Shown: positions 1-29,160 of the stretch, one piece after another | Position numbering within the stretch: the stretch's first letter is position 1 | How the letters are laid out: each line of letters starts with the position of its first letter | DNA from: a virus | Virus record (IMG/VR): IMGVR_UViG_3300046009_006561 | Span: 1 to 29,160 of that record | Length of the DNA stretch: 29,160 bases | Strand: one strand, 5' to 3' | Notes under the pieces: generated by a model | What the model saw: the letters and a program-made list of their open reading frames with translations, nothing else | Databases searched by the model: none | What the model was told of the DNA's origin: nothing | Program-made: the position numbers and the translations under genes

Positions 1-237
1 ATTCCGAACTCCCTCAAGAATTTAATTCAGCCTGATGGGTCAATTTCCCGTCAGTTGCAGTTGCTTCTTTCCGCACTTGTTCAAAATACTGTGCCCACGA
101 CGCAAGATGTGGTAACTGGAGCGCCCTTGGCGGGGGCGGTTTTGCTTCCCGACGCTGCGCAAATTCCGAACGGCTGGGCACAGATCGACACGCTTGTGAT
201 AGGTGCTAACACCTACAAAGTAATCACGCTGGTTTAG
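1..237 (+). CDS. C-terminal part of an unidentified virion-module protein (5' end outside window)
   Basis: The frame is open from the first base to the TAG at 235-237, so only the last 78 residues are visible. They run from IPNSLKN to NTYKVITLV and contain an Ala/Pro-rich stretch followed by a short beta-like end. A TTG at 55 could act as an internal start, but the open frame upstream looks equally coding. The next gene follows after 9 bases in the same direction, so this belongs to the virion-protein operon. I do not recognise the family. Confidence 0.6.
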   Translation: MPNSLKNLIQPDGSISRQLQLLLSALVQNTVPTTQDVVTGAPLAGAVLLPDAAQIPNGWAQIDTLVIGANTYKVITLV

Positions 238-246
238 GAGAGTATT

Positions 247-1095
247 ATGGACCCCGTAACTATGGGACTTATGATGGGAGGCGGGCAGCTTCTCTCTGGC
301 ATCGGCGGAATGTTCAGCGGCCAAACTCAGGCTGGGGCGAATCGGGCTGCAGGGCAGATGGGCTTGCTCGGCTCGATACTTGCTGGGCAGGCGGCGGAAC
401 AGGGTTTTGGTCGAGCACAGGCCGCTTTGTCGCCGTATGCGACTGCTGGCAATAAGTCGCTTGATCTGCTGATGTCCTATTTGACTGGCAATGCGGCGCA
501 GCAAGCTGGCGTTGGTGGTGGTGGTCCGAATTTGCTTTCGACTTTTGCGCCCACGCAGTCGCAGTTGGAAAGCACTCCGGGTTATCAGTGGGCTCGGCAG
601 CAGGCGCTTGGCGGTATGGCGAATACCGGCGCGGCGCGTGGCATGGGTCTTTCCGGCAATGTCATTCAGGACATCGGAAAAACTGCTACGGGCCTTGCGT
701 CTCAGACTTTTCAGGATCAACTTAAAAATTATATGCTGCAAAATCAGCAGGCTTACAACATGCTGTTCGGCCCAGCGCAGATGGGTATGGGCGCTGCTGG
801 CGGAATTGCGAATGCCGCGATGGATGCTTCTCGTCTTATCGGCGGCGCAGCCACGGGCGCAGGTAATGCTTTTGGTGCTGGTATTATGGGCGCAGGCAAT
901 GCTCTTGCGGGCGGAACGCAGTCTATGTTCGGCGGTGCGGGTAAAATGCTCTCCACACCCGCACAGACTGCTTATTCGGCTGCGATGAATCCAATGTTTA
1001 ATCAAGGCGTGAATTATGCAGGTATTCCAGAGTTGTTGAAATGGGGAACTGGAGGCGGCGGTCCCTTCCCTTCTACATATAACCCTATTGCATAA
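247..1095 (+). CDS. DNA-transfer / ejection protein (p32-like)
   Basis: A 282-residue, Gly/Ala/Met-rich protein. Its middle (about residues 113-175) has the pattern TPGYQWARQQAL, then NTGAARGMGLSG, then a helix rich in Gln, Asn and Tyr. That arrangement is the signature of phage DNA-transfer protein p32 and related injection proteins, which leave the virion with the DNA and help it cross the envelope. The N-terminus (MGGGQLLSGIGGMFSG) and the Gly/Ala-rich C-terminal half fit membrane-active segments. The ATG follows a good AGGAG site at 236-240. The role is inferred from the motif and from its place between other virion genes. Confidence 0.7.
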   Translation: MDPVTMGLMMGGGQLLSGIGGMFSGQTQAGANRAAGQMGLLGSILAGQAAEQGFGRAQAALSPYATAGNKSLDLLMSYLTGNAAQQAGVGGGGPNLLSTFAPTQSQLESTPGYQWARQQALGGMANTGAARGMGLSGNVIQDIGKTATGLASQTFQDQLKNYMLQNQQAYNMLFGPAQMGMGAAGGIANAAMDASRLIGGAATGAGNAFGAGIMGAGNALAGGTQSMFGGAGKMLSTPAQTAYSAAMNPMFNQGVNYAGIPELLKWGTGGGGPFPSTYNPIA

Positions 1096-1112
1096 TTTAA
1101 GGAGTCAAAAAG

Positions 1113-2630
1113 ATGGCTGATGGTATTCCTTTTACTCAAGCTCCGGCTCCTCCGCGTTTTGCCGAGGAAAATCCTCTGCAGACAATGCAGCAGGCCCAAA
1201 GTATGGCTGTGCAGGGGCAGGCCATGCAACAGCAGCAGCTTGTCAATGCTGCTAAAATGGCTGTGGGTCAGCATATGCAAGCGCATATTGATCCGGCTAC
1301 AGGCAGATTGGATAACTATAACTTTATAGCAAGTGTTGCCAAAGACCCTCGCGCCGCTTTGGCTGTCGGCGACGTTTACCATATGCTTTTGGAAAACGGG
1401 GAAATCGACGCAAGAACTGCAGGGCAGCGTTTGTCGAACGAAAAAGCTAAACTTGACATCATGGGCAATTCTGCTGCGCCGTATATTCAAAAAATGGCCG
1501 AAGGAAAAACGACAACAGATGCAGATATTGCAGGATATGTCGGCACTTTAGTTGCTAATAAAGTTTTCGATAATGAAAAAGATGCGATGGTGATGTTGCA
1601 AGGATTAACAGGTAGTCCTGTTGGCACTAAAAACAATCGTGACGCTCTTTTCAGAATGTTAGGGCAATATAACACAACTGCTCAAGCGACACTTACGAAC
1701 ACGATGCAGTCGATGGAAAAACGCTACGAGCAGGTTACTGGCATCACACCGGAAGGCGTTCCTTATTCCATTCCAAAGGCTCGGGTCCCAGGAATGTTGC
1801 CTCCGGGTCCGGGTGTGGAAGGGGGAGCCCTTCTGCCCGAAGAAACAGCAGAAAGAGGAACGTCGGCTCCTCGTTCCGAACTTCCTGCTGGGCAGGAGGA
1901 GTCACCCTCGGCTCCTCCTGCCACCACTGGTGTTCCTCGCGGCGCTATTCAAACTGGAATGGCCCCGATGGAAGCTGCTCGGCAAAAGCCCTATCTTGAA
2001 TATAAAGAGGGTAAAGGCTGGATGAACGAAGCGGAGAAAGACTCTGCTCGTAATGCTTCTCTGGCTTACAGTCTGGAAACAAAACTTAAAAATGAAGAAG
2101 AATTGTTTTCGACGTTCAAGCAGGGTCCGACTCGTGATATGAAAATGCAACTTGCTAATTTTGCAAGTGGTGTGTTACCGGGCGGTGCAGAAAATCCATT
2201 AGTGCGCGCTCTTGTGGATGCGCCAAATTCTACTATAGCCTTGTCAGCGGCAGCAGCACTTCGCAAAGAACTGGCTAAAGACACGTTTGAACAACTTAAA
2301 CAAGCTATTGGGGGTCAAGGTCGCTTTACGAACTTTGAACTCGACACCATGCTTAAAGCTAACTACGGCTTGGACACTCCCACACCTGCGATTGAGCGCA
2401 TGATGAATGATATGCGCCGTGTTGCACGTATCGCAAAAGTCGAAGCTGCAGCGTTGGAACAGTATCGCAAAGTCAGTCTTTCCCATCCGACCCATGACGA
2501 CTCCTTCAGCCAGAGTTTCTTTACGAATAAACTTCGTAATAAACTGGTGGAAAAAGGATTGTATAAAGAAGGTCAGATTAAATTGACGAAAGATGGTGAA
2601 GTGGTGCTGCCGAGTCCGGAGGGTAAATAA
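1113..2630 (+). CDS. Probable internal virion / ejection protein
   Basis: A 505-residue protein with a Gln/Met/Ala-rich N-terminus, a mainly helical body, a Pro/Glu/Ser-rich linker at about residues 228-285 and a charged C-terminal helical region. No enzyme motif is visible. It lies between a p32-like protein and a transglycosylase-bearing large protein, as the three ejection proteins do in many podovirus-like phages, so I infer an internal virion protein. AAGGAG stands 8-9 bases before the ATG. Its TAA shares one base with the next ATG (TAATG at 2628-2632), which suggests translational coupling. The sequence itself is not one I recognise. Confidence 0.55.
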   Translation: MADGIPFTQAPAPPRFAEENPLQTMQQAQSMAVQGQAMQQQQLVNAAKMAVGQHMQAHIDPATGRLDNYNFIASVAKDPRAALAVGDVYHMLLENGEIDARTAGQRLSNEKAKLDIMGNSAAPYIQKMAEGKTTTDADIAGYVGTLVANKVFDNEKDAMVMLQGLTGSPVGTKNNRDALFRMLGQYNTTAQATLTNTMQSMEKRYEQVTGITPEGVPYSIPKARVPGMLPPGPGVEGGALLPEETAERGTSAPRSELPAGQEESPSAPPATTGVPRGAIQTGMAPMEAARQKPYLEYKEGKGWMNEAEKDSARNASLAYSLETKLKNEEELFSTFKQGPTRDMKMQLANFASGVLPGGAENPLVRALVDAPNSTIALSAAAALRKELAKDTFEQLKQAIGGQGRFTNFELDTMLKANYGLDTPTPAIERMMNDMRRVARIAKVEAAALEQYRKVSLSHPTHDDSFSQSFFTNKLRNKLVEKGLYKEGQIKLTKDGEVVLPSPEGK

Positions 2631-4972
2631 TGGTTGACATGCCTGTTGATCGCAGAGCATTTGCCTCTGCTTACGATCCAAGAGTCGTGGCTGGTAAAAT
2701 TCAGCAGTATGCGACTGAAATTGGCGTCGATCCTGAAATTGCTCTGCGAGTTGCCAAAAGCGAAGGACTCTACGGATATACTGGAGATCAAGGATCGTCT
2801 TTCGGGCCTTTTCAGTTGCATTATGGAAATGTAGCTGGTGGCGGGAACAAGGTCGGCGGCCTTGGAGACACGTTTACGCAAGTTACGGGTTTAGATGCTC
2901 GTGATCCGCGAACTGTCGATGCGCAGATACAGTTTGCTTTGAATGAAGCGAAAATTCATGGATGGGGCGCGTGGCACGGATGGAAAGGTGATCCGCGAGC
3001 GGGTTTGCCTGGAGGTCCACAAGGAGAAGCTGCGCCCATGCAGGCTCGACCTGTGCAGCCTATTTTGTATTCTGCGCCAGTAAATCAATATGCTTCTGCA
3101 GGCATGATGAATGATGCGATGCCTTTGCAAACTGCTTCGTTCCAACCTGCGGCACAGCCTGCTGCGCAGATGACGCATGACAATTTTTTGGATGACGCAT
3201 TTTTGTCACCCCAGCCGATTGCCACGCAGCGCTCTGCGGTGCAAGCACCCGTTACGCAAGCGCCGCAGCAAGCACCTGCGCAAGCACCTGCGGCTATTAC
3301 ACATGATAACTTTTTGAATGATGAACAGTTGTTTGGTGAGAAGCCTGCGGCACAGGCAGCACCTACCCAGCAACAACAGGGACAGGTTGTTGGCAAGCCC
3401 CCGGAAAATTGGGGAGTGGGTCGTTCGTTTTTGCGCGGCGCGTCGATGGGACTGTCAGAGCCTCTTGAAGTTGGTTTGTCTATGCTTCGCCATGGAACTC
3501 ATGGCTTGTCGCTCGGCGAAGCCTATCAGAAAGGCATGGAAAATATTGCTGCGTCTCGTGAACGGTATCGCGAAGAAGCACCGATGACTTCTATGCTGGC
3601 TGAAGGTTTGGGGTCGGCGGTTGGCGTTCCGGGTGCGACGGCGGCGCGTCTTGTCGGGACGGGTGTAAGGGGCTTACGCATGGCCGGAGCACCTCGCGCT
3701 GCTCAATTCTTGGCCGGTGAAGGCGGTATGCTTTCTCGCGGAACGCAAGCCGCTGCACAAGGCATGGCGTTGACGGGTGTGGAACAAGCCGCTGGTTTAA
3801 CTCCTGAGGAAGATCGCGGTTTGGGCAACATTTTGATGGGCGGTGTTGGAGGTGTGGCAGGTCACGCTCTTGCCGCTCCATTAACTCGTGCAGTGCTACG
3901 CCCGTTTGAAGCCGCCATCGAACCCGAAATGAAAATCGTGGCGCAGGATGTGAATAGAAAGTTTGGACTTAACATCCGGCCTTCACAGTTAGCAGAAAAA
4001 AATCCCGATCTTAAAGCACTTGACGAAAGACTCGTGCCTTCAAGTGTGAAGACAAAACAGTTCATGGATTGGAATGCGGCTGTTGCAAATGATCTAAAAC
4101 CTGGTCTTAAAACTTTGACCAAAGATACTGTCGATACGGAAGCCTCGAAGACTGGACAGGCTTTGGATAATCTTGTGGCTGGTAAAACGATGAATGTTCG
4201 GCCAGATTTGGCGAACGGTTTAATGTCAATTAAAAACTGGATTGCGAACGATACTCCAGCAAGTGATCCTGTGCGCAAAGAGTTTACAGATTTTGTCAGG
4301 AAGTTAAGTCAAGACATCCAATATGGCACAATTAAAGGTGAAAAATTCCGAAGAATGATCTCCCACAATGGATATATCAATAACACCTTCTTTGGAGCAT
4401 CTAAATCTCAAGCCATGAAACGGGCCGGAGTGGAAATAAGAAACTTATTGATCGACTCATTCGAACTTGCAAATCCAGCAGATGCTGGAAAGTATCGAAA
4501 GTTGACTGAGCAGTATCGTAAATGGCTCGCGGTAAAACCGTTGGTAAGCGATTCTGGCGTGATTAACCCGCAAAAATTAGCAGCGCAAGTAACAAAACAG
4601 CGACTTGTTGGCGGGGATTTGGAAGATTTGGCGAGAGTTGGCAAGTATTTGCCAAAAGCTCCCCCGGCAGAAGGCCCTTCGCCTTTTGTCAAAGGTGCTG
4701 CTGAATTTGGAGTTCCCCATGCTGCGGCTGCGGCAGCACATGCCTTGGGCTTTCCTACGGTTGGGCTGGAATATGCGGCAAATATGTTGTCTGCGGGAAA
4801 ACGAGCGCTGCAATTTCCAACACAACAAGCATTGATGGCTCCGTCATTAGCGGAGCAAGTATATCGTGGGGCGACTACGGCTCCCGAATATGCACGAAAA
4901 GCTGGCGGTTTCGCCACATTGGGCGGTGCGGAACTTTTATCTGGTTATGGAGCCCCGGAGGGAAGAAGATGA
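2630..4972 (+). CDS. Large ejection protein with N-terminal lytic transglycosylase-like domain
   Basis: A 780-residue protein. Residues about 15-120 look like a lysozyme-like transglycosylase fold. There is a helix with KSEG (candidate catalytic Glu45), then SFGPFQLHYG at 57-66, then GWGAWHGWKG at 111-120. Such domains cut peptidoglycan locally during DNA entry. A Pro/Ala/Gln-rich linker (about 130-260) carries the motif THDNFL twice (182-187 and 224-229). The rest has Gly/Ala-rich segments that may insert in membranes (about 265-420), a helical region and another Ala-rich part near 700-760. The start overlaps the previous stop by one base and the end overlaps the fibre gene by ATGA. The enzyme assignment rests on motif shape only. 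Confidence 0.65.
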   Translation: MVDMPVDRRAFASAYDPRVVAGKIQQYATEIGVDPEIALRVAKSEGLYGYTGDQGSSFGPFQLHYGNVAGGGNKVGGLGDTFTQVTGLDARDPRTVDAQIQFALNEAKIHGWGAWHGWKGDPRAGLPGGPQGEAAPMQARPVQPILYSAPVNQYASAGMMNDAMPLQTASFQPAAQPAAQMTHDNFLDDAFLSPQPIATQRSAVQAPVTQAPQQAPAQAPAAITHDNFLNDEQLFGEKPAAQAAPTQQQQGQVVGKPPENWGVGRSFLRGASMGLSEPLEVGLSMLRHGTHGLSLGEAYQKGMENIAASRERYREEAPMTSMLAEGLGSAVGVPGATAARLVGTGVRGLRMAGAPRAAQFLAGEGGMLSRGTQAAAQGMALTGVEQAAGLTPEEDRGLGNILMGGVGGVAGHALAAPLTRAVLRPFEAAIEPEMKIVAQDVNRKFGLNIRPSQLAEKNPDLKALDERLVPSSVKTKQFMDWNAAVANDLKPGLKTLTKDTVDTEASKTGQALDNLVAGKTMNVRPDLANGLMSIKNWIANDTPASDPVRKEFTDFVRKLSQDIQYGTIKGEKFRRMISHNGYINNTFFGASKSQAMKRAGVEIRNLLIDSFELANPADAGKYRKLTEQYRKWLAVKPLVSDSGVINPQKLAAQVTKQRLVGGDLEDLARVGKYLPKAPPAEGPSPFVKGAAEFGVPHAAAAAAHALGFPTVGLEYAANMLSAGKRALQFPTQQALMAPSLAEQVYRGATTAPEYARKAGGFATLGGAELLSGYGAPEGRR

Positions 4973-6345
4973 AAAAGGTAAGTGGAGCCCTTGCGGCCTT
5001 TTTGTATAGCACATCTGCACTCTGGGGCGCGACCTTGCTGCCTAACGGGCAACAGCAATTCGTCGATGCGACGGGCAAGCCTTATGCTGCAGGCAAAGTA
5101 TTTTTCTACAGCAATTTCCCAACCTGCACGGTTCTGAAAAATACTTATCAGAATGAAGCTGGGACGCAGCTTAACACGAACCCGATTATTCTGGATGCGG
5201 CAGGACGTGCCACGATTTTTGGTTCGGGCGCGTATTGCCAGGTTTTGAAAGACGCGAACAGCAATACGATCTGGACGAAATATACGTCTGATACGTCGTC
5301 TGCGAGTAATTTGGGATGGGGCGGGACGAGTGGCGGAACGGCTAACGCCCAGACCGTGACGGTTTCGGCCTTTTCAAATGTGAATGGGCAGACCTTTTAC
5401 TTCAAAGCTGGCGCTACGAACAGTTCTGCGCTTACACTTAATGTTAATGGCGGGGCTGCGATTAGTGTTGTGCGGGACACTCCGACCGGAACAGTCGCGT
5501 TGACTGGTGGTGAGGTTGTTTCAGGTAATATCATCGGTGTGACTTACGACAGTGGCACTGGCGTTTTCCATCTTGTGACGAACAACTCCAGATTGTTTGG
5601 TTACAAAACCAATGTGCCTGCGGCTGTAAACATGGATTTGAATGCGTCTTCCTCGCATGTTGTCAATGTGACGGGGACAGGTGTTAGTATTTCTGACTTT
5701 GGCGCTGGTGGTGCATCTGCGGCTGCAAACACGATCTTCTTTTTGCAGTTCAACGGCACTAACACAATCGTAGCGGGCGCGAACATTGCCACACCGTCTG
5801 GCGGAAATATCGTAGTGTCAAGTGGGGCGTCTTTGACTGTGCTTTATCAGGGCGCAAATTCTTGGCGGGTGCTGCAAGTCACGGGCGGATCGAGTGGCGC
5901 GGTTGGAATGGTTGCTGCCTTTGCGACCGGCACTTGTCCGACAGGTTGGTTGAAAGCGAACGGCGATACCCCAGCGCAAGCGACTTATCCCGCGCTTTAT
6001 TCTGCTCTCGGCACGACATGGGGTCCGGCTGCTGCGGGCAATTTCACGCTTCCAGATTTCCGTGGAATGTTTTTGCGTGGGATCACCGATGGCCGTGCGA
6101 CTGATCCGAACGGCGGTGCACTCACAGCGCAGGCACTTGGTGATTTCGTGGATGACAGTGTGGAAGCCCACACGCACACATACAATAACACTGGCGTATC
6201 TGCGTTCTTTTCTGCAGGCGGGGGTGGATCTGCTGTTGTTCAGAATTTAACCAGCACCGCTACACAAACCACTACAACGACACCTGCGGGCAGCACAGAA
6301 ACAACCGTGAAGAACGAAGGGATTTTATACTGCATTCAGTATTAA
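4969..6345 (+). CDS. Tail fibre / tail-collar protein with signal-peptide-like N-terminus
   Basis: A 458-residue protein. Residues 1-20 (Lys2, Lys3, a hydrophobic core, then ALWGA) look like a Sec signal peptide. Residues about 23-105 match the fibre N-terminal module with LLPNGQQQF, YAAGKVFFY and NPIILDAAGRA. A beta-rich shaft follows. At about 313-372 is a phage tail-collar domain (GTCPTGWLKANGD, then FTLPDFRGMFLRG), with EAHTHTY after it and the usual ending ILYCIQY. It should act in host recognition at the virion surface. It begins in an ATGA overlap with the ejection-protein gene, after GGAGG. Confidence 0.8.
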   Translation: MKKVSGALAAFLYSTSALWGATLLPNGQQQFVDATGKPYAAGKVFFYSNFPTCTVLKNTYQNEAGTQLNTNPIILDAAGRATIFGSGAYCQVLKDANSNTIWTKYTSDTSSASNLGWGGTSGGTANAQTVTVSAFSNVNGQTFYFKAGATNSSALTLNVNGGAAISVVRDTPTGTVALTGGEVVSGNIIGVTYDSGTGVFHLVTNNSRLFGYKTNVPAAVNMDLNASSSHVVNVTGTGVSISDFGAGGASAAANTIFFLQFNGTNTIVAGANIATPSGGNIVVSSGASLTVLYQGANSWRVLQVTGGSSGAVGMVAAFATGTCPTGWLKANGDTPAQATYPALYSALGTTWGPAAAGNFTLPDFRGMFLRGITDGRATDPNGGALTAQALGDFVDDSVEAHTHTYNNTGVSAFFSAGGGGSAVVQNLTSTATQTTTTTPAGSTETTVKNEGILYCIQY

Positions 6346-6361
6346 GCCCATCGCATAGCAA

Positions 6362-6396
6362 GTGCGGGGTGGGATTAACCTGCCCCGTGCATTTCT
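6362..6396 (+). terminator. Intrinsic terminator-like hairpin closing the virion operon
   Basis: Arms 6362-6373 and 6379-6390 pair over 12 positions as RNA when G:U pairs are allowed, around the 5-base loop ATTAA. The pyrimidine run TTTCTCTC follows on the plus strand. It starts 17 bases after the fibre stop codon. The minus-strand helicase gene ends inside it, so the hairpin lies exactly between two converging transcription units. The tail is richer in T when read on the plus strand, so I assign it to that direction. Confidence 0.5.
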
Positions 6397-7565
6397 CTCG
6401 CCAGCGGAACGTAAGTTTCTGTCCCCGCTTGACGCTGAATAATCCCCGCCTTTTCCATTAAATTCATAATACGCTCCGCTTTTTCTGCGGGAGTGCGTTG
6501 CGATAAAAACCGCAAGATTGTTGCTGCAGCAATCGGGGCGCGGTGCTTCACATAAATGCTAAACAAATATTGGAATGTTTCTTCGATCACTTGGTCGTCG
6601 GAGCGCATAATCATGTCGCGGAAGATTTGCGGCATCAATTCTTCAATCTCAAGCAGCCAGCCTCTCGCCCGTTCGACATCTTGCATTCGAATAGCGAGTT
6701 CTTCGCCGCGAGCCATGGCGGAAGTCATCGCGAGTTTGACGGCAAAGATTGTTCCTCGACGTGGAATGTAGTTTGCAAGTTTCGGATGATCGGGAACTGG
6801 TCCCCATTTATCTTTGCGCCAGCGCTCCATGTCCGCGATAGCTTTCGCGTCCCATTTCATTTCACCGTAATAGTCTGCGCAGGCATCTAACTTTTGAACA
6901 AGTTTCTTCTGTTCCGCGTCCATGTTTTTGTATTCGCCAAACAGCGGGACATCAGGCATGGACGAGGAATAGACCATTAAAAGACGAGAGGTCCAGCCCA
7001 TTGTCCATGCGGCTTCGGGCAGCAACGTCGCCAAGAAACCGGGCTGCGAACCGACGAGCAGCGTGGTCATGGGATTGTGAATTTCAATCGGGTCTTTCAA
7101 ACTGTGGCGGCGTTCCTCACGGTATGTTGCTTTGTGGTCGAACAACTCGTTGATGATGGATAGGAAGTTTAAGTCATGGGCGTTAATAAAAACACCTAGC
7201 TCTGCTGCGAAGACAAATAGGTGGTTGTAATCGAGGACTCCAGAGTTGTTGGGCTTGAGCACTGACCGTGCGGAACGTCCTAGCGCGTCAATGTATGAGG
7301 CGGCTGTGACGCTGTTCGGAGCGATGTGAAATTTCTTCGTGGCCTTGAGCAGCGCTTCGGCAGGATTGATCGCTTGCGATTTGCCGATACCCGGAGGGGC
7401 CACGAGCATTGTGTAGAGGTTCGCATATTGCGGACCTGCTTTTGTCATGCACCAAACACGTTTTTCTAACGCGCCAGAAAGCGTGGTGATCGCCGCCCAT
7501 TTACGGAAAATTTCTGGTGACGGGCGCTCGTCAGTGAACGCCACAAAAGAATCAACAAAGTCCAC
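6375..7565 (-). CDS. Replicative helicase / DUF3987-like P-loop ATPase
   Basis: A 396-residue protein. The start region (FVDSFVAFTDERPSPEIFRKWAA) is typical of phage replication ATPases of the DUF3987 type. Walker A is PPGIGKS at 57-63. A candidate Walker B is VFAAELG, about 120 residues in. The segment from LLVGSQPGFL to WTSRLLMVYS holds arginines that could be sensor or finger residues. Residues after about 300 look like a winged-helix end. The start is GTG at 7565 with GGGAG about 7 bases upstream. It is the last gene of the replication block, directly after DNA polymerase, so a role in unwinding DNA at the phage fork is likely. Confidence 0.7.
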   Translation of the reverse strand: MDFVDSFVAFTDERPSPEIFRKWAAITTLSGALEKRVWCMTKAGPQYANLYTMLVAPPGIGKSQAINPAEALLKATKKFHIAPNSVTAASYIDALGRSARSVLKPNNSGVLDYNHLFVFAAELGVFINAHDLNFLSIINELFDHKATYREERRHSLKDPIEIHNPMTTLLVGSQPGFLATLLPEAAWTMGWTSRLLMVYSSSMPDVPLFGEYKNMDAEQKKLVQKLDACADYYGEMKWDAKAIADMERWRKDKWGPVPDHPKLANYIPRRGTIFAVKLAMTSAMARGEELAIRMQDVERARGWLLEIEELMPQIFRDMIMRSDDQVIEETFQYLFSIYVKHRAPIAAATILRFLSQRTPAEKAERIMNLMEKAGIIQRQAGTETYVPLAREMHGAG

Positions 7566-7600
7566 CCCAGGCTCCCTGCATTTCTAAAAGCAAATTGCTA

Positions 7601-9082
7601 TTAAAGTTTTTGTGAGAGCAGAGGTGTTCTTCTGCGCTCGTCCTTTTTGTTTTTCCATTTAGCCAAACCATCGGGATTAGAGTCTGGGTCGAAGTTGCCC
7701 CAGTTCCATCCGACTTTCGCTTCGCCGGGGACGACTAACTGATGACCGTCTTTTTCAAATGCGAGATCGAAATGTGAAAGAGCCTCGGAGATGATGTCAA
7801 CTTCGTTAAGGTGTTCGGGGTATTGAAAGTAAAGAGCGTCGTGGACTTGGGCAATTAACTGAACTTGAGGCATGTGTTTCCAAACGCGCCAGAGGACTAG
7901 GTTCAGCCTCTCCGCCGTCGCGCTCTGTGGTGAAAACGCAATCGCCTCGCGGAGCGTCGAGTCATCGTTCGCTCGTCCGAAGAACGTGCGCTCTCGTCCG
8001 AAAGGTGTGATGATGCGGTTTGAGGTTTGGAGTTGTTGGGCGACCCATCTATGCCATTTTGGTATTCCTGAGAAACGCTCGAAATATCGGGTTTGGAATT
8101 GTTCGGCGACGACAACGGGGAGTTTGGCATGTCGGGCCATGGTCGGAGGTAATCCGCGATAATTGCTTCCGTGCCCGAGTTTCTTCGCCATGTCGCGGTA
8201 GGTGAGGTGACGGTAGAAGGGGGTGTCTGCGATTTTACGATCGGCCTTTGGATCGTCTGTCCATCCCAATTCGGGCCAAGCAGTCCTTGCCACAAGAGTG
8301 TGAAGGTCGCCACTATAGCAGGCGTCCAGATAAGACCAATCACCGCAGATGGTGCCCGAAAGCCATCCCACTTCTCTACTCTCTGCCTGTTCCAAATCAA
8401 TGCCGCAGAGTTTGTAACCGGGGTCGGCGACAAACATTTTTCGCAGAGACGAAGTAATGTTTTGTAAATTCGTGCCGGTGCCGAAAGCGTTTGTGCTGGA
8501 TGAAAAGCGTCCTGTTTCTGTTCCTGCGACATTGTAAGAAGTCCTCATTCTGCCGTCGCTGTCCACTTCGGTGTTGAGCACGGAAAGTTGTTTCACAGCG
8601 TCTCGGATAGCCAGTATGGTTGCCACCATTGGACGGGCGTGAAAGTAGTTGTCGAGTTTTTCAAGAGCCTCTCGGTCCATGGACAATTTGCGCTCCCCCT
8701 TCTTCGAAGTCCAGATTTCGGGGATACGCATGTGTTGAAAGAAAAATTCTTGCAGCATCTTTGGGGAATTGGCTTTGAGGGGCTTGTCCCAGACGGCATA
8801 AGCAAAACGATTGAGCAAACCAGTAAGGCGCTGGATTTCGACAGTAAGCGTGTCAATGCCTTTTTGCCTTTCGTAGCTGTCAATGCGGAAGCCCCGCTGC
8901 ATCATGTCCATAACAGGGGCCTGGAGCGCGCGGGTGAAATTGTAAATGCGGGGCGCTGGGCCGATTGCACGAATAGCGTCGAGCACTTCATGCGTGATGC
9001 AACAGTCCAGACCATTGTAAAGCTGTTCGTTTTCTGCGAGCACAATGCCTTCTTGCAGCGTAGAGGTGTCGATGATTGGCAT
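7601..9082 (-). CDS. DNA polymerase, family A catalytic part
   Basis: A 493-residue protein with all three polymerase motifs. Motif A is DLEQAESR (229-236), motif B is RDMAKKLGHGSNYRG starting at 296, and motif C is QVHDALYF with His414 and Asp415. In motif C the usual Glu after HD is Ala. The 5'-exonuclease is absent. At the N-terminus, LYNGLDCCITHEV looks like motif III (Tyr-x3-Asp) of the DEDDy 3'-5' exonuclease, while motifs I and II lie in the gene at 9417-10472. I chose the ATG at 9082, which shares its A with the stop of the preceding small gene (TAATG). A TTG 12 codons upstream is an alternative without support. Confidence 0.9.
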   Translation of the reverse strand: MPIIDTSTLQEGIVLAENEQLYNGLDCCITHEVLDAIRAIGPAPRIYNFTRALQAPVMDMMQRGFRIDSYERQKGIDTLTVEIQRLTGLLNRFAYAVWDKPLKANSPKMLQEFFFQHMRIPEIWTSKKGERKLSMDREALEKLDNYFHARPMVATILAIRDAVKQLSVLNTEVDSDGRMRTSYNVAGTETGRFSSSTNAFGTGTNLQNITSSLRKMFVADPGYKLCGIDLEQAESREVGWLSGTICGDWSYLDACYSGDLHTLVARTAWPELGWTDDPKADRKIADTPFYRHLTYRDMAKKLGHGSNYRGLPPTMARHAKLPVVVAEQFQTRYFERFSGIPKWHRWVAQQLQTSNRIITPFGRERTFFGRANDDSTLREAIAFSPQSATAERLNLVLWRVWKHMPQVQLIAQVHDALYFQYPEHLNEVDIISEALSHFDLAFEKDGHQLVVPGEAKVGWNWGNFDPDSNPDGLAKWKNKKDERRRTPLLSQKL

Positions 9083-9195
9083 TAGAGCACCATGCCGCAA
9101 GCAACAAATAGCACCCAAACGGCTAACGCTTTTTCAGAACCAGTCACGATGTAATATGTGAAAGGCACGAATGAGAGGATGAGCGGTGAAAGCAT
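9082..9195 (-). CDS. 37-residue membrane peptide between the two polymerase parts
   Basis: The 37 codons encode a hydrophobic peptide (MLSPLILSFVPFTYYIVTGS, then a second apolar stretch ending CGMVL), which allows one or two membrane passes. It starts in a TAATG overlap with the DUF7220 gene and ends in a TAATG overlap with polymerase. The two junctions even share the string GCTCTAATG. It is therefore placed for coupled translation. An ATG 15 codons upstream (9240) would also fit but lies inside the DUF7220 gene. The function is unknown. Confidence 0.5.
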   Translation of the reverse strand: MLSPLILSFVPFTYYIVTGSEKALAVWVLFVACGMVL

Positions 9196-9416
9196 TAGAG
9201 CAAACCTTTCATATGCAGATGGTTGAACACTCTGCGCCATGCGTAGCTCCTTACAATACTTACAATGGTAAAGATCGCGGTGAGGCTGATGTTTTCTTGG
9301 AGTGAAGGGTGTAGGTTGAACCATGGGAACACCAGCCATTGCGTCAAAAGGGAAGTTACAAATCCAGAAGCGGTGTTTAGAAAAGCCTCCAGAAAGGAAT
9401 GTTTGCGTGATTGCAT
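9195..9416 (-). CDS. DUF7220-family small membrane protein
   Basis: A 73-residue protein matching the phage DUF7220 pattern. It has a short polar start (MQSRKHSFLEA), two hydrophobic segments (LNTASGFVTSLLTQWLVFP and the stretch around ISLTAIFTIV), and the typical end VSIVRSYAWRRVFN. The family is common in phages and prophages, and its function is not known. The ATG directly abuts the stop of the glycosylase-exonuclease gene (TAAATG). Together with the next 37-codon gene it occupies the gap between exonuclease and polymerase. Confidence 0.8.
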   Translation of the reverse strand: MQSRKHSFLEAFLNTASGFVTSLLTQWLVFPWFNLHPSLQENISLTAIFTIVSIVRSYAWRRVFNHLHMKGLL

Positions 9417-10472
9417 TTAATCATCCTTTTTCATCTCCGTGATTTTCTTCCCGCGCATTGTTTTCCACGCGGGTTCGGAAGTATAAACGCTGCCTAAAAA
9501 GCCCAGCCCCTTTTGCATTTCAGGATAAAGGGCGTGGTGATAAAGCATTGTGTCTTCGAGGCACGAACGAGGACGATAACCTTCTTTCATTAAGTATTGC
9601 AAGTCATAAAGACCGTTCTGGAAGATTTTAACAACGAACGGGTTTTCGAGAATGCTCCGCACAACATTCCTAGCATCACGCTCAAGTGTTGCGCTGTCCC
9701 AATAGTTTCCGCCTTTCGAGCGGTCCCAGAATGGAACGACCATTGCGTTTTCAGCGTCGGCGCTAAATCCGATCATCTCGATCATGCCGTATTTTGTTTC
9801 GATGTCGCAGGCGCTCTCAGCACGAATGTGTTGTGCGATCCATTCATGGCATTCTGCGATTGTCGGGTTGACCAAAATGCGTCTGGAGGGTCTTTTGATT
9901 TCTGGGAAAAGACTTTCGCGTTTAGCCTTCATTAAATCCGCGAGGGTAATCGGCCTATTGGCCCAATTACGCAAGACTGCCGAAGGGTGATAGGTCGGGA
10001 GGACTTTGCCGCCAGCAAGAGTTCCTGTTGCCACTGTCCCGCGTAGGCTTCCAAGGCCATTAGTGCCAAGCAAAGCCCAACAAGCTGTAGCCCCCAAAGC
10101 GACAGTGATATTAGGGCGAACTTCTTCCAATTCGACACGGAGGCGCTCCAGTTCTGACAGGTATTCGGGGCGAAGATACTGCCCGACTTTACCTAAATGG
10201 GGGTGGGAATAGTCTTCGCCGCACTCAGCCTTTTTGCAACAAAGCGCGGTGAAGTCATTGTTTGGGGGACGCAGCGCCAGCACATTTGTAAGAAAGCAAT
10301 CTTTTCGAGCAATCCCTGCCTCTTTCAGCATACGAGTCAGTTCTTGACCTGCGTAGCCTTGGAAGGGCTTTCCGACCATTGCCTCTTGCTCACCCCAGGC
10401 TTCACCGACAAACGCAATCTTTGCGTCTTTCGGACCAGAAGAATGAGCGAATGCTGGCGCTGCGTTGTGCAT
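9417..10472 (-). CDS. Uracil-DNA-glycosylase-like domain fused to a partial 3'-5' exonuclease domain
   Basis: A 351-residue protein. Residues about 15-190 are a UDG-superfamily (family 4/5 type) domain with GEAWGEQE at 23-30, GKPFQGYAG at 35-43 and LPTYHPSAVLRN at 159-170. Residues about 197-340 are the first part of a DnaQ/PolA-type proofreading domain. Motif I is CDIET (Asp223, Glu225), motif II is QNGLYDLQYL (Asn286, Asp290), and then come EDTMLYHHAL and GLGFLGSVYTSEPAW. In PolA proteins of this type (for example SPO1-related ones) glycosylase-like, exonuclease and polymerase domains form one chain. Here the chain stops before exonuclease motif III, which sits on the polymerase gene. It likely proofreads in complex with that polymerase. 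Confidence 0.8.
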   Translation of the reverse strand: MHNAAPAFAHSSGPKDAKIAFVGEAWGEQEAMVGKPFQGYAGQELTRMLKEAGIARKDCFLTNVLALRPPNNDFTALCCKKAECGEDYSHPHLGKVGQYLRPEYLSELERLRVELEEVRPNITVALGATACWALLGTNGLGSLRGTVATGTLAGGKVLPTYHPSAVLRNWANRPITLADLMKAKRESLFPEIKRPSRRILVNPTIAECHEWIAQHIRAESACDIETKYGMIEMIGFSADAENAMVVPFWDRSKGGNYWDSATLERDARNVVRSILENPFVVKIFQNGLYDLQYLMKEGYRPRSCLEDTMLYHHALYPEMQKGLGFLGSVYTSEPAWKTMRGKKITEMKKDD

Positions 10473-10473
10473 G

Positions 10474-10713
10474 TTACTGCTTCTCTACCGTTAAACCTTT
10501 GACCAACCACATGCAGCCTTCTTCAAAGCATTCGATTGCTTTTGAGAGCAGGCGGGTTTCTTCATCACTGATTGCGTCAATGTTGTCTGGGATGAAGTCC
10601 CATGTGAAGTCGATCAATTCGGCAGCTTGCCGTTTCGCTTCTTTCACGTCTGCCTTTTCGGAAGGGTTGAAAGATTTGCGAACGAGTTTCTCGCCGTGCG
10701 TGAGAGTCGCCAT
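10474..10713 (-). CDS. Acb2/Tad1-hairpin-domain protein (candidate anti-CBASS sponge)
   Basis: A 79-residue helical protein with the layout of the Acb2/Tad1 hairpin family (formerly DUF7681). One long helix (DVKEAKRQAAELIDFTWDFI) is followed by a second with ETRLLSKAIECFEEGCMWLVKGLT. The ending MWxVKxxT is the family's most recognisable feature. Known Acb2 proteins form hexamers that bind cyclic nucleotides made by host CBASS systems and so block abortive defence. The gene overlaps the DUF1599-like gene by TGATG and precedes the glycosylase-exonuclease gene by one base. That position would give expression together with replication. The family call is by eye. Confidence 0.7.
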   Translation of the reverse strand: MATLTHGEKLVRKSFNPSEKADVKEAKRQAAELIDFTWDFIPDNIDAISDEETRLLSKAIECFEEGCMWLVKGLTVEKQ

Positions 10714-11120
10714 CAGCGGTTTTCCTCTGCGACGATAGCGAGCAGAAGCAAGCTGTAAACCACCATGTCGTCGATGCGGCCTTCAATCGGTTCGCTGCGG
10801 TTGCGTGATTTGTTCTCACGAACGTCTTTGACATACTGCGTGATGGAGTCGAGGTGTTTGCCTGCAAGAAAGAACCACGCGGTTGACATCGGAACGCCCT
10901 GCTGCGCAGCGAGGCGACGGAAGTTTGCAAGGATGTCACCGCTATCGCCGTATTCAGCATTCTTCGTCGCGAACAAATGTTCGGCGCGAGCAATCGCATT
11001 CGTGATGGTGGTGTGCTGCGAGTTAGCGGGAGGTGCGGGGATCATGTAGGGCTCCTGTTTAAGATCAGCGATGGTTTCGTAAAGTTCGTGGATGTCGATT
11101 TTTTCGGAAAGTTCACTCAT
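10713..11120 (-). CDS. DUF1599/MazG-like small protein
   Basis: A 135-residue protein. Residues about 40-130 follow the DUF1599 (nucleotide-modification-associated) pattern: KNAEYGDSGDILANFR, a WFFLAGKHLDSI helix, then EPIEGRIDDMVVYSLLLLAI. The spacing of acidic residues on two helices resembles all-alpha NTP pyrophosphatases. A role in nucleotide handling is therefore possible, but this family has no firmly assigned reaction that I can rely on. It starts in an ATGA overlap with the methyltransferase gene and ends in a TGATG overlap with the Acb2-like gene. Confidence 0.55.
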   Translation of the reverse strand: MSELSEKIDIHELYETIADLKQEPYMIPAPPANSQHTTITNAIARAEHLFATKNAEYGDSGDILANFRRLAAQQGVPMSTAWFFLAGKHLDSITQYVKDVRENKSRNRSEPIEGRIDDMVVYSLLLLAIVAEENR

Positions 11121-12550
11121 GAAGTTTGCTCCTTTTGCATGGACGATGCTTTCCGCAGCACACGCGATTGATTGAGGGCTCGCCTCGCGTTTGTCACGTA
11201 TTCATCGTTAATCTCGAGGCCGATAACATGATCGGCTCCGAGGGCTTCTGCGGCCCGCAGCGATGACCCACCACCGCATGTCGGATCGAGAAATCTGGTG
11301 TTCGAATCGACAAACATTTGTAAAAAGTGTTTGAGGACTGGTTCGGGTTTGGTGTGGGGGTGATGCTCCTTGTTTGTGGGGGAAGCGATTGCGTTGCTGA
11401 CGGGCTTCACAAGCAGCCTGTCCTCGCGACTTGCGATCAGGGCCGTCTCGTAAATGCGTCTGGGTTCGCGCTTGGGGTCCGGCACAATTCCCACGTTGTC
11501 ACTCTTGACCCACACAAGGGGGAAATTGCAGAACGACAAATTGGGCGCGAGGTCAGAAAACATCTCCAGGGTTCTGGCTTGGATTTTGATGTCGCCAGAT
11601 AGCCAAAACACCAGATGCCCGGAATGAGCCATGATGCGGTCGAGGTTGGCGCAGAGGCATTCAATCAATTTGATGTAAACGTCTGCGCCGTCGTCGTAGC
11701 CAGATGTGGTGCGCTTGCCAGACCATGCGCCCCCGAAGACATTCACGCCGTAAGGAAAGTCGCAGTGGATCAGGTTAAAGGGTTCGCCCCGATAGGCTGG
11801 AGCCCAGTCGAGAAAGGACTCTTGAAGGATGGACTGGTCGGCTGGAGTTATGAGGGGTGCCGTTCGTGCCGATTTCGGCGGGGCGTCCGCCGATGCGCCG
11901 GTATGGGGGGTTTTTTGGCCGGTGGTTGCGTCTAAAAGGTCATCTAGGGGGTTACTACCTTCCACCCCTTCAAGGGCGTCATTGGCCGCCGCTGTGGCGC
12001 TATGCAAAAGGTTGCTAACCGCGTCCGCCGCGACCCGTTCATCCTCTCTGGATATGAAGTTGTAGGCCCGAGTCGCAGACTCCATCATTCGCACGTTATC
12101 GCGATGGAGTTCCTTGGCGACACGGCAGCATCGCTGCACCCACGCAGGGCTATAACCCAGATTGTCCGCGGTCTTCGTATAGTTCCAGCTATCGCCGTGT
12201 TGCTGGCCCAGCACTTCATGGATCGAAGCCATCGCGAGACATTGATCCTGCCAGCCCAAATCTTTACGCCTCAAATTTTCTTCGAGTTCGACCACGCGCT
12301 GTTCGATGGGCGAGAGGTCCGACAGTAATCGGGCCGGGATGTCAGGAAGGCCCAGTTGGCGAGACGCTGTGAAGCGCCGTTCGCCTGCGATCAATTTGTA
12401 GGGCTGGTTCGCAGGACCCTGTTCCGCCACCAAAATAATCGGCACCAGCACTCCATTCCTCGGAATGCTTTCCAAAAGGTCGTCGATTATAATTTCTTTT
12501 CGCTGGCGTGACCCACGGTCAATCCAGATGTCTTTAAGGGAAATGTCCAT
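11117..12550 (-). CDS. ParB-like / DNA methyltransferase fusion
   Basis: A 477-residue protein. Residues about 1-100 are a ParB N-terminal-like domain with AGERRFTASRQLG (55-67) and ENLRR (91-95). A helix-turn-helix-like segment lies at about 123-148. After a low-complexity linker (about 190-235) comes a DNA methyltransferase with motif IV DFPYG (264-268) before motif I FLDPTCGGGSS (420-430) and VIGLEIN (442-448), an N4/N6-adenine or cytosine order. DFPY instead of the commoner DPPY is slightly unusual. Such fusions are known in phages and may protect phage DNA. The start shares an A with the HNH gene's stop (TAATG). Confidence 0.8.
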   Translation of the reverse strand: MDISLKDIWIDRGSRQRKEIIIDDLLESIPRNGVLVPIILVAEQGPANQPYKLIAGERRFTASRQLGLPDIPARLLSDLSPIEQRVVELEENLRRKDLGWQDQCLAMASIHEVLGQQHGDSWNYTKTADNLGYSPAWVQRCCRVAKELHRDNVRMMESATRAYNFISREDERVAADAVSNLLHSATAAANDALEGVEGSNPLDDLLDATTGQKTPHTGASADAPPKSARTAPLITPADQSILQESFLDWAPAYRGEPFNLIHCDFPYGVNVFGGAWSGKRTTSGYDDGADVYIKLIECLCANLDRIMAHSGHLVFWLSGDIKIQARTLEMFSDLAPNLSFCNFPLVWVKSDNVGIVPDPKREPRRIYETALIASREDRLLVKPVSNAIASPTNKEHHPHTKPEPVLKHFLQMFVDSNTRFLDPTCGGGSSLRAAEALGADHVIGLEINDEYVTNARRALNQSRVLRKASSMQKEQTS

Positions 12551-13044
12551 TACAGTGATCCTTCGTAACCAAATTGGTTTTGGCGAGTGTGAAGTAAGTT
12601 GTGATAGGCTTCGTCTGGGCAGACGATTAAATTTGATGGGCGATTATCGGATTTAACTCCGTTGATGTGATGCACGACTGCTCCAGCAGGAAGTGGTTTT
12701 CCCAAAGCCCTTTCCGCAATCAGTCTGTGTTCTGCAACTGCTTTGTTATTTATTTTCAGATAACGGTAGCCAGTGTGATGAACATGACCTGCTCCGTTTT
12801 CGTTCCGGCGAGCATCTGTCGAGCCATGATGGTAAAGTCGCTGCTGATGTTTACCGCATAAACAATTTGCATGAACTGGCCGAGAGCAATCATCGACAGA
12901 ACAAATAGCAGTCTTGCGGGAACCTTTTGGTTGAGTGCGAATGTAAAGCGGATCGCCGTTTACAAGCCAGCGCTGATAATGCTTGCCACACCAGCCTTTG
13001 GTCTTGGCTACATTTTCGCAATCGTCAATTTTGCACTTAACCAT
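12550..13044 (-). CDS. HNH endonuclease with duplicated CxxH zinc-finger-like module
   Basis: A 164-residue protein. Two similar N-terminal modules have the spacing C-x4-C-x9-C-x2-H (Cys4, 9, 19, His22 and Cys48, 53, 63, His66), which suggests zinc-binding DNA contacts. The C-terminal HNH nuclease core is EHRLIAERALGKPLPAG, then VVHHINGVKSDNRPSNL (His125, His126, Asn128, Asn138), then YHNLLH. Free-standing HNH proteins of this kind are usually homing endonucleases. I chose the ATG at 13044 because GGAGG stands 6 bases before it. The longer frame upstream would run through a hairpin. It lies between SSB and methyltransferase genes, which are otherwise a natural unit. Confidence 0.8.
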   Translation of the reverse strand: MVKCKIDDCENVAKTKGWCGKHYQRWLVNGDPLYIRTQPKGSRKTAICSVDDCSRPVHANCLCGKHQQRLYHHGSTDARRNENGAGHVHHTGYRYLKINNKAVAEHRLIAERALGKPLPAGAVVHHINGVKSDNRPSNLIVCPDEAYHNLLHTRQNQFGYEGSL

Positions 13045-13060
13045 TTCAGCCTCCAAGTGA

Positions 13061-13081
13061 GGGAGGGGGAATCCCCCTCCC
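13061..13081 (-). other. Very stable hairpin between SSB-like and HNH genes
   Basis: A perfect 9-bp inverted repeat, GGGAGGGGG against CCCCCTCCC, with a 3-base loop. It lies 12 bases after the SSB-like stop and 16 bases before the HNH start. No T-run follows on the minus strand, so it is not a standard intrinsic terminator. It could slow readthrough or protect the SSB mRNA end. Confidence 0.55.
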
Positions 13082-13093
13082 TGCTTTGTTAGA

Positions 13094-13528
13094 TTATTCG
13101 CCTTTGACGGTTTTAATCTGGTTTCTCGGCGGATCATCCGGGCGTTCCGGGTTAAAACGCTGCGTGATGTAAGCAAGAACGCTCTGGCCGACAGCCTCCG
13201 GGATCAGTTCGTCAAACGTCGAACCAGTCGTCTTGAGGCCAAGGGACTCCAGAAAATCCTTCAGACGAAAACGAGCGTCCGGCGTGAGGTAGAAGTCCGT
13301 GGACATCTTGCGAGTCGAAAGGTCGATCTCCGCCAAGTCCTTCGGGTCCACATCATCGCTCGCGGAGTGGAACTTCAAGCCAAAACGCACGTAAGGCGTC
13401 TTGTTCTTGTTGTTATCTCCGTATTCGAACGAAGCGATTGTGCCGTGATAAGTGCCTTCCGGCAGCGCCATCGGCGCTTTCACATCATCGAGATTTACAG
13501 CGAGGAGGTCTTTGAAATTAACAGCCAT
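13094..13528 (-). CDS. DUF669-like ssDNA-binding protein (candidate)
   Basis: A 144-residue protein beginning MAVNFKDLL. ALPEGTYHGTIASFEYG and YVRFGLKFHSAS look like the strands of an OB-type fold, and a helical end follows. Phage DUF669 proteins of this size, often encoded next to a Sak4-like ATPase as here, are proposed single-strand-binding proteins. The acidic aromatic tail seen in bacterial SSB is missing, since it ends KTVKGE. GGAG lies 8-9 bases before the ATG. The gap to the upstream ATPase gene holds two hairpins. Confidence 0.55.
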   Translation of the reverse strand: MAVNFKDLLAVNLDDVKAPMALPEGTYHGTIASFEYGDNNKNKTPYVRFGLKFHSASDDVDPKDLAEIDLSTRKMSTDFYLTPDARFRLKDFLESLGLKTTGSTFDELIPEAVGQSVLAYITQRFNPERPDDPPRNQIKTVKGE

Positions 13529-13567
13529 TTTTTACTCCATAGTGAATAGACCCCGTGAGGGGCCAGT

Positions 13568-13588
13568 ATTAGGACCTTTGGTCCTAAT
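13568..13588 (-). other. Hairpin overlapping the ATPase stop codon
   Basis: A perfect 9-bp inverted repeat, ATTAGGACC against GGTCCTAAT, around a 3-base loop. The TAG stop of the ATPase gene lies in its first arm on the minus strand. A second short hairpin (CCCC/GGGG, 13551-13562) follows directly. There is no T-run, so I read it as a transcript-end or pausing structure rather than a clear terminator. Confidence 0.5.
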
Positions 13589-14387
13589 TCCTTACAGCCG
13601 CGAAATAGTCGGCTAAACCTGTTTCGAGCGGATAAGACGCTTGAACTTTTGAAGGTGCTGTGTTTTTGCACTCAATCGTTCCTTGAGACGTGGTGAAGAT
13701 CTGCCGTTTGAGATTTTGCCCGCGACCAGAAGACTGCGCAAGCAAGACCGTGTTGAAGTAACGGCCCACTTTCGGAGGGAGAGCTTTTCCCAAAGTGTTA
13801 GGATAGTAACGCTCCGGGCCACTTTCGTCTCCCATCGGTTTGATGTGGCAGTTGATTATCACGTTGCATTTTACGGACTCGTCGTAGAGCATACGAAGAA
13901 GGTTTTCGACCAAAACCTGAGCCAAGCCCCAATCGGATTGATGCGGGTGCTGGCCGAGGCGACCGTTCATTGCCAAAATGTAAGACAAAGCTGCATCGGA
14001 AAGCATGGTGAGCGAGTCGATGACGAGAACTGTTTTGCTGTCCCATGTGGTGATGGGGCCGAGGCTCGTGTCGCCGTCTTTCCAATCGCCCAACATGCTT
14101 GTCGTGCGCTGCCAAACGCTGGCCTTCGCGGGGATCAACTTGCCGCCCACGTTTTTCATTGGCTCCGTGATGGTCACGTAATCCACGTTTGCGATGCTGT
14201 CTTTCGCGTAGCGGCCTGATGTGAGCAAATCGCGCAGCACATCCACGCCGTTGTCGAGATCGAGGATGCGAATTTTGTAGTTCGCCGCCGCAAGGCTCGC
14301 AAGTGCGCCGGTCTTGCCTGATCCCGAGTCGCCCACGAACAACAGCTTTGTGGTGTCAGCGGAGTGATGGTCTTTAAGGGATGGCAT
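13584..14387 (-). CDS. Sak4-like / RecA-fold ATPase for recombination
   Basis: A 267-residue P-loop ATPase. Walker A is GDSGSGKT (19-26), DLDNG is at about 43-47, and Walker B is VLVIDSLT (120-127). NVIINCHIKPMGDE supplies a polar sensor-like strand. Size and motif spacing match the phage AAA_24/Sak4-like group, which supports single-strand annealing together with an SSB. The SSB-like gene is directly downstream and the PD-(D/E)XK nuclease gene is a few hundred bases upstream, so these genes form a recombination set. Its ATG shares its A with the stop of the 50-residue gene before it (TAATG). Confidence 0.75.
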   Translation of the reverse strand: MPSLKDHHSADTTKLLFVGDSGSGKTGALASLAAANYKIRILDLDNGVDVLRDLLTSGRYAKDSIANVDYVTITEPMKNVGGKLIPAKASVWQRTTSMLGDWKDGDTSLGPITTWDSKTVLVIDSLTMLSDAALSYILAMNGRLGQHPHQSDWGLAQVLVENLLRMLYDESVKCNVIINCHIKPMGDESGPERYYPNTLGKALPPKVGRYFNTVLLAQSSGRGQNLKRQIFTTSQGTIECKNTAPSKVQASYPLETGLADYFAAVRN

Positions 14388-14539
14388 TATTGCATCTCCG
14401 CTTCAACAAGACCTGAAAGGATAAGTTCAGCAGTTGCTTTGTTTTCGCACACAGCAATTTTGCGATAAACGCCATCTCGATCTGCTTTGATGATGCAGAA
14501 AGTTGTGCCTTCTTCTATGTAAATTGCGTAAGAGGTCAT
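14387..14539 (-). CDS. 50-residue protein of unknown function
   Basis: The 50 codons begin MTSYAIYIEEGTTFCI and end LVEAEMQ. The peptide alternates strands and polar turns and then ends in a helix. GGAG lies 8 bases before the ATG. It overlaps the upstream 49-residue gene by ATGA and the downstream ATPase gene by TAATG. This tight packing, on the same strand, is the main reason to call it real. Confidence 0.6.
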   Translation of the reverse strand: MTSYAIYIEEGTTFCIIKADRDGVYRKIAVCENKATAELILSGLVEAEMQ

Positions 14540-14685
14540 GTCATGCTCCGTTGTAGTGCGACTGATATTTGTTTTGCCAAAAGTTCGTGAGGCGTTGTGG
14601 CGACTGCGATCCAGGTTTGCGATTTACGGTCGAAGACGATGATGATGTAACCGTCGTCTGAGTGGCGAACGATGTGGACGCTCAT
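14536..14685 (-). CDS. 49-residue protein of unknown function
   Basis: The 49 codons begin MSVHIVRHSDDGYIIIVFDR, then SQTWIAVATTPHELL, then a helix. It has the same strand-turn-strand-helix layout and length as the next gene, so the two might be diverged copies, but identity is low. It starts in an ATGA overlap with the nuclease gene and ends in an ATGA overlap with the 50-residue gene. The last codons contain the GGAG used by the next start. Confidence 0.6.
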   Translation of the reverse strand: MSVHIVRHSDDGYIIIVFDRKSQTWIAVATTPHELLAKQISVALQRSMT

Positions 14686-15626
14686 ATGTCACCGCGAACT
14701 TTGAGCGGGTCCCAGATGCGTTTAGTGAAATCTGCGCGAAGCCACTCGTGACGCACGGATGGGGGAAGGCCGCAGATTTTACGGAACGGACAACCGCCAT
14801 ACATGCCGCAGGCTTTGTCGTTCATCGGCCAATAGTTTTGTGCAGCGTAAAGTTCGGCTGTGGCGATGTATTGCCCGAGGTCGAAATACCATTCTTCCAG
14901 CCCACTTTCAGTCCGTGGAACGACGCCTCGCAAGAAACGTGTGAAGGTCTGCGCGATCTGCGCACCGTCCACGATGATGCCTTCGATCTGCACGTTGTAA
15001 ACGATCTTTCCCGCAATCGCGTAAAGCGACATCTGGTTGTCGGGTGTGAACTTGTCGAAGAACGACTGGTTGATTGTGGACTTTGTGGTTTTGCGGTCGA
15101 GCACGAAGGCTTTGCCATTAAGCGTGGCGAGACGATCAAGATGCCCGCAGAGCAAAATGCTTTCGCCTTGGCGTGACGTGTAGCCGGAGTCGAAGCGGAA
15201 CGAAAGTTCGACCGCAGGCTTGCCATTCGCGAGGCGCACAGTTTCAATCGGATCGTCTTTGAACTGATCGAGATACCAAACGATGCTGCGCAGGAGGGTG
15301 AGGCGATTTTTGTTTGGGTCGTCTGAAATCCACGGACGATTTTTTTGCTCGTCCCAAGTGATTGTCAACACATATCTAACCACTTCACGCAGCGCTTCGT
15401 CATAACCCATGCCGCCGAAGCGCAGATGATCGTATTGTTCAAGCGCGGAGTGAAAGTGAAGGCCGAAAGTTAGGTGGACGGAGATTTCTCTCGGCTGCCA
15501 TCCCTCAAGAATGGAAAGCTGGTAATAGCGTGGGCACGTTTTGAAAGCGCCTATCGAGGTGCTGTCCCACGCAAATTGAAAGCGCGGAGTGATTAGCGAA
15601 AGTGAGTTGTTTACGACTTCTGACAT
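14682..15626 (-). CDS. PD-(D/E)XK nuclease with Fe-S cysteines (RecB/Cas4-like)
   Basis: A 314-residue protein. It has SIGAFKTCPRYYQL at 24-37 with Cys31, then GLHFHSALE, Glu140, GHLD (161-164, Asp163), DRKTTK (Asp177, Lys179) and QMSLYA near 198. Three Cys at 273, 279 and 285 (ACGMYGGCPFRKIC) complete a four-Cys Fe-S cluster as in AddB and Cas4. This is a RecB-family nuclease, likely a 5' or end-processing exonuclease for recombination with the neighbouring ATPase and SSB. I use the ATG at 15626 with AGGGA upstream. A GTG 13 codons earlier lies inside the upstream gene. Confidence 0.85.
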   Translation of the reverse strand: MSEVVNNSLSLITPRFQFAWDSTSIGAFKTCPRYYQLSILEGWQPREISVHLTFGLHFHSALEQYDHLRFGGMGYDEALREVVRYVLTITWDEQKNRPWISDDPNKNRLTLLRSIVWYLDQFKDDPIETVRLANGKPAVELSFRFDSGYTSRQGESILLCGHLDRLATLNGKAFVLDRKTTKSTINQSFFDKFTPDNQMSLYAIAGKIVYNVQIEGIIVDGAQIAQTFTRFLRGVVPRTESGLEEWYFDLGQYIATAELYAAQNYWPMNDKACGMYGGCPFRKICGLPPSVRHEWLRADFTKRIWDPLKVRGDI

Positions 15627-15642
15627 GGGGCGTCCCTGTCTG

Positions 15643-15846
15643 TTAGGATTTGCGAGTGTCTGCACCGATCTGAACCATGCGATAGCCGTTCATCAGCATC
15701 GCTTGAATGCCGTCGTGATGTCCTCTCAAAAACATGGTGTGTGCGATGAGACGCTCGATCTTTTCACTTGCCTCATCCCCGAGCCATGTTGACGCCTGCT
15801 GCCGAATGTCCTGCACGAGTTGCTCAAGTTCTTCTTTGGTCAGCAT
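15643..15846 (-). CDS. 67-residue helical protein, unknown
   Basis: A charged helical protein (KEELEQLVQDIRQQA) with a His-rich middle (IAHTMFLRGHHDGIQ). I do not recognise it. An AAGGTG ribosome site 6 bases before the ATG overlaps the stop region of the preceding gene. It lies just upstream of the Fe-S nuclease gene and shares its strand and packing. Confidence 0.6.
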   Translation of the reverse strand: MLTKEELEQLVQDIRQQASTWLGDEASEKIERLIAHTMFLRGHHDGIQAMLMNGYRMVQIGADTRKS

Positions 15847-15854
15847 GGGGCACC

Positions 15855-16151
15855 TTAAAAGTTCAAGTCGATGTCTTTTAGAAGTTCGTCTGCTGAAAGG
15901 ATCGGGCCTTTCTGGCGAGGCGCTTTTTTGGGCTTTGGCGCTGCTTCCTGCGCGGCAAACTTTTCCCTCTGCGCTCTCAAATAGTCGATGATCCTATCCG
16001 CCTCTGCGTCCGTGATCTGCGGGGCGCGGTTCATCAATTCTTCGAGGCTTGCAGGGGACGCCTCTTCTAAAATCTTTTCCCCGATATGCTCGGCATTAGC
16101 CGTCGTCGATGAGGGCTGTGATGCTGGGGTCGAAGGCGACTGACTTTGCAT
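15855..16151 (-). CDS. 98-residue protein with acidic C-terminal tail
   Basis: The first 20 residues are Ser/Pro/Thr/Gln-rich, the middle is helical (LEELMNRAPQITDAEADRII), and a basic Ala/Lys/Pro linker leads to the end LSADELLKDIDLNF. That tail resembles those of four other proteins in this window. The ATG at 16151 follows GAGG and lies 56 bases inside the RHH-like gene, so the two overlap in different frames. Another ATG sharing the RHH stop (16096) runs into a stop at once, which supports 16151. Function unknown. Confidence 0.6.
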   Translation of the reverse strand: MQSQSPSTPASQPSSTTANAEHIGEKILEEASPASLEELMNRAPQITDAEADRIIDYLRAQREKFAAQEAAPKPKKAPRQKGPILSADELLKDIDLNF

Positions 16152-16323
16152 GAGCTTTCCTCTTTATTTGCTGCAGATACGCATGGATGATGAGTCGAAG
16201 AGCCTTGGACCTGCCGACCGTCCGAATGCCTTCGCGGCAAAAAAGCTGGTCGATTTCTTCCAAATCCTTCGTGAAAATGTGGAAGTGGATTTTTGTCGTG
16301 TCCTCAGAAAGCCGAGCGGCCAT
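16096..16323 (-). CDS. Ribbon-helix-helix-like DNA-binding protein (candidate)
   Basis: A 75-residue protein. A strand KIHFHIF is followed by a helix with KDLEEIDQLF, a turn with GRS, and a second helix KALRLIIHAYLQQI. This is the order of ribbon-helix-helix repressors such as Arc and CopG, although the strand is less regular than in classical members. It begins one base after the stop of the preceding gene (TAAAATG) and uses AGGAG inside that gene's last codons. A transcriptional regulator is my inference. Confidence 0.5.
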   Translation of the reverse strand: MAARLSEDTTKIHFHIFTKDLEEIDQLFCREGIRTVGRSKALRLIIHAYLQQIKRKAHAKSVAFDPSITALIDDG

Positions 16324-16324
16324 T

Positions 16325-16621
16325 TTAGTCGTCTCCTAACAAGTCGGCTAAGTTGTAAAGGGGGCCGTCTCCCTGTGGGTTTTGTTTAAGGGCTTCGCCC
16401 TGCGGGGGCGTGGACTGCACTTGCGGTTTGTCGGTTTTGACTATCCAAATATGTGTCGGAGAAGTGGGGGATCGGGAGATTTGAAGAATGTCGAGGTCAG
16501 GGTCTTTTCGTTTTGCTGCGTAAAGGCGCTGAAGTGACATCTGGTAATTGCCCAGAAGTTCGACTTCAATTCCGTAGTCGGAATGATAAGCCTCGTAGAG
16601 CAACTCCATTTCTTTCGACAT
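16325..16621 (-). CDS. Conserved phage protein, 98 residues, tail NLADLLGDD
   Basis: The N-terminal part (LLYEAYHSDYGIEVELLG, then LQRLYAAKRKDPDLDIL) leads to ISRSPTSPTHIWIVKTD, an ending I know from small hypothetical phage proteins but without a role. A Gln/Pro-rich linker follows and the chain ends NLADLLGDD. The GGAGAC coding the Gly-Asp of the tail is also the ribosome site of the next gene. The AAGGTG before its own ATG comes 20 bases after the terminator, so it is the first gene past the break in this unit. Confidence 0.6.
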   Translation of the reverse strand: MSKEMELLYEAYHSDYGIEVELLGNYQMSLQRLYAAKRKDPDLDILQISRSPTSPTHIWIVKTDKPQVQSTPPQGEALKQNPQGDGPLYNLADLLGDD

Positions 16622-16641
16622 TGCACCTTTTACCTTTTGGC

Positions 16642-16670
16642 AAAAAGAAAGCGGGGGCAGACCCCCCGCT
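16642..16670 (-). terminator. Intrinsic terminator on the minus strand
   Basis: A perfect 8-bp stem (AGCGGGGG at 16650-16657 against CCCCCGCT at 16663-16670) with a 5-base loop. On the minus strand it is followed by TTCTTTTT. It separates the gene at 16762-17235 from the 16621 gene and everything behind it, so it sets how much early transcription reaches the replication genes. Confidence 0.8.
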
Positions 16671-16741
16671 CGCCAGTAGTTTCAGAGGTCCATCGTCTGG
16701 CTGACGGACAAGCGGGGAAGGGAGGAAACGAAAACCCCGCT
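16650..16741 (-). promoter_or_regulatory. Candidate transcription attenuator (four mutually complementary arms)
   Basis: In transcription order the arms are AGCGGGG (16741-16735), CCCCGCT (16717-16711), AGCGGGGG (16670-16663) and CCCCCGCT (16657-16650), and a T-run ends the set. Arms 1:2 and 3:4 give a hairpin plus terminator. Arm 2 can instead pair with arm 3 and would then prevent the terminator. A small stem (16694-16697 with 16703-16706) lies between arms 2 and 3. The sequence shows the complementarity; regulation is inferred. Confidence 0.45.
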
Positions 16742-16761
16742 ATTCATGCAACCCGCAGGTA

Positions 16762-17235
16762 TTAGAAAAGGTCCGAAAGCAGGTCACCAGCGATCTGGCG
16801 GGAAGAATTGACACGACGCTCGGCTTCCTCGCGGATTTCCGGCTTGTGCTGCAGAACCTTCGCGACGTATTCGGAAATCTGCTCGGCGGAATAGTCCGAA
16901 GGGTTGCCACCCTTTTTGCGAATGGCCGCGAGAACCTGCTCCTTGGCGATCTTATTGGCTTCCTTCGCGACCGGATCAGCCGCAGCCTTCGGGGCGCGGA
17001 CAGTGAACGAATAGGCGTCAGCATACGCCTGAAACTCTTTCGAGAGGGCAGAGGCGTCCACGTCGCCAGCTTCCGCAGCCTTTTTGATCTTGGCGATCAG
17101 CGAGGTCCGCACGTTGTCCGCGAGGACATGGTTCAGCTTGTCCGCTTCGAGCGCGGTCAGCACATGACCTTCAGCGTAGGGCTGCGCGACGGAGACGTTG
17201 ACGCCATGCGGCAGCTTGAGAGCACGATTTGACAT
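16762..17235 (-). CDS. 157-residue helical protein with leader and DLLSDLF tail
   Basis: It starts MSNRALKLPHGVNVSVAQPY and continues as charged helices (AKIKKAAEAGDVDASALSKEF and an Ala/Lys-rich middle). It ends RQIAGDLLSDLF. I do not recognise the family. It is unusually set off: 230 bases without a gene precede it, and an attenuator-like array follows it. The ribosome site AAAGGA lies 7-8 bases before the ATG. Such isolation suggests that it is separately regulated or abundant. Its C-terminal tail matches other proteins here without any ribosome site reason. Confidence 0.65.
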   Translation of the reverse strand: MSNRALKLPHGVNVSVAQPYAEGHVLTALEADKLNHVLADNVRTSLIAKIKKAAEAGDVDASALSKEFQAYADAYSFTVRAPKAAADPVAKEANKIAKEQVLAAIRKKGGNPSDYSAEQISEYVAKVLQHKPEIREEAERRVNSSRQIAGDLLSDLF

Positions 17236-17465
17236 ATTTTGGTCCTTTGAATTTTAGGATTGTGGGGAATGCCCCTTTGACGGTTTAAGGTGCCATAAGG
17301 TTTGACCCATTGCAACTAAAAAGTCATGCGCTGGGGAAAAAACTTAGGGCCATTTCATACCGTCTAGCAAAGGGGCCTAATCCCCGTCACCACCCGTGCC
17401 AGCCGCACAGCGCAATCAGCCGTCCGGGCTTTTTAACTTTCCATTTCGGAGCCTTGCGTTGCGCC
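17236..17465 (-). other. Gene-free structured leader of the 17235 gene
   Basis: No plausible gene lies in these 230 bases. A long-range inverted repeat pairs 17271-17284 with 17359-17376 over 14 positions, with a 4-base bulge. A weaker stem pairs 17374-17380 with 17344-17351 and is followed on the minus strand by GTTTTTT, which could be a leaky terminator. GGGG/CCCC stems occur at 17264-17275 and 17372-17385. I find no convincing -10/-35 pair. The half-site GGTTTGACCC (17309-17318) also occurs near 24079. Confidence 0.4.
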
Positions 17466-17630
17466 TCAGTTAAAACATTGGGCTTGGGTGCAGGTCGGCG
17501 CGCCTGTTACGGAACTCGCCTTACTGACGGCGGTGAATTCATAATCAGAGATATTGGCAAGCTCTGAGACGTTGCGAATATAAGCGCAGCCGATCAGAAC
17601 GCCGTTTATGCGAAGGTCAATTGTGAGCAT
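17466..17630 (-). CDS. 54-residue conserved small phage protein
   Basis: It starts MLTIDLRINGVLIGCAYIRN and continues VSELANISDYEFTAV, an N-terminal pattern (strand, turn, NVSxLAxISDY) that I associate with small phage hypotheticals. In longer relatives more strands follow, so this may be a short form. A strong GGAGGAG site ends 5 bases before the ATG. The start lies 14 bases inside the previous gene. No function is known to me. Confidence 0.6.
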   Translation of the reverse strand: MLTIDLRINGVLIGCAYIRNVSELANISDYEFTAVSKASSVTGAPTCTQAQCFN

Positions 17631-17931
17631 TATTCTCCTCCAGCATAGCGCGGGCATAAAGCGCACTAATAACCTGCACATGCGTGACGCCAGCCACGTC
17701 AGCAATGTATTGAATGGCGTATTCTGTGGACATATCGTCGTCCACAAGGCCGTCCCATAAATCAATGATCGTTTGTTGACGGTGCGTCAGCATTTTCTTC
17801 TCCAATAAGTCGTGGCCCGCGAGGGTTTCTGGCGGAAGGTCGAGTCCTTTTTTGCGTAAGCGATAACGAGCGGAATGCAATCGCGCCTTCTCGCGGTTTT
17901 CCTCTCGCCACGATTTTTTATCGAAGGCCAT
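17617..17931 (-). CDS. 104-residue HTH-like small protein
   Basis: The start MAFDKKSWREENREKARLHS leads into a very basic helix with RYRLRKKGL. The C-terminal third (STEYAIQYIADVAGVTHVQV) could be a helix-turn-helix. A DNA-binding role is a guess from charge and shape. AAAGGAG stands 8 bases before the ATG at 17931, which decides the start over a longer frame without a site. Both ends overlap neighbours by 14 bases. Confidence 0.55.
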   Translation of the reverse strand: MAFDKKSWREENREKARLHSARYRLRKKGLDLPPETLAGHDLLEKKMLTHRQQTIIDLWDGLVDDDMSTEYAIQYIADVAGVTHVQVISALYARAMLEENNAHN

Positions 17932-18097
17932 GGAACAACTCCTTTGGGACACAGACGAAGCCGATTTTATAACCAAGTCCGCCTTGCGCGCTAACAGTTT
18001 TTCCAGCGTTGTCGCAGGCTTCTTTGGAAACAAACTCATGCGAGGTCGTAGCGATGTTTGCACCGACAAACCAGATTATCAAAACCCATGCAGGCAT
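17918..18097 (-). CDS. 59-residue protein with N-terminal hydrophobic segment
   Basis: MPAWVLIIWFVGANIATTS is a hydrophobic start, followed by HEFVSKEACDNAGKTV and the end GFVCVPKEL. Small phage proteins with this order (hydrophobic start, EFxSxEAC, then FVCVP) are common, and the two cysteines may form a disulfide in the periplasm. The exact start is unsure because ATGs at 18112 and 18106 are in frame. I prefer 18097, which has GGAG nine bases upstream. Confidence 0.6.
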   Translation of the reverse strand: MPAWVLIIWFVGANIATTSHEFVSKEACDNAGKTVSAQGGLGYKIGFVCVPKELFHGLR

Positions 18098-18098
18098 G

Positions 18099-18512
18099 TC
18101 ATTCATCTCCATCAGGTTCGAGTGAAGCGTCGTGGGAAAGGGCCTGATACGCTCGTTTCACGCGAACGCGGTTGAGGATGTTCGCGACACTGCCCGGTTC
18201 GACGCCGACAGCTTCTGCAACTTGCTTTCGAGTCTTGCCGTCGTTCACAAGTTTTTCCACGAGCAATTCGCGGTCGGTGATGGGCAAAGTCTGGACTTCC
18301 TTCACCCAATGCGCGCTGTGCGATGGGTTCTCGATGTGCGGGACTGCTTCAGGAGATTTGTATTTGTGGTAGAAATCTGTTCCTTCACCCTCGAGCCATT
18401 TCAAGCGTGGGATGGAAAGAAGCATGTGGCGCTGTGTGCTTCCCGCAGCGACACCTTCCGATTTGAGCCCCGTGACGACCGGGACATATCTGCTAACCTT
18501 CTCGATCTTCAC
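18099..18512 (-). CDS. 137-residue protein with C-terminal helix-turn-helix
   Basis: It begins with a beta-like segment (KIEKVSRYVPVVTG) and a central region with PRLKWLEGEGTDFYHKY. It ends in a helix-turn-helix with TRKQVAEAVGVEPGSVANIL, the type seen in sigma-like and Xre-like regulators. A regulatory DNA-binding role is inferred. The start is GTG at 18512, chosen because GGGAG ends 6 bases before it. That site lies in the last codons of the gene at 18493, which it overlaps by 20 bases. Confidence 0.6.
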   Translation of the reverse strand: MKIEKVSRYVPVVTGLKSEGVAAGSTQRHMLLSIPRLKWLEGEGTDFYHKYKSPEAVPHIENPSHSAHWVKEVQTLPITDRELLVEKLVNDGKTRKQVAEAVGVEPGSVANILNRVRVKRAYQALSHDASLEPDGDE

Positions 18513-18783
18513 TTTTTTCTCCCAAAGCGGCGTGGGCGGCGCGGAGGTCGTCGCAGTCAATGTTCATTGCTACGGCGCGTTCCCAAATATGCCCATATTC
18601 GTCGTCGTCTATGTCAACGGCGGCATCAGCAAACGGTTTCAGCGCTGCTTTAAGTTTTGCGATGCGGGCTACTGACGCCAAGTCAGCGGCCTTTAGCGCG
18701 GCGAACATGGAGGCGAAATTGCCAGCGTCGCCTGCGTCATACCAAGCCTTGAGAGCAGCTTCGACTTGTTCATTCGTTATCAT
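18493..18783 (-). CDS. 96-residue KPFADAA-type protein, diverged relative of the duplicated genes
   Basis: The N-terminal part (ITNEQVEAALKAWYDAG) is unique. The C-terminal half (LKAALKPFADAAVDID, then HIWERAVAMNIDCDDLRAAHAALGEK) aligns with the two identical copies at 18770 and 19423 (LKPFADAADNLP, DIWQHPVAMKI, LRAARAAYLGEK). It is therefore a diverged member of the same family with a swapped front. The ATG at 18783 has GGGGGAG upstream. The family is common in phages, with no known role. Confidence 0.7.
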   Translation of the reverse strand: MITNEQVEAALKAWYDAGDAGNFASMFAALKAADLASVARIAKLKAALKPFADAAVDIDDDEYGHIWERAVAMNIDCDDLRAAHAALGEKSEDREG

Positions 18784-19036
18784 GTTTCTCCCCCAGATAA
18801 GCGGCGCGGGCGGCGCGGAGGTTTTCAACCGTTATTTTCATTGCCACGGGATGCTGCCAAATATCGCCGTCCATGTAGTCATCAGGCAGATTATCAGCGG
18901 CGTCAGCAAACGGCTTTAATGCTACCATAAGCCTCTCTATCGCTTCGGCTGCGTCGATAAATTCGTCACGTTTGCTGATAATGTGGTAGGCGCGCAGCTT
19001 CGCAACCAATTCTATAAGTCGGTCAGTCTCAGTCAT
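18770..19036 (-). CDS. 88-residue KPFADAA-type protein, copy 1 of an exact duplication
   Basis: It starts MTETDRLIELVAKLRAYHII and contains DEFIDAAEAIERLMVALKPF and GDIWQHPVAMKI. It ends AAYLGEKHDNE. The first 84 codons are identical to the gene at 19423-19683, because both lie in an exact 274-bp repeat. Only the last residues differ, where the copy joins different flanks. GGAGAAG precedes the ATG and is encoded by the Glu-Lys codons of the previous gene. Confidence 0.75.
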   Translation of the reverse strand: MTETDRLIELVAKLRAYHIISKRDEFIDAAEAIERLMVALKPFADAADNLPDDYMDGDIWQHPVAMKITVENLRAARAAYLGEKHDNE

Positions 19037-19059
19037 TTTTCTTCTCCAAAGCGGCGCGG
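18786..19059 (-). repeat. Direct repeat copy A, 274 bp
   Basis: By reading, this stretch is base-for-base identical to 19433-19706, 647 bases to the right and in the same orientation. It covers nearly all of one gene, its ribosome site and the last codons of the preceding gene. Perfect identity, including silent positions, implies a recent duplication or ongoing conversion. Confidence 0.9.
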
Positions 19060-19226
19060 AGGTCGTCGTAGCAATACTTGGCCCAATCCAATTCTGTCCG
19101 CAGTTTCTTGTTTTCCGCTTCAAGAGCCGCGATGCGGGCGCGTAGCGCCAGCGTTTCATCAGCGCGGATTTCATGAACCGCTTGGTGTTCGGCCATCAAA
19201 GGCGGCCCGTTCCCAACCCCACTCAT
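19029..19226 (-). CDS. 65-residue coiled-coil protein
   Basis: After a short start (MSGVGNGPPLMAEHQ) comes a heptad-like helix, LRARIAALEAENKKLRTELDWA, and the end LRAALEKKND. The leucine spacing suggests a coiled coil. The last codons (EKKND) form the ribosome site and overlap the start of copy 1 by 8 bases. The ATG at 19226 follows a GGAG/AAGGA site and overlaps the upstream gene by ATGA. Confidence 0.65.
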   Translation of the reverse strand: MSGVGNGPPLMAEHQAVHEIRADETLALRARIAALEAENKKLRTELDWAKYCYDDLRAALEKKND

Positions 19227-19426
19227 TCCTTCTCTCCCAGATAAGCGGCGCTCCACTGATTCAAACAATCCATCAAATGCTCTAGGTCAATATTAGTGTG
19301 CTCATTCCCGCTGCAATTATAAGCGCGGATTACAATTCTGCCTTTATAAAGCCAAACCTCTACAGGTCCGCCTTCGCCAAGTTCATTGACGGAATATAAT
19401 TGAGAAATCTTTGTGTCAGTTGTCAT
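19223..19426 (-). CDS. 67-residue small protein
   Basis: It starts MTTDTKISQLYSVNELG, has strands with VEVWLYKGRIVIRAYN, and ends in a helix with LMDCLNQWSAAYLGEKE. The middle looks like a small beta sheet. The end AAYLGEK is shared with the KPFADAA genes, because the junction DNA is reused. It overlaps both neighbours by ATGA. The unshared middle is not one I recognise. Confidence 0.6.
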   Translation of the reverse strand: MTTDTKISQLYSVNELGEGGPVEVWLYKGRIVIRAYNCSGNEHTNIDLEHLMDCLNQWSAAYLGEKE

Positions 19427-19683
19427 AGCTTATTCTCCCCCAGATAAGCGGCGCGGGCGGCGCGGAGGTTTTCAACCGTTATTTTCATTGCCACGGGATG
19501 CTGCCAAATATCGCCGTCCATGTAGTCATCAGGCAGATTATCAGCGGCGTCAGCAAACGGCTTTAATGCTACCATAAGCCTCTCTATCGCTTCGGCTGCG
19601 TCGATAAATTCGTCACGTTTGCTGATAATGTGGTAGGCGCGCAGCTTCGCAACCAATTCTATAAGTCGGTCAGTCTCAGTCAT
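19423..19683 (-). CDS. 86-residue KPFADAA-type protein, copy 2 of the exact duplication
   Basis: Identical to copy 1 through residue AAYLGE and then ending NKL. The ATG lies 8 bases inside the preceding gene (ATGACTGA), whose last codons supply GGAGAAG. Having two identical genes in one small cluster is unusual for a compact phage genome. It may reflect either dosage or a transient recombination product. Confidence 0.75.
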   Translation of the reverse strand: MTETDRLIELVAKLRAYHIISKRDEFIDAAEAIERLMVALKPFADAADNLPDDYMDGDIWQHPVAMKITVENLRAARAAYLGENKL

Positions 19684-19706
19684 TTTTCTTCTCCAAAGCG
19701 GCGCGG
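19433..19706 (-). repeat. Direct repeat copy B, 274 bp
   Basis: The partner of 18786-19059. Left of the repeat the sequences diverge at once. Right of it the first copy continues into the gene at 19029 and this one into the gene at 19676. Both of those genes end in LEKKND, so the breakpoint lies within a short shared coding junction. Confidence 0.9.
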
Positions 19707-20152
19707 GCGGCTTCGGCGTATCGCTTATAATCCGCCTCCCATATGTCCGATGTGTAGACGCGCTCTAAGTGGTTTGCAGCGACATTCAGCGCGGCTTCAA
19801 GTTCCGCGATGCGGTCGCGTTGCACTTTAATGGTGTCGTCTCTTGCCTCATGACGCATAAGAACGGCGACCATCTGCTCAAGTTCCGCAATGCGGGCTGG
19901 CATTTCGTGTCGCCGCGCAGTCGCTTCTTGAAGCTCTCCGCATAATGTGGCGTCTGGCAGCAAGTCCATTAGCGCAAACACGCGCATGACATACTTGCCA
20001 ACTTCTGTTTCCAACTCCGCGATACGCTTCTCTTGGCTGCGGATAAGGCTCATGGCTTGATGGCAAGCGCCTGCTTCGCCCGTATATCCCTTGGCATTTA
20101 GCCAGTCCTCGACGTTCACAAGGTCTGGGTAGGTGTTGGTGTGGTCAGTCAT
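19676..20152 (-). CDS. 158-residue coiled-coil protein
   Basis: It starts MTDHTNTYPDLVNVEDWLNA. Three leucine-zipper-like stretches follow (EKRIAELETEVG, ARIAELEQMVAVL and RDRIAELEAALNVAA), and it ends ARAALEKKND. A long coiled coil is likely. GGAGG and GAAGAA precede the ATG at 20152. The longer frame upstream is the shadow of the repeat protein. No domain is recognised. Confidence 0.65.
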   Translation of the reverse strand: MTDHTNTYPDLVNVEDWLNAKGYTGEAGACHQAMSLIRSQEKRIAELETEVGKYVMRVFALMDLLPDATLCGELQEATARRHEMPARIAELEQMVAVLMRHEARDDTIKVQRDRIAELEAALNVAANHLERVYTSDIWEADYKRYAEAARAALEKKND

Positions 20153-20391
20153 TCTTCGCCTCCAAGGTTGGAAGATGATCCGGCGAGGCCTCCTTCGGAG
20201 TTGTAATAAGTGGTATATCCGCCGATGGAGTTGGCGCTTCCGGCGTATTGCCCTTGCGGCCCATAAAACGTCGAGTAACCTGCGATGGTGTTGGCCGATC
20301 CGGCCAACTGGCCTTGAGGGCCGTAGAAAGTCGTGTAGCCGTCGCAGAGGCCAATGCACAAACACAGGATCGAGATTGCATTGCGCGTCAT
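20149..20391 (-). CDS. 80-residue probable exported protein with three tandem Tyr/Gly repeats
   Basis: Residues 1-16 (MTRNAISILCLCIGLC) look like a short signal or lipoprotein-type segment. Then come three 20-residue repeats: GYTTFYGPQGQLAGSA (18-33), GYSTFYGPQGQYAGSA (38-53) and GYTTYYNSEGGLAGSS (58-73). Similar TTFYxxxGxxxG repeats occur in bacterial surface or periplasmic proteins. The chain ends GGEE, whose codons form the next gene's ribosome site. It starts one base after the previous stop. An exported role is inferred from the N-terminus and composition. Confidence 0.65.
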   Translation of the reverse strand: MTRNAISILCLCIGLCDGYTTFYGPQGQLAGSANTIAGYSTFYGPQGQYAGSANSIGGYTTYYNSEGGLAGSSSNLGGEE

Positions 20392-20392
20392 G

Positions 20393-20752
20393 TCAGAAGT
20401 CTCCGAGCAGATCGTTAAGGTCGAGGGTAGGCGTTGCGCTAGGTGTTGCCCCTTGGGGCAACGGCACCCAGCCAAATTCGCGTTCCGCTACGCTTTCGGG
20501 ATTGGCAAGCCATCTCTGCCAGAATTGTGCGAAGTCATCAGCGCGAATGACGAGGGCCTTGCGGGTCGAGCGGTTGGGGCCAGACGAGAAGAACCCGGAG
20601 ATTTCGACTTCTGTGCCGTCGCCTATCGGCGAGCAGTAAAGTCCGGGGATGATCGAGAGTCCGCCGGGGTTCATGTCGGTGCGGAAAGCGGGGAGCCCGG
20701 ATATGCGAGGACGAGACGGGTCGAGGAAATGTAGAGGAGCAGTGTTTGTCAT
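20393..20752 (-). CDS. 119-residue protein ending DLNDLLGDF
   Basis: A Pro/Gly-rich start (TAPLHFLDPSRPRISGLPAF) leads to strand-like parts with EVEISGFFSSG and ALVIRADDFAQFWQRWLAN, then FGWVPLPQG and the tail TPTLDLNDLLGDF. I do not recognise the fold. Its ATG shares its A with the helicase stop (TGATG). The GGAGAC near the end is the ribosome site of the repeat-protein gene, so part of the tail is constrained at the DNA level. Confidence 0.6.
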   Translation of the reverse strand: MTNTAPLHFLDPSRPRISGLPAFRTDMNPGGLSIIPGLYCSPIGDGTEVEISGFFSSGPNRSTRKALVIRADDFAQFWQRWLANPESVAEREFGWVPLPQGATPSATPTLDLNDLLGDF

Positions 20753-22248
20753 CACGAAAAATCCTTCAGGTTTGCCAGAATTAAAGTGTGCTTGGTGCGC
20801 GTTTCGAGCACGTATTGCAAGTTATGTTCCTGTTTGATCTCGTCGTCTTTCTTGGCCCATTTGGAAGGGATGCGCCACGGATCGAGATGCACAACGGTGT
20901 CCCACTCCAGACCTTTGGCCTTATGGCCTGTCGCGAGTGTGACGAGGCCGGAATCTTTCGCGAACAAATTGTCAAGTTCAGACACAAGGGCGCGGACTGT
21001 GCTGGGCGAACGGTTTTCGATCACCGACACAATACACTCGTAACGATCTGTCACGGAGTCGATCTTGCTCGCGTCGTCGTTCGCTTCCGCTTTTGATCGT
21101 TCGGTTTCGAACCAACTTTCGAGCTTTTGTTTGAAAACGTCGATGGTCGTTGATTGATCTGCGGAGAGTTTTTTGCAGAGCGCGGAAAGGCCACGGCCAA
21201 TGTCGCGTCCGAGCATGTTCACGCCCACGCCTTTGCGCAGCAATTTGAAGGCCATGCTTAAAAGCGGCGCGTTGTTTCGACAGAGGATCGCAACGTCGCC
21301 TTGCGAAAGGTCTTCGATCTTGCTCCAATCCCACGGTTCGCCTCGCATAAATGTGTTGACGGAACCTTTCGGGTTGGAAGGCGCTGCACGGTAGTCCGGG
21401 GCGTGAATGTGTTGGCGCTCGACCACAGACTGCGGACAGCGGAACGTGGTGTTGAGCGGGAGTTCGATCCATTCGGATTTGAGGGTTTTGAGGTTGGTCA
21501 TGCTGTTATGGTCTGCGCCGCGAAAGGCGTAGATGGCTTGGCGGGGATCGCCCACAACGATCAATTTACCAGCAGCCACTTTGCGGAGCATCTGGTGGTT
21601 GAGGGGTGAGAGGTCTTGGGCCTCGTCAACCAGCACAATGTTGAAACGTGGAAAGGCTCCCGAAAACACGACGGGGAGATAGATCTGGTCGTCGTATGAA
21701 ATGCAGCCGTTCATTCCTTCTTCGATGGACGAGATGAGAACCCTGCGCGCAAGTTTGCGCTCATCTGCTGTCAAGTTCAAATCTAGTTCGTAGTCAAGTT
21801 TTTCCCATGTTTCGGGGGTGTCGGGAACGAGCGATTTGGCATGTTGGAATTGCGACGGGACGAGTCCGCGCTGCATCGCCATGACCACAAGTGTGCGGAT
21901 CGCTGACCATTCCCCTTTGCTTTCGGGAAAAGGTTTGAGCGCGTCAGTTGTGAGGCGTCCGATTTTGTTCGCGTCGATCAGCATTTTCTTTTTGTTGATC
22001 GTAAAAGACCATGCGCGATGGCCGAGGCCGTTCATGGTCATTACGCTGAAGTTTTTGGGAAAGCGTTTTTCTAACTCTTCCTTAATTTTCTTGTTGAAGG
22101 CGAGGGCAAGGGCTGGCTCGGGGGGCAGGGCCTTGGCGAGCATGGTGAGGGTTGTGGTCTTGCCGGTGCCTGCGAGCGCGTTCACCATGAGCGATTGGGG
22201 CTGCGTGGCCGCGTGAATGATGGCGGCTTGTTCGGGAGTTGGTTTCAT
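20752..22248 (-). CDS. Superfamily 1 helicase, UvrD/Rep-like
   Basis: A 498-residue helicase. The Q motif is TPEQAAI at 4-10, motif I is AGTGKTT at 26-32, motif II is VDEAQD at 207-212, motif III is GDPRQAIYAFRGA at 233-245, a TTFRCPQSV segment follows, motif V is GHKAKGLEWDTVV, and motif VI is the reduced YVLETRTKHTLILA. It is shorter than UvrD (about 720 residues), which suggests smaller accessory domains. It should unwind DNA 3' to 5' in replication or recombination. AAGGA lies about 10 bases before the ATG. It overlaps the next gene by TGATG. Confidence 0.9.
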   Translation of the reverse strand: MKPTPEQAAIIHAATQPQSLMVNALAGTGKTTTLTMLAKALPPEPALALAFNKKIKEELEKRFPKNFSVMTMNGLGHRAWSFTINKKKMLIDANKIGRLTTDALKPFPESKGEWSAIRTLVVMAMQRGLVPSQFQHAKSLVPDTPETWEKLDYELDLNLTADERKLARRVLISSIEEGMNGCISYDDQIYLPVVFSGAFPRFNIVLVDEAQDLSPLNHQMLRKVAAGKLIVVGDPRQAIYAFRGADHNSMTNLKTLKSEWIELPLNTTFRCPQSVVERQHIHAPDYRAAPSNPKGSVNTFMRGEPWDWSKIEDLSQGDVAILCRNNAPLLSMAFKLLRKGVGVNMLGRDIGRGLSALCKKLSADQSTTIDVFKQKLESWFETERSKAEANDDASKIDSVTDRYECIVSVIENRSPSTVRALVSELDNLFAKDSGLVTLATGHKAKGLEWDTVVHLDPWRIPSKWAKKDDEIKQEHNLQYVLETRTKHTLILANLKDFS

Positions 22249-22268
22249 AACGACATATCCTTGCAGAT

Positions 22269-22511
22269 TTAAGCGATACGATGAATAAGCAGGCCGAAGC
22301 CTTTTGTGTTGTGGGTAGATCGGACTGTTATGCGAAAAGTTGGATTGTGTTTTTCGCGAAAGCGGCGAGCCGCGTTGTGGACTTGTGTGGAGCAGTTCGG
22401 CCTCATGTCACGAGGGCAAGGCATAAAGAAAGCGTCTCCGATTTGCATTTTGGCGAAAGGGTATTGCGTGAGCGGCTCAGGCTTTTTACCTTTCAAGATT
22501 TTGAATTGCAT
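22269..22511 (-). CDS. DUF7303-like small protein
   Basis: An 80-residue protein with the pattern of DUF7303: MQFKILKGKKPEP, then YPFAKMQIGDAFFMPC, then NAARRFREKHN and TFRITVRST. It resembles an AT-hook- or homeodomain-free modifier of unknown role. I choose the ATG at 22511. Its Shine-Dalgarno site is weak (GAGCG), so coupling to the HIRAN gene upstream (10 bases away) probably helps. Confidence 0.6.
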   Translation of the reverse strand: MQFKILKGKKPEPLTQYPFAKMQIGDAFFMPCPRDMRPNCSTQVHNAARRFREKHNPTFRITVRSTHNTKGFGLLIHRIA

Positions 22512-22521
22512 GGTGCGCTCG

Positions 22522-22956
22522 TCAAAGGTTGAAGATAACCGCAGGTTGGCCCGAGCCTGTAAACGACAGTTTGCACGGGAAGCCACTCCATAGAAAACCT
22601 TCGCCGGAAACCGCAGCATCTTCGTTGTGGCCTTCGATTATCATGGCGACTCGTTCTTGGTGGATCGCAGCGTGTTCTTTTGCCAAGTATCCAAGCTGCC
22701 AAAAACGCTGCTCGAGAAGGTCTTCGAGGTTTCCACCGTTCGCGGGGAGCGTGGCCTCGAGTTCCTCTTTTGCGTCAGGCGGGAGCCCGGAAGCATCGAA
22801 CCAGACCGCGACAGCGTTGGGGTCATAAGGATTGGTCGGCTCTGGTCTAAGTTCGAGCGTGTAACCGGCGGGAAGAGATTGAATGATCGTCTTCGCCGGG
22901 GGGCGGAAATGCGCACCAACGAGAGGAACGACGAAGGTATTGGAGTTGGAAAGCAT
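22522..22956 (-). CDS. HIRAN-domain protein
   Basis: A 144-residue protein with HIRAN features: PLVGAHFRP (11-19), LELRPEPTNPYDPNAVAVW (34-52), then after an insertion QLGYLAKEHA (87-96). HIRAN domains (as in HLTF and Rad5) bind 3' single-strand DNA ends or damaged DNA. Here the domain is free-standing, with about 30 extra residues between strands and a C-terminal beta extension. It is encoded just upstream of the UvrD-like helicase and may help direct it to DNA ends. AAAGGTG precedes the ATG. Confidence 0.75.
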   Translation of the reverse strand: MLSNSNTFVVPLVGAHFRPPAKTIIQSLPAGYTLELRPEPTNPYDPNAVAVWFDASGLPPDAKEELEATLPANGGNLEDLLEQRFWQLGYLAKEHAAIHQERVAMIIEGHNEDAAVSGEGFLWSGFPCKLSFTGSGQPAVIFNL

Positions 22957-22992
22957 GAGGCACCTTTCGGGTTTGGGGTTTGAGGTTTGGGG

Positions 22993-23217
22993 TTAGTTTA
23001 GAGTTGTGCCTTGCGGCGCGGGGTTAAAGCCGTCGATCAGCATGTTCATCATGTCGATCTGATTTTCAGTCGATACGTTTGAAATGGAGCATATTTTGAG
23101 GCCGCCGGGCATGTCGAAACCTGCGACAACCATACAAGGATGATCCTGGAGAATTTCGCGAGCAGCGTCCATAGCGCGTTGCATAAGAGCGCGCTGCTCG
23201 TTGTCGTCATGCGTCAT
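22993..23217 (-). CDS. 74-residue protein of unknown function
   Basis: A helical start (DDNEQRALMQRAMDAARE) leads to PCMVVAGFDMPGG and a Met-rich helix near the end. I do not recognise it. The start at 23217 lies 11 bases inside the previous gene. No strong ribosome site is visible apart from an in-frame purine stretch, so coupling is likely. Confidence 0.5.
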   Translation of the reverse strand: MTHDDNEQRALMQRAMDAAREILQDHPCMVVAGFDMPGGLKICSISNVSTENQIDMMNMLIDGFNPAPQGTTLN

Positions 23218-23536
23218 ATTTCGCTCTTTCGGCTGGAGTCATGTTTGTGTAATCCGCTGCGATGTTGAAACCTTTTTGCATGAGGTCAAACTCTTTGTTC
23301 ATGGCTTCGCGCCATACGTCGAGAAGTTTTGCGGGAGGCACTTCGCCACATTCCAAACGTGCGGAGCAATAAAGCATGAGGAAAGCTGCGGACATGGATG
23401 ATGATGCGACGGCTGCGAGCATGGCGGGCTGTCGTCCGAATGTGTCGCAGATGCGGTTGATGGACTCGATAGTCCGGTCGTATGCGAGCTTTTGCACGTC
23501 GCGCTTTATGTGCTTTGGGATGTCGGGGTCAGTCAT
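23207..23536 (-). CDS. 109-residue helical protein, unknown
   Basis: A mostly helical protein: DPDIPKHIKRDVQKLAYD, an Ala/Ser/Met-rich hydrophobic stretch (MLAAVASSSMSAAFLMLY) and a charged end. One membrane-associated helix is possible. Its ATG lies 8 bases within the preceding gene (ATGACTGA), the same start arrangement as at 19036 and 19683. No domain recognised. Confidence 0.55.
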   Translation of the reverse strand: MTDPDIPKHIKRDVQKLAYDRTIESINRICDTFGRQPAMLAAVASSSMSAAFLMLYCSARLECGEVPPAKLLDVWREAMNKEFDLMQKGFNIAADYTNMTPAERAKYDA

Positions 23537-23744
23537 GTTTGCACTCTGTAAGTTTTTGTTCGATGAATTGAATGATCTCGTCGATTTCGACGGGGGTGAA
23601 TTTTGAGGCTTTGCCTTTGGCGTGTAGGTTTAGTTTGCGAGTCCAGTGGGCGAGGAGTTGGCGTAGGATCGGGGCGATGTGTTGCGGGGGATAGTGAGCG
23701 CACAAGGCGCTCACTTCTTTCAGTATGTCATCGACGCGACTCAC
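23529..23744 (-). CDS. 71-residue helical protein, unknown
   Basis: Starts at a GTG (23744) sharing GTGA with the stop of the preceding gene. The sequence VDDILKEVSALCAHYPPQH, then LLAHWTRKLN and EIDEIIQFIEQKL, is helical, with a cysteine near residue 15 and another near the end. No family recognised. Its strand and packing support it. Confidence 0.55.
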   Translation of the reverse strand: MSRVDDILKEVSALCAHYPPQHIAPILRQLLAHWTRKLNLHAKGKASKFTPVEIDEIIQFIEQKLTECKHD

Positions 23745-24016
23745 GCGACTTCCTCGGGGGCAGAAAGCAACGGGAGGTTGAGGGTTTTGGCGACGGTCTT
23801 GGAGTTCATCAGGGTGTCGAATTTCTCGAAAGCGAGGCGCAAGGCTTCGTCCCCGTCAGCAGCGTTGCAGCGCACTTTGATTTCCGTCCCGTCGTTGTCA
23901 ACGGTGATGCTGCATCCCCAGCGCTCAGACGTCTCGGTGTAGCGATAGTTGTTGCGAAGCAGCGCGACTTCAGCGTTGAAAGCGTTAAGTTTGGCGAAGA
24001 TCTGGGAAAGGGTCAT
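23741..24016 (-). CDS. 91-residue small protein, unknown
   Basis: The ATG at 24016 has AGGAG 8 bases upstream, which decides it over a longer frame. A helix (LSQIFAKLNAFNAEVALL) precedes strands with WGCSITVDNDGTEIKVRC and a second helix. This could be a small alpha/beta fold. It ends in a 4-base overlap with the next gene. Role unknown. Confidence 0.6.
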   Translation of the reverse strand: MTLSQIFAKLNAFNAEVALLRNNYRYTETSERWGCSITVDNDGTEIKVRCNAADGDEALRLAFEKFDTLMNSKTVAKTLNLPLLSAPEEVA

Positions 24017-24078
24017 TTGATTGCTCCTGAGTGATAGGTGTGAGGTGTTAGGCACATTGTGGATTGAGTAGCAGGTGG

Positions 24079-24095
24079 GTTTGACCCGTAGGGTC
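24079..24095 (-). other. Hairpin after the 24100 gene
   Basis: A perfect 7-bp inverted repeat (TTGACCC/GGGTCAA) around a 3-base spacer, a few bases beyond the stop at 24100-24102 and about 60 bases before the next start. It lacks a T-run. It may be a transcript-end structure or, being palindromic, a protein site. The half-site GGTTTGACCC recurs at 17309-17318. Confidence 0.45.
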
Positions 24096-24099
24096 AAGG

Positions 24100-24471
24100 T
24101 TAAAATTCAAAGTTCGGGTCGTTGAACAGTTCCTCCATGTCTTTCAGTTTTTCGGTGAGAGGTTTGCGGGCGAAGCGTTCGCGCTCGGCGCGTTCGCGGG
24201 CGCGTTCGGCTTTGGCCTCGGCGTTGGGGTCACGAGCCCAAGAATTGACGACATGCTGGATCGGCATGGTCGGGCCTGCTATGCGGTGCGGCTGGGTTGC
24301 CCCGGCCATCTCGCGTTCACGCAGGACTCGCATGAGCGCTGCCATGCCTCCGGGTGTGGCGGGGAAGGAAAGCTCTTGCGTGTAGCCTTTTGTGGCGCGG
24401 AGTTGGAGATAGATAAAATCGCCTTCTGAGTAGATGGCGGTGGCAGCGTGGAACGGGGCGACTCTTGACAT
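24100..24471 (-). CDS. 123-residue protein with basic helix and acidic tail
   Basis: The N-terminal part has strands (YSEGDFIYLQLRA, then QELSFPATPGGMAALMRVL). After PTMPIQHVVNSWA comes a long charged helix (AKAERARERAERERFA). The end is KLKDMEELFNDPNFEF, an acidic, Phe-terminated tail comparable with the others in the window. No family recognised. GGAG lies 9 bases before the ATG at 24471. The gene is preceded by a promoter-like region. Confidence 0.6.
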   Translation of the reverse strand: MSRVAPFHAATAIYSEGDFIYLQLRATKGYTQELSFPATPGGMAALMRVLREREMAGATQPHRIAGPTMPIQHVVNSWARDPNAEAKAERARERAERERFARKPLTEKLKDMEELFNDPNFEF

Positions 24472-24516
24472 GGCAGGCTCCGAGGTATGAGGTAACGTAA
24501 AGACAAAAGGGGACAA

Positions 24517-24569
24517 CTCACATATTATAGTCGCACAACGGGCGGCAAAATGCAACAATATAATGTGAG
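24517..24569 (-). promoter_or_regulatory. Promoter-like region with paired CTCACAT/TATAAT arms
   Basis: On the minus strand a perfect TATAAT (24529-24524) lies about 50 bases before the 24471 start, a good position for a -10. The -35 is poor (TTGCAT at a 20-base spacing). The left arm (24517-24529) and right arm (24559-24569) are inverted copies apart from an extra AT, so each strand has a TATAAT. The arms could be operator half-sites. This is inferred. Confidence 0.35.
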
Positions 24570-24582
24570 GCTGGCTTTTTGT

Positions 24583-24765
24583 TTAACGCAGTTTGAAAAG
24601 TTCTGCGAGCAGACCATTGGGACAGTGCAATCGTCGCTGTTCTGGTGTCCATTCAAAAAAGTAAATAGACAAAAACGAGCCATATAAAATAACGTAGAAA
24701 AATGCTGCGGCGATAGACCAGAGGAAAGCACACAGCATGAACGAGATGATTATTGGCACGATCAT
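24583..24765 (-). CDS. 60-residue membrane protein
   Basis: The hydrophobic start (MIVPIIISFMLCAFLWSIAA, then FFYVILYGSFLSIYFF) allows two transmembrane segments. A polar end (EWTPEQRRLHCPNGL) follows. AAAGGA is about 9 bases before the ATG. A role at the inner membrane, such as superinfection interference or lysis help, is possible but not shown. Confidence 0.6.
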   Translation of the reverse strand: MIVPIIISFMLCAFLWSIAAAFFYVILYGSFLSIYFFEWTPEQRRLHCPNGLLAELFKLR

Positions 24766-24766
24766 A

Positions 24767-24964
24767 TCAGTAGTCCTTTTCTTCGAGCGGACGGAGGTGG
24801 AGTTCCACTTTGCCGGGAGTGAGGCAGATGATCTGCGCCCAGAAGTTTTGGGGTTTATATGCGCGGATCAAGTCGAACGCCTCGTCCATGTCCGCGCAGT
24901 TGAATGTCAGAGTTGAACGCTTCGCGTCTGGGCCTGGGGGTGCGGAGATGCAGTCATCGGTCAC
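24767..24964 (-). CDS. 65-residue protein of unknown function
   Basis: The start is taken as GTG at 24964, with GAGGA about 9 bases upstream. The ATGs further upstream lie deep inside the preceding gene. RSTLTFNCADMDEAFDLIRA and FWAQIICLTPGKVELHL suggest a strand-helix-strand fold. It overlaps the preceding gene by 11 bases. No family recognised. Confidence 0.5.
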   Translation of the reverse strand: MTDDCISAPPGPDAKRSTLTFNCADMDEAFDLIRAYKPQNFWAQIICLTPGKVELHLRPLEEKDY

Positions 24965-25277
24965 GGTAGTAATCCTCGTCTGGATAAGTGTCCTCATCTT
25001 CGCCCCACTCGTTGATGTAATCAAGGATCGCGTCGTCAACTGCGCGATGGGTTGCAAGGAGTTCGAGCAGCGCGCCAGTCGCTTTGAAGAACGGGGCGTC
25101 CGGTTTGTCTGGGTCGTCGAGTTTGAGATGGATCGAGTTGACTTCCCACTCCGGGTCGTCTCCCTCGTAGCAATCCTCCGGCGGCCCGTAAAGCTGCGGC
25201 TTCGTGCCGGGATGGGTTAAAGTCCAGTCGATGTCGAGGATGAAGTCGTGGCCCATGAAATAAAGTCCGGTCTGCAT
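24954..25277 (-). CDS. 107-residue acidic conserved phage protein
   Basis: GHDFILDIDWTLTHPG, then WEVNSIHLKLDD, is the pattern of small acidic phage proteins that I know only as hypothetical. The C-terminal third (DAILDYINEWGEDEDTYPD) is very acidic. The AGGAG site, 8 bases before the ATG, is good. The acidic surface could mimic DNA, but this is only a thought from composition. Confidence 0.6.
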   Translation of the reverse strand: MQTGLYFMGHDFILDIDWTLTHPGTKPQLYGPPEDCYEGDDPEWEVNSIHLKLDDPDKPDAPFFKATGALLELLATHRAVDDAILDYINEWGEDEDTYPDEDYYRDR

Positions 25278-25311
25278 GATTTTAGCTCCTGTTGGGTAAT
25301 GGGTGATAGGT

Positions 25312-25329
25312 GGTCGCGGTTACGCGACC
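25312..25329 (-). other. Hairpin with stop codon in the loop
   Basis: A perfect 7-bp stem (GGTCGCG/CGCGACC). The loop on the minus strand is TAAC, whose TAA is the stop codon of the gene at 25320. The same layout recurs at 27539-27556. No T-run follows. Confidence 0.55.
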
Positions 25330-25739
25330 GGCCAGACGTAGGGAAGATCGGGGCTTTCGATCCATCCAAACTGGCGATAGTGTTCGGGTAATTTGCGAAG
25401 CAAATTAGAGCGGTGGGAGGCGTGGAAGTCGGCGTTGCCGAGCCATTTCGGAGGTGAAACGGCTTCGCAATCGGATGGCATGTGCGCGGCGATTTTGGCA
25501 GCGCATGTGTCGTTGAACCCCCGACGTTTCCACTCCTCACAGATTGCAAGGCCGTAGAGGACAAGGTGGGGAATGTGGCCGCGCCACATTTTGACTGCGG
25601 GATGGTTGGCCCACCCATAATTCGGGACAGTCAAAGCCTTCAAGATTTGTAAGGTTTCAACTCTTTGTTTTCCTAAACGCCTATTGTCTAAACAACGGGC
25701 GCTCATAGGGAAATCTGCGTAAGGTAAGAAAGTCTGAAT
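25320..25739 (-). CDS. MSMEG_6728 / pyrimidine-dimer-glycosylase-like protein starting at ATT
   Basis: A 139-residue protein with QTFLPYADF, SARCLDNRRLGKQRVETLQIL, GWANHPAVKMWRGH and a C-terminal WIESPDLPYVWP. This is the N-terminal-heavy pattern of the MSMEG_6728 family, related to T4 pyrimidine-dimer glycosylase (PF03013). A DNA-repair role is possible, but catalytic residues are unproved. The conserved front needs a start before Met12. The only codons between the upstream in-frame TAA and that front are CAG, GAG, GCT, GCC and ATT, and AGGAGG ends 6 bases before ATT. I therefore set ATT at 25739 as the start. The ATG at 25706 has no ribosome site. Confidence 0.65.
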   Translation of the reverse strand: MQTFLPYADFPMSARCLDNRRLGKQRVETLQILKALTVPNYGWANHPAVKMWRGHIPHLVLYGLAICEEWKRRGFNDTCAAKIAAHMPSDCEAVSPPKWLGNADFHASHRSNLLRKLPEHYRQFGWIESPDLPYVWPVA

Positions 25740-25751
25740 GGCAGCCTCCTG

Positions 25752-26246
25752 TTAGGTTCGAGCAAATTCGCCAAAGTAATCTTCCGCAGCTTTTGCATAA
25801 GCAGCAGCAGCTTCTTTGGCAGTGTTGTATCGTCCAAGGTTTTTGGTTTTCCCTTGGCGGCGAATATATGCAACAAATTTCATACGAGCTTTGTCAAAGC
25901 AAACTCCTTTAATTTTGGACTCGCTGTTATTGGCAGCAATTCGGTTGCCTTGGTTTTGAGAAAGTGTAGCCTCGCGGAGGTTGGAGATTGCGTTGTTGGT
26001 TATATTTCGGTCGATGTGGTCGATGACTCCGACAGGCCATTGGCGGTTCATGTAAAACCAAGCGAGTCTTGCGACTCTATATTCGTTTCCAGAAATTGCG
26101 ATGCGGAGATAACCGTTTTTATCCGGGCGACCTGCAGGTGTTCCGGCACAAGCATTTCTGCCTCGGTTCACTCGCCAAGTGAAAATGCCGGTGAGCGGAC
26201 TGTAGTGGAGCATATTTTGCAGCTCTTCGTGGGTTAAGCGGGCCAT
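25752..26246 (-). CDS. HNH endonuclease with C-terminal AP2-like domain
   Basis: A 164-residue protein. The N-terminal MARLTHEELQNMLHYSPLTG, then GYLRIAISG, leads to the HNH core VIDHIDRNITNNAISNLRE (His77, Asn84, Asn89). GVCFDKARMKFVAYIRRQGK and LGRYNTAKEAAAAYAKAAEDYFG form an AP2-like DNA-binding end. This is a typical phage homing endonuclease. The AGGAG before its ATG is coded by the preceding gene's last Gly-Asp. The repair gene right after it starts at ATT, so insertion of this gene may have removed the old start. Confidence 0.85.
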   Translation of the reverse strand: MARLTHEELQNMLHYSPLTGIFTWRVNRGRNACAGTPAGRPDKNGYLRIAISGNEYRVARLAWFYMNRQWPVGVIDHIDRNITNNAISNLREATLSQNQGNRIAANNSESKIKGVCFDKARMKFVAYIRRQGKTKNLGRYNTAKEAAAAYAKAAEDYFGEFART

Positions 26247-26247
26247 G

Positions 26248-26442
26248 TCAGTCTCCTGAATAAGAGTTGCGAAGCAGCCACTGGCGTTCGGCCTCGTTGT
26301 CGAGACATTCTTGCAGATCAGAAATGAATTGCTCCAAGTCGAGCCTCTCGTCTTTTGTGATTTTGAAATTGGGGTTTTGCAGGTTGGCGACGAGAACGCG
26401 AATGGCTGTTTGCGCGCCGTCTGGGTAAAGTTCTGCGATCAT
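26248..26442 (-). CDS. 64-residue small protein, unknown
   Basis: A helical protein (DGAQTAIRVLVANLQN and DERLDLEQFISDLQECL) ending RNSYSGD. It overlaps the gene before by ATGA. The GGAGAC of its last codons provides the ribosome site of the HNH gene, and its TGA precedes that ATG by one base. No family recognised. Confidence 0.6.
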   Translation of the reverse strand: MIAELYPDGAQTAIRVLVANLQNPNFKITKDERLDLEQFISDLQECLDNEAERQWLLRNSYSGD

Positions 26443-26714
26443 TCTTCATCTCCGTCAGTTGTTGGGAAGGTTGAGTCGTTGAGTAGGTGCGTGGCGATCT
26501 CGCGGAAGTTTACGTCTGCGATGAAGGCGCGAGCGTAGCCAAGAGCAAGGTCACGAGACTGTTCGCATATAACCTCCTCGACATATTCTCTGCAAAATTC
26601 GATTGCGTCAGTGAGATCTGGCTTTTCTTCAAAAGAATCTGCGAGGTCGATGTCGCCCAGCATTTCGAGGTTCACGCGCCACGTGGCGTAGTTCGTCCAG
26701 CCGTTAAATGACAT
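26439..26714 (-). CDS. DUF7249-like NGWTNYxTW protein
   Basis: It starts MSFNGWTNYATWRVNLEML, the mark of the NGWTNxxTW phage family (DUF7249). A long helix (DAIEFCREYVEEVICEQ) and a second helix follow. The family is frequent among phage early genes, with no known role. AAAGGAG lies 7 bases before the ATG. Its end (DGDEE) holds the ribosome site for the next gene. Confidence 0.8.
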   Translation of the reverse strand: MSFNGWTNYATWRVNLEMLGDIDLADSFEEKPDLTDAIEFCREYVEEVICEQSRDLALGYARAFIADVNFREIATHLLNDSTFPTTDGDEE

Positions 26715-26994
26715 AGTTCGCTCCTTTCAGAATGTCTCTAAGTTCCTGCTTGATGCGCCTTGCGTGTTCTCCGCGCCATGTGGCAGCGTTTGCAAGGAAA
26801 TACGCCACAACGCTGACGCCAGAATCGAGGCCGTAAGGCTCCGAGACTTGGTTAAGATGTCGGAGCGCGAAGATGTAGGGGACTGCGCCGAAGTAGGGTT
26901 TGGGCCAGTTGGCACGAATGTCCGCAGCTATCACATACAAAGGTCTGTGATGCGTGTCGGCTGGAGCGCCTTCGGCGGGAGATGTCTGGGTCAT
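26704..26994 (-). CDS. 96-residue conserved phage protein
   Basis: RPLYVIAADIRANWPKPYFG, AVPYIFALRHLNQVSE, SVVAYFLANAATWRGE, then ARRIKQEL is a pattern I recall from small phage hypotheticals in which a Tyr/Phe-rich helix pair surrounds KPYFGAVPY. No function is known. The ATG is one base after the previous stop. The site is weak (GGACG), so coupling is likely. Confidence 0.65.
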   Translation of the reverse strand: MTQTSPAEGAPADTHHRPLYVIAADIRANWPKPYFGAVPYIFALRHLNQVSEPYGLDSGVSVVAYFLANAATWRGEHARRIKQELRDILKGANYVI

Positions 26995-26995
26995 G

Positions 26996-27286
26996 TCATT
27001 CGTCCGAGGTGATGGGCAGGGCGGACTGCATGGTGGCGATCCAGATAGTGAGGTCGTCGATTGCCATTGCAGCTTGGGTTCGTTTGTATTTGGTGTTTGT
27101 GATCTCGCCCGCAGCGCGCAGCATGTTGGTGATGCCCATGCCGCGAGTTGGGATGATCTGGCCGTTGGTTTTGAAGTAGAGTTGCAGGGCGGAGCGCAGA
27201 GAGCGGGCGCGGAAGTAGGCTACTGCGTCGGGGCCGGAATAGCTGACTGCGCCAGATTTGCCGATGTGAATTGATGACTCTGACAT
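26996..27286 (-). CDS. 96-residue conserved phage protein
   Basis: It starts MSESSIHIGKSGAVSYSG and continues with AYFRARSLRSALQLYFKTNG, RGMGITNMLRAAGEITN and YKRTQAAMAIDDLTIWI. The sequence looks like a compact helical fold known from phage hypotheticals. The ATG at 27286 is used because the longer frame overlaps the upstream gene and has no site. AGG stands about 8 bases upstream. Confidence 0.65.
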   Translation of the reverse strand: MSESSIHIGKSGAVSYSGPDAVAYFRARSLRSALQLYFKTNGQIIPTRGMGITNMLRAAGEITNTKYKRTQAAMAIDDLTIWIATMQSALPITSDE

Positions 27287-27297
27287 GGGACTGCCTA

Positions 27298-27513
27298 TTA
27301 GTTGGAAATGGTCTGGATGACGTAACGCTTGTCGTCGCGGACGAGCCACTTGGTGCCGCGCCAGACGTTGATGGCTTGGGCAACTGCCCATTTGTCCGTC
27401 TGAAAGCGAAAACGCTTTCCAGCGCGGGTTTTGCCTGTCACTAAATAGAAATCGCCGGGGGTGGGAGTCCAGACAACTGCGCCGTTGGGGGAGCGGGTGA
27501 GAGGGGATTGCAT
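27298..27513 (-). CDS. 71-residue beta-rich protein
   Basis: Strands with AVVWTPTPGDFYLVTG, KRFRFQTDKWAVAQAIN and KWLVRDDKRYVIQTIS suggest a small beta-barrel or barrel-like sheet. The basic surface could bind nucleic acid, which is inferred. GGAG is about 9 bases before the ATG. Confidence 0.6.
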   Translation of the reverse strand: MQSPLTRSPNGAVVWTPTPGDFYLVTGKTRAGKRFRFQTDKWAVAQAINVWRGTKWLVRDDKRYVIQTISN

Positions 27514-27538
27514 GGTTTTGGCTCCGTTGGTGAAAGGG

Positions 27539-27556
27539 GACGCTCGTTAGAGCGTC
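27539..27556 (-). other. Second hairpin with stop codon in a TAAC loop
   Basis: A perfect 7-bp stem (GACGCTC/GAGCGTC). The loop on the minus strand is TAAC, whose TAA is the stop of the gene at 27547. The stem sequence differs from that at 25312 while the layout is the same. No T-run follows. Confidence 0.55.
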
Positions 27557-27783
27557 GGGGTGATGAAAATGCAGATGGGATTGTTGATTAAATCCAGACG
27601 TAAAAGGTCGCCCCAGTCTGTTGTGCGGTGACGGCAGGGAGAAAGGCCCAGAGCCTTTTTGGCGCGGCGGATTAGGGTTTGGCTTGTGGCGTCAGCGGGC
27701 GCGTCGATTTCGACTCGATGCACCCAGCAGTAGTTGGCTTCGCCTCCGAAAGTATCGGTCATTTCGACTGAATAACGGCACAT
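27547..27783 (-). CDS. 78-residue conserved phage protein
   Basis: MCRYSVEMTDTFGGEANYCW, HRVEIDAPADATSQTL, then ALGLSPCRHRTTDWGDLLRL is a pattern I know from phage hypotheticals (VEMTDTFGGEANYxWV). A GGAG stands about 10 bases before the ATG at 27783. The longer frame upstream is a shadow of the next gene. Function not known. Confidence 0.65.
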   Translation of the reverse strand: MCRYSVEMTDTFGGEANYCWVHRVEIDAPADATSQTLIRRAKKALGLSPCRHRTTDWGDLLRLDLINNPICIFITPTL

Positions 27784-27820
27784 GGTAGGGCTCCAGGTTT
27801 GGGGGTGCAGAGGTGCAGAA

Positions 27821-28051
27821 TTAGAGTGTGGGGAAAGCGCCGGAAAGCTGCGTCCAGAAGCAGGACAGCATAACGTCGTGTGAATAGCCTGCGTCCTCGA
27901 ACAGGCGGATCTCCTTGTCGAGATCGAGTGCATCGTCACCCTGGATGAAAAGGTCGGAGCGAGAGATGCGATTGTAAAGAGTGTAAGCTGATCCATTGCC
28001 GTGGGAGTAGAGGTGGAAATGGTCTGTGGTGATGGAGAGGCTGGTTTGCAT
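27821..28051 (-). CDS. 76-residue small protein, unknown
   Basis: MQTSLSITTDHFHLYSHG has a His-rich strand. YTLYNRISRSDLFIQGDD and DLDKEIRLFEDAGYSHD follow. No family recognised. The AAGGAG site 8 bases before the ATG is good and follows the stop of the previous gene. Confidence 0.6.
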   Translation of the reverse strand: MQTSLSITTDHFHLYSHGNGSAYTLYNRISRSDLFIQGDDALDLDKEIRLFEDAGYSHDVMLSCFWTQLSGAFPTL

Positions 28052-28071
28052 GAGAAGGCTCCTTGCAGATG

Positions 28072-28395
28072 TTAGAAAAGGTCTGAGAGGTCGTCTGTGG
28101 AAAGGGTTTCGACGATTTTATTGCGTTTTATCTGGATGCGTTTGGCAGCGTCGATCACGGCTGGATGATCGTCACCCCAGACGGCGCGGAGGCCTGCGAG
28201 GTTCCGGCGCTCGGTGTCGGCCATTTGGCTGGCCGTTATCGGGTCGAATGTTCCGGGCCAGACGTTGGTGGGAAGTTGCTGCATCCACGCTTTAACGTGA
28301 GCAGGTTGTGCGTCGTAAAAGTCCCATTTGCGATGGGGCTGACGCATACGCTGGAAGTATTTATTGCGGGAGTTGTTTGTGGCTGCTGTGGGCAT
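28072..28395 (-). CDS. 107-residue protein ending TDDLSDLF
   Basis: A basic start (NNSRNKYFQRMRQPHRKWDF) leads to PAHVKAWMQQLPTNVWPG, a helical central part and VIDAAKRIQIKRNKI, ending ETLSTDDLSDLF. The tail is close to the DLLSDLF end of the gene at 16762, although the rest is unrelated. The next ribosome site lies after the stop, so this tail is not forced by DNA-level needs. AGGA is about 9 bases before the ATG. Confidence 0.65.
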   Translation of the reverse strand: MPTAATNNSRNKYFQRMRQPHRKWDFYDAQPAHVKAWMQQLPTNVWPGTFDPITASQMADTERRNLAGLRAVWGDDHPAVIDAAKRIQIKRNKIVETLSTDDLSDLF

Positions 28396-28434
28396 TGTGA
28401 GAGTCCTAAACGCTGGGCGTTGTGCGGGGTCACT

Positions 28435-28468
28435 GGATGACGGGCGAAAAACAAATCACCCGTCATCC
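28435..28468 (-). other. Perfect 10-bp inverted repeat in the leader of the 28395 gene
   Basis: GGATGACGGG pairs with CCCGTCATCC around a 14-base loop, extended by GA/TC after one mismatch. It is followed by TTTTGTTG on the plus strand but by no T-run on the minus strand. It sits between the end of the 28495 gene and the 28395 start. It may be an attenuator-like hairpin, a protein site or a plus-strand terminator. Confidence 0.45.
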
Positions 28469-28494
28469 TTTTGTTGCATATAATGGGCCTAAGG

Positions 28495-28647
28495 TCAATC
28501 CAAAAAACGTCGAGCGGTTGAAGGATCGGCGGCGATTAAAAGCTCCAAAAAGTCAGCGTATCGGTGCTGGTTTGCTTCTCGCATCAGTTTAATAGCGAGT
28601 CTCAAAACGGCGCGGAGATGGATGATTGTATCGTCTTTGGCTGACAT
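28495..28647 (-). CDS. 50-residue helical protein
   Basis: MSAKDDTIIHLRAVLRLAIK, then QHRYADFLELLIAADPSTAR, form two amphipathic helices. It was found by reading, since the gene is short. The ATG shares its A with the upstream TAA (TAATG), and AAGGAG is coded by that gene's end (EGVF). These signs support it despite the lack of a family. Confidence 0.65.
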   Translation of the reverse strand: MSAKDDTIIHLRAVLRLAIKLMREANQHRYADFLELLIAADPSTARRFLD

Positions 28648-29160
28648 TAGAAAACTCCTTCGTCGTCAGTTGGAAGGCCGAGGTGAATTTTGTGGTCGAG
28701 TGAAAGGGGCTCGTCGTCGTTGTAGAGGTCTGGAAACGGCGCGGGTTGGCCGAGAGCAGTCCAGGCTTGGTTGATTGCGTGTTTTTGGTCAGCGAGTTCA
28801 ATGTTCATGTGTTGGGAAAGCTGGCGATCGGAGAGGGTTTTGTTGTAGCGAGCTGCTGCGCCGTAGTGGGTTGGGGTTGCAGGTATTGGGTCTTTGGGGA
28901 CTGCGAGAACAGTGGATTTGTCGAAGTATTGTGAAAAGCCTTCTGGCGTTTTTGTGCCGATTGCGGCAGGCGCGGTTTTGCCGGGGGTGAGATATTCGGC
29001 TGGAGGAGCTTCGCCGGGAAGGAGTTTGTAGGGTGTTGGAGTGGCGTGGCGTTTTGCGCGATTGCGGAGCATTTGACGAGTATTGCGCTGCGCGTTGAGT
29101 TTGAAATGAGCGTTTTCGTTCGCGAGAATTTCGAGCGCCTGCGGATTGATGGTGATGAGT
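28647..29160 (-). CDS. Phage protein of unknown function, 5' part outside window
   Basis: The frame is open to the right edge, so at least 170 residues belong to it. Beyond the ATG at 29072 the sequence continues clearly coding, with INPQALEILANENAHFKLNA and then QRNTRQMLRNRAKR, so that ATG is probably internal. A Pro-rich central part (YKLLPGEAPPAEYLTPGKTA), a Tyr/Gln-rich stretch and the acidic end PTDDEGVF follow. I recognise the INPQxLEIL/RNTRxMLRNRAKR layout from phage hypotheticals, without a role. Confidence 0.65.
   Translation of the reverse strand, partial: LITINPQALEILANENAHFKLNAQRNTRQMLRNRAKRHATPTPYKLLPGEAPPAEYLTPGKTAPAAIGTKTPEGFSQYFDKSTVLAVPKDPIPATPTHYGAAARYNKTLSDRQLSQHMNIELADQKHAINQAWTALGQPAPFPDLYNDDEPLSLDHKIHLGLPTDDEGVF

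Follow-up and report, generated by a model that had tools for sequence, protein, structure and literature searches.

The RNA encoded on the minus strand of this viral record, between the genes for a 157-aa and a 98-aa protein, has a three-part structure: a stable hairpin (hairpin 1), a pseudoknot, and a terminator. This architecture is well supported, with paired changes on both sides of the pseudoknot helices, diverging stems in the two hairpins, and a constant CCUCCC in the loop of hairpin 1 among relatives. Our preferred interpretation, to which we assign a probability of roughly 0.45, is that this is a structured RNA of the 3' UTR, which may be set free as an sRNA and would pair with Shine-Dalgarno sequences in trans. 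The window is the whole IMG/VR record that was analysed, 29,160 bases in length; the features are collected in Table 1.

Table 1 Positions of the RNA element and its flanking genes in the window.
Feature	Position	Strand	Description
157-aa ORF (stop codon included)	16762..17235	-	conserved; RNA element at transcript 3' end
Hairpin 1	16711..16741	-	7-bp stem AGCGGGG/CCCCGCT, 17-nt loop UUUUCGUUUCCUCCCUU
UUUCCUCCCU, anti-Shine-Dalgarno-like	16719..16728	-	in hairpin 1 loop; same as alphaR8 sRNA core
Pseudoknot stem P1	16688..16709	-	16709-16704 pairs with 16693-16688
Pseudoknot stem P2	16672..16701	-	16701-16697 pairs with 16676-16672, crossing P1
Intrinsic terminator	16642..16671	-	stem 16671-16649, U-tract 16649-16642
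98-aa ORF, downstream	16325..16621	-	begins ~20 nt past U-tract

Gene setting and terminator

An earlier note on this DNA had proposed that four pairing arms and a T-run form an attenuator ahead of the replication genes. On the minus strand, 5' to 3', the arms are AGCGGGG (16741-16735), CCCCGCT (16717-16711), AGCGGGGG (16670-16663), and CCCCCGCT (16657-16650), and the T-run TTCTTTTT (16649-16642) directly follows the fourth arm; these are exactly the positions and order that had been claimed. Recombination and replication genes are found further downstream. Throughout the 29,160-base record, AGCGGGG and CCCCGCT separated by 3-30 nucleotides are found at these two places and nowhere else, and the backward-read control pattern has 0 occurrences. 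When the segment was folded, as the note had suggested, it beat its shuffles (z = -2.28; 7 of 200 were as good), and the 1:2 and 3:4 hairpins are near-certain, with pair probabilities of ~0.99.

The pairing of arms 3 and 4 as a terminator is well supported: a GC hairpin runs directly into a U-tract, and this combination is kept while the stems change. A script detected hairpin and U-tract, with differing stems, in all element-bearing close relatives except one (L011), where the terminator is plain by eye. A scan of part of the window returned 27 terminator-like sites, a total not above chance (26.3 expected), and this hairpin is one of the strongest. A kissing interaction between CAGAC and the terminator loop GTCTG was rejected, as it is missing in L013 and L015, whose loops consist of Ts.

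Only read-through, or a promoter that escaped notice, could bring transcription to the 98-aa ORF. The stop at the terminator is probably incomplete, as no promoter is visible for the replication genes beyond it. A scan with the sigma-70 consensus as its sole model found no promoter-like site close upstream of the element; processing would thus be required for a free sRNA.

Elsewhere in the window, a 283-nt direct repeat (18786-19068 and 19433-19715) is 99% identical with a start-to-start spacing of 647, and a near-perfect palindrome, AGGGAGGGGGATTCCCCCTCCCT (13060-13082, minus strand), lies inside an ORF annotated as an HNH endonuclease, just ahead of its likely real start.

Several features hint at the host. 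The nearest DNA polymerase from an isolated phage is that of Caulobacter phage Kuura (43.6% identity), whose gene order is similar to that of the window, and the CcrM site GANTC is depleted (58 found versus 112 expected) while GATC (128) is not. Together, these point to an alphaproteobacterial host, short of proving it.

Conservation of the pseudoknot and hairpin 1

Among viral contigs we collected 42 relatives of the 157-aa protein, 19 of the 98-aa protein, and 62 of the Sak4-like protein; a profile search added distant relatives with 31-35% identity. At these loci we examined the region that follows the 157-aa gene, and the detailed comparison covers 22 element-bearing close relatives plus the window. 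In two natural relatives, L024 and L044, only ~15 nt separate the two genes and the element is absent; it is therefore dispensable. The 157-aa protein itself has no reliable Pfam or PHROGs match and no tblastn match in isolated phages, its AlphaFold model is of low confidence (pLDDT 76, pTM 0.43) with no fold match, and Kuura_050 resembles it by eye only. Neither the exact hairpin nor the protein has a match in 84,980 bacterial and archaeal genomes, and window positions 14000-18000 show no DNA similarity to isolated phages. A search for a single-subunit RNA polymerase (PF00940) gave no match in 11 relatives, and none in the control either.

Between hairpin 1 and the terminator lies an H-type pseudoknot (16709-16672, minus strand) that the earlier note overlooked. 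It is built from two crossing helices, both with covariation, and is present in eleven distinct variants. In P1, 98.5% of cells are paired, with two-sided changes at 3 of 6 pairs; in P2, 100% are paired, with two-sided changes at 4 of 5. Overall, 99.2% of cells in the alignment used (A3) pair and 7 of 11 pairs have changed on both sides. The 18 doubly changed cells compare with a mean of 3.8 in shuffled alignments (0 of 500 shuffles are as high), and slid versions of the pairing, run as a control, give at most 3 two-sided pairs. The third loop ends in a conserved GAAACU; across variants, 1-6 nt separate the 3' strand of P2 from the terminator stem that follows. A descriptor of the pseudoknot matches only this locus in the 1.55 Mb of sequence searched. 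L008 and the L026-L042 clade have the terminator and hairpin 1 with no pseudoknot. Ribosomal frameshifting at the pseudoknot was rejected, given its position past the stop codon with no conserved ORF there. The mRNA of T4 gene 32 also has a pseudoknot, which binds gp32; both are H-type pseudoknots in phage mRNA of the replication region, but that of T4 lies upstream of the start codon, whereas the one in the window follows the stop codon and precedes a terminator.

The loop of hairpin 1 contains CCUCCC in the window and in every one of the 22 close relatives with the element that were compared (23 sequences), while the stems around it diverge: AGCGGGG/CCCCGCT, CGCGGGAG/CTCCCGCG, CCGGGG/CCCCGG, CCCGAGGGG/CCTCTCGGG, CAGGGGC/GCCCCTG, CAGTGGC/GCCACTG, and CTCCAAGGCC/GGCCTTGGAG. 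Dinucleotide shuffling of each sequence gives a comparable hairpin in 0-10% of cases. The full UUUCCUCCCU is present in the window and most pseudoknot-bearing relatives, and only CCUCCC is left in several other lineages. Across the collected loci, CCTCCC stands in the loop of 25 distinct hairpins, and any other order of these letters in 4-6; the count is inflated by homology and by some loci having been retrieved through the motif itself. The hairpin test is passed by four of eight distant relatives (31-35% identity), although for L149, one of the four, 61 of 200 shuffles pass as well; Caulobacter phage Kuura does not pass. Given that L008 lost the pseudoknot and exchanged its terminator yet kept hairpin 1, this hairpin looks like the core of the element.

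Similar hairpins occur at other loci. In an unrelated phage, GGGGCTGGCG-TTTCCTCCCTTC-CGCCAGCCCC (L163:4602-4633) stands immediately past the stop codon of the major head protein gene, with the same loop as hairpin 1 of the window and no U-tract. A 13-bp perfect hairpin with the loop TTTCCTCCCTT, also without a U-tract, is found in L090 (1155-1191), L091, L095, and L101; in L090 it follows shortly after the stop of an ORF that is SSB-like by its C-terminus (no PHROGs match). These two groups are the only intergenic hairpins among the new matches from motif scans of viral contigs, the matches being mostly coding sequence, opposite-strand ribosome-binding sites, or chance. The alphaproteobacterial Bradyrhizobium phage BDU-MI-1 (L153:2490-2530) has an intergenic GCGGGGTTTCCTCCTTTCCCCTCGC, a similar hairpin containing CCUCC. 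In L026-L042 and L142, a T-arm-like hairpin, CAAGG-TTCGACT-CCTTG, lies between the two genes upstream of the CCUCCC hairpin; ARAGORN found no tRNA in the members of this clade scanned (L026, L029, L030, L033, L036-L038, L041), and no tRNA or tmRNA was found in the window or 20 relatives.

Likeness to known RNAs and the preferred reading

The closest parallels are alphaproteobacterial. The alphaR8 sRNAs, SisA-D of Caulobacter and MmgR of Sinorhizobium, share the core UUUCCUCCCU and a Rho-independent terminator; in SisA-D this core is an anti-Shine-Dalgarno sequence beside the terminator, and SisA represses the mRNAs of TonB-dependent receptors in Caulobacter (PMC12559287). The window RNA has the identical 10-nt core (16728-16719) and ends in a Rho-independent terminator. 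The alphaR8 core is single-stranded behind a weak hairpin and the gene sits beside the FGase gene, whereas the core in the window is held in the loop of a strong GC-closed hairpin, is followed by an extra pseudoknot, and is encoded behind a phage gene; Hfq binding and mRNA repression are further features of the alphaR8 sRNAs.

The alphar14/cuckoo RNAs have as their hallmark CCUCC-type sequences in hairpin loops on freely varying stems (PMC3927594, PMC10746234), and the related CcsR RNAs, co-transcribed with a small protein gene that precedes them, are released by processing and end in a terminator (PMC10253847). With this group (SmelA075, SmelA099, NfeR1, CcsR1-4) the window RNA shares a CCUCC-type anti-Shine-Dalgarno loop on varying stems and, with CcsR, probable co-transcription behind a protein gene with the terminator last. 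It differs in having one such hairpin rather than three or four, CCUCCC rather than the full CCUCCUCCC in the loop, a pseudoknot, and no DUF1127 protein. AsxR, AgvB, and StxS of enterobacterial prophages are, like this RNA, encoded by phages; they act on host RNA networks (PMC12559287, PMC12197685), but they work in E. coli as anti-sRNAs or derive from toxin transcripts, and in the extracts of these reports an anti-Shine-Dalgarno loop and a pseudoknot are not among their described features. Rfam gave no family match at gathering or permissive thresholds, with chance-level hits only up to E 10. Because its core sits in a strong hairpin loop, it has a single such hairpin, and Rfam gives no match, we do not file the window RNA as an alphaR8 or cuckoo RNA; if the inference holds, it would nonetheless work like them.

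We favor a 3'-UTR-derived anti-Shine-Dalgarno RNA because UUUCCUCCCU is the alphaR8 core, because the loop presents it in a cuckoo-like manner, and because of the hints of an alphaproteobacterial host. In the model that we infer, which extends to the accumulation of the RNA, its pairing with Shine-Dalgarno sequences in trans, its targets, and the role of the pseudoknot, the interval would be the structured 3' end of the transcript of the 157-aa gene. Transcription would continue beyond the stop codon, hairpin 1 and then the compact H-type pseudoknot would form, and the polymerase would halt at the terminator. The RNA may be kept as it is, or a small RNA of ~100-120 nt may be released from this 3' UTR. 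Its GC stem would hold the loop UUUCCUCCCU open, and the loop would pair with the Shine-Dalgarno sequence (GGGAGG or GGAGG) of mRNAs from host or phage and so lower translation of the targets, as with the alphaR8 and alphar14/cuckoo sRNAs; the pseudoknot and terminator may shield the RNA or give proteins a surface to bind. We saw no conserved target in cis: the ribosome-binding sites of the 157-aa and 98-aa genes are not GGGAGG.

Alternative readings and meaning

The main rival is a 3' end acting purely in cis, in which the hairpins and pseudoknot would shield the mRNA of an abundant early protein from 3' exonucleases, the terminator would lower downstream expression, and the loop would serve a protein or nuclease rather than base-pairing in trans. 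We regard this as a serious possibility, though short of probable. It fits the position of the element, 0-86 nt from the stop codon and ending in a terminator, and the same-loop hairpins that unrelated phages carry, without a U-tract, behind the major head protein and SSB-like genes, both expected to be highly expressed. Yet stabilising hairpins seldom need one fixed loop, and here CCUCCC is constant while the stems change. We find it improbable that the element is a conditional terminator, in which the pseudoknot, as an aptamer binding a metabolite or a protein of the phage, would alter the adjoining termination and so time read-through into the replication genes. The short distance from P2 to the terminator stem, the conserved GAAACU, and downstream genes that seem to require read-through are consistent with such a switch; no Rfam riboswitch or other family matches, however, no mutually exclusive antiterminator is conserved, and L008 and the L026-L042 clade keep the terminator and hairpin 1 without the pseudoknot.

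In the attenuator of the earlier note, arm 2 would pair with arm 3 and block the terminator under some conditions. The two arms are perfectly complementary in the window, and if some factor masked arm 1 the 2:3 pairing would come within 1 kcal/mol of 3:4 (-37.5 versus -38.5, for this genome and with the pseudoknot not counted), which makes it physically feasible. Such complementarity is, however, expected of any two hairpins sharing a GC stem. At equilibrium the 2:3 pairing has a probability of 0.007, whereas 1:2 and 3:4 reach 0.99, and 1:2 is the first to form. Across fifteen variants the complementarity is not kept, with 2-3 consecutive Watson-Crick pairs left in L008, L009, L010, L021, and L033, and its mean within a genome (4.3 bp) is not above that for arms swapped between variants (4.0 bp). 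Forcing 2:3 yields the fold 1:4+2:3, so termination would not be clearly blocked because arms 1 and 4 can still pair. The distance from stop codon to arm 1 varies (0-86 nt), which gives a ribosome no fixed position over arm 1, and no leader ORF is conserved among variants; attenuation by a leader peptide was rejected, as the 21-codon ATG ORF of the window is not conserved. These results make the attenuator very improbable.

It is conceivable, though unlikely, that hairpins displaying the alphaR8 core have arisen repeatedly in alphaproteobacterial phages as mimics of a host sRNA that take over the host's sRNA circuit or divert its sponge; if so, TonB-dependent receptors, for example, would be silenced during infection. 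The locus adds a pseudoknot without an Rfam match. Most known regulatory RNAs encoded by phages come from enterobacterial prophages, and a conserved, covarying RNA in an uncultured phage family that carries the 10-nt core of a major host sRNA family would make anti-Shine-Dalgarno control of host translation by phages directly testable.
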